Assembly: GCA_002698985.1 (NCBI GenBank)
Contig: PAAY01000026.1
Coordinates: forward strand, 1-58,249
Source: Saprospirales bacterium
Lineage (GTDB): Bacteria; Bacteroidota; Bacteroidia; Chitinophagales; Saprospiraceae
DNA length: 58,249 nt
Direction of reading: 5' to 3'
Under the pieces are notes generated by a model, which saw only the letters and a list, made by a program, of their open reading frames with translations, had not been told where the DNA came from and did not search any database. The position numbers were made by a program, and so were the translations under genes. This document shows, in pieces, positions 1-58,249 of the stretch; position 1 is the stretch's first letter, and each line of letters opens with the position of its first letter.

Positions 1-161
1 ATTTTCATGCTTGAGCGAAAGTGAGCAAATTTTATTCTGAACGAGGCAAATTTTGCAGGCGGATACGGGTAATCCGGCGAAAAATTTAACGAAGGGCAGG
101 ATAAAATTGGCCGCTTGCAGCCAAGTGATGGGAATTTAAACAGGCTCTAAATAAAACAGCT
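1..161. other. Intergenic leader before the patatin gene
   Basis: No gene is supported here. The stretch is AT-leaning and leads into the patatin start at 162. The sequence contains no clear Shine-Dalgarno site, as is usual in Bacteroidota, and I see no convincing promoter or hairpin. A gene could end just left of the window edge. Confidence 0.4.
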
Positions 162-947
162 ATGTCAAAATTAGGATTGGTACTTTCTGGTGGAGGTGTA
201 CGCGGTGTGGCCCACCTTGGTGCCATGGCATTCATGGAAGAAATCGGAATAGAGGTGGATGTCATTTCCGGCACCAGTGCCGGCAGCATCGTTGGCGGAC
301 TGTATTCTGCCGGCAATTCCATAGAAACGATCTTTGAAGTTTTCAAGAGCACCAGCATTTTTTCCTGGAGCAATTTCACCGCCCGCAAGCCAGGCTTCAT
401 TGATTCCGAAAAGTTCCATCCGGTGCTGAAAGAACACATCCCTGAAGACGATTTTTCCGCCCTGAAAAAGAAGTTTTACGTTACCGCCACCGACATTCTC
501 AATGGCGTGGTCACAACGTTTTCCGAAGGGGAAGTCATCAAGGCCATCCTGGCATCATCGGCAGTGCCGGTGGTGTTTTCTCCCGTCAAAATCGGCGACA
601 GTCTTTATGTGGACGGAGGGGTGCTGAACAACTTTCCAATAGAACCGCTGCAGGGGCGTTGCCGGGCCATCATCGGCATCAATGTGCACCCCATAAAACC
701 TGTAAAAGCAGAAGATATCACTTCTACTTTCACCATCATGGAAAGGCTGTTGCGAATTTCCATCTACCACCAAACACGTCAGAAATTGCCACATTGCAAC
801 ATTGCCATTTCACCACCGGAGCTGGCCAATTACGGCACCTTCGACCGCAACCACTTCGATGAAATATTTGAGATTGGCTACAAAGCTGCCAAAAAGAAAA
901 TGGAGGAATTTCAACTGCTGAAAGAAGGCATCATCGAGGCAGCTTGA
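162..947 (+). CDS. Patatin-like phospholipase family protein
   Basis: This 261-residue protein is a lipid acyl hydrolase of the patatin/RssA type, cutting acyl esters of phospholipids or related lipids with a Ser-Asp dyad. The oxyanion-hole loop GGGVRG lies at residues 10-15, the nucleophile elbow GTSAG has Ser39, and the catalytic Asp151 is in the DGG motif. The length fits the short single-domain bacterial class, and no signal peptide is seen, so it should be cytoplasmic or membrane-peripheral. The start is the ATG at 162. It converges with the RluA gene on the minus strand and the two stop ends overlap by 17 bases. The physiological substrate cannot be read from sequence. Confidence 0.93.
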   Translation: MSKLGLVLSGGGVRGVAHLGAMAFMEEIGIEVDVISGTSAGSIVGGLYSAGNSIETIFEVFKSTSIFSWSNFTARKPGFIDSEKFHPVLKEHIPEDDFSALKKKFYVTATDILNGVVTTFSEGEVIKAILASSAVPVVFSPVKIGDSLYVDGGVLNNFPIEPLQGRCRAIIGINVHPIKPVKAEDITSTFTIMERLLRISIYHQTRQKLPHCNIAISPPELANYGTFDRNHFDEIFEIGYKAAKKKMEEFQLLKEGIIEAA

Positions 948-1629
948 ACAAGTTCCATTTGCCCGTCTGGGCGGGTGCCTGGGTGAATTCCATTTGCTTC
1001 CCTGTTTTGGGGTGTTCCAGTTGCAGCAGGTGCGAATGCAGATAAATCCCGAATGCATTGCCGGCTTCAGCAGGGCCGCCGTAAAGCTCATCTCCCACGA
1101 TGGGATATCCGGCTGCTGCCAATTGCGCCCGGATCTGGTGGTAGCGACCTGTCAACAACTCCACCTCCAACAGCGAATAATTATTAGCGGTTTGTAAAAG
1201 GGAATACTTCAGGTGTGCTGCTTTTGCCCCTGGTGCCTTATCGTCAGCAAGCCTGGCTTTGCGGGCTTCCCGGTCTTTTACAAGCCAGTGGCTTAATTCA
1301 CCCTCCTTCTGTTCCGGAATATTATCACAAACGGCAAGGTATCTTTTGGCCATGCTTCGCTTCGCAAACTGTGCGTTGAGCGATCTGAGTGCCATTTTTG
1401 TCTTCGCAAAAACGATAAGGCCGCTTACCCGCCGGTCAAGCCGGTGCGCCACACCGGTGATGAGTTGCTTTTTCCAGGGGTACTTTTCTTCCAGGTAAGC
1501 GCTGACGAAGCCAGCCAGACCTAGTGAGCCCTCCGTACTCAGGCCCGCAGGTTTATTCAGCACCAGCAGGTAATTGTCTTCGTAAATGATATGTTGGCTG
1601 AGGTCGAATTCAGCGAAGGGATCAGGCAT
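931..1629 (-). CDS. RluA family pseudouridine synthase (short form)
   Basis: This enzyme isomerises uridine to pseudouridine in rRNA or tRNA. The family motif HRLDRRVSG holds the catalytic Asp (about residue 65), and LTGRYHQIRAQL is the second conserved block. At about 232 residues it has only the catalytic domain and lacks an N-terminal S4 domain. I chose the ATG at 1629; a TTG nine bases upstream is the alternative. The ATG overlaps the stop of the upstream replication initiator (ATGCCTGA, 8-base overlap), so the two are very likely co-transcribed and translationally coupled. That pairing with a plasmid-type Rep gene is odd for an RNA-modification enzyme. The RNA target is unknown. Confidence 0.9.
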   Translation of the reverse strand: MPDPFAEFDLSQHIIYEDNYLLVLNKPAGLSTEGSLGLAGFVSAYLEEKYPWKKQLITGVAHRLDRRVSGLIVFAKTKMALRSLNAQFAKRSMAKRYLAVCDNIPEQKEGELSHWLVKDREARKARLADDKAPGAKAAHLKYSLLQTANNYSLLEVELLTGRYHQIRAQLAAAGYPIVGDELYGGPAEAGNAFGIYLHSHLLQLEHPKTGKQMEFTQAPAQTGKWNLFKLPR

Positions 1630-3118
1630 TTTCCTCAAACCACTTTTCGCAGTAAGACTTCACACTGTTCTCCAGCAACTGCCGGTAGTTGGGCGTGTTT
1701 TTGAAGTCAACAAATGCAGCTCTTCTGTCTCTGCGGATTCGTTTGTACACGTCGGCATATTCCTTTTTGAAGCTGCTATAGTCAAAAACCTTTTTGACTT
1801 CCTCGCGGCTTTCTTCCTTGCCGTTCAATGCTGAAAACAGGTTGGTCTCCCCTACCCTGCTCTCACTGTCTGCTTTGGGCTCCCGGAATATGTTGTGCTT
1901 TCGGGTGAAAGCCTCTTGCTTTTGGTCGTTCAGCAATTTGCGGAATGCTGCAGCTGTCATCCCCTTCGCAATTTCGCGGTTGGAACGCTCGGCTTCTTTG
2001 AGGTTCTTTTTGCGAGCAATCACTTTTTCAACCAACCTTGCATACAGATTGGGCTCTTCAAAACGGCGGTTGTTGACCCATCCCAAAAAAGCTCTTGCTT
2101 TGTCTTTGTCGGTCTTTGCAGTGGTTTTCTTTTTGAAGAAATCAATCATGTAGTACACGAACAAATCCTCGTAGCCTTTCAGCTCGCTGCCCTTGATGAT
2201 CGGGAACACATCATCGAGAATCTGACCGATTCCCAGTCCAAGGTCTGTCAGCATGTTGAATGCCCGGCGCTGCGCCTCGGTCAAATGCTCGACGCGTTTA
2301 TCGAGTTTGCTCCAGTCGTGCTTGCGCGCTTTGGTAGCTTTAGAAGTAGCATCTTCCAGCCGGTTCACTTCTTCCGGAACGTTTTCCGCATTTTCTGAAA
2401 TGATGATCCGGATGCCGGAGATGTTTCTGCCTTTCTTTACGAAGTCGTATTCGATGTGCAGGCGGGTCTTTTCATTGATTTCATTTCTTGCCACATCCAG
2501 CACTTTCCTTCTGAAATTCCGGAAGTCAGGGTACTTGTCGGAAATGCCAAGCCGCTGTTTGAGTTCTCCCAGGCTTACCGCCATGGTGTTGCGACCGTGC
2601 CGGATGTTTTCGTAGTAATAGGATTTGCACATCTGGTAAATGCGTATGGAAAAACCACTTTTCATCCTGGCCACCTCAAGAAACTCGAAGCGGGTGAACT
2701 TTTCCTTCAATCCCAGCAGAAACGGCTTCATCTGCGGCGAAAAACCGAACTCCACACAGAGGTTGCCGTTTTCATCGTACTTAGGCACCGCACCAGCCAC
2801 CCAGTTGATATGTCCACGCAACCGGACGCCATCGATGGTGAAATCAGTGGGGAAGGTGATTTTTTTATCAGTAATGCTATCGAGCAGTTCATCCAGCCGC
2901 TCATAAAAAGAGCCGTGCTTTTTGGTGGTATCAGTTTTAAGGATGTGCTCAATTTCAGAAACAGGAACCAAATAGGCTTCAAAGTCACTGTCTTCGGGTT
3001 TGAGCAAGGTAGCCATGTACAGTATCAGCTTTTGCTCTCTTGGCGTAAGCTTGTAGCGTGCATGCTGAATGAACTTATTGGCTATGGCGGCAACTTTTTT
3101 AGGTCCGTCTGGCTTCAT
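1622..3118 (-). CDS. Plasmid-type replication initiator (RepB/Rep_3-like, winged helix)
   Basis: This protein should bind the iterons just upstream and open the origin. Its N-terminal half resembles Rep_3/RepB initiators: a block beginning ANKFIQHARYKLTPREQKL, followed by SFYERLDELLDSITDKKI and the FSIRIYQMCKSYYY helix typical of the duplicated winged-helix fold. The C-terminal half is charged, probably helical and not recognised. The frame stays open to a GTG at 3199, but that start lies inside iteron-like DNA; the ATG at 3118 (498 residues, MKPDGPKKVAAIANKF) is better. The iterons lie directly upstream, so the gene is probably autoregulated. The stop overlaps the start of the RluA gene. Confidence is high for an initiator, moderate for the exact subfamily. 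Confidence 0.85.
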   Translation of the reverse strand: MKPDGPKKVAAIANKFIQHARYKLTPREQKLILYMATLLKPEDSDFEAYLVPVSEIEHILKTDTTKKHGSFYERLDELLDSITDKKITFPTDFTIDGVRLRGHINWVAGAVPKYDENGNLCVEFGFSPQMKPFLLGLKEKFTRFEFLEVARMKSGFSIRIYQMCKSYYYENIRHGRNTMAVSLGELKQRLGISDKYPDFRNFRRKVLDVARNEINEKTRLHIEYDFVKKGRNISGIRIIISENAENVPEEVNRLEDATSKATKARKHDWSKLDKRVEHLTEAQRRAFNMLTDLGLGIGQILDDVFPIIKGSELKGYEDLFVYYMIDFFKKKTTAKTDKDKARAFLGWVNNRRFEEPNLYARLVEKVIARKKNLKEAERSNREIAKGMTAAAFRKLLNDQKQEAFTRKHNIFREPKADSESRVGETNLFSALNGKEESREEVKKVFDYSSFKKEYADVYKRIRRDRRAAFVDFKNTPNYRQLLENSVKSYCEKWFEENA

Positions 3119-3194
3119 AGTTTCTGGTTTTCGGGGCAAATTAGATGGTGCTGTGTACTTGTCAAGTTTCGGGGTACACTTTTTTTCCACATTG

Positions 3195-3264
3195 CCCACA
3201 ATGAGTACACATATAACTAATTTTTATTGGATTTTGCCCAAAATTGAGCCCACATTAGGTACAC
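3195..3264. repeat. Rep-proximal iterons (two copies)
   Basis: Two copies of the 16-base iteron CCCACAnnnnGTACAC lie at 3195-3210 and 3249-3264, right in front of the replication initiator. The first overlaps the possible GTG start of that gene. More degenerate GTAC-containing words occur just inside the upstream reading frame, around 3151 and 3170. Their place between gene and main iteron array suggests they act as the Rep operator. Confidence 0.8.
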
Positions 3265-3446
3265 AAGCGATGCCTGTTTTAGCCCGATTGGGGTCAAAAT
3301 GGCCTTTATTCTACCGCTATTACTCCCAGGGATTATTCCAAACACAAGAGGTACACCTAAAGAATCCGCCCCTGGAGCCTGTGCTTTTCTAATGAACCTA
3401 ACTTGCTGGCAATCAGCGCTTTTTATTATTACTCTTTTATTACCGT

Positions 3447-3614
3447 CCCACATTAAGTACACAAATCCCACAATTAGTACACTTTTTCCCCACACTAGGT
3501 ACACTTTACTCCCACAAAATGTACGCGATACACCCACAAAAAGTATTCATATATCCCACAAATGGTACACATTAAACCCACTTTAAGTACGCGAATCACC
3601 CACACCAAGTACGC
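3447..3614 (+). repeat. Main iteron array of the replication origin
   Basis: Eight direct copies of CCCACAnnnnGTAC(A/G)C start at 3447, 3467, 3489, 3511, 3533, 3555, 3577 and 3599. The last seven starts are exactly 22 bases apart, about two helical turns, so bound initiator molecules would line up on one DNA face. This is the classic layout of an iteron-controlled plasmid origin. The copy at 3533 is the most degenerate (GTATTC end). Copies nearest the AT-rich side end in GTACGC rather than GTACAC. Confidence 0.9.
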
Positions 3615-3720
3615 GAGTTTTTATCTAATTAGTTGTTTTACAATAAGTTAGACTGAAGCTAATTAATTAACCACTAAATAATTAAATCTAAACACTATTA
3701 ATTATCGAAGGTGTTTTTGT
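3615..3720. other. AT-rich stretch beside iterons, probable unwinding element
   Basis: Immediately after the last iteron the DNA becomes very AT-rich, with repeated AATTA/TTAATTAA words and no coding potential. In iteron plasmids the duplex-unwinding element sits in this place, so I infer that role. I see no perfect DnaA box (TTATNCACA). Confidence 0.6.
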
Positions 3721-3815
3721 TTGTTTTTCGCGTTTTTGAAAAGCCATTATACCACTGGCAAGAAATGATAACCACTTAGTTTACTGCTATTGGGAACAAA
3801 TTCATTGGCCGTGAT

Positions 3816-3864
3816 GTGTACATTTTGTGGGATACCTATTGGACTCAGCCCACAAATGGTACAC
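3816..3864. repeat. Distal iterons in opposed orientation
   Basis: An inverted iteron (GTGTACATTTTGTGGG, 3816-3831) faces a direct one (CCCACAAATGGTACAC, 3849-3864). The opposed pair lies about 200 bases beyond the main array. Such distal pairs often serve in initiator handcuffing or control, which here is inference. The remaining DNA from 3865 to about 4090 shows no gene I can support. Confidence 0.75.
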
Positions 3865-4094
3865 ATGTTTTGGTTTTGGCGTCGATGGTTAGCGTGGGCG
3901 CGTAACGCTTTATTGCGCTTCTTTTCATTTGAAACCAATCTTGTCCAGGTTCAATGGCACAGGAGCAGTAAAAGAACGGCTTCATTTTCATTCAGAGCCC
4001 TCCCCTCCCCTTTTCATGCTGGCCATTAAGTGCCGCCCCTGTCTAATTTTTTCTACCGTCAAGAACATCTGGCTATCGCTTGATAGATGTAGAA

Positions 4095-4230
4095 TTCGTT
4101 ATTTCGTTAAAAGTAGATTGCGTTAAAACGTTATTTCATTAATTCCGGGGGCTTTAAATAATGGCATTTTGTAATATTGCGGCAGAACGAAGTAGTTATT
4201 TCGTTAAATCTTTATTTCGTTATTTTAACC
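4095..4230. promoter_or_regulatory. Operator-like TTTCGTTA half-sites upstream of parA
   Basis: Between the origin and parA there are several copies of the word CGTTATTTCGTTAA or close variants (near 4096, 4121, 4195 and 4212). The same word forms the palindromes downstream of the par genes. Small ribbon-helix-helix partition proteins usually repress their own promoter through such sites, so this is likely the parA promoter and operator. The assignment rests on repeat identity and position only. Confidence 0.65.
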
Positions 4231-4249
4231 CTCAAACCTCTAATTCGCT

Positions 4250-4888
4250 ATGGCTTTGATCGTAGGTGTAGTATCTCAGAAAGGTGGCGTAGGCAAATCC
4301 ACCATCAGTAGGCTGGTGGCATGCAACTATTCAGCGAATGAATGGCTTGTCAAAATTGCCGACATGGATCTTTCGCAGGGTACATGTACGAGTTGGAACA
4401 GGCGCCGCTTGCAGAATGAAATAGAGCCAAAAGTGGCTGTAGAGCAGTTTGCATCCGTCAAAGATGCATTGAAACAAGCCGACCAGTACGACATGATAGT
4501 TTTTGACGGAGCCCCCCACTCCACCAGCAAGACCCTTGAGATTGCGCTGGTAAGCTCTTTGGTGATTCTTCCCACCGGAATGGCCCTGGATGACCTTGAG
4601 CCTACCATCAAGCTCGCCCACGAGCTCAAAAAGCATAAAGTAAATCCTCAGAAGATAGCCATTGCTTTTTCCAGAGTTGGCAACAGCGATGCGGAGTTTG
4701 CCGAAGCCACCGCTTATGTGGAGGCCAGCGGTTATCACCTGCTCGATGGGGCTTTGTACGAGAAAACAGCGATCAGGAGGGCCAGCGATGAGGGGAAATG
4801 TGCAACTGAAACCTCTTTCAGAACCATCAATGAAAAGGCAGACATCCTTGTGCAAAGTATCGTGAATCGCATCGATGAACTGTCCTGA
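4250..4888 (+). CDS. parA: ParA-type partition ATPase (small, type Ib)
   Basis: This 212-residue Walker-type ATPase moves replicon copies to daughter cells by binding nucleoid DNA in its ATP form. The deviant Walker A motif KGGVGKST is at residues 11-18, followed by the switch block ADMDLSQGT and the Walker B region MIVFDGAP. It lacks the N-terminal helix-turn-helix of type Ia ParA proteins, so regulation should fall to its partner. The start ATG follows an operator-like repeat field. Forty-one bases downstream is the small ribbon-helix-helix gene, and the gap itself holds a palindrome of the partition type. Together with the iteron origin this forms a full plasmid maintenance module. Confidence 0.93.
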   Translation: MALIVGVVSQKGGVGKSTISRLVACNYSANEWLVKIADMDLSQGTCTSWNRRRLQNEIEPKVAVEQFASVKDALKQADQYDMIVFDGAPHSTSKTLEIALVSSLVILPTGMALDDLEPTIKLAHELKKHKVNPQKIAIAFSRVGNSDAEFAEATAYVEASGYHLLDGALYEKTAIRRASDEGKCATETSFRTINEKADILVQSIVNRIDELS

Positions 4889-4889
4889 T

Positions 4890-4912
4890 CGTTAAAACGT
4901 TAATTAACGAAA
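4890..4912. repeat. Partition-type palindrome between parA and its partner gene
   Basis: The gap between the two par genes contains CGTTAAAACG next to TTAATTAACGAAA, the same words as in the upstream operator and downstream centromere-like field. It may be a further binding site for the ribbon-helix-helix protein. Confidence 0.6.
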
Positions 4913-4929
4913 TCATTAAATCTTTACAA

Positions 4930-5154
4930 ATGGCCAAGATCAAACGACCTACAAGAAGCACCAAGGGCGCACCACCACCTGAATTTGAAGCTCCAACCAA
5001 CCTGGTACGTAGTTCTGACCAGGAGCTAAAACCTATGAACTTTAAAGTTCCTGCTGCTTTCAAACGCGAATTCAAGACTTATGCCACCGAACTGGACATG
5101 ACGATGGTCGATTTGCTTCAGCAGTGTTTTTACTTCTACAAGAACAATCGTTAG
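4930..5154 (+). CDS. Small ribbon-helix-helix partition protein (ParB/ParG-like)
   Basis: This 74-residue basic protein has a flexible, proline-rich N-terminus (about residues 1-35) and a C-terminal ribbon-helix-helix core: the strand MNFKVPAAF, then helices through KREFKTYATELD and MVDLLQQCFYFYKN. That is the build of ParG and related centromere-binding proteins, where the N-terminal tail stimulates the ParA ATPase. It lies just after parA and is flanked on both sides by TAACGAAA/TTTCGTTA palindromes, its likely targets. Sequence in such proteins is poorly conserved, so family assignment rests on fold pattern and context. Confidence 0.82.
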   Translation: MAKIKRPTRSTKGAPPPEFEAPTNLVRSSDQELKPMNFKVPAAFKREFKTYATELDMTMVDLLQQCFYFYKNNR

Positions 5155-5155
5155 T

Positions 5156-5186
5156 AACGAAATAACGATTTAAAGATATAACGAAA
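5156..5186. repeat. Partition-type repeat just after the RHH gene
   Basis: TAACGAAATAACG and ATAACGAAAG follow the stop codon directly. These are half-sites of the downstream palindromes and mark the left edge of the centromere-like field. From about 5187 to 5370 there is no gene; one hairpin-forming stretch lies near 5260-5290 (TAATAGCTTTGACAGCTA TTA-type arms). Confidence 0.6.
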
Positions 5187-5374
5187 GCTTACCTACCGGA
5201 CTCCTGCCTTTAGAGGTGAGCTAGGGGAACATTTCCCTTTGGCCATCATCCGATAGCTACGGTGTAATAGCTTTGACAGCTACTATTACCTTCCATGTTG
5301 TTGGGCTTTTTACCCTTTTCGCTCTGGATCTGCGTGTATTTCTCCAAGTCTCATTTTTTATCAGACGAGATGAA

Positions 5375-5950
5375 TTAACGAAAGCGTTATTTCGTTAAAG
5401 CGTGCTTTCTACCCGGGCTTGTTGTTTTGCACTAGCAGGCTTCCCTTTTAGTTAACGAGTGTGATGCAGCCGTTGTGCTGCAGTAGTAACGAAAACGTTA
5501 TTTCGTTAAAACGTGGTGTCTACCAGGACTGCTGTATCACCTGAGTAATCATCCAGCTTTGTTATCGAGTGTGATCCAGTTGTTGGGCAGTCGTAGTAAC
5601 GAAAGCGTTATTTCGTTAAAACTCAGACAAGCTCTTTCCAGGATAGAACGGCATGGACCCGTGACATGCCATTGTCAGGGGAGGCAATGATCGACAAGGT
5701 AAATTTGGAGACCCAGGCAGCCCAGGTGCTTCATTTTTAATGATTTAACGAATTAACGAAAACGTTATATCGTTAAACGGGTGCTTTGGTGGTTTCATAC
5801 TAATACTGGTCTCAATGGGCACAGTAAGCAGGCACAATCCCGGACATTACAGTAGCTTGTTCCAGGATAGAACAACTTACACCTGTTGCGTGTAGGGTAT
5901 TGAATACTAATGCAATTCCTGTCATTATTTCTTTATTTCGTTAATTCATT
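5375..5950. repeat. Centromere-like field of spaced palindromes (parS/parC analogue)
   Basis: Four near-identical palindromes built on TAACGAAAGCGTTATTTCG followed by TTAAA occur at about 5375-5400, 5487-5512, 5597-5622 and 5753-5779, with a half-site near 5930-5945. The first three are 110-112 bases apart, and the DNA between copies two and three also repeats (GAGTGTGATnCAG before each palindrome), so these are roughly 110-base direct repeats. No reading frame here looks real. A spaced palindrome cluster downstream of parA and an RHH gene is the expected form of a plasmid centromere. Confidence 0.8.
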
Positions 5951-6277
5951 AGTGATTCAACCACTCAGCGTAGCATGGGTATAGACTGCAAAGCGTGTGC
6001 GGTAAAAGTGTCCTCCAGCTTCGATCGAGGGGCGGCATTAGACCCTTGATACTGGAGAGCAAACAGCTGTACTCGAAGACAACTGTGGCGCTGAGGCACT
6101 ATTTGCAGAGAAATAACTTATCTTTGACCACTCGTTTGTCTTACCCAATGGCTACTCCCCCCATTTCGATCTGATCTCACCAACACTTTGATTGCGTATT
6201 TTCGAGTGAGGGCAACAGCCTTTCACCCGCCGGTTTATTCATACTCCCCGCATTTTGTAACAAACACTGTAACACCA
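5951..6277. other. Non-coding leader of the large T9SS protein
   Basis: No gene is supported here. A possible Bacteroidota -7 box, TATCTTTG, lies at 6119-6126, about 150 bases before the chosen start at 6278. A TTG lies 13 bases upstream of it, shorter than the usual spacing to a -33 box, so the promoter call is weak. Confidence 0.4.
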
Positions 6278-9200
6278 ATGAAACGAACACTATCAAACCT
6301 GAAACCCTGGGAGTTAATTCTTCTTTTCGTTATTTCGTTAATTCTTTCTTTAAAGATTTCTACAAACGCCCAGCCTGCCGGATTCACCGATCAGGTTTAC
6401 ATGGGTGGCTGGGATAAGGTGGTTGGATTCACCTGGGATCAAAACGGCCGGATGTATGTGTGGGAGTATGCCGGCAAAGTATGGATCGTTGAAAACGGCG
6501 TCAAGCAAACAACGCCCTTGCTGGATATCAGCGATGAAGTAGGGGGGTGGCGCGATTTCGGGCTGCTGGGTTTTGCACTGGATCCGAATTTCCTGAGCAA
6601 CGGTTACTTCTACCTCCTCTATGTGGTGGATCGCCACCACCTGATGAATTACGGAACGCCGGATTACGACCCCAATGCCAACGAATACTATGCTGCTACC
6701 ATTGGCCGGGTGACGCGCTACCAGGCAGATGCCGCGACCAACTTTACAACCGTAGTGCCTGGCAGTCGCCAGGTACTCATCGGCACGGGGCCTGGTGATG
6801 GTCCGCCCATTTTGCATGAATCCCATGGGGTAGGGCACCTGGTTTTCGGAGAAGATGGCACCCTGATGGTGTCCATCGGTGATGGAGCCAGCTACAGCTC
6901 CCGGGATGAAGGATCGGCAGGGGAGACATATTGGTCGCAAGCCCTGGACGATGGCATTATCACTCCGGCGCAGAACATTGGCGCTTATCGTTGCCAGACG
7001 CTGGACAACTACAGCGGCAAAATGTTGCGCATCGATCCGCAAACAGGGGAGGGGGTACCTTCCAATCCCTATTACGACCCTGCCAACCCATCCTCTCCCG
7101 CTTCGAGAATTTGGGCAAGGGGAGTGAGAAATCCCTATCGTTTTGCGCTGGTTCCTGAAAGCGGAAGCCATGACCCAGCTGACGGCAACCCGGGAACTTT
7201 TCTCATTGGCGACGTAGGGTGGGGGACCCGCGAAGAACTATCGTTGATGAACGCCCCGGGGATGAATTTCGGCTGGCCCAAATACGAGGGTATGACCCAC
7301 CAGCCCGGATACAACAATGGAACCTATGCACCACCAACCCACGACCTTCCGGTTGCCGACTGGCGAACCGGTTCGCCCCGTGCTTATGTTGACGGAACGA
7401 TCTACAACATCGGCTCGGCCCAGGTGCCGGGGCCTTCTTTCCTCGGCAACGCCTCCACAGGGGGCACCTGGTACCGCGGCGATGACTTTCCGGCGGAGTG
7501 GAAGAACACCTACTTCCACGCAGATTACGGAGGTGGATGGATTAGGAATTTCGTCTTCGATCAGAACATGCGCCTGACCGAGGTGCGCGATTTCATCTCC
7601 AACGCCGGTGCCTGTGTCTTTGTAGGCACACACCCCACACAAGGCAACCTGTATTACGTGCGTTACCCCAACCAAATACGCCGGGTGACTTTTACCGGAG
7701 TGACCAATCACGCACCGGTGGCCTTTGCCCAGGCGGATCAGACTTATGGAGCATCCCCGCTCACGGTTAGTTTTTCTTCGCAAAACACCTTTGACCAGGA
7801 CGGTGACCCGCTGACTTTCCTTTGGAACTTTGGCGATGGTAACACCAGTACCGATCCCAATCCCACCCACACCTTTTCCGGAACGGGAGCCAATGGATGG
7901 GAGGTGGTACTCACCGTGATGGATGACGAAGGATTGACGGCCAGTGCCACGCTGAACATCGCTGTCAACAACCAGCCACCCCAGATCACCGCCACCAGTG
8001 TGGATGGTGTCAACGAATTTGACCCGCACCTCATCACCAATCTTCCACTCAGTGCCACTGTTTCGGATCCGGACAACAACCTCAATCAGCTCAGCTATCA
8101 CTGGGAGGTATTGCTCCACCACAATGAGCACAACCACCCCGTGACGGAGGTTTATGACCCCAACGGATCGGCTTTTCTGTCGCCGGTGGAGTGCTACCTG
8201 GCCAGCTATTGGTACCGCATCAAACTCACCGTAACGGACCCATCCGGCTTGTCGGATTATTTTGAAAAAGACATCTATCCAAATTGCGCCGGAGCGGCGC
8301 AAAGCATCACATTCCCGGCCATTTCGGACAAGGTGATTACCGATGCACCCTTTACCCTCAACGCCACGGCCTCTTCCGGGCTTCCGGTGAGTTATTACAA
8401 AATAGAGGGGCCTGTGGTGATCACCGGCAACCAGGTGGTGCTCACCGGTGTGCCGGGCAAGGTAACCATCGTCGCAACGCAGCCCGGAAACGGCACCTAC
8501 TCTTCAGCACCCAATGTTCAGCGCAGCTTTTGGGTCAATGTAGGTTCCGGCGGCGGTTGCGTCGGCACTGGACTGATTTCCCGAGAAGTTTGGACGGGAG
8601 TGAACGGCACCGCTGTTTCACAAATCCCGTTGAACACCACACCCGACATCGAAGATCAGCTGACCATTTTTGAAATTCCCACCAATACGATGGACAATTT
8701 CGGAACGCGGGTGCGCGGCTACCTCTGTCCGCCATCCAGCGGCCAGTACAAATTCTGGATTGCCAGCGATGACAACAGCGAGCTTTGGCTGAGTACCGAT
8801 GCCAACCCGGCCAACAAACAGCTCATCGCCAATGTGCCCAATTGGACCAGCTCCCGCCAATGGGATAAATACGCCCAGCAGCAGTCGGCCGTCATCAACC
8901 TGGTGGCCGGGCAACTTTACTACATTGAGGCCCTGCAGAAAGAGGGTGGGGGAGGAGACAACCTGGCTGTGGGCTGGGAACTCCCCAATGGTGTGCAGGA
9001 GCGGCCCATTCCGGGCATCCGCCTTTTGCCTTATGGTTCGGCTGCGCCAACGGCATCTTTCACCGCCAATCCTTCATCGGGCAGCGCCCCTTTGACCGTT
9101 AGCTTCGACGCCACGGCGTCAACGGATTTTGACGGAAACATCGTCAGTTACAGCTGGGATTTTGGCGACGGCAACTCCGGCAGCGGGACGACTCCAACCC

Positions 9201-12200
9201 ATATTTACAATTCGGAAGGCGACTTCACCGCCACCCTGACCGTTACCGACAACAACGGCAACAGCAACAGCGCCTCATTGCTCGTCAGCGTGACTGGCAG
9301 CGGTCCGCAAAATCAGAGCATCAGCTTTCCGGCCATACCCAACAAGCTGACCACCGATCCGCCATTCGTGGTTACAGCCACTGCCACCAGCGGGTTGCCC
9401 GTGACACTGGAAGTGGTGAGTGGTCCGGCCGCGCTGAGCGGCAATACCCTGATTTTGGATGGCACCCCCGGCACCGTAAGCATCCGCGCCACCCAAGCCG
9501 GCGACGCCAATTGGAATCCGGCGCCACCAGTTGAACAAAGTTTTGACGTGACGGAACCCGGAGGGGGTGGGGGAGTGGACCTCGAGCTCAGCATGAGCGC
9601 CTCACCCACTACGCTGAGCGTTTACAACAACATCGCTTTTACCGTTACGGTGACCAACAACGGCACCCAGACGGCCACCGGCGTGCAAGTCCATTTCCCG
9701 AAGCCGGCAGGAGTGGTCTTTGTTGGCGGCAATGAATTTACCGCCTCACAAGGCACTTATAACCTGTTCACCGATCTGGAGTGGAGCGTCGGAACCCTGA
9801 CGCCGGGGGCATCGGCTTCCCTGACTGTCAACTGGTTTGTGTTGCAAAGCTCACCGCTGACCGGCTGGGCAGAGGTAAGTGCCTGCAACCAGACGGACTC
9901 CGACAGCACGCCCGGCAACGGCACCTGTTGCACTGCCGATGAAGACGACGAAGCTGCACTGACGGTGACAGAACCCGGTGCCGGTCCGCAAGACCAGACC
10001 ATCAGCTTTCCGGCCATACCCGACAAACTGACCACAGACGGGCCTTTCACTCTGGTCGCTGGCGCAACGAGCGGCCTGCCCGTGAGCTTCGAGCTGGTGA
10101 GCGGTCCGGCCACGCTGAGCGGCAGTACCGTAACGCTGGATGGGGTAGTGGGCACCGTGACCATCCGCGCCACCCAGAACGGCGATGCCGACTGGAATCC
10201 GGCGCCACCCGTCGAGCGCAGCTTCCAGGTTGTGGAACCCGGCAAACAAAACCAGACGATAGACTTCCCGGCCATTGCGACGAAACAAACCAGCGATGCA
10301 CCTTTTGACTTGAGCGCAACCGCAACGAGCGGCCTGCCCGTGAGTTTTGAAGTCGTCAACGGGCCGGCCACGCTGAGCGGCAGTACCGTGACGCTGGATG
10401 GGATGGTGGGAACCGTAACCATCCGCGCCACGCAAACCGGCGATGCCGACTGGAACCCGGCGCCGCCCGTTGAGCGCAGTTTTGCGGTTGTGGAACCCGG
10501 CACCAGCCTGGGTGTGGACCTGGAGCTGAGCATGAGCGCCAGCCCCACCACAGTGACCCAATGGGGCAACATCGCTTTTACGGTGACGGTGACCAATGCC
10601 GGTTCTGACCCGGCCACCGGTGTGCAGGTTCATTTTCCGAAGCCGGCAAGTGTCGTTTATGTGGGTGGCAATGAGTTCACCGTAAGCAAGGGCAATTTTG
10701 CCCTCTTCGGTAATGAGGTCTGGACGGTGGGCGGCCTGGCACCCGGTGCTTCCGAAACCCTCACGGTCAACTGGTTTATTCTTCAAAACCAGGCCATCAC
10801 CGGCTGGGCTGAAGTGAGTGCCTGTGTGGAGCAGGATTTTGACAGCAGCCCCGGCAATGGCGCCTGTTGCGCAGCGATAGAAGACGACGAGGCGGCTTTT
10901 ACGGCCACTTTACCCGGTGCCGGACCCCAGGATCAGACAATCAGTTTTCCGCCCATAGCGGACAAAGAAACCACCTCAGCGCCTTTTTCTTTGGTCGCTG
11001 CCGCAACGAGCGGGCTGCCCGTAAGCTTCGAGCTGGTGAGCGGCCCGGCTACCTTGAGCGGTAACACGGTGACCCTGGATGGGGTAGTGGGCACCGTGAC
11101 CATCCGGGCTACCCAGGCCGGCGATGCCGACTGGAACCCGGCGCCGCCAGTAGAGCGCAGTTTCCAGGTTGTGGAACCCGGCAAACAGAACCAGACGATA
11201 GACTTCCCTGCCATTGCGACGAAACAAACCACCGACGCGCCTTTTGACCTGAGCGCAACCGCCACCAGCGGTTTGCCAGTGAGTTTTGAAGTCGTTAGCG
11301 GTCCGGCAACATTGAGTGGCAGCACCCTCACGCTGGACGGGGTAGCCGGCACCGTAACCATCCGTGCCACGCAAGCCGGCGATGCGAACTGGAACCCGGC
11401 GCCGCCCGTTGAGCGCAGTTTTGCCGTTGTGGAACCCGGCACCGGAGGACCCGATCTGGAAATCAGCCTGACTGCATCCAGCAGTACCTTGACCATCTGG
11501 CAGAACATCACCTTCACCATCGAGCTGACCAACAATGGTACGGAAAGCGCCACGGGAATTGCCGTGGATGTGCCGATACCTGCGGGCAATCTGGCCTATA
11601 CCAACAGCACCGCAAGTGACGGCAGCTATGACCTCTTTTTCAAAGAATGGAACATCAACAGCCTGGCAGCCGGCCAGACGGCTACCCTCGACATAGAACT
11701 GTTTGTGCTTCAGAACTCCACGCCTTTGCCCTACTTCGTGGAGGTGGTGGCCGCCAGTCCCGCCGACCTGGACAGCAGCCCCGGCAACAACACAACAGGT
11801 ACACCTGAAGAAGACGACGAGGCTTTGATCACCCTTCAGCCACCCGGCAACCAGCTGGCCATTGCAACCGGAGAGGTATTTACGCTCTTCGCTTCGCAAA
11901 ACGGCAGCACGACCAGCCTGAAATGGGTGAGCAATGCCGGCTACCTGACCACCCGCTACATCGCAGAGCACTCCACCGATGGCTACCGCTGGGAAACACT
12001 GGAGGCTTTGGCGCCAGAAAGTGACGATGACCATTTTAGCACTTACCGCTACCTGCACGGTCATCCCAGCCCGGGGCTGAACTACTACCGCATCCGCCAG
12101 GTGCGCAAAGACGGCCTGACGCGTTTCTCAAATGTGGTACTGCTGGAGTTTGACGGTGAGCTGGAGGCGGTAAAACTGTACCCAAATCCCGCTGGCCAGT

Positions 12201-12421
12201 ACGTGGACGTCAACCTGCGGGCCTTTGCCGGCAAACCCGTGCAACTGCAACTCATCACCCGGGATGGCGACCTGATATTGCGGGAGGAGTTGGACGCGGC
12301 TCCACTGGAACCCTACCACCTGGAGCTCTGGGAAGTGCCCGACGGTTTTTATGTGCTTTGGATCCACCCGGAAGGCCACCGGACGCGCGCCTTACCGTTG
12401 GTGATTGACAAACATTATTGA
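6278..12421 (+). CDS. Giant T9SS-secreted PQQ-type sugar dehydrogenase with PKD, PA14 and repeat modules
   Basis: This 2047-residue protein starts at the ATG at 6278, followed by a signal peptide ending near residue 32 (TNAQ). Domains in order: a glucose/sorbosone dehydrogenase-like beta-propeller (about 35-480), a PKD domain with NFGDGN (about 477-565), an Ig-like stretch, a PA14 domain (about 760-910), a second PKD domain with DFGDGN (about 923-1005), then a mosaic of six modules opening Q(N/D)QxIxFPxI and three DUF11-like modules opening DLELSMSASPT or similar. The T9SS sorting domain begins near residue 1960 (KLYPNPAGQY). It should be exported and anchored or released at the cell surface, perhaps oxidising sugars while the PA14 and PKD parts bind glycans. 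The dehydrogenase activity is inferred from family resemblance. The signal-peptide codons contain a copy of the partition word CGTTATTTCGTTAA (6328-6341). Confidence 0.9.
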   Translation: MKRTLSNLKPWELILLFVISLILSLKISTNAQPAGFTDQVYMGGWDKVVGFTWDQNGRMYVWEYAGKVWIVENGVKQTTPLLDISDEVGGWRDFGLLGFALDPNFLSNGYFYLLYVVDRHHLMNYGTPDYDPNANEYYAATIGRVTRYQADAATNFTTVVPGSRQVLIGTGPGDGPPILHESHGVGHLVFGEDGTLMVSIGDGASYSSRDEGSAGETYWSQALDDGIITPAQNIGAYRCQTLDNYSGKMLRIDPQTGEGVPSNPYYDPANPSSPASRIWARGVRNPYRFALVPESGSHDPADGNPGTFLIGDVGWGTREELSLMNAPGMNFGWPKYEGMTHQPGYNNGTYAPPTHDLPVADWRTGSPRAYVDGTIYNIGSAQVPGPSFLGNASTGGTWYRGDDFPAEWKNTYFHADYGGGWIRNFVFDQNMRLTEVRDFISNAGACVFVGTHPTQGNLYYVRYPNQIRRVTFTGVTNHAPVAFAQADQTYGASPLTVSFSSQNTFDQDGDPLTFLWNFGDGNTSTDPNPTHTFSGTGANGWEVVLTVMDDEGLTASATLNIAVNNQPPQITATSVDGVNEFDPHLITNLPLSATVSDPDNNLNQLSYHWEVLLHHNEHNHPVTEVYDPNGSAFLSPVECYLASYWYRIKLTVTDPSGLSDYFEKDIYPNCAGAAQSITFPAISDKVITDAPFTLNATASSGLPVSYYKIEGPVVITGNQVVLTGVPGKVTIVATQPGNGTYSSAPNVQRSFWVNVGSGGGCVGTGLISREVWTGVNGTAVSQIPLNTTPDIEDQLTIFEIPTNTMDNFGTRVRGYLCPPSSGQYKFWIASDDNSELWLSTDANPANKQLIANVPNWTSSRQWDKYAQQQSAVINLVAGQLYYIEALQKEGGGGDNLAVGWELPNGVQERPIPGIRLLPYGSAAPTASFTANPSSGSAPLTVSFDATASTDFDGNIVSYSWDFGDGNSGSGTTPTHIYNSEGDFTATLTVTDNNGNSNSASLLVSVTGSGPQNQSISFPAIPNKLTTDPPFVVTATATSGLPVTLEVVSGPAALSGNTLILDGTPGTVSIRATQAGDANWNPAPPVEQSFDVTEPGGGGGVDLELSMSASPTTLSVYNNIAFTVTVTNNGTQTATGVQVHFPKPAGVVFVGGNEFTASQGTYNLFTDLEWSVGTLTPGASASLTVNWFVLQSSPLTGWAEVSACNQTDSDSTPGNGTCCTADEDDEAALTVTEPGAGPQDQTISFPAIPDKLTTDGPFTLVAGATSGLPVSFELVSGPATLSGSTVTLDGVVGTVTIRATQNGDADWNPAPPVERSFQVVEPGKQNQTIDFPAIATKQTSDAPFDLSATATSGLPVSFEVVNGPATLSGSTVTLDGMVGTVTIRATQTGDADWNPAPPVERSFAVVEPGTSLGVDLELSMSASPTTVTQWGNIAFTVTVTNAGSDPATGVQVHFPKPASVVYVGGNEFTVSKGNFALFGNEVWTVGGLAPGASETLTVNWFILQNQAITGWAEVSACVEQDFDSSPGNGACCAAIEDDEAAFTATLPGAGPQDQTISFPPIADKETTSAPFSLVAAATSGLPVSFELVSGPATLSGNTVTLDGVVGTVTIRATQAGDADWNPAPPVERSFQVVEPGKQNQTIDFPAIATKQTTDAPFDLSATATSGLPVSFEVVSGPATLSGSTLTLDGVAGTVTIRATQAGDANWNPAPPVERSFAVVEPGTGGPDLEISLTASSSTLTIWQNITFTIELTNNGTESATGIAVDVPIPAGNLAYTNSTASDGSYDLFFKEWNINSLAAGQTATLDIELFVLQNSTPLPYFVEVVAASPADLDSSPGNNTTGTPEEDDEALITLQPPGNQLAIATGEVFTLFASQNGSTTSLKWVSNAGYLTTRYIAEHSTDGYRWETLEALAPESDDDHFSTYRYLHGHPSPGLNYYRIRQVRKDGLTRFSNVVLLEFDGELEAVKLYPNPAGQYVDVNLRAFAGKPVQLQLITRDGDLILREELDAAPLEPYHLELWEVPDGFYVLWIHPEGHRTRALPLVIDKHY
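9985..11440 (+). repeat. Near-identical DNA repeats inside the giant T9SS gene
   Basis: Two blocks of paired FPAI-type modules (about 9985-10500 and 10920-11440) are closely similar at DNA level, including shared stretches coding SGLPVSFE and GTVTIRATQ. They are separated by a DUF11-like module that is itself repeated. Such similarity over about 500 bases favours recombination, module number change and assembly error. Confidence 0.75.
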
Positions 12422-12423
12422 TT

Positions 12424-12515
12424 TTGTTGAGGATATGAGGATTTGAAGAATCGAGGAACTGAGAAGGCTGTATCGATTCTTCAGTTCCTCAAATCCTCGA
12501 TTCCTGATTTTAAAC
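12424..12515. repeat. Purine-rich then pyrimidine-rich intergenic tract
   Basis: After the stop codon the plus strand runs through GAGGATATGAGGATTTGAAG and GAGGAACTGAG, then turns into TTCTTCAGTTCCTCAAATCC. The two halves are partly complementary (the GAGGATTTGA word pairs with TCAAATCCTC), so the transcript could fold into a long imperfect hairpin. It may end transcription of the giant gene. The same word families recur after many genes in the window. Confidence 0.65.
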
Positions 12516-12614
12516 GATCGGGGAGAGGCGCCGTCAGAGGCGGCGTTAACTTCCTGATGGATCGATAACCCCAGTCACCGCAGGAGATTTTTTCACTGTC
12601 AAAATTCTGGACCA

Positions 12615-13058
12615 ATGAAACTCTTTCTGTCATTTCTGATTTCCGTTATCACAATTACTACGGCTTTCTCAACTGCATCCATTGCACCTCAGTTAGAGGG
12701 TTGTGCCACCGGAAAAGCGGTGGTTGTGAAGCCTCCCCGTTGGGAAAAACTCGGACAACGAAAAGTAGATTACAAGGTAGACAGGGACGAAATTCTGGTT
12801 ACCGCCCGAGAAGGCCGCTTCACGGCTTTGAAGCTGACCGTCAAAAAAGGCGGCATCAACATGCACAAGATGGTCATCCATTTTGCCGACGGAAGCAAGA
12901 AAAATGTTGATTTGAGGGCGAAGATCCCTGCCGGTGGATCTACCCGCGTAATTGACCTGCCCGGAAACCGCCGCATCATCCGCAAGGTGGTCTTCGTTTA
13001 CGACACCAAAAACTTCTCAAGCCGCAAAGCAGTCGTTGAACTTTGGGGAAGGCATTGA
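12615..13058 (+). CDS. DUF2541 family secreted protein
   Basis: This 147-residue protein has a signal peptide (residues 1 to about 22) and one compact domain from WEKLGQRKVDYKVDRDEI to the C-terminal VVELWGRH. The pattern, with MHKMVIHFADGS, RVIDLPGNRR and the final beta strands, matches the DUF2541 family, which includes the small periplasmic E. coli protein YaaI; no biochemical role is known to me. It lies between two T9SS protein genes. A strong bidirectional-type terminator follows at 13090, and a partition-type repeat sits between stop and terminator. Function cannot be assigned. Confidence 0.75.
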   Translation: MKLFLSFLISVITITTAFSTASIAPQLEGCATGKAVVVKPPRWEKLGQRKVDYKVDRDEILVTAREGRFTALKLTVKKGGINMHKMVIHFADGSKKNVDLRAKIPAGGSTRVIDLPGNRRIIRKVVFVYDTKNFSSRKAVVELWGRH

Positions 13059-13067
13059 GATGTAGAA

Positions 13068-13092
13068 TTAACGAAATAACGTTTTAACGAAA
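13068..13092. repeat. Stray partition-type palindrome
   Basis: AATTAACGAAATAACGTTTT followed by AACGAAA matches the centromere-like palindromes near 5.4-5.8 kb but lies 7 kb away, between a stop codon and a terminator hairpin. It could be an outlying binding site of the ribbon-helix-helix partition protein. Confidence 0.55.
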
Positions 13093-13127
13093 ACCCCGGA
13101 TTGAATTTTTCAGTCCGGGGTTTTCTC
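13090..13127. terminator. Rho-independent terminator between convergent genes
   Basis: AAAACCCCGGA and TCCGGGGTTTT form an 11-bp GC-rich stem with a 13-base loop, flanked by A and T runs on either side. It can serve both the DUF2541 gene on the plus strand and the T9SS gene on the minus strand. Confidence 0.88.
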
Positions 13128-13145
13128 GTTGAAAGGAGTTCAGCC

Positions 13146-14402
13146 TCAGGCTTTGAGGAACTTTACGGTGGCAATGGTGCCGTCTTTGAACTCAATGCTG
13201 AGCAGGTAAAAGCCTTTGCGGAGACCGCTCACATCCAGCATTGCGGAATCGACAGCCATGCTTTCCGTCATAAGTACATTTCCGAGCAAGTCATAAATCC
13301 GGATGGTAGCCGTCTCGCTCAGCTGGCTCCTGATGTTCAGAAAAGAAGAAGCGGGGTTTGGATATACACTCAGGTTTATAGTGGAGGCGAACACTTCCGA
13401 GGAGCCGGTGTAAACGATGTCCTCGCAAGCCTGCAGAAAGTAATCGGCCGGATCGGAGTGCAGGGATTGCCACAGGTCGTATTTCTCCGCCAGGGTCAGC
13501 CAGACGATTTTACCCTCGTCAACATAGTCTTGAATGCCGTCGATGATGGTGGCAATGGAATCGGCGAAGTTGGGCACCTCGGTGAAATCCCGGAAGTTGA
13601 TGAGCATGTTGGCGGTATAGAAGGCATTGGGCGGTGGTGGATTGCTGTTGATGTAATCGGCCATGCCTCTGAGGTTGGCGATGATCTCGTGGGTACTCCG
13701 CTTAGGTGTACCTGTTGTGTCCAGCACGAAACCGATATCTCCTTTGCAGCCCCCGCCGATGGCAGTGAGGTTTCCCGAAGGGTTGTGCATACCAAAACCC
13801 AGCTCTGTGGGGGCTGTTGGACGCCAGATACCGAAATACTGGAAGTCATCACCATGGCCCGGCGTGGCTGGTCCCCAGAGAATTTCTGCCTGCCATACAA
13901 AATCCGTGAAGGTGAAGCCATGGACGGGGTTCAGGTATTGGGTCCAGCTTTCGAGTGGTCCTTTCCAGGCCACTCCGCCGAGGATGTTTCTGTTCAAAAC
14001 GACGCCGCAGGAATCGAGCAGGTAGGCCAAGTCAGCGTAGTTGTAGGGGTTTGCGAACTGGTCGAAGTGGTTGTGGCCATCCACATCTATGTAGGGAGAG
14101 TTGTTGGCCCATTCGAGCAGGTCATTGGGGTTGGTGGCAGCATTGTCGTGGATGAGGGCGCCTTTGATGAGGTTGGCATCCACCTGCATGTTGTATTTGG
14201 CCTGCTTCGCAATGATGGTGTCGCAAACAGCCACAGCCAGCTCCTTTATCTGCTGGTAGTAAGTTGGATTGAAAGGATGATCGTAATCCAGCGGATCTGT
14301 GATTTCATTGTGCGAAACGAAATTAAGGTAGAGCGGGGTGGACTGGGCAGGAAGTTCAATTGTTGCGAAGCAAACAAAGAGAAAAAGGAAAAGTGATCTC
14401 AT
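13146..14402 (-). CDS. T9SS-secreted protein, possible polysaccharide-deacetylase-like fold
   Basis: This 418-residue protein has a signal peptide (MRSLFLFLFVCFATIELPAQ) and a C-terminal T9SS sorting domain from about residue 340 (LSVYPNPASSFLNI to the end). The body carries LNFVSHNEIT near the N-terminus, HNHFDQFANPYN and a late WLTLAEKYDLW block, which recalls glycoside-hydrolase/deacetylase folds where an N-terminal His/Asp pair and a terminal strand frame the site. I cannot confirm the catalytic residues, so the enzymatic call is weak. It should be exported by the T9SS. It converges with the DUF2541 gene across a shared terminator. Confidence 0.72.
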   Translation of the reverse strand: MRSLFLFLFVCFATIELPAQSTPLYLNFVSHNEITDPLDYDHPFNPTYYQQIKELAVAVCDTIIAKQAKYNMQVDANLIKGALIHDNAATNPNDLLEWANNSPYIDVDGHNHFDQFANPYNYADLAYLLDSCGVVLNRNILGGVAWKGPLESWTQYLNPVHGFTFTDFVWQAEILWGPATPGHGDDFQYFGIWRPTAPTELGFGMHNPSGNLTAIGGGCKGDIGFVLDTTGTPKRSTHEIIANLRGMADYINSNPPPPNAFYTANMLINFRDFTEVPNFADSIATIIDGIQDYVDEGKIVWLTLAEKYDLWQSLHSDPADYFLQACEDIVYTGSSEVFASTINLSVYPNPASSFLNIRSQLSETATIRIYDLLGNVLMTESMAVDSAMLDVSGLRKGFYLLSIEFKDGTIATVKFLKA

Positions 14403-14731
14403 AATGCAGCGTTTTTATACTCAAAACGAAGTGGTTTGGGCGGCGATCCCGATCCCGAATCCCGAAGGATTTCGGGATCGGGATCGGGACCAAACTCCCC
14501 ATCTTCTCAGAATTGAAAAGCTTAGATTTTACAAACCACTTAGCGTTGGGTATAGGTTAAACAAGGAACGCTAAGAGCTGGACGGAGCCGAATGGTTTAA
14601 TGTGTCAATCAGGCCAGGTGAGATGGATGATACCTGAAATGCCAATTTTCAGACCAAAGCAAAGTTGACAGGGTAGGGTGGGCGCTCAATTTTAATTTGC
14701 CTTATGTTTACCGACAGAAAAACGATCAGTG
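14403..14731. other. Intergenic region with a perfect 16-bp-stem hairpin
   Basis: No gene is supported between the divergent T9SS and dimethylarginine hydrolase genes. At about 14444-14488 the arms CGATCCCGATCCCGAA and TTCGGGATCGGGATCG form a long perfect stem built from GATCCC units. The stem looks like a mobile or repetitive hairpin more than a terminator, since no T run follows and it lies between two promoters. Confidence 0.6.
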
Positions 14732-15496
14732 ATGCCAATAGCCATTACGAGAAATATCAGCCCCCGGATGGAGTGGTGTGAGTTGACTCATCAGGAAAGA
14801 GAACCCATCAACATTGCCCTGGCAGAAAAGCAGCACGAAGAATACGAGGATGCCCTTCGCAAACTCGGCTGCGAGCTGGTGCGGGCACCGGATCTGCCCG
14901 ATTATCCCGACAGTGTTTTCGTGGAAGATTGTGCGGTGGTTTTTGACGAACTGGCGCTAATCACCCGGCCCGGGGCAGAAAGCCGCAGAGCTGAAGCCGT
15001 TTCGCTGGAGGATGTTTTGGAACCTTACCGCAAGTTGCACTACATCGAAACGCCGGGCACCCTCGACGGAGGCGACGTATTGCAACTTGGCAAACGCGTG
15101 CTAGTGGGCTTGTCCGGCCGTACAAACCGCGCAGGATTTGAACAGCTACACGCCTTGCTGACCCCGCTTGGCTACATGGTAGAGGGCGTGGTGGTGCGCG
15201 AATGCCTTCACCTGAAATCGGCCGTGACACAAGTCGGCGAAAAGACCGTACTGCTCAATCCCGACTGGGTGGACCCCCTCTATTTCGAAGGAATGGAAAT
15301 CATCGAAGTGCACCCCGATGAACCCGAGGCTGCCAACGCCCTGCTCATCGGCGATACGGTCATCTATCCGGCTGACTTTCCGTTTACCGCCCTGCGACTG
15401 GCAGAGGCGGGAATAGAGCTGTTGCTGGTGGACAATTCCGAAGTGCTGAAAGCGGAGGGTGGGGTGACTTGCTGCAGCGTGGTGTTTGATGAGTGA
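14732..15496 (+). CDS. Dimethylarginine dimethylaminohydrolase (DDAH)-like amidinotransferase
   Basis: This 254-residue enzyme belongs to the guanidine-modifying superfamily and should hydrolyse methylated arginine, or a related guanidine compound, to citrulline and an amine. Family marks are visible: VFVEDCAVV near residue 70 (substrate-binding Glu-Asp), GTLDGGDVL, the catalytic His in CLHLKSAVT, and the nucleophilic Cys in the C-terminal GGVTCCSVVF. The length matches DDAH closely. I prefer the ATG at 14732 over the GTG three bases upstream. The gene stands alone; its right flank is a purine-rich tract with inserted palindromes. True substrate (dimethylarginine or another) is inferred from family. 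Confidence 0.88.
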   Translation: MPIAITRNISPRMEWCELTHQEREPINIALAEKQHEEYEDALRKLGCELVRAPDLPDYPDSVFVEDCAVVFDELALITRPGAESRRAEAVSLEDVLEPYRKLHYIETPGTLDGGDVLQLGKRVLVGLSGRTNRAGFEQLHALLTPLGYMVEGVVVRECLHLKSAVTQVGEKTVLLNPDWVDPLYFEGMEIIEVHPDEPEAANALLIGDTVIYPADFPFTALRLAEAGIELLLVDNSEVLKAEGGVTCCSVVFDE

Positions 15497-15500
15497 CTTT

Positions 15501-15600
15501 TGAGGATTTGAGGAACTCCTGTCTGCCGACCCGTCTGCCGCCGGGCAGGCAGGCAGGGAGGAACTGATCCCGACATCCGTCGGGAGAGGAACCGAGGAAT
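15501..15600. repeat. Purine-rich tract carrying two inserted palindromes
   Basis: The tract is made of GAGGATTTGAGGAACT-type units. A 40-base palindromic element occupies 15518-15557 (arms begin CCTGTCTGCC, end GGCAGGCAGG) and an 18-base palindrome, TCCCGACATCCGTCGGGA, occupies 15568-15585. Each is followed directly by GAGGAAC. Removing both would leave a continuous GAGGAACTGAGGAAC-type tract. From 15601 to 15792 I see nothing beyond AT-rich leader with AAAACC(C/T)-like words. Confidence 0.7.
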
Positions 15601-15792
15601 CGACGGGTTAAGAGGGAGGTATGATCTTACTGTTTGCTAATTGTCAGAATCGCGGATTATGGGGATTACTGAATTACGCGGATTAGGATAGGGCTGTCCC
15701 AAACAACCCAGGAAAAACCCAGAAAAACCTTTCAAAAACCTATTTAAGAACCTTCCAAAAACCCAATCAAAAACCTTTTCAACAACTTCCTC

Positions 15793-17520
15793 ATGCCACA
15801 GATCAACGGAAAAGCAAAACAGGCACGCACCTTCGACGCCATCGTCGTGGGTAGTGGCATCAGTGGCGGCTGGGCTGCCAAAGAGCTGACCGAAAAAGGC
15901 CTCGACGTACTCCTGTTGGAGCGCGGCCGAAAGCTGGAACACATCAAGGATTACAAGGGTGCCATGAATGCACCCTGGGACCTACGTTTTCGCGGGCTCA
16001 CCCCGCCGGAATTGCGGGAGCAGCACCCGGTGCAGAGCAAGTGCTACGCCTTTCACGAAGACAATGCCGACTTCTGGGTCAACGACCTGGAGAACCCCTA
16101 CATCGAGGAAAAACCCTTCAACTGGCTGCGGGGCTACCACCTGGGTGGCCGCTCCTTGTTGTGGGCACGGCAGAGCTACCGCTGGAGCCCCATGGATTTT
16201 GAGAGCAACGCCCGTGATGGCTATGGCGTTGACTGGCCCATCCGCTACGAAGACCTGGCTCCCTGGTACGACCATGTGGAGACCTTTGCGGGCATCAGCG
16301 GCTCCAGGGAGGGGCTGCCGCAGCTGCCCGACAGCAAATTTTTGCCGCCCATGGACATGACCTGCGTCGAAGAGCACATGGCAGAGGTCATTCGTCAAAA
16401 CTGGGACGACCGGCGGCTCATCATCGGGCGGGTGGCCATTCTGACCAGCCCACAGGCAGTACACACCAGCCTGGGCCGCGGCAAATGCCAGTTCCGAAAC
16501 CGTTGTTATTGGGGTTGTCCGTACGGGGCCTATTTCAGCAGCCTGTCGGCCACCTTGCCGGCGGCCAATGCCACTGGCCGGCTCACCATTCGCACCGATG
16601 CCATCGTCAGTGAGGTCATCTTCGACAACGACAAGCAGCGGGCCACCGGCGTGCGCATCATCGACCGGCTGACCAAAGAGACCGAAGAGTTTTACAGCCG
16701 CATTGTGTTCCTGAACGCCAGCACACTGGGCAGCACCTTCATTTTGCTGAATTCAAAAAGCAACCGCTTTCCCGATGGCCTGGGCAACGATTCCGGCGTT
16801 ATCGGTCACTACCTCATGGACCACCATTTCGAAGTGGGGGCTGGCGGACCCATCGAGGGGTTCGAGGACAAGTATTACAGCGGCCGACGGGCCAATGGCA
16901 TTTACATCCCTCGCTTCCGCAATTTGCCGGGAGGTGAACAACGCAAAGACTATGTGCGCGGCTTCGGTTACCAGGGTGGATCCTGGCGGGAAGGGTGGGG
17001 GAGACTGTCCAACCACAAAGGTTTCGGGAAAAGTTTCAAAGAGCTGGTCAAAGACCCCGGCCAGTGGCATTTCAGCATCGGCGCCTGGGGTGAGCACCTG
17101 CCGTATTACGACAACCACGTCCACCTCGACGACAGCCAGACCGATCAGTGGGGTTTGCCCATCCTGCGGGTGCATTGCGAGTTCAAAGAAAACGAGCTGG
17201 CCATGCGCAAAGACATGATGAACGCCGCCGCCGAAATGATGGAAGCTGCCGGCTGCAAAGATGTGATCACCTACGACGACCTGGAAAACAGTCCCCCCGG
17301 TCATTGCATTCACGAAATGGGCACCTGCCGCATGGGCCGCGATCCCAAAACCTCCGCCCTGAACAAATGGAACCAGCTCTGGGCCGTGCCCAACGTCTTC
17401 GTCACCGACGGCGCCTGCATGGCCAGCACGGCCTGTCAGAACCCCTCGCTGACCTACATGGCCCTCACCGCCCGCACCGCCGATTATGCCGTTCAGGAAC
17501 TGAAGCGGGGGAATTTGTAG
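15793..17520 (+). CDS. GMC family FAD-dependent oxidoreductase
   Basis: This 575-residue flavoenzyme should oxidise an alcohol or sugar. The dinucleotide-binding motif VVGSGISGGWAAKEL is at about residues 18-32, and the C-terminal GMC signature GTCRMG...VPNVFVTDGACM...NPSLTYMALTARTADY is complete, with the active-site His likely in the HEMG run just before it. No signal peptide or Tat motif is seen. No gluconate-dehydrogenase subunit 3 gene lies beside it, unlike many relatives. The next gene (YdeI-like) starts 65 bases on. The acceptor and substrate are unknown. Confidence 0.92.
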   Translation: MPQINGKAKQARTFDAIVVGSGISGGWAAKELTEKGLDVLLLERGRKLEHIKDYKGAMNAPWDLRFRGLTPPELREQHPVQSKCYAFHEDNADFWVNDLENPYIEEKPFNWLRGYHLGGRSLLWARQSYRWSPMDFESNARDGYGVDWPIRYEDLAPWYDHVETFAGISGSREGLPQLPDSKFLPPMDMTCVEEHMAEVIRQNWDDRRLIIGRVAILTSPQAVHTSLGRGKCQFRNRCYWGCPYGAYFSSLSATLPAANATGRLTIRTDAIVSEVIFDNDKQRATGVRIIDRLTKETEEFYSRIVFLNASTLGSTFILLNSKSNRFPDGLGNDSGVIGHYLMDHHFEVGAGGPIEGFEDKYYSGRRANGIYIPRFRNLPGGEQRKDYVRGFGYQGGSWREGWGRLSNHKGFGKSFKELVKDPGQWHFSIGAWGEHLPYYDNHVHLDDSQTDQWGLPILRVHCEFKENELAMRKDMMNAAAEMMEAAGCKDVITYDDLENSPPGHCIHEMGTCRMGRDPKTSALNKWNQLWAVPNVFVTDGACMASTACQNPSLTYMALTARTADYAVQELKRGNL

Positions 17521-17585
17521 CTTCAAATAATTTCATCGACTCCAAACCCTACACTCTAAACCTTACACCCTACACCCTCAAAAAA
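17521..17585. repeat. Pyrimidine-rich pre-start tract (CCCTAAACTCTA type)
   Basis: The gap before the YdeI-like gene is made of CAAACCCTACACTCTAAACC-like units ending in CCCTCAAAAAA directly before the ATG. The same word family precedes the DHOD-like gene near 53.8 kb. Confidence 0.6.
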
Positions 17586-18170
17586 ATGCCCATCGAAATC
17601 ACAGAAGTCTTTTACCCACGCACCCGCCAGGAGTGGCGGCAGTGGCTGCAGGAGCACCACAAAACCAAAAGTGAAATCTGGTTGCGTCGCTTCCGCAAAG
17701 CCACGGGCAAGCCCTGCATCAGCTACGACGACATGGTAGAGGAGTGCCTGTGTTTCGGCTGGATCGACGGGGTGGTGAAGAAGTATTGCGACGAAAGCAG
17801 CGTGCAGCGCATCACACCCCGCCGCAAAAAGACCTTCCTCTCTGAGCTCAACCGCCAGCGTGTGTGGAAGCTCCAAAAGCTGGGCCTGATGACAGCCGCC
17901 GGCCTGGAGCCCATTGCCGACCTGCTAGGCAGTCCTGACGACCCGTGGGAAATTCCGGAATGGATAGAGGCGCAGCTTAAAGCCGACCCCGTGGTTTGGG
18001 AAAACTTCAATGCCTTCCCCTACTTTTACCGGCGGCTGAAAATCGGCTGGATCGCAGAAATCCGCAGCGACAGCCGCCGCGATGTGGCCCAGAAGCGCTT
18101 GGACTACCTCATCAAAATGACCCGCCAGGGCAAGATGTACGGCACTATACCACTGACGGATGACTTCTGA
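17586..18170 (+). CDS. YdeI/OmpD-associated family protein
   Basis: This 194-residue protein matches the YdeI family by the N-terminal block RQEWRQWLQEHHKTKSEIWL, the core CISYDDMVEECLCFGWIDG, and ITPRRKKTFLSELNRQRVWK. Family members are small cytoplasmic proteins linked to stress or bacteriocin tolerance, but no reaction is established. I chose the ATG at 17586, after an A-rich leader; the frame is open further upstream but that part overlaps the GMC gene. It may be co-transcribed with the GMC oxidoreductase. Confidence 0.88.
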   Translation: MPIEITEVFYPRTRQEWRQWLQEHHKTKSEIWLRRFRKATGKPCISYDDMVEECLCFGWIDGVVKKYCDESSVQRITPRRKKTFLSELNRQRVWKLQKLGLMTAAGLEPIADLLGSPDDPWEIPEWIEAQLKADPVVWENFNAFPYFYRRLKIGWIAEIRSDSRRDVAQKRLDYLIKMTRQGKMYGTIPLTDDF

Positions 18171-18229
18171 TGTACACCGGCTAGCAAGCCACCCCGGCTA
18201 GCGTGCTGCATAAGCACAATCCTCACAGC

Positions 18230-19504
18230 ATGAATCCTATTTCTTTTTTCCAAAAGCTCGCTTTGTGCATTCTGCTGGCCACGCCGACTGCCCTGTCGGC
18301 GCAAACCATTCTCACCTTGGAGGAGGCCTACCGCCTGGCGCCGGAAAACAGCGCCATTGCCGGCAACGAGGTGCTGCTCGAAACGGCTTCCGAATTGCGC
18401 AGCGAAAACATCAACACCTCCAAAATGCCCAGCCTCGACCTGAAAGGACGCGCCAGCTGGCAAAACGAGGTCTTCGGCCTGCCGGTGGATTTTCCGGGGG
18501 TGGACTTTTCGGTGCCGCACACCAATGTGCAACTGAGCCTGGAAGCCGGTTACCTGCTCTACGACGGCGGCCTGCGCGAAGCCCGGCTGGCACTTGAGCG
18601 CTCCCGCCTGGAAGTGGACCGCCAGCAGCTCCAGACGGAATTGTATGCCCTTCGGGAAAAAGTCGAGAAAGCCTATTTCGGTGCCCTGCTCATACAGGAA
18701 CAACAAAAACTGGTGGAGCTGACCCGCAAGGACATCGCCGCCAAAGCCGAGCAGCTGGAGTCCGCCGTCCGCAACGGCGTGGCCCTCGAAAGCGACCTGA
18801 AAAAGCTCCAGGTGGAGCTGCTCAAAATAGACGCTACCCTCGAAGCCCTCGAAAGCGACCGCCGCGCCGCCCTGGCCGTATTGGCCAGCCTGACGGGGCT
18901 GGAACAAGGGGAGACGCCAACTCTGCAACTGCCCGTTTTTGAGGAAAACCTGGAGGCTGAGTGGCGCCGGCCCGAGCTGGCCCTGTTCGACCTGCAACAG
19001 CAGCAGCTCCACGCCGCCAACGACCTCACCGCCGCAGGCCGCCGGCCAAAGCTGAGCCTCTTTGCCCAGACAGGCCTGGGCTACCCCGACCCGCTCAATT
19101 TTTTCGACGACGAGGTGAGCCCCTTTTTCATCGGCGGGCTTCAGTTTTCATGGAAAATATGGGACTGGGGCCAGGCCGACCGAGAATACCAGGAGCGCTC
19201 GGTGCAGATGCTGCTGCTGCGCAACCGCCGCAAGGCCTTCGAGCAGGGGCTGGAGCACCAGCGAGGCCGTTTTGCTGAAGAAATAAATAAGTGGAAAGCG
19301 CAAATGGCGGCAGCAGAAAAAATTGCCCAGATGGAAGCCGATATTCTCAAACAGGTATCCGCCCAACTGGACAACGGTACCGCCACTGCCACCGACTACC
19401 TGCTGCAATCGAACGCCGAACTGAAGGCGCGCCTGAACATGGAACTGTACCGCATCCAATTGGCGCAAACCCTGGCGGCCTGGCATACTTGGGCGGGGGA
19501 GTGA
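18230..19504 (+). CDS. TolC-family outer-membrane efflux protein
   Basis: This 424-residue protein has a signal peptide (MNPISFFQKLALCILLATPT, cleaved near ALSAQ) and two long helical repeats typical of OEP/TolC subunits, including LEEAYRLAPENSAIAGNE and repeated blocks rich in LE, RSRLEVDRQQLQTELYALRE. A trimer would form the outer-membrane duct of a tripartite exporter. The ATG at 18230 is preferred over a GTG at 18203 because it places the signal peptide at the N-terminus. The adaptor gene follows within 22 bases, and the ABC ATPases and permeases lie 4-8 kb downstream. Confidence 0.9.
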   Translation: MNPISFFQKLALCILLATPTALSAQTILTLEEAYRLAPENSAIAGNEVLLETASELRSENINTSKMPSLDLKGRASWQNEVFGLPVDFPGVDFSVPHTNVQLSLEAGYLLYDGGLREARLALERSRLEVDRQQLQTELYALREKVEKAYFGALLIQEQQKLVELTRKDIAAKAEQLESAVRNGVALESDLKKLQVELLKIDATLEALESDRRAALAVLASLTGLEQGETPTLQLPVFEENLEAEWRRPELALFDLQQQQLHAANDLTAAGRRPKLSLFAQTGLGYPDPLNFFDDEVSPFFIGGLQFSWKIWDWGQADREYQERSVQMLLLRNRRKAFEQGLEHQRGRFAEEINKWKAQMAAAEKIAQMEADILKQVSAQLDNGTATATDYLLQSNAELKARLNMELYRIQLAQTLAAWHTWAGE

Positions 19505-19526
19505 ACAATGAAAAAAACTAACAACG

Positions 19527-20426
19527 ATGCAAATAGATAAGCGCTTGATTTTGTTTGTGCCAGCCTTGCTTTGGATGGGTTGCAAAAACGAAGCACCCCC
19601 CGCCGACGCCAACGGTCATTTCGAAGCCACGGAAGTCACCGTCTCCGCCGAGGTGGGAGGCCGGCTGCTCATGCTGAAAGCCGAGGAGGGCCAAACCATC
19701 CAGGCCAATGAGTGGGTGGCCCAGGTGGATACCACCTTGCTGCACCTGCAGAAAAAAGCCCTCGAGGCCACTTTGCACGCCATCGGCAAAAAGACCCAGG
19801 ATCCCAATCCGCAAATAGCGGTGCTGGAAGAACAGAAGCGGAATGTCCTTCGGGAAATAGCGCGCTTCGAAAAGCTGGTGGCTGAAAAAGCCGCCCTGCC
19901 CAAACAACTCGACGACCTGCGCGGCCAGCTCGACGTGGTGGAAGCCCAGATCGCCGCCGCCCGCCGCCAGGCCGGCAACGTCAACACCGGCATCCTCAGC
20001 GAGCGGGAGCCCATTCAAGCGCAGATACAACTCCTCGACGAGCAAATCCGTCGCTGTGCCGTGTACAACCCCATCACTGGGGTGGTGCTGGCAAAACTGG
20101 CCGAGCCTTCGGAAATGGTGGCGCCGGGCAGCCCCCTCTACCGCATCGCCCGGCTGGACACCCTCGAGCTGCGGGCCTATGTCAGCGGCAGCCAGCTGCC
20201 CGCCCTCAAAATGGGCCGGCAGGTGCAGGTGCAAATCGACACCCCCGATGGCAGCCTTCGGAAAGTGCCCGGCCGCGTGAGCTGGATCTCACAAAAGGCC
20301 GAGTTCACACCCAAAACCATCCAGACCCGCGAGGAGCGCGTCAATCTCGTCTATGCCTTCAAGGTGCGCGTGCCCAACGACGGCAGCCTCAAAATCGGCA
20401 TGCCGGGGGAAGTGGTGTGGGAGTAG
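19527..20426 (+). CDS. HlyD-type membrane-fusion adaptor, probable lipoprotein
   Basis: This 299-residue periplasmic adaptor links the TolC duct to an inner-membrane ABC exporter. The N-terminus MQIDKRLILFVPALLWMGCK ends in a lipobox-like MGC, so it is probably lipid-anchored. Next come the biotinyl/lipoyl half (VSAEVGGRLLMLKAEEGQTI), a helical hairpin (about residues 75-165), the second lipoyl half (NPITGVVLAKLAEPSEMVAPGS) and a beta-barrel. It resembles E. coli YbhG. Spacing to the TolC gene shows an operon. A convergent FG-GAP gene separates it from the transporter genes it should serve. Confidence 0.9.
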   Translation: MQIDKRLILFVPALLWMGCKNEAPPADANGHFEATEVTVSAEVGGRLLMLKAEEGQTIQANEWVAQVDTTLLHLQKKALEATLHAIGKKTQDPNPQIAVLEEQKRNVLREIARFEKLVAEKAALPKQLDDLRGQLDVVEAQIAAARRQAGNVNTGILSEREPIQAQIQLLDEQIRRCAVYNPITGVVLAKLAEPSEMVAPGSPLYRIARLDTLELRAYVSGSQLPALKMGRQVQVQIDTPDGSLRKVPGRVSWISQKAEFTPKTIQTREERVNLVYAFKVRVPNDGSLKIGMPGEVVWE

Positions 20427-20438
20427 GGGAGGGGTATG

Positions 20439-21914
20439 TCATTGGATGACCACCGTGGTTTGCACTTCTTTTTCAGGAGTTTTTAAGAGCAGAAAATAAA
20501 GGCCTGTTGTTTTTTCTTTGACATTCACTGAAATGATGTTAATACCTATCACTGAAAATGTTTGCATGTCGAAAACCTGCCTTCCTGTGCTGTCATAGAG
20601 CCTGATTTCAATCGGTTCAAATTTTACGGAAGTAAACATTACATTTAGAAAATCATTGCCCGCAGGATTTGGAAATACGGAAATGGAGGAATTGAATCTA
20701 ACTATTTCAGTTGCATTCACCGGAAAGGAATCTGCCTGATTAAAATACAATTCAGAAACCAGGGTTGGAGGTTGACCTGGCTCTTTTGTTCGACCTGTAA
20801 TTAGTAAATCCACATCATCGTCTCCGTCCACATCTGCAAATGCGACAGAAGAGTAGTCAACTTTTGCCAAAGCGACCTCGGGCGTTTCATCAAACACACC
20901 CTGGCCGTTGTTGAGGAACAATTTTGTCAATGCCTGTCCTGTGAAGTTCCTGCCTGTAATAAGCAAGTCTGGAGCTTCATCCTGGTCCACATCTTCAAAA
21001 AGTACAGATCCGTCAACTATGCCTTCAAAAGAGTTTTTTGCGTCTTCAAAAAAATGGCCGGTGCCATCATTGAGGTAAATGGATGCCTTGTAATGAATCT
21101 CTAAAATTTCACGGAATTCCCCGGTGATAAATAAATCCGGGTCTGAGTCACCATCCACGTCGGCAAAGTCGAAACTTGATCTTCCAAGGGGTTTGATAGT
21201 GGTGCCCAATTCAGTAAAATTACCCAGTCCGTCATTAAGGTAAAGATGTACGACAGGCTTTAAAGAATCATTGAGTCCTGATATAAAAACATCCTGATCC
21301 GAGTCTCCATCCACATCAACAAACTTGGCAGTTCCTTCAACTATACCTGTAAAAGGAGTACCAGGTACTTCGGTAAAAGATCCTGTGCCGTCGTTTTTAT
21401 ATAGCGTTGCGGAAACTCCCCAACTGATGTTACCTGTGATGAGCACATCCTGGTCTTGATCTCCATCCATATCTGCAAAAGCAATAGAACTGTAATAGAC
21501 AGCTTTAAATGGAGTGTCTGTTACTTCTGAGAAATTTCCTGTTCCGTCATTGATGTACAGTCGGGAAATAGTTTTCTCCTGTGAGTTACATTCCTCGCAC
21601 CAGCCTGTGATCATTAGGTCAACATCATTGTCATTGTCCACATCCGCAAAAGCTACATCTCCCCTTTTGACTATTTTCAATGAAGCACTGGCAAAGGGGG
21701 TATAATTACCTTGACCATCATTAACGAATAGCATATGAACAACCTGTCCGTCGCCGGTGATGAGCACGTCCTGGTCATTGTCTCCATCGATATCAGCAAA
21801 AGCAATACTCCCATTCCACACACCAGGAAACGGAACCTGAGAGGCCTCCGTGAAAATTTGGGCTGAGAGCGATCCCGAAATCAAGAATAGCGAAACAAGT
21901 ATAAAGGGTCTCAT
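20439..21914 (-). CDS. FG-GAP/VCBS repeat protein with T9SS sorting domain
   Basis: This 491-residue secreted protein starts at the ATG at 21914 (signal peptide MRPFILVSLFLISGSLSAQ). Seven calcium-loop repeats follow the pattern FADxDGDxDxDLLITG, spaced about 55 residues, as in FG-GAP beta-propellers. One repeat (FEDVDQDEAPDLLITG) has weakened calcium ligands. A T9SS sorting domain (SVFPNPAGNDFLNV to the end) closes the protein. It should be displayed or released at the surface, perhaps for adhesion. It lies on the minus strand inside the exporter gene set and is divergent from the regulator gene, sharing a 160-base intergenic region. Confidence 0.9.
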   Translation of the reverse strand: MRPFILVSLFLISGSLSAQIFTEASQVPFPGVWNGSIAFADIDGDNDQDVLITGDGQVVHMLFVNDGQGNYTPFASASLKIVKRGDVAFADVDNDNDVDLMITGWCEECNSQEKTISRLYINDGTGNFSEVTDTPFKAVYYSSIAFADMDGDQDQDVLITGNISWGVSATLYKNDGTGSFTEVPGTPFTGIVEGTAKFVDVDGDSDQDVFISGLNDSLKPVVHLYLNDGLGNFTELGTTIKPLGRSSFDFADVDGDSDPDLFITGEFREILEIHYKASIYLNDGTGHFFEDAKNSFEGIVDGSVLFEDVDQDEAPDLLITGRNFTGQALTKLFLNNGQGVFDETPEVALAKVDYSSVAFADVDGDDDVDLLITGRTKEPGQPPTLVSELYFNQADSFPVNATEIVRFNSSISVFPNPAGNDFLNVMFTSVKFEPIEIRLYDSTGRQVFDMQTFSVIGINIISVNVKEKTTGLYFLLLKTPEKEVQTTVVIQ

Positions 21915-22076
21915 TGGAGCATGTTTTTTAGATGATGTGTATTGTGCAAACATCTAAACGCTATTGCAATATTTACGGCAATATCCAACCAGCTATTTTC
22001 TAAATTTTACAACGCTTGGTTTGTAAGTTTACCATTCGTAAACAATCCCGTTCTCCGGCTCCGAAAAAGCGATCAA
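21915..22076. promoter_or_regulatory. Shared promoter region of FG-GAP gene and exporter regulator
   Basis: The two divergent genes must both start from here. Near 22020-22045 the words TTTGTAAGTTTACC and ATTCGTAAAC form an imperfect inverted pair, a possible operator for the adjacent regulator. No clear -33/-7 pair stands out. Confidence 0.35.
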
Positions 22077-23090
22077 ATGAACACCTCCCTCCAGCAAGCC
22101 ATTTTCGACCACATCCGCCGGCAGGTGCCGCCGGAGCAGAAGCTGGCGGATGTGCTGAGCGGTCTGCTCCACCTGCAAAAGGGTGCGGTGTACAAGCGGC
22201 TCAGCGGTGCCACGCCACTGACGCTGGAGGAGTTGGCCATCCTGGCGGAGCATTTCACCTTGCCGGTGCACGAGCTGTTTTATCCGGACAAGCCCATGTT
22301 CATGGCTGAGTTCTCGGCAGCGGCAGCACCGGTATCGGTAATGGAATACCTGCGCCTGCTCGAGGCCGACCTGTCGCCACTGGCCGGCGACCCCTCGGCG
22401 AGGGTGTGGCACGTGACGGTGGGCCTGCCCGATTTTTACTACTACTATTTCGAGGAATTGACCCTGTTTCAGGTCTTCACCTGGGAGCGCATGGTGTGGC
22501 GCAACCCGGCCTGGCAACATCGGCGCTTTTCACTCGATGTTCCGGAAAAGAAAGAAATAATGACCCTGGCGACCCGCCTGGCCCATTTTTTCTCCCGGCT
22601 GCCGGTAGTGGAAATATGGAATGAATACGTACTCGACAATTTGTTTCAGCAAATACTGTACGTGGCTCAATCCCGGCTTTACGAGGAAAAGGAAGATATC
22701 CGCCGCCTGATGGCTGCTGCCGCCAGGCTGGTGGATCACCTGGAGCAGATGGCCTTCCACAACCGGCGGTTCGTACCGGAAGGCAGCCCGTCGGACAATG
22801 ACCCGGCGTGGTCGCTGTACTTCAACGAAACCATGAAAAACAACATCTTTTTCCTAGTTGAAAGCAGCAGGGGTGCTGCGGTCTATGCAACGCTCGACAA
22901 TCCCAATTTTTTCAAAACCACCGACGCCGGTGTCGTGGAGCACATCCGCGGCGTATTCGAGCGACTCATCGCACAGGCCGTACCCGTAGGCGGTGCCGAC
23001 AGCCGCTACCACCACGCCTATTTTGAAAAGTTGAAAAACAGACTGTCGTTTTTCGAAGAACAAGTGATGCGCGTGATGGAGGGAGGGTGA
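22077..23090 (+). CDS. Helix-turn-helix transcriptional regulator of the exporter set
   Basis: This 337-residue protein starts at the ATG at 22077. Residues 1-65 look like a lambda-repressor-type helix-turn-helix (KLADVLSGLLHLQKGAVYKRLSGATPLTLEELAILAEHF). The rest is alpha-helical, rich in aromatic residues (DFYYYYFEELTLF), and not recognised, perhaps a ligand-sensing or oligomerisation domain. It sits where other YbhGFSR-like loci carry a TetR-family regulator, just before the first ATPase gene, so control of this exporter is the natural guess. Its stop is followed by a purine-rich GAGGAGGTGA tract. Confidence 0.7.
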   Translation: MNTSLQQAIFDHIRRQVPPEQKLADVLSGLLHLQKGAVYKRLSGATPLTLEELAILAEHFTLPVHELFYPDKPMFMAEFSAAAAPVSVMEYLRLLEADLSPLAGDPSARVWHVTVGLPDFYYYYFEELTLFQVFTWERMVWRNPAWQHRRFSLDVPEKKEIMTLATRLAHFFSRLPVVEIWNEYVLDNLFQQILYVAQSRLYEEKEDIRRLMAAAARLVDHLEQMAFHNRRFVPEGSPSDNDPAWSLYFNETMKNNIFFLVESSRGAAVYATLDNPNFFKTTDAGVVEHIRGVFERLIAQAVPVGGADSRYHHAYFEKLKNRLSFFEEQVMRVMEGG

Positions 23091-23181
23091 GAGGAGGTGA
23101 CTGTGGGATGGTGAGACTTTGTGAGGGGAGATTTGGAAGAGCCACTTATTTGGCCATATTTGTTGCACAATTGCTCAAATA

Positions 23182-24099
23182 ATGCCTGCAACTATTTCGA
23201 TAAACACCGTCACCAAAACCTTCCCCCAAGCCGGCAAGCCGCCGGTGCAGGCCCTGGACGGCGTGAGCCTGGAAGTGGGGGAGGGGGAGCTCTTCGGCCT
23301 CATTGGCCCGGATGGTGCGGGCAAAACCACCCTTTTCCGAATACTGGCCACGCTGCTGGTGCCAGATGCCGGAGAAGTGCGGGTGCTGGGTTTTGATCCC
23401 GTGGACGAGTACGCCGAAGTGCGCCGCCGCATCGGCTACATGCCCGGGCGCTTCTCACTGTACCAGGACCTGACGGTGCGCGAAAACCTCGAATTTTTTG
23501 CCTCCATCTTCGGCACCACCATCGAGGCCAATTACCACCTCATCAAAGACATTTACTCGCAACTGGAGCCCTTCGCCCGGCGCCGGGCCGGGCAACTATC
23601 CGGCGGCATGAAGCAAAAACTGGCGCTGAGCTGCGCCCTCATCCACAAACCGGAATTGCTGCTGCTCGACGAGCCCACCACCGGCGTGGACGCCGTCAGC
23701 CGCCGAGAGTTCTGGGAAATGCTGGCCCGCCTCAAGGCCGAAGGCATCACCATTTTCGTCAGCACGCCCTACATGGACGAAGCCAACCGCTGCGACCGCA
23801 TCGCCCTCATCCAGAAGGGCCGCATCCTGTCTGTGGACAGTCCGCAGGGGCTGACGGCCAAATACGAGGCGCCGCTTTATGCCGTGAAGGCCGTCGACCA
23901 GTACCGCCTGTTGCAGGATTTGCGCAGCTACGAGCAGACCGTTTCAGTTTTTCCCTTCGGTGAAAACCTGCACCTGCGCACGCGGGACAGGGTGGGGGAG
24001 GAGGCTGTCGCCGAGTGGTTGCGCCAGCGAAACCACGAAAAAGTAGAGGTGAAAATTCTGCAACCCACCGTGGAAGATGTGTTCATGGCGCTGCAGTGA
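23182..24099 (+). CDS. ABC transporter ATPase, first half of a split YbhF-like pair
   Basis: This 305-residue ATPase energises export. Walker A is GPDGAGKTT, the signature is LSGGMKQK, Walker B is LLLLDEPTTGVD, and the H-loop region is replaced by STPYMDEANRCDR, which is usual for this branch. It corresponds to the N-terminal half of E. coli YbhF, which fuses two ATPases. Here the second ATPase is a separate gene, and a minus-strand Uma2 gene lies between. The start ATG at 23182 follows the regulator gene. Confidence 0.92.
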   Translation: MPATISINTVTKTFPQAGKPPVQALDGVSLEVGEGELFGLIGPDGAGKTTLFRILATLLVPDAGEVRVLGFDPVDEYAEVRRRIGYMPGRFSLYQDLTVRENLEFFASIFGTTIEANYHLIKDIYSQLEPFARRRAGQLSGGMKQKLALSCALIHKPELLLLDEPTTGVDAVSRREFWEMLARLKAEGITIFVSTPYMDEANRCDRIALIQKGRILSVDSPQGLTAKYEAPLYAVKAVDQYRLLQDLRSYEQTVSVFPFGENLHLRTRDRVGEEAVAEWLRQRNHEKVEVKILQPTVEDVFMALQ

Positions 24100-24115
24100 A
24101 AGAGAGGTGGTGGAT

Positions 24116-24802
24116 TTATTCTTCGATAATTTCCGACAACTTCAGCTCGAACCCGGGCAGCACGTCCTCGCCGGAGAGGGTGGCGTCGAAATTTTTGAAA
24201 AACAGGGGCTCGCGGCCGGGCTTGTAGCTCCAGGCCTTTTTTTCGACGGGATCGATGAGCCAGGCCAGGCGTACGCCGTTTGCCAGCCAGGCTTCGGTCA
24301 TTTTACGCTGGAGCGCTTCGAGCTCGTCGGAGGGGCTGCGCACCTCGATGACGAAGTCGGGCACGATGGCGGCGAATTGCTCACGTTCCTCAGGGGGTAG
24401 TTTGTTGTGTTTTTCGTTGGAAATCCAGGCTGCATCGGGCATTCGTTTTTGCCCATCGGGAAGGACGAAAAGGGTGGAAGGGCTGAAGGTTTTGCCCAAT
24501 TTGGTTTTGCGATTCCAGATAATGAGGTCGCCTAGAATTTCAGCTTCAAAGTTTCCGGAGTTGTAGGATACAGGTGACATGACGTTGATGTTTCCATATT
24601 GGTCTTGCTCGATGCGGGCATCGGGGTTGTTGCGGCAGAGCTCGAAAAACTCCTCATCCAACATGGGCGGGCGGGCACCTTTGAGCACCTGATCGCCCAC
24701 GATGATATCGATCGTTTTTTGTGCCGTGCTTTTTTTCTTCTTCAAAATGGTGCTTTCCATGCCGGTGGTTTTATTTTCACCAAATTTATCAAACATTGCC
24801 AA
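24116..24802 (-). CDS. Uma2 family (DUF820) restriction-like nuclease protein, antisense in the operon
   Basis: This protein of up to 228 residues belongs to the Uma2 family, which has a PD-(D/E)XK nuclease fold. The core motifs PDAAW, VPDFVIEVRSPSD and a following helix with LEALQRKMTEAWLANGVRLAWLID are intact. Family members are numerous in cyanobacteria and Bacteroidota and often mobile; their role is not settled. The start may be at 24802 or, more likely, at the Met at 24760 (MESTILKKKKS). It lies opposite to and between the two ABC ATPase genes, so it must be read against the exporter transcript. Confidence 0.85.
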   Translation of the reverse strand: MAMFDKFGENKTTGMESTILKKKKSTAQKTIDIIVGDQVLKGARPPMLDEEFFELCRNNPDARIEQDQYGNINVMSPVSYNSGNFEAEILGDLIIWNRKTKLGKTFSPSTLFVLPDGQKRMPDAAWISNEKHNKLPPEEREQFAAIVPDFVIEVRSPSDELEALQRKMTEAWLANGVRLAWLIDPVEKKAWSYKPGREPLFFKNFDATLSGEDVLPGFELKLSEIIEE

Positions 24803-24828
24803 AAGTTTAATTCACAGTCAGTTCATTT

Positions 24829-25572
24829 ATGCCTGCACCCATCATCACAGCCCGCAACCTGACCCGAAAATTTGGCGACTTCACCGCCGTGGATGCCATC
24901 AGCTTCGAGGTGATGGAGGGGGAGATATTCGGTTTCCTGGGTGCCAACGGTGCCGGCAAGTCCACCGCCATCCGCATGCTGACGGGGCTGCTGAGGCCCA
25001 GTGCCGGCGAGGCCAGGGTGGCCGGCTACGATGTTTACACCCAACCCAACGACATCAAGCGCAACATCGGCTACATGGCCCAGCGCTTCGCCCTTTACGA
25101 CGACCTGACGGTGCGCGAAAACATCCGCTTCTTTGGCGGTATCTACGGCTTGCGCCGAAAGGCGCTACGGAAAAAAACCAAAGTAGTGCTGGAGGAACTC
25201 GACTTGACCGGGGTTGCCGATTCCCTGGTAGGCTCCTTGCCCCTGGGCTGGAAACAGCGCCTTGCCTTCAGTGTGGCCACCCTCCACGACCCGCCCATCG
25301 TCTTCCTCGATGAACCCACCGGCGGGGTGGACCCCGTAACCCGCCGGCATTTCTGGGAAATGATCTACCACGCCGCCCGGGTGCAAAAACGCACCGTCTT
25401 CGTCACCACGCATTACATGGATGAGGCCGAATATTGCGACCGGGTCAGCATCATGGTGGATGGGCGCATTGAAGCCCTGGACACCCCCGGCAAGCTGAAA
25501 ACAACCTTCAACGCAGCCAACATGGACGAAGTATTTCTGAAACTGGCGCGCAAAAATCAAAGCACCGCATGA
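24829..25572 (+). CDS. ABC transporter ATPase, second half of a split YbhF-like pair
   Basis: This 247-residue ATPase has Walker A GANGAGKST and Walker B IVFLDEPTGGVD. The signature is degenerate, LPLGWKQRL in place of LSGG, as in the second half of YbhF-type proteins, so the pair likely has one canonical and one altered ATP site. Its stop overlaps the next permease start by 4 bases (ATGA type), showing tight coupling. The promoter must lie in the Uma2 gene region or upstream of it. Confidence 0.92.
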   Translation: MPAPIITARNLTRKFGDFTAVDAISFEVMEGEIFGFLGANGAGKSTAIRMLTGLLRPSAGEARVAGYDVYTQPNDIKRNIGYMAQRFALYDDLTVRENIRFFGGIYGLRRKALRKKTKVVLEELDLTGVADSLVGSLPLGWKQRLAFSVATLHDPPIVFLDEPTGGVDPVTRRHFWEMIYHAARVQKRTVFVTTHYMDEAEYCDRVSIMVDGRIEALDTPGKLKTTFNAANMDEVFLKLARKNQSTA

Positions 25573-26678
25573 ACCGTTTTTGGGCCTTTGTCAAAAAAGA
25601 GTTCTGGCACATCTTGCGCGACCGGCGCACGCTGCTGGTGCTGCTCGGCATGCCCGTGGCGCAGGTGCTCATTTTCGGTTATGCAGTGACAAATGAGTTC
25701 CGCAATGCCAACATCGCCGTGCTGGACCAGGCACACGACGACCTCAGCACCGAGCTGATCTACAAGCTGACTGCTTCGGGCCACCTCCGGCTGGCCACTT
25801 CCGTTAAAGACGAAAAAGACATCCATGCCGCCTTCAAAGCCGGCACCATCAAATTGGCCGTGGTCATTCCGCCTCGCTTCGCAACTAATTTGCAGCGCGA
25901 AGGCCGCAGCACCGTGCAGCTCCTGGCCGACGGCAGCGAACCCAACTATGCCTCCACCCTGGTGGCCTACGCCAACCAGATGATCGCCGATTTCCAGCGG
26001 GAGCGCCTGGCAGTTGCCGGAGGTTTTCTTCCTTCGGTAAACGTGAGCACGCGCATGCTCTACAACCCCGAGTTGCGCAGCGCCTACCTCTTCGTGCCGG
26101 GGGTGATGGCGCTGGTGCTCATGCTCATTTCTGCCATGATGACCTCGCTGACCATTGCAAGGGAAAAAGAACTGGGCACGATGGAGCTGCTGCTGGTGTC
26201 ACCATTGCATCCATTGCTCATTGTGGTGGGCAAAGTAACTCCTTATGTGTTGTTGGCTTTTCTGGACGGGGTGCTCATTCTGACGGTAGGGGTCTTGGTT
26301 TTCGGTGTGCCGATACAGGGCAGTCTGTTGCTGTTGCTGGCCATGAGTGTGCTCTATGTGCTGGCGGCCCTGTCGTTGGGTATCCTCATCTCCACCCGGG
26401 CCAAGACCCAGCAGGCAGCCATGATGGGCTCGCTCGTCAGCCTGATGCTACCCACGGTGCTGCTGTCGGATTTTATCTTCCCGCTGGCCAGCATGCCGCT
26501 GCCCTTGCAGGTGCTGGGCAATGTCATCCCGGCCCGCTGGTTTATCGCCATTTTGCGCGATGTGATGCTCAAAGGAGTGGGCTGGGGCTACGTTTGGCAG
26601 GAGGCCGCCATCCTGGGCGGGATGTCGCTGGTTTTTCTCGTGGCAGCCATGAAGAATTTCAAGGTGCGGCTGGAGTGA
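25569..26678 (+). CDS. ABC-2 type permease (YbhS/YbhR-like), first
   Basis: This 369-residue inner-membrane protein has one N-terminal membrane helix after the amphipathic start FVKKEFWHILRDRRT, a large periplasmic domain (about residues 45-170), then about five helices from LFVPGVMALVLMLISAMM to the C-terminus. The REKELGTMELLLVSP motif is the ABC-2 signature. It should pair with the second permease encoded at 27257 and the two ATPases to form an exporter with the HlyD and TolC partners. The start overlaps the upstream ATPase stop. Confidence 0.92.
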   Translation: MNRFWAFVKKEFWHILRDRRTLLVLLGMPVAQVLIFGYAVTNEFRNANIAVLDQAHDDLSTELIYKLTASGHLRLATSVKDEKDIHAAFKAGTIKLAVVIPPRFATNLQREGRSTVQLLADGSEPNYASTLVAYANQMIADFQRERLAVAGGFLPSVNVSTRMLYNPELRSAYLFVPGVMALVLMLISAMMTSLTIAREKELGTMELLLVSPLHPLLIVVGKVTPYVLLAFLDGVLILTVGVLVFGVPIQGSLLLLLAMSVLYVLAALSLGILISTRAKTQQAAMMGSLVSLMLPTVLLSDFIFPLASMPLPLQVLGNVIPARWFIAILRDVMLKGVGWGYVWQEAAILGGMSLVFLVAAMKNFKVRLE

Positions 26679-26689
26679 GTGGATGAGGA

Positions 26690-26760
26690 ATCGAGGAGTT
26701 GAAGAACTGAGTTTGAAAGATGAACTGTGTTTATAATCCTTCATAATCCTCAGCGAAGCT
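26690..26760. repeat. Purine-rich post-stop tract turning to TAATCC words
   Basis: GGATGAGGAATCGAGGAG and GAAGAACTGAG follow the permease stop, then TAATCCTTCATAATCCTCAG precedes the VOC gene. This is the same purine-then-pyrimidine arrangement seen at other gene borders in the window. Confidence 0.55.
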
Positions 26761-26785
26761 GAAATAATCACTATAAACGAAAAAA

Positions 26786-27199
26786 ATGCTGTCCATTCTC
26801 GAAACCTGCCTGTACGCCGAAGACCTCGAAGCTGCCGAGGAATTCTATACGCGTGTGTTGGAGTTGGAGGTCTTTGCCAGGGAGCCGGGCAGGCACGTCT
26901 TTTTTCGCTGTGGATCGGGTATGTTTCTGATTTTCAATTCCGCAGCCACGCAAAACCCGGCCAGTTCAGCGGGTGGGGTGGTGCCGGGCCATGGAGCCCG
27001 AGGCCCCGGGCATGTGTGCTTCCGCATTGCCGCAGGCGAAACGGACCGCTGGCGTGAAAAACTGCTGGCCGCGGGTGTAGCCATCGAAAGTGAAGTACAT
27101 TGGCCCCGGGGCGGCACCTCGCTGTATTTCCGGGACCCCGCCGGCAACTGTGTGGAACTGGCCCCTGCCAGCATTTGGGGCCTAAAAGAAACCCCATAA
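26786..27199 (+). CDS. VOC/glyoxalase-like protein
   Basis: This 137-residue protein has the paired beta-alpha-beta modules of the vicinal-oxygen-chelate fold: ILETCLYAEDLEAAEEFYTRVLEL at the N-terminus and HVCFRI...YFRDPAGNCVELA at the C-terminus. Two possible metal ligands are visible in the second half (His in GHVCF and Glu in CVEL). The first module lacks an obvious His at its first strand, so metal binding is uncertain. It could act in glyoxalase, dioxygenase or antibiotic-binding roles. It lies between the two permease genes in the same direction, an unusual insertion in such an operon. Confidence 0.85.
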   Translation: MLSILETCLYAEDLEAAEEFYTRVLELEVFAREPGRHVFFRCGSGMFLIFNSAATQNPASSAGGVVPGHGARGPGHVCFRIAAGETDRWREKLLAAGVAIESEVHWPRGGTSLYFRDPAGNCVELAPASIWGLKETP

Positions 27200-27256
27200 T
27201 CCCCAATAATCCTCATAATCCCAATAACCCTCTATAATCCTCATAATCCTCAAAAA
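27198..27256. repeat. TAATCC pyrimidine tract before the second permease
   Basis: At least six TAATCC/TAACCC words in the pattern CATAATCCTCATAATCC fill the gap and end directly before the start codon. Nothing else is seen in the gap. Confidence 0.6.
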
Positions 27257-28381
27257 TTGCGCACCATCTTACTGCTCATACAAAAAGAATTCTTGCAGGT
27301 CTTCCGGAACAAGGCCATGCTGCCCATTTTGACGGTGGTGCCCATCATACAGTTGATCATACTTTCTTTTGCTGCCACCCACGACATCAAAAACATCTCA
27401 CTGGCAGTAGCCGACTACGACCAATCGGCCACCAGCCGCCTGTTGCTGGACAAGCTGACGGCCTCCGGTTACTTCCGCCTTGCAGCTTCAGTAAAGAGCG
27501 ACGAAGCAATTTTCGAAGAAATACAACGCGGCCATGCCGATCTGGCGCTGACCATCCCGGCTGAATTCGAACGCAGCATTTACCGAAGAGAGCCTGCTGC
27601 TATTCAGGTGCTCGTCAACGCCATCAACGGGCAAAAGGCGGGGCTGGCGGCCAGCTATGCGGGTGAGGTGTTCCAGTCGCTGCAGGCCGAGCTGGGTAGC
27701 CATATACCCGTAAAAACCCGGGCGTTGAACGCCAATCCCCGCATCGAAACCACGCACAGCTATTGGTACAATCCGGAGTTGGATTACAAGACCTTCATGG
27801 TGCCGGGCATTCTGGGTGAGTTGGTGGCCATGCTGGTGCTGGTGCTCGGCGCCATGAACGTGGTGCGCGAAAAGGAAATCGGCACCATCGAGCAAATCAA
27901 CGTGACGCCCATCCGCAAGTGGCAGTTCATCGCGGGCAAGCTGCTGCCCTTTTTGTTCATCGGCCTGTTCGATTTGGCGTTGGGGCTCACCGTGGGCAAG
28001 CTGCTGTTCGACATTCCGATGGTGGGCAGCCTGTGGCTGGTTTTCGCCTATTGCGTGGTAAACATCTTTTGCGTGCTCGGCATCGGATTTTTCATCTCCA
28101 ATTTTGCCGACACGCAGCAACAGGCCATGTTCATCGCCTGGTTTTTTATGGTCATTTTCATCCTGATGTCGGGGCTGTTTACCCCCATCGAGAGCATGCC
28201 CGACTGGGCACAGGCCATGACGGTGCCCAACCCCATCGCCCATTTCGTGGCGGTGATGCGGCAGGTGCTGCTCAAAGGCAGCTCCTTTTCCGATGTGTCC
28301 TGGAACTTTTACGTCACCCTCGGCCTGGGCTTGCTGATGAACACCCTGGCTGTGCTTACTTACCGGAAACGGGTGGGGTAG
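27257..28381 (+). CDS. ABC-2 type permease (YbhR-like), second
   Basis: This 374-residue inner-membrane permease has an N-terminal helix (MLPILTVVPIIQLIILSFA), a large external domain, and about five C-terminal helices starting at FMVPGILGELVAMLVLVLG, with the ABC-2 signature VVREKEIGTIEQINVTPI. I place the start at the TTG at 27257 because no ATG or GTG fits upstream and the next Met would remove the conserved start IQKEFLQVFRNK. It completes the exporter. Its 3' end overlaps the convergent PQQ-like gene by 26 bases. A TTG start could lower its translation relative to the first permease. Confidence 0.9.
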   Translation: MRTILLLIQKEFLQVFRNKAMLPILTVVPIIQLIILSFAATHDIKNISLAVADYDQSATSRLLLDKLTASGYFRLAASVKSDEAIFEEIQRGHADLALTIPAEFERSIYRREPAAIQVLVNAINGQKAGLAASYAGEVFQSLQAELGSHIPVKTRALNANPRIETTHSYWYNPELDYKTFMVPGILGELVAMLVLVLGAMNVVREKEIGTIEQINVTPIRKWQFIAGKLLPFLFIGLFDLALGLTVGKLLFDIPMVGSLWLVFAYCVVNIFCVLGIGFFISNFADTQQQAMFIAWFFMVIFILMSGLFTPIESMPDWAQAMTVPNPIAHFVAVMRQVLLKGSSFSDVSWNFYVTLGLGLLMNTLAVLTYRKRVG

Positions 28382-29606
28382 GGGGTTGGAAGTGGCAGGG
28401 CATTTTTACCGAAAAATATTGCCAGCTATTTCCGTCGAAAAGGAGTACGCCGTTTTCGTCAGCCCATGCGGTGCGCTGGTAAAAAATGCCGGTGGAAATA
28501 TCGTGCCGGGGGCTGCGCATTTTCAATACGACGGCTCCATCGTTTCGTCGGATGCCATGGAGTACGCCGTCGGAACCACCTACCACGAACAAAAATTCAC
28601 CCGATGGAAATACCCTCCCTGGCGAGCCGCTAACGGGAGCCAACCATTGCAATGCCCCCGAGGGCAGGGCGATGGCATAGAGCATGCCGTCTTCCGCAGC
28701 AAAATACAGGCTCCCGTCATGGACCAACATTCTCGAAGTAACCATCGGTGCAGGCATCTGCCGGCGCCAGCGGATGCTGTTGCGGACGTGGTCGTAGCAG
28801 ATGAGTTCGGTCTGCGCTGTCCAGAAGGAAAGGTTGCCCCAAACGACGGGGTGCTGGTTCAATCCGCGGGCTTCGCTGTTGGGTGGTGTGAGGAGTTGGT
28901 TTGAGAGGATTCGCCCTTCGGGCAAAGCGATGCGAAGCACGCCGTTGCGGGTCAGGTGATTGGATGGCCAGTAGTAGGTATAGCCCGCCACGAGGATTTT
29001 TCCATTTTTTTCATCAAACGAGAGAAAGGGATTTTTTAAAAATATGGAAGCGCTGTCGGGTGCATCGATGGTAGTCAGTACAGTGAGGGAGTCCTTTTTC
29101 AGGTCATGGGCGGTGAGGTGTGCCAGGCGCTGTCCGGTGCTGTAATAAACGCGGTAGGCAATGCCTTTGTGGACGGTGACCGACGGCTCTCCCGATGCAT
29201 AAGGCACCTCCAACATGCGGCAAGTTCCGTCGGCGAGAACGAGCAAGCCCCGCGGCGCTGGCAAGAGGAGTATATTTTCGAAAAAGGCCGGCTGCAGGTT
29301 GTAATACAATGGAGCGGGAGCATCGTGCGCGCAGCACCATTGCTGTTTTTTGCACCCATCCTTTCTGCCCACCGTAGCGAAGCACTGGTGCCCATCGGAG
29401 TACCAGCTCAACAGAAAATCTGGGCCCATGAGGGTGGGGTAGAGATATGCATCGCCGGGGAGCTGCAATTGCCAGCGCTTCAAAACCTCGGGCATGCTGC
29501 CGGTCGTGCAGTCTTCGCCATTTCGACAGGCGGGGTTGATTGTCACTGCCAGGGCGGCAAGCCAAATGGCGAGAAGACGCCAACCCATTTCCCCCCTTTT
29601 TGCCAT
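28356..29606 (-). CDS. PQQ-like beta-propeller protein, probable lipoprotein
   Basis: This 416-residue protein starts at the ATG at 29606, which overlaps the upstream stop as TGATG. The N-terminus (MGWRLLAIWLAALAVTINPA then Cys) looks like a lipoprotein or signal peptide with a weak lipobox. The body shows WD/PQQ-like strands such as DGSLYFAAEDGMLYAIAL, SGALQWLAPVSG and VGGSDGVLHGIRRNDG, so a beta-propeller that binds a ligand or partner is likely. I cannot name the substrate. It is the last gene of a three-gene minus-strand run of exported proteins. Confidence 0.75.
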   Translation of the reverse strand: MAKRGEMGWRLLAIWLAALAVTINPACRNGEDCTTGSMPEVLKRWQLQLPGDAYLYPTLMGPDFLLSWYSDGHQCFATVGRKDGCKKQQWCCAHDAPAPLYYNLQPAFFENILLLPAPRGLLVLADGTCRMLEVPYASGEPSVTVHKGIAYRVYYSTGQRLAHLTAHDLKKDSLTVLTTIDAPDSASIFLKNPFLSFDEKNGKILVAGYTYYWPSNHLTRNGVLRIALPEGRILSNQLLTPPNSEARGLNQHPVVWGNLSFWTAQTELICYDHVRNSIRWRRQMPAPMVTSRMLVHDGSLYFAAEDGMLYAIALPSGALQWLAPVSGSPGRVFPSGEFLFVVGGSDGVLHGIRRNDGAVVLKMRSPRHDISTGIFYQRTAWADENGVLLFDGNSWQYFSVKMPCHFQPPTPPVSGK

Positions 29607-30943
29607 CACTTGGGCGGTATGACGAAAGCAGGGCCGGCGCTGCCATTGAAAAGATCCTCGTACGCCTGCCGCACGGTGGGGTGTGCCCATTTGGGTTCGT
29701 CGAAGTGGTTCACACCGGCCAGCCGGATGGTCACCGTGGCGCCGTCGAGCAGTTGTTCGTCTTTTGAGTACAGGCCGTCGTTGGGGGCGAATTCCCACAG
29801 CGGAATCTGCTGTTGGGTAACATACTGCGGATCGCAAAAAGAGTTGCAGTAACTGGTACTGTTGCCCTGGGCAAGGCAGTCCATGTAGCAGGCCATGAGG
29901 GCGGGAGGTTTAGGAATCTCGAAATCGGACTGCTTTACTTCCAGATTCGTAAGAATGGTAATATACCTGAGAGCGAGTGATTGATTGGCGAGATCGCACT
30001 GCATAATACTTGCAAGTTCGCTGTTTTGCCTGCGGATTTTTTCAATTTCTGAAGCAAGCGTTCCAGTCTGTAAATGTTCCAAAATATAATCGCTTACAGC
30101 CTCACCTCCGGAACTGATATAATTTCCGACTTGTCTGAGCAAATTCGAAATGTAATTCGATGTGGCCCTGAAAGTGCTTCTTTGAAAAATGTCGTCAGTC
30201 AATGATTCACCCTTGAGCCGCATTGCCTTGACGCATTCGCCGTATGGGTTGAACGTTGTGCTGGGGGAGTCACTCTCACTGGCAGAGAGGATGCTGTACA
30301 AAAACGCGTCATTTCCACTTTGCTGATGATCACCCCAAAGGAGGGCCGTGGGTACAGTAGGAGGTGGAATTGTTTCAACCTGTCCATCGGGAACGACGTA
30401 CAGCAACTGTTCCCTCATGTTTTCCATTTTTTGCATCAATGCTGAAAATCCATCCAGTACTCCGCAGTCGTCACAGTTGCGTGCCATTGTGGACCTGAGT
30501 GCTTGTGCCAATGATTCCATTGAAGTAAGGTTGTCGGAGTTGCCTGCGTTATCAATGGCATAAGCGATGATTCTTGAACCGTTGTTGGGCACCCCGTTCA
30601 GGATCATGGCGCTGATATTGGGTGTCTCGAGTTGGAGCCTGCGCATGATGATACCTGAATAGTCATGAGCAACTCCCAAAATATTTGAGCCCTCGTCGGC
30701 TACAGATAGCAATACCGACACAGAAGCATCAACCCCTTGGTCAGCAAAGAATACCTCTCCTTTGAGGAGGTCGTTTATTTGAAAGTCATTTGAGAAAGCG
30801 TTCAAACTTTTATGAAAAACGGTGGGTTCCGGCATTAACCCCCCAATCCACAAAACATCACGCTGGGCTTGCAGACTGCTGAAAAAAGTAATTGAGATCA
30901 AGATCAAAATGAGTCTGTGATATGCTGAAATTTGAGTTTTCAT
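29606..30943 (-). CDS. Secreted alpha/beta-hydrolase (lipase)-like protein with altered nucleophile elbow
   Basis: This 445-residue protein has a signal peptide (ILILISITFFSSLQA). The pattern DVLWIGGL, GVAHDYSGIIMRRL, AMILNGVPNNGS and the late PNDGLYSKDEQLLDGA...AGVNHFDE follows lipase-like hydrolases, where a Ser sits in GHSxGG and a His closes the triad. Here the elbow reads AHDYSGI: the expected Ser is Asp, so the protein may be a non-catalytic relative or use another residue. The last part is Cys-rich (ACYMDCLAQGNSTSYCNSFC), suggesting disulphides. Family call is by pattern only. It is translationally coupled to the PQQ-like gene. Confidence 0.6.
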   Translation of the reverse strand: MKTQISAYHRLILILISITFFSSLQAQRDVLWIGGLMPEPTVFHKSLNAFSNDFQINDLLKGEVFFADQGVDASVSVLLSVADEGSNILGVAHDYSGIIMRRLQLETPNISAMILNGVPNNGSRIIAYAIDNAGNSDNLTSMESLAQALRSTMARNCDDCGVLDGFSALMQKMENMREQLLYVVPDGQVETIPPPTVPTALLWGDHQQSGNDAFLYSILSASESDSPSTTFNPYGECVKAMRLKGESLTDDIFQRSTFRATSNYISNLLRQVGNYISSGGEAVSDYILEHLQTGTLASEIEKIRRQNSELASIMQCDLANQSLALRYITILTNLEVKQSDFEIPKPPALMACYMDCLAQGNSTSYCNSFCDPQYVTQQQIPLWEFAPNDGLYSKDEQLLDGATVTIRLAGVNHFDEPKWAHPTVRQAYEDLFNGSAGPAFVIPPK

Positions 30944-30988
30944 CCCTGAATGTTTTAAGGTTTGAGTTGAAAGTATTAGCTAAGGAAT

Positions 30989-31837
30989 TTACTGCATCAC
31001 GAAATTGGTGATCAAGGAACGGCGATAGATGTTCATCTTCACATTGCTGAAAGGCGACTGGAAGGATGTCCTGAACTCATGCCCCACCACCTTGAAATCG
31101 TTGAACCCACCCGAGAGGAACAGGCGGTAACCTTGCAGAAAGTTGCCGGTCTCGTCGTAATCCTCCTGGCCAACCATTGCGTAGCGGTGGGTATCGAAAA
31201 ACACACGCGAAAAACCTTCCTGCAGGTTTTGATCGATGCTGATGAGATTTTGATCGGGCAGGCTGTCAACCGCGTATCCGGCATTGGCAAAAGCTTGTAG
31301 GACGAGTTCGAAATTGGCTTTGCTCAGGGTGTCAGTGACCCGGCTCATATTGAGCATCATGGAGTATAGCGCAATGGTTTCTGCATCGGTAAAACCCGAT
31401 CCCACCACTCCTCCGTTTTCGTCGAAATAGGTGATGGAGCCATCTCTGGAAATCTCGGCCCTGTGGAATAGTGGTTTGGTATTTACACCTACGCCGGCCG
31501 TATTTTCTGAATATTCGTATATACCCGAATTGGGCAAAAGCTGAACCGATCCTTCGAAGGTTCCGTCCGGATAAATGCAACTTTCTACATTGCACTTGAC
31601 AGAGGTAGGTGTCAGCATCAACTGCTCGGCTACATCCAATTGGTTGTAATTCGTAATTCCTTCCGAGTCATCCGGCGAGATGCTGCTGATCGTTTCCACG
31701 TCAAAACTGACGTACCGGGCACAGTTTAGACCGTCTATTTTCTGTGGTCCTGGCGTTTTGTCATCGTCTTTGCAGGCAGACATAAAAACGAACAACACGG
31801 CCATTGTAAATACCATCAGGTTACCTAACTTTTTCAT
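30989..31837 (-). CDS. Lipoprotein of unknown function
   Basis: This 282-residue protein starts at the ATG at 31837. The signal peptide ends in a good lipobox (FMSAC followed by KDDDKTPG), an export pattern common in Bacteroidota outer-membrane lipoproteins. The mature part has no domain I recognise; it is acidic, with repeated strands and a tail ending FVMQ. It heads the three-gene minus-strand run with the hydrolase-like and PQQ-like genes. Upstream lies an A16 run (T16 on this gene's strand) at 31929-31944, about 90 bases before the start. Confidence 0.75.
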   Translation of the reverse strand: MKKLGNLMVFTMAVLFVFMSACKDDDKTPGPQKIDGLNCARYVSFDVETISSISPDDSEGITNYNQLDVAEQLMLTPTSVKCNVESCIYPDGTFEGSVQLLPNSGIYEYSENTAGVGVNTKPLFHRAEISRDGSITYFDENGGVVGSGFTDAETIALYSMMLNMSRVTDTLSKANFELVLQAFANAGYAVDSLPDQNLISIDQNLQEGFSRVFFDTHRYAMVGQEDYDETGNFLQGYRLFLSGGFNDFKVVGHEFRTSFQSPFSNVKMNIYRRSLITNFVMQ

Positions 31838-32029
31838 GATCGATGATTTTGCATTATTTGAAAGTATGAGCGTTCGGACAGGAAAGTGCCTTCTTTGGAG
31901 CAGTTCATGTTTTATGGCCGGGAAGAGCAAAAAAAAAAAAAAAAGAGTCAAACAGCAAAGTGAAGGTGTATCTTTTTTGCTCATAGCGTGCTTACTTACC
32001 AAAGTTACGTCAGCTTTCTTTATAAATTT

Positions 32030-32037
32030 TACATTTG
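32030..32037 (+). promoter_or_regulatory. -7 box for tRNA-Arg (TACATTTG)
   Basis: TACATTTG fits the Bacteroidota -7 consensus TAnnTTTG and lies 18 bases before the tRNA 5' end, the right distance for transcription to begin at or just before it. No perfect TTG -33 box is seen upstream. Confidence 0.5.
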
Positions 32038-32054
32038 CGGTCCGACTGGCAAAC

Positions 32055-32129
32055 GGCCCCATAGTTCAAGGGATAGAATAGAGGTTTCCTAAACCTTAGA
32101 TCCAGGTTCGAGTCCTGGTGGGGCCACCA
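32055..32129 (+). tRNA. tRNA-Arg(CCT), CCA encoded
   Basis: A full cloverleaf can be drawn. The acceptor GGCCCCA pairs with TGGGGCC; the anticodon stem GAGGT pairs with ACCTT around the loop TTCCTAA, giving anticodon CCT, which reads AGG; the T arm is CCAGG TTCGAGT CCTGG. The discriminator is A, and CCA is encoded. This is the only intact copy; three broken copies of the same gene follow in the next 600 bases. Arg(CCT) genes are frequent integration targets for mobile elements. Confidence 0.96.
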
Positions 32130-32135
32130 CAAAAG

Positions 32136-32177
32136 CCTGTCTACCGACTAGGTAGGCCTGCCTCGTCGGCAGACAGG
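32136..32177. repeat. Two adjacent 21-base palindromes after the tRNA
   Basis: Two 21-base palindromic units lie head to tail: 32136-32156 (CCTGTCTACC...GGTAGG) and 32157-32177 (CCTGCCTCGTCGGCAGACAG plus G). The second is directly joined to GAATAGAGG of a broken tRNA copy. The first, preceded by AAAAG, may derive from the tRNA terminator. Confidence 0.8.
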
Positions 32178-32208
32178 GAATAGAGGTTTCCTAAACCTTA
32201 GATCCAGG
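32178..32208 (+). pseudogene. Broken tRNA-Arg copy 2 (anticodon arm to T stem)
   Basis: GAATAGAGGTTTCCTAAACC and the following TTAGATCCAGG match the intact tRNA exactly. The copy begins at the junction with a 21-base palindrome in the D-arm region and stops inside the T stem, where the leader of the GIY-YIG gene begins. It cannot fold as a tRNA. Confidence 0.88.
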
Positions 32209-32227
32209 GTGTATGCTATGATGACCA

Positions 32228-32530
32228 ATGAGTGAACAACAACCATATACCGTTTATGCACTCGAAAGCGAGAGTAGTGGTATGCTCTATATTGGATTTA
32301 CCGAGGATGTTACTCGACGTTTACGAGAACACAATGCTGGTAAGTCTAAGTTCACCAAAGGCTACCGACCCTGGAAACTGGTTTACACTGAAGTGGTCTT
32401 CGGCCGCAAAGAGGCCAGAAACAGAGAGAAATTTCTCAAAACCAGTTCCGGTAAAAAGTGGCTGAAGGAAATATTGAAAGACGGCCCCATAGTTCAAGGG
32501 ATACCTGCCTCGTCGGCAGACAGGGAATAG
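32228..32530 (+). CDS. GIY-YIG nuclease-domain protein lodged between tRNA-Arg copies
   Basis: This 100-residue protein is a minimal GIY-YIG endonuclease domain: TVYAL and YIGFT give the two signature strands, the catalytic Arg lies in VTRRLREHN, and the metal-binding Glu is in NREKFLK. Such single-domain proteins resemble the UvrC N-terminus and homing nucleases. Its last 17 residues (DGPIVQG and beyond) are translated from the 5' half of broken tRNA copy 3, and the TAG stop is the tRNA's own GAATAG. A 21-base palindrome inserted in that tRNA half adds exactly seven codons in frame. The gene is thus sandwiched between halves of tRNA-Arg copies. Whether it cuts tRNA-Arg DNA is inference. Confidence 0.85.
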   Translation: MSEQQPYTVYALESESSGMLYIGFTEDVTRRLREHNAGKSKFTKGYRPWKLVYTEVVFGRKEARNREKFLKTSSGKKWLKEILKDGPIVQGIPASSADRE

Positions 32531-32596
32531 AGGTTTCCTAAACCTTAGATCCAGGTTCGCTGTCTGCCGACAAGGCAGGGAGTCCTGGTGGGGCCA
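32483..32596 (+). pseudogene. Broken tRNA-Arg copy 3 with two palindrome insertions
   Basis: All parts of the tRNA are present in order, but 21-base palindromes interrupt it at 32504-32524 (D-arm, before GAATAG) and 32559-32579 (T loop, before GAGTCC). Removing both restores the intact tRNA sequence apart from the loss of the encoded CCA end. The first insertion also lies within the GIY-YIG reading frame. It should not yield a tRNA. Confidence 0.88.
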
Positions 32597-32604
32597 CTAT
32601 AAAA

Positions 32605-32632
32605 GCCTGTCTGCGGTTTGTAGGCAGGCTTT
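32605..32632 (+). terminator. Terminator-like hairpin after tRNA copy 3
   Basis: AAAGCCTGTCTGC and GTAGGCAGGCTTT form a stem of about 11 pairs with one or two mismatches, followed by TTGT. A similar start, AAAAGCCTGTCTACC, follows the intact tRNA, so this may be the ancestral tRNA terminator, from which the 21-base palindromes may have arisen. Confidence 0.5.
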
Positions 32633-32642
32633 GTAATTGGTT

Positions 32643-32731
32643 AGGTTTCCTAAACCTTAGATCCAGGTTCCCTGTCTGCCGACAAGGCAGGCCTGTTTGC
32701 CTCCAGGCAGGGAGTCCTGGCAGGGCCACCA
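32643..32731 (+). pseudogene. Broken tRNA-Arg copy 4 with a 41-base palindrome insertion
   Basis: The copy lacks the acceptor 5' strand and the D arm. From AGGTTTCCTAAACCTTAGAT it continues to the T loop, where 41 bases (32671-32711, two palindromes in tandem) are inserted at the same point as in copy 3, before GAGTCC. The 3' acceptor strand has changed to CAGGGCC but the CCA is kept. Confidence 0.85.
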
Positions 32732-32809
32732 TAAACATGAGTCATCCCGAAATTAACCTGCCTTGGGCATTGCCCCTTATTGAAGTTTCTTTTTAAATCG
32801 CGTTTATCG

Positions 32810-33820
32810 TTAATTTGTTTGGATTTTTAGGCCAGCCCTTTGCAGCTGATCAGCAAAAATCCCGTTTGGTTTAAGTAGCCCTGCCACCGACAACGTCTGT
32901 CTGGACGGGCTTGCCAATCCTGCGAGAAATTTGTCGACCAAAAGCTGGAGTTCTTTGAAATCGTTAGCAAAAGAATGATTGTGGATCAAGTCCTTTTTAA
33001 GCCAACGCCAGATCTTTTCCACTGGATTGAGCCATGAGGCGTAGGTCGGCAATGGTACCAGTTGTACAGGGAGGTTTAGATGCCTGTATTTTCCAGATGG
33101 TCTTATGCTCGCCCAGCTTCTTGGCAATTGGAATGGATACGGGCACTGCTGTGGTTGTAGGGCTTCAATAACTTCGGGATGGAAATGAACCGGCCAGTTG
33201 TCCAACAAGAGGTAAATAGTCTTGCCAGGGTACTGCTCAACCAATTTGCATAGGAACCCTACATATGTAGGTATACTGATCCGGTTGCGCTGCATACTGG
33301 AAAACTCTCCTGTAAGAAGATTCAGGGCTCCTATCACCCTCCATTTTCGCTCTCCACCGATAGCCAGTCCCGCCCTTGGCTGTTTCCGCAGGGGAGCGTG
33401 GTCCGGAGCAGGCGATGCATGGTTGTAATAGGTTAGTTCGTCTTGAGCAAGGACAACGTCTCGTCCTTCTCTATGGCTGGCTATGACTTTTTGCAAGTAC
33501 GCCAGCTTGGTCTCATAGTCGGTGTCTGGACTGTGAACATAGCTCCGGGCTCGCTGATAACTGATACCTAGTCGCTTGAGTGCCTTCTTGAAAGCGCCAC
33601 GCCCTTTCACAGGGATGATCTTGTTACAGACGCAACGTAGCAAGTCGAGCGTCCAACGACTCCTGTCTGGGTATAGCTCAGCACGTCGACCTATCAGTTG
33701 TTCGAGCTTGAGCTTTGCCTCTTCGCTGTTCAGAGGGAAAAAAAGCCGGCCGGCGGCCGCTGCCCGGTCGTCTTTCCAGGCTCTTGATCCCACCCTCTTT
33801 GAATCGATGAACCCAAACAC
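32810..33820 (-). CDS. IS630 transposase, DDE catalytic frame
   Basis: This frame encodes the DDE domain: the first Asp in VLAQDELTYY, the second in LLLDNWPVHFHPE, and the Glu in YASWLNPVEKIWRWLKKD. The first roughly 25 residues are out-of-frame reading; true protein is probably made by fusion with the upstream helix-turn-helix frame through a +1 shift at the T7 run at 33738-33744 (minus strand CTTTTTTTCCC). The fused product would be about 395 residues. The catalytic triad is complete, so the element may still move. Confidence 0.88.
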   Translation of the reverse strand: MFGFIDSKRVGSRAWKDDRAAAAGRLFFPLNSEEAKLKLEQLIGRRAELYPDRSRWTLDLLRCVCNKIIPVKGRGAFKKALKRLGISYQRARSYVHSPDTDYETKLAYLQKVIASHREGRDVVLAQDELTYYNHASPAPDHAPLRKQPRAGLAIGGERKWRVIGALNLLTGEFSSMQRNRISIPTYVGFLCKLVEQYPGKTIYLLLDNWPVHFHPEVIEALQPQQCPYPFQLPRSWASIRPSGKYRHLNLPVQLVPLPTYASWLNPVEKIWRWLKKDLIHNHSFANDFKELQLLVDKFLAGLASPSRQTLSVAGLLKPNGIFADQLQRAGLKIQTN

Positions 33821-34001
33821 TTACTGTCCGGGGTTGACGCTTTTTATAAAGAAGGGCTGCGACTTCCTTAATCTGAAGACCTTCTGCAACCTTCAACAAC
33901 GCAAAGGCTCTTTCTCTGACGTAGGCTTTTGAATGTGTACGCATCATCTTGTCCAAAGACAATCGTTCTTCTGCCGTGATTTCAAGTGTCAATCGACGCA
34001 T
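33678..34001 (-). CDS. IS630 transposase, N-terminal helix-turn-helix frame
   Basis: This 107-residue frame holds a helix-turn-helix for terminal-repeat binding: EGLQIKEVAALLYKKRQPRTVSVW followed by VHRFKEGGIKSL (split here for length). Homology to the family ends at the GRRPAFFP point, where reading must pass to the DDE frame; the remaining residues (SEQRRGKAQARTTDRSTC) are probably the unshifted product. The overlap of 143 bases with the DDE frame and the T7/C3 slip site fit programmed +1 frameshifting or transcript slippage. Confidence 0.82.
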   Translation of the reverse strand: MRRLTLEITAEERLSLDKMMRTHSKAYVRERAFALLKVAEGLQIKEVAALLYKKRQPRTVSVWVHRFKEGGIKSLERRPGSGRRPAFFPSEQRRGKAQARTTDRSTC

Positions 34002-34066
34002 GGCGAGACTTTTCTCGCTAAGTTAGCATAAAGCGCGTTTTTTTTGGAAACTTCAATTAGGGGCAA

Positions 34067-34728
34067 CATATTTGTAGAATTTATCGAATATTTTGTGTCT
34101 GCGTGCCGTAGGTACGCAATCTGAATCCATTGGTAGCGTACCTACGGCACGCAAAGACCGAAATTTGGCGCTTTGCTACAAAGATTTCGTCCCTACAGGA
34201 CGAGTAAATGAAAATTCGGGATTACTCATGTTGTTTTTAGGAGGTTGTTAGCGGGTTATTGAAAGGTACCTCCTCTGAAAACCCCAAAAAAACGCTTTAA
34301 AAACCTAATACTTAACATAAGGTAATTTATCTAGCCAGGTTTTTCCCCTATTTACAATTCCGTCCTGCCAGTCGTTTTGCCGAAGGCCAGGCAAAAACAA
34401 CGCGGAAAAGAAACAGGAATCCCGATGTGCTCCGGGCCCATCCGGATTGCTGGCGATCCTTGCAGTAAGAGACCTTTTCCTTCGGAAAAATTGAATTTCA
34501 GCGGGGTCTCATTACCTTTATTGCGCAATCGTTGTAACAACACAGATGCGAGGAAGGCGCAGAGCCTGGTCGTTGAGCATTTTTTCTACCCGACTGACAC
34601 CTTCCTTTCCTTCCGGAATCCCATCACATTCAGCATTTGTGAATCCACAATTTAAGTGCAGGGCAATTCCTGGCATAAGCCCCTGAGCAGCAGGCTGCTG
34701 CCCTGTCCTGTAAATTTTCTATTGAAGA
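34067..34728. other. Intergenic region with long hairpins, no supported gene
   Basis: At 34101-34152 the arms GCGTGCCGTAGGTACGC and GCGTACCTACGGCACGC form a perfect 17-bp stem with an 18-base loop, which looks like a small repetitive element. A second small hairpin, CGTCCCTACAGGACG, lies near 34188-34202. The stretch from about 34360 to 34660 is open in one plus frame but has no recognisable protein pattern, so I do not call it a gene. Confidence 0.6.
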
Positions 34729-35631
34729 ATGACCGCATCCCCCAAGCTGAACGAAGAGGAGATCATCGCCTATTACGAAGACTGTGAAGTGGACTACCGT
34801 CTGCTGTGGCACCTCGACACCCACTTGTGCATGCATTATGGCTATTGGGAAAAGGACACCCGCCGCCTGCGCGACGCACTGGTGCTGATGAACGAAAAAA
34901 TGGCATCTTATGCCGATATCCAACCTGGAGAAGAGGTGCTCGATGCCGGATGTGGTGTTGGCGGTTCTTCAATTTTCCTTGCCGGAATGCATGGCTGCCG
35001 GGTACAAGGCATCACACTGAGCGGAAAGCAGGTGGACAGGTGTCGCGAAAATGCCTGTAAGCATGGCGTTGACGAGCTGGTGAGTTTTTCCCGCCAAAAT
35101 TACCTGCACACGGAGTTTCCCGATGAAAGTTTTGACGTGGTCTGGGGGCTTGAGAGCATCTGCTATGCGGAAGACAAAGCCGATTTCCTTCGGGAGGCGT
35201 ACCGCCTGCTCCGGCCCGGAGGCCGGCTGGTAGTGGGCGATTTTTTCAGCACGCCAATGGAACCGGACAGCAGTGAGGCAGCACTGATGGCCAAGTGGAC
35301 GGCCACCTGGGCGATTGGCAGCTATGCCGAAACCGGTGTTTTCGTCAGCAAGGCCGGCCATGAGGGCTTTACCGGGGTGATGGTCAACGACATCACCGAT
35401 CGCGTGGTGCCGAGTATCCGGCGGCTGTATTACACTTTCTTTCCAGGGCTGATCTGCACCAAGGTTTTGCAGTGGCTGGGTCTGCGCAACAAAAGGCAAA
35501 CGGCCAACACCTGGTCCACCTGGTACCAGTACCGCGCATGGAAACGGGGCCTCTGGAAATACAACATCATCACTGCAGTGAAGCCGGCTGCATCGTCTGC
35601 TTTCGGAAATGTGAATCTTCATCAGAAATAA
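34729..35631 (+). CDS. SAM-dependent methyltransferase (tocopherol/sterol/mycolic-type)
   Basis: This 300-residue class I methyltransferase binds S-adenosylmethionine through motif I, VLDAGCGVGGSSIF, at about residues 70-83, followed by GITLSGKQVDRCRENA, the motif II block SFDVVWGLESICY, and the motif III region LLRPGGRLVVGDFF. The closest pattern is the small-molecule group that includes gamma-tocopherol and sterol or mycolate methyltransferases. A late TRP/TYR-rich stretch (NTWSTWYQYRAWKRG) may bind a lipid. The next gene, an MpaB-like oxygenase, starts 10 bases later, so the two form an operon and could act on the same lipid or terpenoid. The substrate is unknown. Confidence 0.88.
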   Translation: MTASPKLNEEEIIAYYEDCEVDYRLLWHLDTHLCMHYGYWEKDTRRLRDALVLMNEKMASYADIQPGEEVLDAGCGVGGSSIFLAGMHGCRVQGITLSGKQVDRCRENACKHGVDELVSFSRQNYLHTEFPDESFDVVWGLESICYAEDKADFLREAYRLLRPGGRLVVGDFFSTPMEPDSSEAALMAKWTATWAIGSYAETGVFVSKAGHEGFTGVMVNDITDRVVPSIRRLYYTFFPGLICTKVLQWLGLRNKRQTANTWSTWYQYRAWKRGLWKYNIITAVKPAASSAFGNVNLHQK

Positions 35632-35641
35632 AAACAACAGA

Positions 35642-37006
35642 ATGACTACCACCTGGACCGATTCTCACCTGGACCGCATGCGCGAAAAGATGGACCCCTT
35701 TGCCGACGAAGCGGCAGCTGGTCTGATAGCTGTACGCGATCTGCGGCAGGCCATGCAATTGCTACACTTTCTGGCCCGCAACGACGCAGCGGTTGACGTT
35801 TCCGTCAATGGCGTTTCGCTGCCGCCAGTTTTGCAGAACTATTTCGAGGACCTCTCCCATTTTCAGTTTACGAAGGAAGAAAAAGGCATTCTGGACAGGG
35901 CCTCGGAGATCTTTGCCAAATACGGCCCTGTGATAACGGGCGTACTGGGTGTCCGCTCATTGCTGAAGCAGTATGCGCACACCAAAGCGACCAATGTGCT
36001 GCGAATGACGACCCTGCTGACCGAGCATGTTGACCGGCGCATTACTGAAACCTTCCAGTTTGTGCTTGACGTGATGCAGAAAGGATGGTACAGGCCCAAC
36101 ATGCGCGGCATCCGCTCCATCCAGAAGTTGCGGCTCATTCATGCACTCATCCGCCACCGCATACTGAATGGTATGACCCCGGAAAGTCAGGGCTCATGGG
36201 ACCCGGCCTGGGGCCAGCCAATCAATCAGGAGGACATGATCTTCGCCAACCAGACTTTCAGTGTGGAAGTGGTGGATGGCATGGCACAGGGAGGTTTTCC
36301 ACTTTCGGAACAAGACCGTGAAATTTTCATTCAGGCCTGGGTGCTCATCGGAAAAGCCCTGGGAGTGGATGCCTCGCTGGAACCGGGCTCCTATTCCGAA
36401 GCTGCAGCCTTGCAACAGAAAATTTACGAACGGCAGTTCACCATGCCCAATTCCAACGGCCCTCCCCTGGCCCGGGCACTGGTTAAATTCCTGCGCGATG
36501 TCATGCCTTTTGAGGCTGACGAGAAGTCCATTATGACGATTATCAAGTATTTCGACGGGGTGGAGAATTACAAAATTCTGGAAGACAACCTCCAGCTCCC
36601 CCTCGGTGAAAGCCACCCAAAACTCATCAGCCACCTGCACCAGAAAGTTGGCATTCTGGAAACCGGCGACCATGTGGAAGGGCTGAACAAGATGACTAAA
36701 AAGGAACTGCAGGACGGCACCTACCCCGACCCCGTTCGATCGAAGATCATGGAGATTTTTATGACCAAAGTGTTGCGCACGGTGTTCCGGCACAAACGCG
36801 GCAGCAAGAGCACATCGTTCCAGATTGACGACGCCCTGGCCGACCGCTGGGGGCTGCCCGGAAACGAAGGCATTCCCGCTCCGAAAGAGCCACCAATCGA
36901 CGGAGAAAAAAAGAAACATCCCATCATGGAGTTCTTCTATAAAATCGGAACCTGGCTCATGGGCCTGGTCGTGAAATTCCGGGAGCTCTTTGCCGGGAAA
37001 GCATAG
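35642..37006 (+). CDS. MpaB/latex-clearing-type heme oxygenase family protein (DUF2236)
   Basis: This 454-residue protein contains the conserved core of the MpaB/Lcp family around residues 155-245: RSIQKLRLIHALIRHRI (with the likely heme-ligand His), WDPAWGQPINQEDM, and VEVVDGMAQGGFPLSE. Known members are b-type heme enzymes that cleave polyisoprene or other prenyl chains with oxygen. A hydrophobic C-terminal patch (FYKIGTWLMGLVVKF) may touch the membrane. It is coupled to the methyltransferase gene, which supports lipid or isoprenoid chemistry. It lacks a signal peptide. The reaction is inferred. Confidence 0.82.
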   Translation: MTTTWTDSHLDRMREKMDPFADEAAAGLIAVRDLRQAMQLLHFLARNDAAVDVSVNGVSLPPVLQNYFEDLSHFQFTKEEKGILDRASEIFAKYGPVITGVLGVRSLLKQYAHTKATNVLRMTTLLTEHVDRRITETFQFVLDVMQKGWYRPNMRGIRSIQKLRLIHALIRHRILNGMTPESQGSWDPAWGQPINQEDMIFANQTFSVEVVDGMAQGGFPLSEQDREIFIQAWVLIGKALGVDASLEPGSYSEAAALQQKIYERQFTMPNSNGPPLARALVKFLRDVMPFEADEKSIMTIIKYFDGVENYKILEDNLQLPLGESHPKLISHLHQKVGILETGDHVEGLNKMTKKELQDGTYPDPVRSKIMEIFMTKVLRTVFRHKRGSKSTSFQIDDALADRWGLPGNEGIPAPKEPPIDGEKKKHPIMEFFYKIGTWLMGLVVKFRELFAGKA

Positions 37007-37079
37007 TGACAGAAACAACCCCTCGATGGAGTACTTCCCCAATAACCATCCGTCAGTTGACGAATAAAATTCCAACATC

Positions 37080-40000
37080 ATGGCAACAGCCAGCCATACC
37101 CTTCTGGAAGAAACGGCCAACTCCCTGATCTACCTGGCCGAAGAGCCTGGTTATGACAGACCGGTCGTAATGAAAGTGCTCAAGGCAGAGCACCCCTCGC
37201 CGGAACGCATCATACAGTTCAACAACGAGTTCGAATTCACCAGTTCGCTCGACATTCCCGGTGTGCGAAAAGCCCTCGACAGCGGCCGCCGGGACGGCCG
37301 TTATGTGTTGTTGCTGGAATATGTGGAAGGCAGTACCCTGCGCGACAACTATGTTTTGCGCCGAAGAAGCATTGCCGACTGCCTGAACATCGCCGTGGAC
37401 ATTGCCGGTTTGCTGAAGAACATCCATGAAGCCGGCATCATCCATAAAGACATCAACCCGAAGAACATCCTCGTCAACCATGAAACGGGCGAGGCCTTTC
37501 TGATTGACTTTGGCATTTCTGCGCGCATCAGCCTCAAAACGCGCCACCTCGGCAATCCTGACCGGTTGGAGGGTTCACTGGCCTACATCTCTCCGGAGCA
37601 AACGGGCCGGATGAACCGCCAGATCGACCACCGTTCCGACCTGTATTCTCTTGGCGTCACCCTGTATGAGCTGTTTAGCGGGCAGCTTCCTTTCGACGCA
37701 AAAGACAGCATGGAGCTGGTGCATGCGCACATCGCCCGCGTTCCGGTGCCCTTGTTCGAACTCAACCCCGGCATACCAAGAACCCTGTCAGATATCGTGA
37801 TGCGGCTGATGTCCAAAAACGCCGAAGATCGCTACCAGTCGGCATACGGCCTGAGGGAAGACCTGCAGCGCTGCATGCTGCAATGGGTGCACACGGGCGC
37901 CATACAACCTTTTGAACTCGGCGAGAGCGATTTTTCCGGCAAGTTCCAGATTCCGCAGAAATTTTACGGAAGGGAAAAAGAAACGGCGGCGCTCATGGAA
38001 GCCTTTGAGCGGGTGGCTGCCGGCAGCCTGGAAATGGTGGTTGTCAGCGGGCCTGCAGGGGTGGGTAAATCGGCCCTCGTCAACGAAGTGCACAAACCCA
38101 TCACCGGCCGCCGTGGCTATTTCATCGCCGGCAAGTTTGACCAGTACCAGCGCAACATCCCCTACTACTCCATTTCGCAGGCTTTCAACGAGTATTGCAA
38201 CCTCATTCTGACGGAAAGCACTGCCATGCTGCAGGGCATCCGCAAGAAAATTCTCGATGCCGTCGGGCAAAACGGCAAGGTGCTCACCGATATCATCCCC
38301 AACCTGGTACACATCATTGGGGAGCAGCCAGAAGTGGAAAAGCTGGAAGCCCGGGAAGCCACCAACCGCTTCAACCTCATTTTTCAAAAGTTCCTGCGGG
38401 TCATCTCCAACGCTGAACACCCGCTGGTGCTGTTCATCGATGACTTGCAATGGGCCGACATGGCTTCGCTTAAACTCTTGCAGGTTTTGCTCAGCGACGA
38501 GCAAAACCGCTACCTGCTCATCGTGGGTGCCTGGCGTGACAATGAGGTGCCCGAAGGCCATCCCCTGCTCAGCACACTCAAAGAATTGGAGCCCCGAATC
38601 ACTGCCCGGCTGACGCTGGGCTCGCTGAGCCAGGACCACGTTCGAGAGCTTATTTGTGATGCATTGTCCTGGACCGCGGAGGAAGCGGCTGCGCTTTCAG
38701 AACTGGTGTATCAGAAAACCCTCGGCAATGCCTTTTTCACCGTTGAGTTCCTGAAGTCGCTGGCCGACAACAAGTTGTTCAGCTACAATTTCGATTCCCA
38801 ACGCTGGGAAGCTGACTTCGAGGGGATTGCTGCGCAAGGCATTACCGACAACGTGGTACAGCTGATGGCCGGTAAGATCGGGAAGCTGCCCAAAGCCACC
38901 ATTGATATTCTCAAACTCGCCGCCTGCGCCGGCAACTCCTTTGATCTGCGCGTGCTGTCAGTCATCGCGCGCAAGAAGATGGACGCCACCCTGCAGGCCC
39001 TGTGGCGCGCCGTTGAGGAAGGATTGGTGCTGCCCGGTGACGAGGCCTACAAAAAAGTATCCATTGTTGACCGGCCGGAAAGCATTGACTTCGAGGTGCC
39101 TTTCCATTTTCTGCACGACCGTGTGCAGCAGGCTGCTTACTCCCTCATTGCCGACGACAAAAAGAAAAGCACCCACCTGGAAATCGGCTACCTGCGGCTG
39201 AAAAATGCCGCATCCGTGGAGGAAGAAATCTTCGACATCGTCAACCAGCTCAATGCCGGCTGGGAGCTCGTCACCGACGATGAACGCCGCATCGAACTGG
39301 CCCGGCTCAACCTGCTGGCCGGCCGACGGGCCAAAGCGGCGGCGGCTTTCGACACCGCCAGGACCAGCCTCGAGGTGGCCCGCCAACTGCTGCCGCCGGA
39401 CGCCTGGAAAAAGCATTATGAATTGGCCCTCGATGTGTACCGCCTGGGGGCTGAAGCCGAATACCTCACCGGCAGGCTGGACGCCAGCGAGCAGTTGCTG
39501 AAAACCTGCCTTGAAGAAGTGCGCTCCCCTTCTGAAAAAGCCGACCTCTACTACCTGCTCATGCTGCGGCAGTCTCTTTCGTCGCAATACCCGGAAGCGA
39601 TCGACACCGCTCGCAAGGGGCTGAAGCTGCTGAATTTTGACTTCCCTTCGGAAAACCTCGAAGCCCGCATCGGTGAGCAGATGGGCTGGCTGGTGGAATG
39701 GTTCACCAAAAACGGCGTGGCATCGGTGTACGAACTGCCGGAAATGACCGACCCCGCCCACCTGGCCACCATCAAAATCCTCGACAACCTGTCCATGCCC
39801 ACCTACGTTTCGGGGCAGGTGAACCTGTGGATCCTTCACGTGCTGCTCAAAGTGCGCTTGTCTTTGGAACAAGGCACCACGCCCGAAACTGGCTATGCTT
39901 TTTCGGAACTGGGCCTCATCTTTTGCATCCTCGGCAATTACGACATGGCCTTCCCCTGTGCCGACCTGTCTGGAAAGCTGGCCGATAAATTTGAAAAGCA

Positions 40001-42401
40001 GTCGCTGCGCCACAAAAGCCGCTCGCTGCACCTCATCGCCAACTACATCAGCCCCTGGCGCATGCACTACCGCGATACCGAGGCCATCAACGAGGAGAGC
40101 TACCGCTGTTCACTCGACAGCGGCGAGCTCATATTTACCGGTTACACCATCTTCCACCCCTTTTACAACCGCTTCTTTTCAGGGGCTCTGCCATTGAGGG
40201 AGTTGCTGGAAAAAACCCCGTCCAACCTACGTTTTGCGAAGAAAATCAAACACGACCTGGCTTACAATTCCATCGCAGGCATGCGCATGCTCCTCCGCAA
40301 CCTGCTGGACGAAACCGGCAATGAAAACACTTTCGAAGACGGAGAGCTCGACGAGGCCACCTTTTTGGCCCGTTGCACCGAAGGGAAAGATTTTTACTCC
40401 ATCGGCACCTACCTCGTTGTGAAAGCCAAAGTGCTCTACCTCTACGGCCGCCCGGCGGAAGCACTGGCCACCCTGGAGCAGGCCGATCCTTTGCTGGCTG
40501 CCCTGTCGGGCAATGCGGCCGGCATGGGCACCTACCACTACACCCGGGCCATGGTGGCTGCCGCACTGCTGGGTGAGGTGCCGGAAGCCCAAAGACCCGC
40601 ATTGGAGGAGGCCCTTCAGGCATCCGCTGAGCAGCTCGAACTGTGGGCCGGCAACTGTCCGGAAAACTTTGAACACAAGCGCCTGCTGGTAGCTGCTGAA
40701 AAGGCCCGGCTGGCTGACGATGAATCAAATGCCGTGCGCTTCTACAACCTCGCTGCGCAATCGGCACAGGACGCCGGCTACCTCCATGAAGAAGCCCTGG
40801 CCAGCGAACTGGCCGCCCGGTTTTTCCTTTCCAAGGGCTCGCCCACCTATGCCCGGCTGCACCTGCGCGAGGCCCGCCACCTGTACCAGCGCTGGGGCGC
40901 ACAGCGCAAAGCCCGCCTGCTTGAACAGACACATGCTGAGCTGATGAACCAGGGCAGCGAGGGTGTCTATTCGCTGGGCGTCAACACCACGGTGACCACC
41001 TGGAGCACCAGCAGCAAAGAGCTCGACTTCCACAGCGTGGTGAAGGCCTCCCAGACACTGGCCGGGGAAATCGAACTAGACACCTTGTTGTCGAAAACCA
41101 TGGACATCGTTTTGGAAAATGCCGGAGCTCAGCGTTCGGTGCTGGCCCTGTTTCACGAAGGGCGCTGGCGCGTGGAAGCAACTGCCGTTACGGGCGGCAA
41201 AACACAAATCATGGTGGGTATTCCGCTGAGTGACTATCAGGACCTGCCACAATCACTCGTCAACTATGTGCTGCGCACCGCTGAAGTGGTGCTCGAAGCA
41301 GATGCCGCAGACAGTGCCAGGTTTGGCAAGGATCCCTACATTCAGCGTTGTTCGCCACATTCCGTGCTGGCGCTGCCGCTGCTGCACCAGAGCAAAATGG
41401 TGGGCATCCTCTACCTCGAAAACAACCTCAACAAAGGGGTCTTTTCGCCGGGACAGGTAGAGATGCTGCAATTGTTGTCTTCGCAAATGGCCGTTTCCAT
41501 CAAAAATGCCCAACTGTACAACCACCTCCAGGACGTCAACCAGGCCTACGAGCGCTTCGTGCCATTGCAGTTTCTGAGCACCCTGGGCAAAAAGAGCATC
41601 CTCGATGTGAGCCTCGGTGACCAATCGGCGCAGGAGATGACGGTCATGTTTTCCGACATTCGCTCATACACGGCGCTGGCCGAGACCATGCCTCCTGAAG
41701 ACAATTTCCGCTTCATCAATGGCTATCTGCACCGAGTGGGGCCCTGTATCACAAACAACGGTGGTTTCATCAACCAGTATTATGGCGACGGGGTCATGGC
41801 GCTCTTCCCGGAAGCGGCCAGCGCTGTAAAGGCCGCTGTGGACATGCAGAAGGCACTCCACCAATACAACCTGCACCGCGCCACCAAAAACCGCATTCCC
41901 ATCCGTATGGGCATCGGCATCCACACCGGGGATCTCATCCTCGGCATCTTCGGCGATGAAAAGCGCCACAATGCCGGGGTTATCTCTGACGTGGTAAATA
42001 CCGCCTCACGGCTCGAAGGCCTGACAAAGATCTTCGGCGTTTCGGTGCTGGTCAGCGAGGATACCATTCTGGGCATCAGCAAGGCCTACCGCTACAACTA
42101 CCGCTACCTGGGCCGGGTGCAAGTCAAGGGCCGCAAAGGCATCATGAACGTTTACGAATTTTTCGACGGCGACGAAGATGAGACCGCTCAGCTCAAAAGC
42201 GAAACCGCAGCCATGTTCAGGCAGGGACTGGAAGAGTATTTCGAACAACAATTTGCCGAAGCAGCCCTGCACTTCAAAAAAGTGTTCAACATCAACCCCA
42301 AAGACCGCGTGGCTGAACACTACCTGCACCGCGCAGCCCACTTCCTCATCAACCCCGTGCCTCCAGGCTGGGCAGGTGTTGAACACATGGAGGATAAATG
42401 A
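37080..42401 (+). CDS. Ser/Thr kinase-like, AAA ATPase, TPR, GAF and class III cyclase fusion
   Basis: This 1773-residue signalling protein begins with a protein-kinase domain (about residues 1-270; catalytic loop HKDINPKNILVN near 122, IDFGIS near 142, EGSLAYISPEQTGR). An AAA-type NTPase follows (Walker A SGPAGVGKSALVNE near 324; LFIDDLQWAD as Walker B), then a long helical TPR-like region (about 700-1300). A GAF domain spans about 1333-1477, and a class III nucleotide cyclase lies at about 1517-1693 with metal Asp residues in MFSDIRSY and YYGDGVMALF and the NTASRLE motif. A last TPR pair ends the chain. It should sense and integrate signals and make cyclic AMP or GMP in the cytoplasm; no membrane segment is seen. 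It starts 73 bases after the oxygenase gene. Confidence 0.92.
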   Translation: MATASHTLLEETANSLIYLAEEPGYDRPVVMKVLKAEHPSPERIIQFNNEFEFTSSLDIPGVRKALDSGRRDGRYVLLLEYVEGSTLRDNYVLRRRSIADCLNIAVDIAGLLKNIHEAGIIHKDINPKNILVNHETGEAFLIDFGISARISLKTRHLGNPDRLEGSLAYISPEQTGRMNRQIDHRSDLYSLGVTLYELFSGQLPFDAKDSMELVHAHIARVPVPLFELNPGIPRTLSDIVMRLMSKNAEDRYQSAYGLREDLQRCMLQWVHTGAIQPFELGESDFSGKFQIPQKFYGREKETAALMEAFERVAAGSLEMVVVSGPAGVGKSALVNEVHKPITGRRGYFIAGKFDQYQRNIPYYSISQAFNEYCNLILTESTAMLQGIRKKILDAVGQNGKVLTDIIPNLVHIIGEQPEVEKLEAREATNRFNLIFQKFLRVISNAEHPLVLFIDDLQWADMASLKLLQVLLSDEQNRYLLIVGAWRDNEVPEGHPLLSTLKELEPRITARLTLGSLSQDHVRELICDALSWTAEEAAALSELVYQKTLGNAFFTVEFLKSLADNKLFSYNFDSQRWEADFEGIAAQGITDNVVQLMAGKIGKLPKATIDILKLAACAGNSFDLRVLSVIARKKMDATLQALWRAVEEGLVLPGDEAYKKVSIVDRPESIDFEVPFHFLHDRVQQAAYSLIADDKKKSTHLEIGYLRLKNAASVEEEIFDIVNQLNAGWELVTDDERRIELARLNLLAGRRAKAAAAFDTARTSLEVARQLLPPDAWKKHYELALDVYRLGAEAEYLTGRLDASEQLLKTCLEEVRSPSEKADLYYLLMLRQSLSSQYPEAIDTARKGLKLLNFDFPSENLEARIGEQMGWLVEWFTKNGVASVYELPEMTDPAHLATIKILDNLSMPTYVSGQVNLWILHVLLKVRLSLEQGTTPETGYAFSELGLIFCILGNYDMAFPCADLSGKLADKFEKQSLRHKSRSLHLIANYISPWRMHYRDTEAINEESYRCSLDSGELIFTGYTIFHPFYNRFFSGALPLRELLEKTPSNLRFAKKIKHDLAYNSIAGMRMLLRNLLDETGNENTFEDGELDEATFLARCTEGKDFYSIGTYLVVKAKVLYLYGRPAEALATLEQADPLLAALSGNAAGMGTYHYTRAMVAAALLGEVPEAQRPALEEALQASAEQLELWAGNCPENFEHKRLLVAAEKARLADDESNAVRFYNLAAQSAQDAGYLHEEALASELAARFFLSKGSPTYARLHLREARHLYQRWGAQRKARLLEQTHAELMNQGSEGVYSLGVNTTVTTWSTSSKELDFHSVVKASQTLAGEIELDTLLSKTMDIVLENAGAQRSVLALFHEGRWRVEATAVTGGKTQIMVGIPLSDYQDLPQSLVNYVLRTAEVVLEADAADSARFGKDPYIQRCSPHSVLALPLLHQSKMVGILYLENNLNKGVFSPGQVEMLQLLSSQMAVSIKNAQLYNHLQDVNQAYERFVPLQFLSTLGKKSILDVSLGDQSAQEMTVMFSDIRSYTALAETMPPEDNFRFINGYLHRVGPCITNNGGFINQYYGDGVMALFPEAASAVKAAVDMQKALHQYNLHRATKNRIPIRMGIGIHTGDLILGIFGDEKRHNAGVISDVVNTASRLEGLTKIFGVSVLVSEDTILGISKAYRYNYRYLGRVQVKGRKGIMNVYEFFDGDEDETAQLKSETAAMFRQGLEEYFEQQFAEAALHFKKVFNINPKDRVAEHYLHRAAHFLINPVPPGWAGVEHMEDK

Positions 42402-42529
42402 AGAACTGAAGAACTGAGAGCGCTGTGCAACTGATTTCCAGGCTTTTGGCACTGCTTGTGCATTGACAGCATTGATAACCATGTTCTTAGCTACCCGGAA
42501 TACCGGGCAAACCAACAACCAAACTGCAC
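42402..42529. repeat. GAAGAACT tract after the kinase-cyclase stop
   Basis: The stop codon TGA is itself part of the tract AAATGAAGAACTGAAGAACT, after which the sequence becomes ordinary. It is one of several genes whose stop lies inside a purine-rich repeat. Confidence 0.5.
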
Positions 42530-43042
42530 ATGCCCCGACGGATAATGGTTATTCTGGCAGCTGCGCTCCTGGCGCTTTCGCTGGCGTTTCCCGAAGGAGG
42601 AAAAGCGCCTGTGGAAGACAGCGCGGCCTTTGCCCGGTACTGCAATCCCGTCTTTCGGTTCTGCGTCAAATATCCTGAATCACTTTTGCCGCACCAGCAA
42701 GTCCTGCCCGACAGCAGCGGCATTGGCCTGCAACCTTACGACCGCTCCGCTCTGGTAACGGTGCGCGGCGATAGGCAAGCAGCTGGGAAAACACCCCGGA
42801 CTTATTTTGCGGAACAACTGGATGCGCTGACACCCTTGCAGGGCCAACTGAGCTTGCTGGACACCCTGTACGGCGATGATTATTACGAGGCGTATTTCAC
42901 CTGGCAAACGGAGAGCATCTTTCACCAGGCTTTTTTCTTTGATGAATATTGCGTCATTATGATTGCAAGGGTGCCAACGAACCGGCCCATTCTGCTAAAG
43001 CAGATCAGGGAGGAAGTGAAACTGGAATTTGAGAACCGCTGA
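42530..43042 (+). CDS. Small exported protein of unknown function
   Basis: This 170-residue protein has an N-terminal signal peptide (MVILAAALLALSLAFPEGG) and a mature part with two nearby Cys (YCNPVFRFCVKYP), which may form a disulphide or a short loop. No domain is recognised. The pattern of a hydrophobic strand followed by YPESLLP resembles small PsbP/DUF-type secreted proteins, but I would not assign one. It converges with ftsH with only two bases between the stops. Confidence 0.7.
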   Translation: MPRRIMVILAAALLALSLAFPEGGKAPVEDSAAFARYCNPVFRFCVKYPESLLPHQQVLPDSSGIGLQPYDRSALVTVRGDRQAAGKTPRTYFAEQLDALTPLQGQLSLLDTLYGDDYYEAYFTWQTESIFHQAFFFDEYCVIMIARVPTNRPILLKQIREEVKLEFENR

Positions 43043-43044
43043 GC

Positions 43045-44994
43045 CTATTCTTCCTCCTCCTTTCCTTCGGTCAATTTGTGCACTGGCTTTTCCGGCCGCT
43101 CACCGAAAATCTTTTCGAGGTCCTCTTTCATCACCACCTCTTTGTCCAGCAGCAGTTGGGCCAGTTGGTCCAGCTCCTCGCGGTGTTCCCGAAGGATGGT
43201 CTTGGTGCGCTCGTAGGCCTGCTCCACGATTTTGCTCACCTCCTCGTCAATTTTCTGTGCGGTAGCTTCGCTGTAAGGCTTGGTCAGCATCTGTTCGTAG
43301 CGACCCGTTGAGTCGTAATAACTAATGTTGCCAATTTCTTCGTCCAGTCCGTAATAAGCCACCATCATGTAGGCCTGTTTGGTCACTTGCTCCAGGTCGT
43401 CGAGGGCTCCGGAAGTGATCTCTCCGAAAACTACTTCTTCGGCTGCCCGGCCACCCAAGGCGGCGCAGAGCCGGTCGAAAAATTGCTGGCGGGTGTACAG
43501 CACCTGCTCCTGTGGCAGGTACCAGGCAGCGCCGAGTGACTTACCCCTCGGCACGATGGACACCTTCAGCAGAGTGTCGGCATAAGGCAGGTACCAGCTC
43601 ACGGTGGCGTGGCCGGCCTCGTGGTAGGCAACGGTTCTTTTCTCCTCGTCGGTAATGATTTTGCTCTTGCGTTCCAGTCCGGCAATGACGCGGTCGATGG
43701 CGTCGAAAAAGTCCTTCATGGAAATCGCCTTTTTTCCTCGCCTGGCGGCAATGAGGGCGGCCTCGTTGCAAATGTTGGCAATGTCGGCACCGGAGAAACC
43801 CGGAGTTTGCGCAGCGAGGGTTTCAATGCTGATATCCTTGCTGAGCTTGAGCGGTTTCATGTGCACCTTGAAAATGGCCTTCCGCTCTTCCAGTGTGGGC
43901 AATTCCAGGTAGATCTGCCGGTCGAAGCGGCCGGGGCGCAACAGGGCGCGGTCGAGGATTTCGCCGCGGTTGGTGGCCGCCATCACGATAACACCGGCAT
44001 TGGCGCCGAAGCCGTCCATTTCAGTGAGCAACTGGTTGAGGGTGTTTTCGCGCTCGTCATTCGACTGGAAAGAAGCAGCACGGCCACGGCTGCGACCAAT
44101 GGCATCTATCTCATCGATGAAGATGATGCTGGGCGCACTTTGCTTGGCTTTGCGAAACAGGTCGCGAACCCTCGAGGCCCCTACCCCAACGAACATTTCG
44201 ACGAACTCCGAACCGGACATGCTGAAAAACGGCACACCCGCCTCTCCGGCCACAGCCCTGGCCAACAGCGTTTTACCGGTACCTGGAGGGCCCACAAGCA
44301 GGACACCCTTGGGGATTTTGGCTCCCAGCCGGGTGTATCGCTCCGGGTTTTTGAGGAAGTCCACGATCTCGCGCACTTCCACCTTCACCTCTTCCAGGCC
44401 GGCGATGTCGTCGAAAGTGACCGACCCGGTTTCTTTTTTGAAAGGCTGTGCGGAGGATTTGCCGAAGTCGAAAGGATTGACGCCCCCTGCCCCACCCGGG
44501 CGCATGCGGTTCATGAGGAAAATCCAGAGCCCGATAAACAGCACGAAGGGCAGCAGCCAGGCAAATATGGAGCCTATCCAATCCGTGCGCTGCTCATAGC
44601 GCACTTCTATATGCTGGTCTTCGGGCAAGTCTTCCTGGGCTTCATCCAGCATTTTCTCAAAATTCTCCAATGAGCCGATGGAGACCTGGTAGTGCGGCCC
44701 TGGATTGGTTTTGCTGATTTCGCTGTAATCTCCTGATCCCAGCTTCTCCTTGTCGATGAAAACCTCCGCGAATTCCTTGTTGACGACGACGATCTTGTCA
44801 ATGTCGCCGCTGGTGAGCAACTCGTTGCGAAACTCCGTAAGGCTGATGTCTTTGGGCTTTACCTGAAAAAAGGTGTAAGTGACCTGCCAGAGAATGATAC
44901 CGATGAGCAGGAAGTAAATCCACGACATCCCATTGCCACCAAAGGGAGAGCGTTTTGGAGTTGGTTCTTTATGGTCTTGTGGTACTTTGGCCAT
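43045..44994 (-). CDS. ftsH: ATP-dependent zinc metalloprotease FtsH
   Basis: This 649-residue membrane protease degrades unstable or misfolded membrane and cytosolic proteins as a hexamer. Two membrane helices ([19 protein letters not shown] near 25-43 and [18 protein letters not shown] near 145-162) bracket a periplasmic domain. The AAA domain has Walker A GPPGTGKT, Walker [12 protein letters not shown] and the SRH region; the protease domain has the zinc motif HEAGH. The C-terminus is acidic (EGKEEEE). Length and all motifs are complete, so the enzyme is likely functional. Its upstream region (44995-45152) holds a hairpin CCGGAT...ATCCGG and a partition-like AACGAATTAACGG word. Confidence 0.97.
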
Positions 44995-45152
44995 GCAAGC
45001 TCTTTTGTATTAAAAACCGGATACCGCATCCGGTTACCTGTTTGTGAAAAAACAGATGAAGTAACGAATTAACGGGCCGCTGGTTCTATGCCCTCATTCA
45101 AATGAGCTTGCAAGATAGCCAGACTGTGAAAAAAGCGGCAAATTGATGTTTG
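44995..45152. promoter_or_regulatory. Leader of ftsH
   Basis: No gene lies here. The arms CCGGAT and ATCCGG (about 45018-45034) can pair in the ftsH leader transcript, and TCATTCAAATGA (about 45094-45105) is palindromic. Read toward ftsH, GGCTATCTTGC resembles a weak TAnnTTTG -7 box. Regulatory roles are unproven. Confidence 0.35.
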
Positions 45153-47576
45153 TCAGGGCTTCCAAAAGCGCTGTGTCAGCTGCAATCCTGCTGCCGATCG
45201 GACTTGAAAAAAGTAAATTCCTGCCGGCAGGCCGTTCAGCCCGAACTCGAACTGCGAGCTTCCGGCCTGAACTTCAGCGTCGGCCAAATCATAAACCCTC
45301 CCCGCAAGATCACAGACTGAAAACCGGAGGCCCTGACGTGCCGGACTGTAAATCGACACCGACAAATGGTCTGCCCCGGCTTTCAACTGCGACAAATCCA
45401 AACCCGTCTCAGGAACCTGGACAGCCACCACCGGACTGTAGCTGTAACTGCCGCTGAAATCGTTTTGCCGAAGGCGATAATAAAGTATACCTGCCGGCGG
45501 CATGCTGTCCGTAAACCGGTAATGCCCGGCCTCAGTGGCAGCCACCCTGCCGATCAATTCAAAAGCCCCCTCCTGTTGCCGTTCAATGGAATAGTCTTTC
45601 AGGTTTTCTTCGCCTCCGGCAATCCAGTCGAGCTGAACACTGCCATTGTGGAACCTGGCTGAAAAATCCAGCAGTTCTACCGGCAGGGGCATTCCCTGAG
45701 AGGCCTTGATGACGGTCAATGAAAAGCGCGGCAGGGTGAGCGTCAGACTGTTGTTGGCCACTGGCATCGACTGGTAGGTGTAGCTGACCGGCGGTTGCGG
45801 AAGTGAGTCGGCATAAAGCGTTTCCACCTGCGCCGACTGAATTTGCCAGGAAGCAGGAAACTGCACGGTCAGCGCTTGTGTGTGTTCATCATCCCGGTTA
45901 ATGACGAGCAGGTTGTAATAATTGCTGTCGGGGTCCACCCCACCCCACATTTGCAGCGCGTCCACCAGCTGGGTGCCACCCTGCTGGTTCAGGATGCTGA
46001 TTTGGGGCATGCCACTCACGTTGTCGACCGGAAACAATTTTCTGCCGATGGACTCCATTGCCATCAGGGCGGCATAGCCCTCGTTGCCGATGCTGAAGAT
46101 GCCGTTGTTGACGTGGAACAGGTGGATGAAGTTGGTGCCCGAAGCCTGGAGGCCAAAGTGGTTGATGGTGCGGATGTCGAGATCACCGCTGACAACACTC
46201 TCCAGCATGTTGGCCCAAAAACCGGCCACGTAAATCGAGGAGGCGATGCCGTCGAATTCGTGGTTGGCGGGGCATTCGTCACAAAGTGCGATGTTCCATT
46301 CCGTATAGCCGAATCCCACGTCATTCGGTATTCCCCAACTGCTCTCCCGCTGGTCCCATTCCGCCTGGTCTTCCAGAAAACCCTGCTTTTTGAAAACGGG
46401 CAGGTAGGCCACTTCCGAGAAATAGCCGCCTTCCGCCAGAGGTTTGGAGAGGTTGGAGGGGTAGTTGTGCTCCACCATGAAATCGGGCGGGCTGGCGGCA
46501 AAATCCGCCTGAAAAGCCGGGTCGTCGGCAAGGGGTGGTTTCACCTTGGTGGCGTAGCCGATTTGAATGGCCGGGTCGGCGGCTTTCATGGCATCCCGGA
46601 AGGCAAAAGCACCGGCGTGGTTGATGCTGTTGTATTCCACCAGCACCGCTGCCCCGGCCGGCACCCCGTTTTGAGGGTGCACATACACCACCGAATCCGT
46701 CCACGAAAATTCACCCGCCTGGAGGGCATTCCAGGCATTGGTCAGCGAATCGTATAGCTCGCATTGAGAAGCGTTGTTTTTGGCCCACTGAAGGTCAAAA
46801 TTTGGCGTCAGCCAAACCCGTACTCCCTGCGGGTCGGCTGTGTCCAGTTGGGGAAAGTCTACCGGCACGGCCAGGGTGTCAGTGGCTGCCTGCGTAAAAA
46901 CTTTGGTGCCGAGAATAGCCGTCAGGGGCGTCAACCCTCCTATGACCTCCACCCAGCCCTGGCGCCAGAAGCTGCCACCGTAGTAGTACAGGCTGTCTGC
47001 CATCTCCTTCGGAAAATTCTGCGCATCGGGGCAGCGGAATTTGATCTGGCTTTGCCAACCCAGCCAGGACCAGGCAAAGCCCCAGGCGTCGGTCACCTCG
47101 TTGCCGATCTCCCAGTAGGTGACGCCAATGGGGTTGGGATCTTCCAAAAGGGCCTGCCGTTGCGTTTGCCAGTAAGTATCGGTTGAGTTGCAGAAGCGCA
47201 CGAAATCGGCGGCGCTCTCGGGGGTGCCATTGCCGAAGTTGACCACCATCTGCAAGCTGGCACCGTGCTGGCGGATGAAAGCCACTGCATTCTTCAGGTT
47301 GAACTGGTTGATTTGGCCCAGCTGCGCCTGCCAGTCGAAGTTGTTGGCCTCGTTGCCAAAAGGCCAGCGCAGGGGCCCGGCGTGCAGTTTTGGGAAGGTG
47401 GCTTGAAAGCCGGCATTGTTCACCCAGTCCATGTTTGCCGAAGCGGCTTGGTTGTGGCCCCGCCAGCTGTCGGGCACGTCGTACACCACCGGATTTTCGG
47501 GCAAAACCACCACGGTTTGCGTTTGCGAAGCGAAGGCACAGCCAAGAAAAAATACAAACAGTAAGAGGTGTCTCAT
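45153..47576 (-). CDS. T9SS-secreted glycoside hydrolase, GH51/GH39-like (clan A pattern)
   Basis: This 807-residue enzyme has a signal peptide (MRHLLLFVFFLGCAFAS) and probably cuts plant or algal polysaccharides outside the cell. The acid/base Glu lies in YWEIGNEV (Glu160) and a likely nucleophile Glu in YTEWN (about residue 427), spaced as in clan-A TIM-barrel families such as GH51 and GH39. A beta-rich region with LTLTLPRFSLTVIKAS follows, typical of the barrel-flanking domain of arabinofuranosidases. After a fibronectin-like linker (VELLDFSARFHNGSV) the C-terminal T9SS domain ends QRFWKP. Exact family and sugar are inferred. Confidence 0.82.
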   Translation of the reverse strand: MRHLLLFVFFLGCAFASQTQTVVVLPENPVVYDVPDSWRGHNQAASANMDWVNNAGFQATFPKLHAGPLRWPFGNEANNFDWQAQLGQINQFNLKNAVAFIRQHGASLQMVVNFGNGTPESAADFVRFCNSTDTYWQTQRQALLEDPNPIGVTYWEIGNEVTDAWGFAWSWLGWQSQIKFRCPDAQNFPKEMADSLYYYGGSFWRQGWVEVIGGLTPLTAILGTKVFTQAATDTLAVPVDFPQLDTADPQGVRVWLTPNFDLQWAKNNASQCELYDSLTNAWNALQAGEFSWTDSVVYVHPQNGVPAGAAVLVEYNSINHAGAFAFRDAMKAADPAIQIGYATKVKPPLADDPAFQADFAASPPDFMVEHNYPSNLSKPLAEGGYFSEVAYLPVFKKQGFLEDQAEWDQRESSWGIPNDVGFGYTEWNIALCDECPANHEFDGIASSIYVAGFWANMLESVVSGDLDIRTINHFGLQASGTNFIHLFHVNNGIFSIGNEGYAALMAMESIGRKLFPVDNVSGMPQISILNQQGGTQLVDALQMWGGVDPDSNYYNLLVINRDDEHTQALTVQFPASWQIQSAQVETLYADSLPQPPVSYTYQSMPVANNSLTLTLPRFSLTVIKASQGMPLPVELLDFSARFHNGSVQLDWIAGGEENLKDYSIERQQEGAFELIGRVAATEAGHYRFTDSMPPAGILYYRLRQNDFSGSYSYSPVVAVQVPETGLDLSQLKAGADHLSVSIYSPARQGLRFSVCDLAGRVYDLADAEVQAGSSQFEFGLNGLPAGIYFFQVRSAAGLQLTQRFWKP

Positions 47577-47709
47577 AACGGCTTTGGATTTTGGTAGTAC
47601 TCAGTGAAGAATTTACAGCCGGATGAGCGGGAGAAGCGCAGGGGGAAATTCGTTTATTTGGTGCTTTATGCACCTTTTTGGTTGCCTTCGCTTCGCAAAA
47701 TCCAACTCC

Positions 47710-48075
47710 ATGTCCAATGTAGATGACTTCATCACAAACCTGCCCGCCCACGAACGCCGCATCATGGAAGTGCTCCGTGGCCTGGTGCTCGACAACCTTC
47801 CGGATGTGCGGGAGCGCCTGTCATACGGGGTGCCTTTCTACTACCTGCGGCACCGGCTTTGTTACCTGTGGCCGGCTTCTGTAAAAGGCAGTGGGGCCAG
47901 AGAAGGGGTGGTCATGGGCTTCGTTCGTGGGCATCTTTTGAGCAACGAGGACGGCCTGCTGCATTTAGGCAAGCGAAAAGAAGTCAGCAATGTGGTTTTC
48001 ACGGATGTCCGTCAAATCGATCGCGAAGCCCTTGTAAAATGCCTGTTGGAGGCCGCCATTGTTGACATGTATTAG
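47710..48075 (+). CDS. DUF1801 domain protein
   Basis: This 121-residue protein starts at the ATG at 47710. It matches the DUF1801 (YdhG-like) fold: IMEVLRGLVLDNLPDVRERLSYGVPFYYL, LCYLWPASV, and the later RKEVSNVVFTDVRQID. Such proteins are small, iron-chaperone-like frataxin relatives in name, but their role is not established. No operon partner lies close by; the GltD-like gene starts about 160 bases later. Confidence 0.83.
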   Translation: MSNVDDFITNLPAHERRIMEVLRGLVLDNLPDVRERLSYGVPFYYLRHRLCYLWPASVKGSGAREGVVMGFVRGHLLSNEDGLLHLGKRKEVSNVVFTDVRQIDREALVKCLLEAAIVDMY

Positions 48076-48237
48076 GTTTTCTTTGTTCGCTTCGCAAAAC
48101 AGGGTGACAAATCTCACCCCTTTTCCACCTGCAATTGTCATTTTGAGGCCTTTGGCACCCATCTACTTTTAGCGCTCCGAGTGCGCAACGAAGCGCTACT
48201 CCCGCCCTGACCACTACCATCCATCAATACTGACACC

Positions 48238-49866
48238 ATGGATAAAAAGAAAGAGTTGACAGGCCCCGTTGACCTGCTCGAACACGCCGAAGGGACCGGA
48301 CCGGTCAGAAGGAAAATCCCCAAATACGTCGATTTTCTGCCACCCTGCAACAACGCCTGCCCGGCAGGTGAAAACATCCAGGCCTGGCTGGCACTGGCAC
48401 AGGAAGGCAAGTACGAAGAAGCCTGGCACAAGCTGACCGAGGAAAATCCCCTGCCGGCCATCATGGGGCGCGTGTGCTACCACCCCTGCGAAACCTCCTG
48501 CAACCGCGCACACATCGACGGCAGTGTGAGCATACACGCCGTGGAGCGCTTCCTGGGTGATGAGGCCCTGAAAAACGGCTGGAAACCGCGCATCCTGAAA
48601 CCCGACAGCGGTAAGAAAGTGCTCATCATCGGTGCCGGGCCTTCCGGCTTGTCGGCAGCCTACCACCTGCGCAGGCTGGGCCACGAAGTGGAAGTGCGCG
48701 AAGCGGGTCCTGTGGCCGGCGGCATGATGCACTTCGGAATTCCGGCTTACCGCATGCCCCGCAAGGAACTGGAAGCCGAAGCCCAGCGCATTGCCGACAT
48801 GGGCGTGAAGTTCACCTTCAACCACCGGGTCAGCGATGTGATCAAGGAAAAAGAGGAGGGCGGCTTTGATGCGGTGTTCCTGGCCATCGGCGCACACATT
48901 TCCAAAAATGTGGACATCCCCGCCCGCGACGCCGGCCCCATGCTGGATGCCCTTTCTTTCCTGAAAAGTGTGGAGGAGGGCGAACCGCCAAAACTGGGAC
49001 GACGAGTGGCCATTTACGGCGGCGGCAATACCGCCATGGACGCAGCCCGCACGGCCAAACGCCTCGGCTACGAGCCCCTCATTATTTACCGGAGGGACCG
49101 CAAGCACATGCCCGCACACGAATTTGAAGCCGACGAGGCCCTGGCAGAAGGCGTAAAAATCAACTGGCTGCGCACCATTAAAATGATCGACAAAGGCACC
49201 TTCACCGTGGAAGTGATGCGCATCAACGAGGAGGGCCGCCCCGAACCTACCGGAGAGTTTGAAACCCTCGAAGCAGATTCGCTCATCCTCGCCCTCGGCC
49301 AGGATACTGATACCAGCTTCCTGCAGGGCATCCCGGGACTGGAATTCGACTGGGACGGCCGCGTGAAAGTGGGCCCCAACATGATGACCGGCTTTGAAGG
49401 CCTCTTCGCCGGCGGCGACATGGTGCCCGGCGACAGGACCGTCACGGTGGCTGTTGGCCATGGCAAGAAAGCGGCCCGCCACATCGACGCCTGGCTGCGC
49501 GGCACCACCTATGAAAAGCCACCCAAACACCCCATCGTTGGCCACGAGCGCCTGAAGATGTGGTTCAAAACGGATGCACCCCAAAAAGAGCAGCCGGCGC
49601 TTCCTCCCGAAGCACGTCAGGGTTTTGAGGAAGTACTCAAAGGCCTCACAGAACCGGAAGCCCGCTACGAAGCCCAGCGCTGCCTCTCCTGCGGCAACTG
49701 CTTCGAATGCGACGGCTGTTACGGCGCTTGCCCCGAAGGGGCGATCATAAAACTGGGTCCCGGCAAGCGCTACAAATACGACTACACCCTCTGTACCGGC
49801 TGCGCCGTGTGCTACGAGCAGTGCCCCTGCCATGCCATCGAGATGGAGTATGTGACGGCGCTGTAA
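48238..49866 (+). CDS. GltD-like NAD(P)H oxidoreductase with C-terminal 4Fe-4S ferredoxin domain
   Basis: This 542-residue flavoprotein transfers electrons between NAD(P)H and iron-sulfur carriers. The N-terminus has the GltD-type cluster block PCNNACPAGENIQAWL and VCYHPCETSCNRAH; the FAD site is VLIIGAGPSGLSAAYHLRR and the NAD(P)H site VAIYGGGNTAMDAARTAKRL. The C-terminal block CLSCGNCFECDGCYGACPEG and CTGCAVCYEQCPCHAIE can bind two 4Fe-4S clusters. Similar GltD-like proteins partner with NifJ and a dihydroorotate-dehydrogenase-like protein, the genes that follow here. It probably links pyruvate oxidation by NifJ to NADPH. A purine-rich tract starts at its stop codon. Confidence 0.88.
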   Translation: MDKKKELTGPVDLLEHAEGTGPVRRKIPKYVDFLPPCNNACPAGENIQAWLALAQEGKYEEAWHKLTEENPLPAIMGRVCYHPCETSCNRAHIDGSVSIHAVERFLGDEALKNGWKPRILKPDSGKKVLIIGAGPSGLSAAYHLRRLGHEVEVREAGPVAGGMMHFGIPAYRMPRKELEAEAQRIADMGVKFTFNHRVSDVIKEKEEGGFDAVFLAIGAHISKNVDIPARDAGPMLDALSFLKSVEEGEPPKLGRRVAIYGGGNTAMDAARTAKRLGYEPLIIYRRDRKHMPAHEFEADEALAEGVKINWLRTIKMIDKGTFTVEVMRINEEGRPEPTGEFETLEADSLILALGQDTDTSFLQGIPGLEFDWDGRVKVGPNMMTGFEGLFAGGDMVPGDRTVTVAVGHGKKAARHIDAWLRGTTYEKPPKHPIVGHERLKMWFKTDAPQKEQPALPPEARQGFEEVLKGLTEPEARYEAQRCLSCGNCFECDGCYGACPEGAIIKLGPGKRYKYDYTLCTGCAVCYEQCPCHAIEMEYVTAL

Positions 49867-50059
49867 TAGGGATGAGGAACTGAGGGATGAGGGATGAGGG
49901 ATGAAACATCAAGCACCTGACAAAAAACCCTATAATCCTCATAATCCTCCATAATCCTCCATAATCCTCCATAATCCCCTCAACCCAGGGGTGAGGGATG
50001 AAAAAACCAACTACTGACAGCACTCGGAGTGCTGTCAGTAGTGAAAAACTTTTAAAGAA
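49867..50059. repeat. Purine-to-pyrimidine tract and a 15-bp-stem hairpin before nifJ
   Basis: GAGGGATGAGGGATG units follow the stop of the GltD-like gene; CATAATCCTCCATAATCC units precede nifJ. At 50010-50042 a perfect hairpin has arms ACTACTGACAGCACT and AGTGCTGTCAGTAGT around CGG, ending 17 bases before the nifJ ATG. Its position suggests control of nifJ translation or transcription, but it may be a repetitive palindrome. Confidence 0.65.
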
Positions 50060-53653
<3,594 letters not shown>

Positions 53654-53655
53654 GG

Positions 53656-53862
53656 CGTGACACGTAAGGCGTGACAATCGTGACAGGTGATGGACCGAGT
53701 GGGAATACAACGAAACTTCCCCAAACCCTAAACTCTACACCCTAAACTCTAAACCATTTGACACATGACGCGTGACAATCGTGACAGGTGATAGGTTGAG
53801 TGGGAATGAAGCAGAACTTCCCCAAACTCTAAACCCTACACCCTAAACTCTAAACCACAAGA
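53656..53862 (+). repeat. Tandem 101-base repeat between nifJ and the DHOD-like gene
   Basis: The unit starting GCGTGACAATCGTGACAGGT at 53669 recurs at 53770, a period of 101 bases, with mostly substitutions. Each unit joins a GTGAC-rich start, a GAGTGGGAAT core and a CCCTAAACTCTA tail. No frame is coding. The DHOD-like start lies 3 bases after the second unit. Confidence 0.75.
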
Positions 53863-53864
53863 AA

Positions 53865-54869
53865 ATGGATCTGACCACGAAATACATGGGATTGAAACTC
53901 CGCTCACCGCTGGTGGTGAGTGCTTCTCCCCTTTCAGAGAAACTCGACAACATTCTGCAAATGGAGGATGCCGGGGCGGGTGCCGTGGTGCTGTTCTCCC
54001 TTTTCGAAGAACAGATCCGCCAGGAAATCGCACAGTTCGAAATGCTGGCCACCCACGGTGCCGACAGTTTTGCCGAAGCGCTCAATTATTTCCCGACACC
54101 GGTCAACTACCGGGTGGGCATCGACAACTACCTGGAGCTGTTGCTGAAAGCGAAGGAACGCACCGACATTCCCATCTTCGGCAGCCTCAATGGCATCACC
54201 CCGGGTGGTTGGATGGACTATGCAAAATCCTTCCAGGAAGCCGGCGCTGACGGTGTCGAGCTCAACGTCTTCTTCATCCCCGCCGACATCGAACTCGACG
54301 GCCGGGAAGTGGAACAGCGCTATTTCGACATTCTGAAATGGGTGAAAGAGGCCGTGGATATTCCCGTGGCCATGAAGCTCAACCCCTACTTCAGCGCCAC
54401 CGGCAACATGGCCAAACAACTGGCCGACAAAGGCGCGGACGGTCTGGTGCTATTCAACCGCTTTTACGAACCAGACTTCGACATCGACCAGCTGGAAATA
54501 GCCCACAACCTGGAGCTGAGCGTCGCCAATGAAATTCGCTTGCCCTTGCAATGGATCGGCATCCTGCATGGAAAAGTGAACGCATCGCTGGCCGCCACTT
54601 CCGGCGTACAGGGCAGCACCGAGGTGATCAAATACCTGCTGGCCGGCGCTGATGTGGTCATGGCAGCCTCTTGTCTGTTCCGCAATGGCATCGGCTACAT
54701 CTACCAGATGCTGGCCGAGCTGGAGGAATGGATGCAGGCCCGGGAGTTCAACAGCGTGGACGAAATGCGCGGCGTTATGAGCCAGGCCAATATCTCTGAC
54801 CCCACGGCTTATGAAAGGGCCAACTACATCAAGATTTTGCAAGGGTATAATCCGGCATGGGAGGGATGA
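53865..54869 (+). CDS. Dihydroorotate-dehydrogenase-like flavoprotein
   Basis: This 334-residue TIM-barrel flavoprotein resembles class I dihydroorotate/dihydropyrimidine dehydrogenases: GLKLRSPLVVSASPLSEK at the N-terminus, IFGSLNGITPGGW, GADGVELNVFF, then VPVAMKLNPYF-like and DGLVLFNRFYEPDF, and phosphate-site residues near DVVMAASCLFRNGIGYI. Its partners NifJ and GltD-like point to a role in electron transfer or pyrimidine-like reduction rather than plain pyrimidine synthesis. It is 20 or more residues longer than minimal PyrD and lacks a PyrD-type membrane anchor. The stop codon lies in a GAGGGATGAGGG tract. Confidence 0.88.
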   Translation: MDLTTKYMGLKLRSPLVVSASPLSEKLDNILQMEDAGAGAVVLFSLFEEQIRQEIAQFEMLATHGADSFAEALNYFPTPVNYRVGIDNYLELLLKAKERTDIPIFGSLNGITPGGWMDYAKSFQEAGADGVELNVFFIPADIELDGREVEQRYFDILKWVKEAVDIPVAMKLNPYFSATGNMAKQLADKGADGLVLFNRFYEPDFDIDQLEIAHNLELSVANEIRLPLQWIGILHGKVNASLAATSGVQGSTEVIKYLLAGADVVMAASCLFRNGIGYIYQMLAELEEWMQAREFNSVDEMRGVMSQANISDPTAYERANYIKILQGYNPAWEG

Positions 54870-54875
54870 GGGATG

Positions 54876-54893
54876 CCCCGAAAGCTTTCGGGG
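54876..54893. repeat. 18-base perfect palindrome in a GAGGGATG tract
   Basis: CCCCGAAAGCTTTCGGGG splits a GAGGGATGAGGGATG tract, and GAGGGATG continues directly after it. It matches the insertion pattern of the other short palindromes although its sequence is different. Confidence 0.7.
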
Positions 54894-54939
54894 GAGGGAT
54901 GAAAGAATTAGTGCCTCCCTACTCCCTACTCCCTACTCC

Positions 54940-54980
54940 AAAAAAGCCCCCACCGGGCAATTCCGGCAGGGGCTTTTTTC
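54940..54980 (+). terminator. Rho-independent terminator after the DHOD-like gene
   Basis: AAAAAAGCCCC and GGGGCTTTTTT form an 11-bp stem; inside it CCGG and CCGG can pair again. The plus-strand T run suits termination of the NifJ cluster transcript, and the A run at the other side may serve the minus-strand lipoprotein gene. CTCCCTACTCCCTACTCC precedes it. Confidence 0.88.
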
Positions 54981-55001
54981 TTTTGTCGCTGCGCAATGGA
55001 C

Positions 55002-55460
55002 TTAGGGGTGTTCCAGCGTAGCGGTCATGGTGTAGGTGATGCCCGTGTAAGGCTCGTTAAATGGGAAAGTGACACGCATCGAGCTCTTGGTGAGGCTCTC
55101 GATGGTCCAGCTTTCACCGTCGATGGTGATGGTTTTCTCATCGGCGCTCAGCGCCCAGGTACCCGTTTCGGTTTGCGGGTCGTTGGGGTCGCATTTGGTG
55201 GCTCCTTCATCGGTGATGTAAGTTCCGTTATCCTGGAAGATGGTGATGTCATCTTTGTCACAGGCATCCATCTGCGCATAGAAATCGGTGATGCTGGTTC
55301 CGGAAATGGGGTCAACGATGGGCGGGTCAACAGTCATTGCAACGAGGATCCAGCCATCAGAATCGATCAGCAGTTCAGTGGTGGTGGGGTCGTCCTTTTT
55401 ACAGGAAGCCATTGCGAGCACTACCATGAGTGGCAGCAGTTTGAAAATGATTGTCTTCAT
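55002..55460 (-). CDS. Lipocalin-like lipoprotein
   Basis: This 152-residue protein has a lipoprotein signal peptide (lipobox MASC, then KKDDPTT). The mature part has a WILVAMTVDPP strand, acidic DACDKDDITIFQDNGTYITDEG, and GTWALSADEKTITIDGESW, a pattern common in Bacteroidota lipocalin-like lipoproteins with an eight-strand barrel. Ligand unknown. It is divergent from the SGNH hydrolase gene and follows, on its own strand, a terminator at 54940. Confidence 0.78.
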   Translation of the reverse strand: MKTIIFKLLPLMVVLAMASCKKDDPTTTELLIDSDGWILVAMTVDPPIVDPISGTSITDFYAQMDACDKDDITIFQDNGTYITDEGATKCDPNDPQTETGTWALSADEKTITIDGESWTIESLTKSSMRVTFPFNEPYTGITYTMTATLEHP

Positions 55461-55590
55461 GAATAGAATTATTAAGGTTTAGAATGAAAAAATGTCCACT
55501 TTGAAGGTTGGGCCGCAAAGAAGCGCCTTTTGACTGATCTAAGGTGAAAAAACACGATGTTTGTTCGAACCATCAAACAAAACAAAGGAC

Positions 55591-56343
55591 ATGAGCGACA
55601 GACGAAGGTTTCTTCACAAATGCACTTTGGCAATTTTAGCATCCGCAATGCCGGGCCTGCCCGCACTCAATGCCTTCCCCGAATCATCGGGCAGAGGCAA
55701 GAACAATACCAGCGCCGGTAAAACCATCCTCTTTCAGGGCGACAGCATCACCGATGCCGGTCGCGACCGCGGTCACTACTACCCCAACGATGGCCGCGGC
55801 ATGGGCGGCGGCTATGTGCGCATGGTGGCATCCACCTTGCTGGGTGAAGAGCCCGAAGCCGGCTACCGCATCTACAACCGCGGCATCAGCGGCAACAAGG
55901 TCTATCAACTGGCCGACCGTTGGCAAGACGACTGCCTCCAGCTCCGCCCCGATGTGCTCAGCATCCTCATCGGCGTTAACGACTTCTGGCACACCCTCGA
56001 CTTCAACTACCAGGGTACCGCCGAGACCTACGAAAACGACTTCCGGGACTTGCTGAAACGCACCCTCAACGAACTGCCCGACCTGCAGCTCATCATCGCC
56101 GAACCCTTTGCTGTGGCCGGTGGCAGCGCCATCACCGAAAAATGGGAAGCTTTCAAGCCCTACCAGCAGGCTGCCCGCCGCATCGCCACGGAATTCAACG
56201 CCGCCTTCATCCCACTGCAAAGCATTTTCGACGAAGCCCTCAAACACGCCCCCGCCAGCTACTGGGCCCCGGATGGCGTGCACCCCTCCATGGCCGGCGA
56301 TTACCTCATGGCGCAGGCCTGGCTGAAAGCGATGAGAGGATGA
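55591..56343 (+). CDS. SGNH/GDSL hydrolase with twin-arginine signal
   Basis: This 250-residue esterase starts at the ATG at 55591, after an AAAGGA that may help initiation. The N-terminus MSDRRRFLHKCTLAILASAM is a Tat signal. Block I (Ser nucleophile) is ILFQGDSITDAGRD, block II has NRGISGNK, block III IGVNDFWH, and block V DGVHPSMAG with the catalytic Asp and His. It probably removes acetyl or other acyl groups from a carbohydrate after export folded. The gene ends inside a GGATGAGGAATC tract that carries a 40-base palindrome. Substrate is not predictable. Confidence 0.93.
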   Translation: MSDRRRFLHKCTLAILASAMPGLPALNAFPESSGRGKNNTSAGKTILFQGDSITDAGRDRGHYYPNDGRGMGGGYVRMVASTLLGEEPEAGYRIYNRGISGNKVYQLADRWQDDCLQLRPDVLSILIGVNDFWHTLDFNYQGTAETYENDFRDLLKRTLNELPDLQLIIAEPFAVAGGSAITEKWEAFKPYQQAARRIATEFNAAFIPLQSIFDEALKHAPASYWAPDGVHPSMAGDYLMAQAWLKAMRG

Positions 56344-56718
56344 GGAATCCCTGTCTGCCGACCCGTCTGCCGCCGGGCAGGCAGACAGGGAGGAATCGAG
56401 GATTTGAGGATTTGAGGAATCGAGCAGCGCAGTCGGTGTTATTTCTGGTGCTGTCGATTATTAAGGCCAGTTAGCAGCCCTTGTCAGTTCCTCAGTTCCT
56501 CAGTTCTTCAGTTCTTGAGTCCACTGCAAAAAGCCATTTTCATTTGGAGTTGCCTGCAAGAGTCGTTGGTTGAGAGAGGTTGATTTTATTCTAAAGTTAT
56601 GGTTTACAGAAGTTTAGGAGCGATCGATCGCAACCTCTCTAAACTTCTCTAAACTTCTCTAAACCTCTCTCAACTCCTCTCAACCACCGAGCGCACTTTT
56701 TGCAGTGCGCTCAGTTCT
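56344..56718. repeat. Repeat-filled gap: purine tract, 40-base palindrome, pyrimidine tracts
   Basis: A 40-base palindrome at 56350-56389 (arms CCTGTCTGCC and GGCAGACAGG) interrupts GAGGAATC units. Pyrimidine words CAGTTCCTCAGTTCTTCAG (56486-56520) and CTCTCTAAACTTCTCTAAAC (56630-56690) follow. A perfect hairpin GAGCGCACT/AGTGCGCTC at about 56688-56711 could terminate the minus-strand oxidase gene. I find no gene here. Confidence 0.7.
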
Positions 56719-57903
56719 TCAGTTCTTCAAATCCTCAGTATCAAAAGGATTGAATCTCGCCGCCTCCTTCCGTGCTGTAAGCGGGCGATCCCAGCGGAAA
56801 CGCTGTGCGAAAGGATTGGCCTTTCCTTCCACCACATCGGCGGCGATGCGGCCCAATACCGGGGCGAATTTGAAGCCGTGGCCGCTGCCGCCGCTCATCA
56901 CCATCAGTCCCGGCCGGTTGGGGTGCAAGTCTATCAGAAAATCACTGTCGATGCTGTCGCAATAGCGGCAAACCCGGGTGGCCGCCACAGGCACATCCGT
57001 CAGACCGGGCAAGGCCGTGGCAAGAAACTGCCGGAAGGCCTCCCATTCCTTTTGCGGGATGCTCCACTTACTATCCGCATCGGGCAGGATGCCGGGGCCG
57101 TGGCGGGCTATTTTCAGAATGCCGTTTTTCTGAGCGGGGAAACCGTACCAGCCGGTGTTAGAGATGTCGGCGCACCAGCCGGGCATGTTGAGCCAGAATT
57201 GACTTTTTTCCGAAGGTAAAAGCAAATGAAACACCGGCTGGCCCACCGCCCGCAGCCGCTTCCTAAGTTCCGGCAGCAGGGCCAGCGTCCAGGCACCTGC
57301 CGCCAGGATGGTGAGATCTGCAAGGTGTTTCCGGCCGGAGGTGCTTTCAAAACCGGCAATGCGGCCCTTTTCTTCCAGCAGCTTATTCATTCCTTCGCCT
57401 GCGGCAACGTGCACCCCGGCCTGTTGGCACCAACGTGCCAGTAGCTCCACCACCCTGCCGCTGGCCGCCCAGCCCGCTTTTGGGTTGAAATATGCCGCTT
57501 CGTATTTCCCTTCGGCAAAAACAGGGAATCGCTGCGCAATTCCGGCAGCATCCAGTCGCTCCAGTGTGTAGCCGCGCTCTGACAGGAGCCGGTAACTTTC
57601 ATGTTCAAACCCACCTTCGGAAAAGGCCTTTTCCGACAACAGCAAAAAGCCCACCTGGCGGTAGAGCTCCTCCCCTGCCCTTTCGTTCCACGCCTGCCAA
57701 AGCGGAAAGGCCTGCTCCATCAGTCCGGTGTAAAAAACATCCGCCCCGTAGTCCGCCCGCACCAGCTTGGAAATATCCGTGGAGGATGCATCCGGATGCG
57801 GGATGGGTCCGGCGTCGAATACCCGCACCGCATGGCCCCGCTGCCGCAGCTCCAACGCTACCGAAAGGCCGAACACCCCGCCACCGATGATCTGTATGCG
57901 CAT
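56719..57903 (-). CDS. FAD-dependent oxidase of the DAO/sarcosine-oxidase type
   Basis: This 394-residue flavoprotein has the N-terminal FAD motif IQIIGGGVFGLSVALELRQR and the DAO-family middle and end (DLTILAAGAWT; PGLMVMSGGSGHGFKFAPVLG, a sequence typical of covalent or tight FAD sites in sarcosine and N-methyltryptophan oxidases). It should oxidise an N-methyl or D-amino compound to an imine, releasing hydrogen peroxide. No signal peptide. The stop faces the repeat-rich gap on its right; no operon partner is seen. The amine substrate is unknown. Confidence 0.88.
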   Translation of the reverse strand: MRIQIIGGGVFGLSVALELRQRGHAVRVFDAGPIPHPDASSTDISKLVRADYGADVFYTGLMEQAFPLWQAWNERAGEELYRQVGFLLLSEKAFSEGGFEHESYRLLSERGYTLERLDAAGIAQRFPVFAEGKYEAAYFNPKAGWAASGRVVELLARWCQQAGVHVAAGEGMNKLLEEKGRIAGFESTSGRKHLADLTILAAGAWTLALLPELRKRLRAVGQPVFHLLLPSEKSQFWLNMPGWCADISNTGWYGFPAQKNGILKIARHGPGILPDADSKWSIPQKEWEAFRQFLATALPGLTDVPVAATRVCRYCDSIDSDFLIDLHPNRPGLMVMSGGSGHGFKFAPVLGRIAADVVEGKANPFAQRFRWDRPLTARKEAARFNPFDTEDLKN

Positions 57904-58035
57904 GGTTGATTTTTTGCGCAGCTAAGAAAGGGAAAAAGGAGGTGAATGCACCAACTTTGATTTGGTGAAAAAATGGCCCGGAATTCATGCCGGTTTGCGA
58001 AGCAGGGTTCCGCACCCACCTTTGTAAGTTTATTG
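57904..58035. other. Short intergenic gap
   Basis: Nothing specific is seen between the oxidase start and the partial gene at the window edge; no terminator hairpin is evident for the incoming minus-strand gene. Confidence 0.4.
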
Positions 58036-58249
58036 TTATTTCACCTCTTTCAACTTAGACAAAGTGTACTCAGCTTCCTTTTTTATCGTCTCAGCCATTC
58101 TTTTGGAAACCTCACCGAATGCCTGTTCATCATCCTGTACATTATTTAAACGCTCATTGGATGATTCTATATCCCGCTTAGCTGTTTCTATCAAGTATTT
58201 TGAATATTGGTTGGCCTTTGATGGCACCAGGTATTCTTTTAATGCCAAA
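58036..58249 (-). CDS. Partial gene, C-terminal coiled-coil-like fragment
   Basis: The frame enters from the right window edge and ends at 58036, giving about 70 residues rich in Glu, Lys, Ala and Leu (RDIESSNERLNNVQDDEQA, then KKEAEYTLSKLKEVK), consistent with a helical coiled coil. The first codon in the window is TTG, so a start there is possible but truncation is more likely. No family is recognised. Confidence 0.5.
   Translation of the reverse strand, partial: LALKEYLVPSKANQYSKYLIETAKRDIESSNERLNNVQDDEQAFGEVSKRMAETIKKEAEYTLSKLKEVK

What the first reader, a model, noticed from the sequence alone, without database searches (positions are those of the whole stretch)
32055..32731. tRNA-Arg(CCT) array with an embedded GIY-YIG nuclease and palindromes inserted inside the tRNA copies
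One intact tRNA-Arg(CCT) is followed by three broken copies. A single-domain GIY-YIG gene sits between copy 2, which stops in the T stem, and copy 3, which begins at the tRNA 5' end. The last 17 codons and the TAG stop of the nuclease gene come from copy 3. Copy 3 carries 21-base palindromes in the D arm and T loop; copy 4 carries 41 bases (two palindromes) at the same T-loop point. The D-arm insertion equals seven codons and keeps the nuclease frame open. The whole suggests a small mobile unit that uses tRNA-Arg as target, as flank and as source of its own stop codon, with palindromes as a second layer of insertion. GIY-YIG homing nucleases and tRNA genes as integration sites are both established; this combination I infer to be new.
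Basis: partly seen in the sequence, partly recalled or inferred. Interest (0 to 1): 0.88.

Follow-up and report, generated by a model that had tools for sequence, protein, structure and literature searches.

The report
Tiny nuclease gene nested in tRNAs
A very small DNA-cutting-enzyme gene sits between a working tRNA gene and broken copies of that same tRNA, and the same arrangement turns up beside many different tRNAs in several bacterial phyla, which points to a miniature selfish element that homes into tRNA genes.

Summary
The window holds one intact tRNA-Arg(CCT), three damaged copies, a single-domain GIY-YIG ORF ending inside copy 3, and 21-bp imperfect palindromes in D and T loops. Of 103 related short GIY-YIG ORFs not near contig ends, 64 lie within 300 bp of an intact tRNA (control windows 3 of 2,656; nearby tRNAs 84 same strand, 1 opposite). 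In a similarity-ranked second set 69 of 80 do, 13 of 17 among those from other phyla. Typically a fragment of the SAME tRNA lies on the ORF's other side. Sister genomes show the site empty. Protein clades track tRNA isotype (35 changes; shuffles 65-76), not genome. Fragments often carry palindromes at recurrent points, 18 of 104 insertions being one identical 20-mer, in several phyla. Best reading: a minimal, isotype-tracking homing element flanked by copies of its target tRNA. It works like phage SegB (PMC13096335), but relation to SegB is undetectable by BLASTP and cleavage is untested. The palindromes are dispersed repeats; why they collect at these points is unresolved.

The parts
32055..32129 (+). 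intact tRNA-Arg(CCT), copy 1
   Evidence: ARAGORN; same isotype at the occupied and empty sites of the genus
32136..32156 (.). palindrome-family copy with 1 mismatch, between copy 1 and copy 2
   Evidence: pattern scan; with the next palindrome folds as a 44-nt hairpin, z -4.0
32157..32177 (.). 21-bp imperfect palindrome at the D-loop point of copy 2
32178..32208 (+). copy 2: tRNA nt 22-52, ends in the T stem
32228..32530 (+). single-domain GIY-YIG nuclease ORF, 100 aa; last 15 codons and TAG lie in tRNA copy 3 (7 of those codons are the palindrome)
   Evidence: PF01541 E 3.1e-16; 8 invariant residues in 23 aligned sequences
32483..32503 (+). copy 3, tRNA nt 1-21
32504..32524 (.). 21-bp palindrome in the D loop of copy 3 (TA|GA)
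32525..32558 (+). copy 3, tRNA nt 22-55
32559..32579 (.). 21-bp palindrome (1 mismatch to the family pattern) in the T loop of copy 3 (TC|GA)
32580..32599 (+). copy 3, tRNA nt 56-75 (last two bases diverged)
32602..32632 (+). terminator-like hairpin after copy 3
   Evidence: direct reading of the sequence
32643..32670 (+). copy 4, tRNA nt 28-55
32671..32711 (.). 41 bp, two palindromes, in the T loop of copy 4
32712..32731 (+). copy 4, tRNA nt 56-75

Best explanation
A minimal homing-type mobile element aimed at tRNA genes. The element is one small GIY-YIG nuclease ORF lying between copies of its own target tRNA. SHOWN: the architecture (intact tRNA on one side, fragment of the same tRNA on the other, same strand), its recurrence across tRNA isotypes and phyla, empty versus occupied sites in sister genomes, tandem repetition of the unit, and protein clades that track isotype and geometry. 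INFERRED: the nuclease cuts an element-free tRNA gene of its isotype near the end of the D loop (nt 21/22) or in the T loop (nt 55/56). Recombination repair from a resident tRNA-ORF-tRNA array, with the two tRNA copies as homology arms, copies the ORF in and leaves one complete tRNA. The redundant copy then decays, keeping its outer arm. A palindromic dispersed repeat comes to sit at the presumed cut point of the redundant copy and would block re-cutting there. Exchange between the tRNA copies makes and removes tandem units.
For: Association: 64 of 103 short GIY-YIG ORFs at least 300 bp from the ends of the stretch held (73 of all 132) have an intact tRNA within 300 bp, against 3 of 2,656 control windows; nearby tRNAs 84 same strand, 1 opposite; 0 of 3 long GIY-YIG proteins. 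In the window's own genome the UvrC-sized and two other GIY-YIG genes have no tRNA in the stretch held. In 80 loci from named genomes 69 have it, 75 tRNAs all on the ORF's strand, including 13 of 17 loci titled Omnitrophota, Patescibacteria groups, Ignavibacteria or delta-proteobacterium. Geometry: of 127 loci with an intact tRNA on exactly one side, 61 have it after the ORF and 66 before it; a copy of the same tRNA is found on the other side in 55 of 61 and 53 of 66 (BLAST E up to 0.05). Where the fragment has an insertion, its outer end is complete in 47 of 50 and 34 of 36, while the inner end is ragged. Empty sites: G009 versus G010 and G008 versus G012 share flanking DNA; the empty genome has one tRNA. 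Tandem units: three ORFs in G003. Tree: isotype 35 changes against a minimum of 65 in 1,000 shuffles, geometry 16 against 29, genome 48 against a shuffled range of 46-51. Active-site Arg and Glu are invariant in 23 sequences. Analogue: purified SegB cuts inside tRNA genes with preferred motif RAWTSGAAC (PMC13096335, section 9); its reverse complement GTTCSAWTY reads like the T-arm box (my inference), and 3 of its 5 matches in the T4 segB region lie near the 3' ends of tRNA-Thr, tRNA-Gly and stable RNA rnaC.
Against: No cleavage or movement is shown. The complete tRNA copy is uninterrupted, and what protects it is not explained. 39 of 103 untruncated short ORFs have no intact tRNA within 300 bp; the share with a tRNA is 18 of 25, 16 of 20 and 10 of 12 in the three upper score bins but 14 of 26 and 6 of 20 in the two lowest. 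BLASTP of the window protein against T4 SegB gives E 3.8, so common descent with SegB is not supported. Two of five D-arm-plus-20-mer loci found in 198 genomes lack any GIY-YIG in the stretch held. The Rhizobium phage relative that I opened has no annotated tRNA nearby; the other 16 phage records were not opened. G008 also has about 0.6 kb between its fragment and the shared downstream DNA that G012 lacks, which I did not explain. The tree rests on 75 columns and 57 of 117 inner branches are open. Fourteen loci without an ARAGORN tRNA gave no Rfam tRNA match.
Confidence: 0.75

Rival explanations
1. A host gene, not a selfish element: the small nuclease is co-transcribed with a tRNA and acts on tRNA or its precursor (processing, quality control, or a tRNA-directed toxin). 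The duplicated fragments would be by-products of tandem duplication.
For: Nearly always the same strand as the tRNA (84 to 1; 75 to 0), and the ORF often overlaps the tRNA start (14 of 20), which fits co-transcription.
Against: Patchy presence (57 of 100 genomes), empty sites in the same genus, many isotypes, tandem copies, mixing of phyla within isotype clades. The nearest solved relatives by profile are UPF0213 proteins and the DNA structure-specific nuclease SLX1.
Confidence: 0.12
2. Two unrelated processes: the ORF and duplicated tRNA arose by duplication or homing, and dispersed palindromes of the REP/SDR kind, perhaps moved by a Y1 transposase, merely accumulate in tRNA copies that no longer matter.
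For: The palindromes occur elsewhere (3 to 49 exact copies of the 21-bp family in 7 genomes; the 20-mer in 18 of 198 genomes). Of 39 such sites read (33 distinct flanks), 2 are tRNA D-arm fragments and neither of these has GIY-YIG in the stretch held. Y1_Tnp is found in 7 of 7 genomes tested.
Against: In tRNA fragments the sites are sharply focused: the exact 20-mer is flanked TA|GA in 15 of 18 cases but in none of the 37 non-tRNA sites read. D loop in 39 of 57 labelled insertions of one geometry, T loop in 27 of 44 of the other. The 18 cases may share descent, and several of the 37 sites are copies of one larger repeat, so this is not a clean independent test.
Confidence: 0.4
3. A remnant of a larger integrative element or prophage that used the tRNA as attachment site, of which only the nuclease gene is left.
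For: tRNA genes are common attachment sites (general knowledge); four viral contigs carry relatives, one of them beside tRNA-Arg(ACG).
Against: Tandem units are short (ORF starts 471 and 543 bp apart in G003, 393 bp in G009), and none of six neighbouring proteins of the window that I scanned is an integrase. Fragments occur on the 5' side as well as the 3' side of the tRNA, unlike the usual 3'-end attachment duplication (general knowledge).
Confidence: 0.04
4. Assembly artefact of repeated tRNA sequence.
For: 29 of 132 short ORFs lie within 300 bp of the end of the stretch held, and the window genome is a 102-contig draft.
Against: The same architecture is in long contigs, among them Thermoflavifilum thermophilum DSM 14807 (2.85-Mb contig), Winogradskyella aurantia, Psychroserpens, Maribacter and Leeuwenhoekiella.
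Confidence: 0.01

Closest known systems
SegB of phages T4 and T6, free-standing GIY-YIG homing endonuclease (PMC13096335: sections 9 and 10 and other passages read; Brok-Volchanskaya 2008: not held, recalled)
   Same: GIY-YIG nuclease gene directly between tRNA genes on one strand (T4: tRNA-Ile, segB, tRNA-Arg); SegB cuts within tRNA genes; tandem amplification of a segB-tRNA unit; microhomology between the tRNA 5' end and the segB 3' end (PMC13096335).
   Different: SegB is 221 aa and in phage genomes; its T4 flanking tRNAs are two different tRNAs, not copies of one. Here mostly 80-115 aa, chromosomal, flanked by copies of the same tRNA, clades tracking isotype, palindromes in the fragments; BLASTP to T4 SegB E 3.8.
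Slx1 / UPF0213 single-domain GIY-YIG proteins
   Same: Closest solved relatives by profile (1zg2 E 3.4e-14, 1ywl 2.8e-13, SLX1 7wme 2.1e-6); the UPF0213 chains are of similar length.
   Different: PMC1564403 (passages read) discusses Slx1-like prokaryotic proteins beside methyltransferases and a TrmH-like fusion; the passages shown do not mention location inside tRNA gene arrays.
Small dispersed palindromic repeats (REP/REPIN, PMC3116915, passages read; Nostoc SDRs, Rickettsia palindromic elements, mitochondrial double-hairpin elements, recalled)
   Same: About 20-bp hairpins scattered in the genome; one appears to sit in an ORF as 7 codons (C46:31633, by eye), as Rickettsia elements do (recalled).
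   Different: Here one identical 20-mer recurs in tRNA fragments beside GIY-YIG genes in several phyla at similar tRNA positions.
Group I introns with homing endonucleases in tRNA genes (PMC3984707, seen in search listing only)
   Same: Endonuclease gene associated with tRNA genes.
   Different: The window's tRNA is uninterrupted and duplicated, not spliced. One related locus (L245) has both, in the same tRNA-Thr.

Membership tests
GIY-YIG nuclease superfamily | GIY-YIG catalytic domain above the curated cut-off | tested here: met
   PF01541 59.9 bits against cut-off 22.6
GIY-YIG nuclease superfamily | conserved catalytic Arg and Glu | tested here: met
   R31 and E67 invariant in 23 sequences; their catalytic role is from knowledge of the family
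Free-standing homing endonuclease (SegB-like mode) | nuclease gene present or absent at an otherwise shared site | tested here: met
   G009 versus G010 and G008 versus G012
Free-standing homing endonuclease (SegB-like mode) | cuts the allele that lacks the gene and is copied in by recombination | not testable with these tools
   needs enzyme and cross experiments
Free-standing homing endonuclease (SegB-like mode) | located at or near its target locus | tested here: inconclusive
   located between tRNA copies, but the target is inferred, not shown
SegB protein family | sequence homology to SegB beyond the shared motif | tested here: not met
   BLASTP E 3.8 against T4 SegB; no PHROG match for the window protein; no profile comparison with SegB was run
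Group I intron-encoded endonuclease | lies within a group I intron | tested here: inconclusive
   the window's tRNA is intact and uninterrupted; the RNA family search covered 14 relative loci, with an intron only in L245; the window itself was not scanned with Rfam
Dispersed palindromic repeat (REP/SDR kind) | about 20-bp palindrome in many unrelated places of the genome | tested here: met
   3 to 49 exact copies per genome in 7 genomes, reversed control 0; contexts
REP mobilised by a RAYT | moved by an associated Y1 transposase | tested here: inconclusive
   Y1_Tnp matches over the cut-off in 7 of 7 genomes; linkage to the palindromes not examined
tRNA-site integrative element | integrase with direct-repeat attachment sites | tested here: inconclusive
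   no integrase among the six neighbouring proteins scanned; the rest of the window and the relatives' neighbours were not scanned

The most novel reading that the evidence does not exclude
A two-part parasite of tRNA genes: an about 85-residue GIY-YIG nuclease cuts conserved tRNA-gene points shared by most tRNAs (end of the D loop TA|GA, or T loop TC|GA), and a 20-bp palindrome occupies that point in the redundant tRNA copy, marking the host-element junction and making it uncuttable, while the element restores one complete tRNA. The pair has spread with isotype specificity through Bacteroidota, Omnitrophota, Patescibacteria and others.
Probability: 0.3. Interest if true: 0.9.

Novelty: new variant of a known kind. 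Interest (0 to 1): 0.8.

Why it matters
If right, it would be a very small homing element living on bacterial chromosomes and would explain many small GIY-YIG genes of unknown role there. tRNA genes are ideal targets: essential, conserved and present everywhere, so an element that restores the tRNA can cross phyla. Clades that track isotype give a ready set for learning how a domain with no added DNA-binding part chooses its target. It also makes testable why identical palindromes collect at two points of dead tRNA copies.

Tried and rejected
A first palindrome pattern was one base too long and returned only unrelated sites; corrected.

Idea that the palindrome inserts only into hairpin loops: suggested by three sites in the window genome but not borne out by most sites of the 20-mer read elsewhere, so dropped as a general rule.

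Idea that the 20-mer is exclusive to GIY-YIG loci: rejected. One search counts 60 copies in 18 of 198 genomes (my sum of its rows). Of 39 sites read, none of the 18 loci encodes a GIY-YIG relative in the stretch held; the 20 short stretches (about 0.4 kb) were too short to judge.

Descent from SegB: not supported.

Searching decayed tRNAs with Rfam in 14 loci without an ARAGORN tRNA gave no tRNA hits, although one of them (L245) holds an intron-bearing tRNA-Thr found with ARAGORN's intron option, and L072 (window genome C99) shows by eye two tRNA-Met-like pieces with palindromes in the T loop.

Rows dropped: one search lists 136 places (recounted); one (G049) was not fetched, so 135 were analysed, and 3 long proteins were set apart. 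One search reports more than 80 relatives and keeps the best 80, so that set is similarity-ranked, not random; two of its loci with no phylum in the title (L245, L260) were counted with Bacteroidota. In some searches six of the 84 loci were left out as repeats of places already held, and loci with an intact tRNA on both sides or on neither were not classed. Two of the 58 'copy found' cases (L219, L222) rest on 9- and 7-nt matches and should be discounted. The tree left out sequences with stops or under 60 aa (120 used).

Full report
WHAT IS THERE. The window has one intact tRNA-Arg(CCT), 32055-32129, followed by three partial copies, a 100-aa ORF at 32228-32530 with a GIY-YIG domain (PF01541 E 3.1e-16), and 21-bp imperfect palindromes at the D-loop point (tRNA nt 21/22) and T-loop point (nt 55/56) of the copies. 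The ORF's last 15 codons and its TAG lie in copy 3. The 21-bp family occurs 7 times exactly in the 4.83-Mb genome, 3 of them in this array, with 0 for the reversed control.

IT IS A RECURRENT ARRANGEMENT. I searched 100 genomes (the window's own and relatives) with the protein; 57 had a match, 136 places in all. I held DNA around 135 of them. Among 132 ORFs of up to 160 aa, 73 have an intact tRNA within 300 bp; of the 103 at least 300 bp from either end of the stretch held, 64 do. Random windows at least 3 kb away in the same stretches: 3 of 2,656. Nearby tRNAs are on the ORF's strand 84 times and on the other strand once; none of 3 long GIY-YIG proteins has a tRNA nearby. The share falls with similarity: 18 of 25, 16 of 20 and 10 of 12 in the three upper score bins, 14 of 26 and 6 of 20 in the two lowest, so the rule belongs to a subfamily. 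In the window's own genome three other GIY-YIG genes have no tRNA in the stretch held. A second, similarity-ranked sample of 80 loci from titled genome records gave 69 with a tRNA within 300 bp, all 75 tRNAs on the ORF's strand. Of 17 loci titled outside Bacteroidota, 13 have it: Omnitrophota, Levybacteria, Uhrbacteria, Yanofskybacteria, Saccharibacteria, other Patescibacteria, Ignavibacteria and a delta-proteobacterium. tRNAs of Arg, Glu, Asp, Leu, Met(CAT), Ser, Pro, Val, Ala, Lys, Asn, Phe and Gln are involved.

TWO MIRROR GEOMETRIES. Of 127 loci with an intact tRNA on exactly one side, 61 have it after the ORF and 66 before. On the other side there is a piece of the same tRNA in 55 of 61 and 53 of 66 (BLAST E up to 0.05). 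Typically, when the intact tRNA is downstream, the upstream piece keeps the tRNA's 5' end; when it is upstream, the downstream piece keeps the 3' end. In pieces that carry an insertion of 10 bp or more, the outer end is complete in 47 of 50 and 34 of 36, while the inner end is ragged (reaches the far tRNA end in 1 of 50; starts within 3 nt of the tRNA start in 4 of 36). The ORF stop lies inside the downstream tRNA in 14 of 20 cases scored.

EMPTY SITES AND TANDEM UNITS. A search for tRNA-Arg(CCT) in 14 genomes of the genus hit 13. By the flanks printed and the matches, G000, G003, G008, G009 and G011 carry the ORF at this tRNA; G001, G002, G005, G006, G007, G010, G012 and G013 show a tRNA without it in the flank printed. 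G009 and G010 share upstream DNA up to about 150 bp before the tRNA; G010 then has one tRNA, G009 has a damaged copy, ORF, damaged copy, ORF, and an intact copy matching G010 at 97.7% over 87 bp. G008 and G012 share both sides, with the ORF and a damaged tRNA-plus-terminator copy extra in G008, plus about 0.6 kb further on that I did not explain. G003 has three ORFs in tandem, one with an in-frame stop.

PROTEIN FAMILY AND TREE. Eight residues are invariant in 23 aligned sequences, among them Y21, G23, R31 and E67. The nearest solved relatives by profile are UPF0213 proteins and SLX1. On a FastTree tree of 120 proteins, isotype needs 35 changes (1,000 shuffles: 65-76), geometry 16 (29-49), anticodon 48 (81-95), whereas genome of origin is unstructured (48 against 46-51). 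Isotype groups mix phyla, for example Leu with Omnitrophota, Saccharibacteria, Patescibacteria and Bacteroidota. With 75 columns the tree is weak in detail, and shuffles do not allow for shared descent.

THE PALINDROMES. Of 99 insertions tested, 62 are more self-complementary than all but 5 or fewer of 100 shuffles; the two of the window's copy 3 are not, being imperfect. Labelled sites are D loop in 39 of 57 when the piece is upstream and T loop in 27 of 44 when downstream. The same exact 20-mer accounts for 18 of 104 insertions, in Bacteroidota, Omnitrophota and several Patescibacteria. Its flanks are TA|GA in 15 of 18 tRNA cases and in none of 37 non-tRNA sites read (several of those are copies of one larger repeat). 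But it is not exclusive: it occurs in 18 of 198 genomes of the order, and of 39 sites read only 2 are tRNA fragments. Five D-arm-plus-20-mer loci were found in 198 genomes (up to 3 mismatches); all five have an intact tRNA nearby, three have the GIY-YIG ORF, two do not. So the palindrome is a dispersed repeat in its own right that is focused at two tRNA points near this nuclease; the focus could reflect the nuclease, shared descent, or tolerance of dead copies.

HOW IT PROBABLY WORKS. Best reading: a homing-type element. Cutting of an element-free tRNA gene and repair from a tRNA-ORF-tRNA template would yield this structure, leave one complete tRNA, and explain isotype tracking, patchy presence and tandem units. 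The steps of cutting and copying are inferred. The palindrome as a block on re-cutting is a weaker inference; the intact copy's protection is unexplained.

AGAINST KNOWN SYSTEMS. The closest is SegB, a free-standing GIY-YIG endonuclease lying among phage tRNA genes (T4: tRNA-Ile, segB, tRNA-Arg). In T6 it cuts within tRNA genes, prefers RAWTSGAAC and drives tandem amplification of a segB-tRNA unit (PMC13096335, sections 9 and 10 read, other passages). The reverse complement of that motif reads as the T-arm box; that is my inference, helped by 3 of 5 matches in the T4 region lying about 15 nt from the 3' ends of two tRNAs and one stable RNA. SegB and the window protein are not detectably related by BLASTP, so it works like SegB but is not filed as SegB. 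The T4 review PMC2988022 (passages) lists SegB's insertion site as tRNA-Arg/tRNA-Ile. Ten paper searches (listings seen) and passages of PMC1564403, PMC12455944 and PMC10448857 did not show a description of chromosomal GIY-YIG genes between copies of one tRNA; the library holds only open-licence papers.

Noticed in passing
L245, 2370-3180: A tRNA-Thr(TGT) carries a group I intron (RF00028, E 9.3e-15) and the same gene is preceded by the GIY-YIG ORF and a 5' tRNA fragment holding the exact 20-mer in its D loop: two kinds of tRNA parasite at one gene.
   Followed up: partly
window genome C99:31591-31815 (L072): A second GIY-YIG ORF near a contig end, flanked on both sides by tRNA-Met(CAT)-like pieces whose T loop holds another palindrome (read by eye, no ARAGORN tRNA).
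   Followed up: partly
L019, L020, L021 (window genome C67, C70, C73): The 21-bp palindrome sits in the loop of another dispersed hairpin repeat; hairpins without it can be read in the same loci (by eye).
   Followed up: partly
L027 (window genome C46:31633-31653): A palindrome copy (1 mismatch) appears to add seven codons to a protein-coding frame, as Rickettsia palindromic elements do (reading by eye, comparison recalled).
   Followed up: no
window 32810-34001: Transposase in two overlapping ORFs (DDE_3 and helix-turn-helix parts, IS630-like by recall) directly after the array.
   Followed up: no
L313 (G088) and L317 (G243): tRNA 5' fragment with D-loop 20-mer followed by an intact copy of the same tRNA but no GIY-YIG ORF in the stretch held: possible relics.
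   Followed up: partly
L314 (G129): Damaged tRNA-Arg(ACG) with D-loop palindrome, then the intact tRNA, then the GIY-YIG ORF: both tRNA copies on one side.
   Followed up: no
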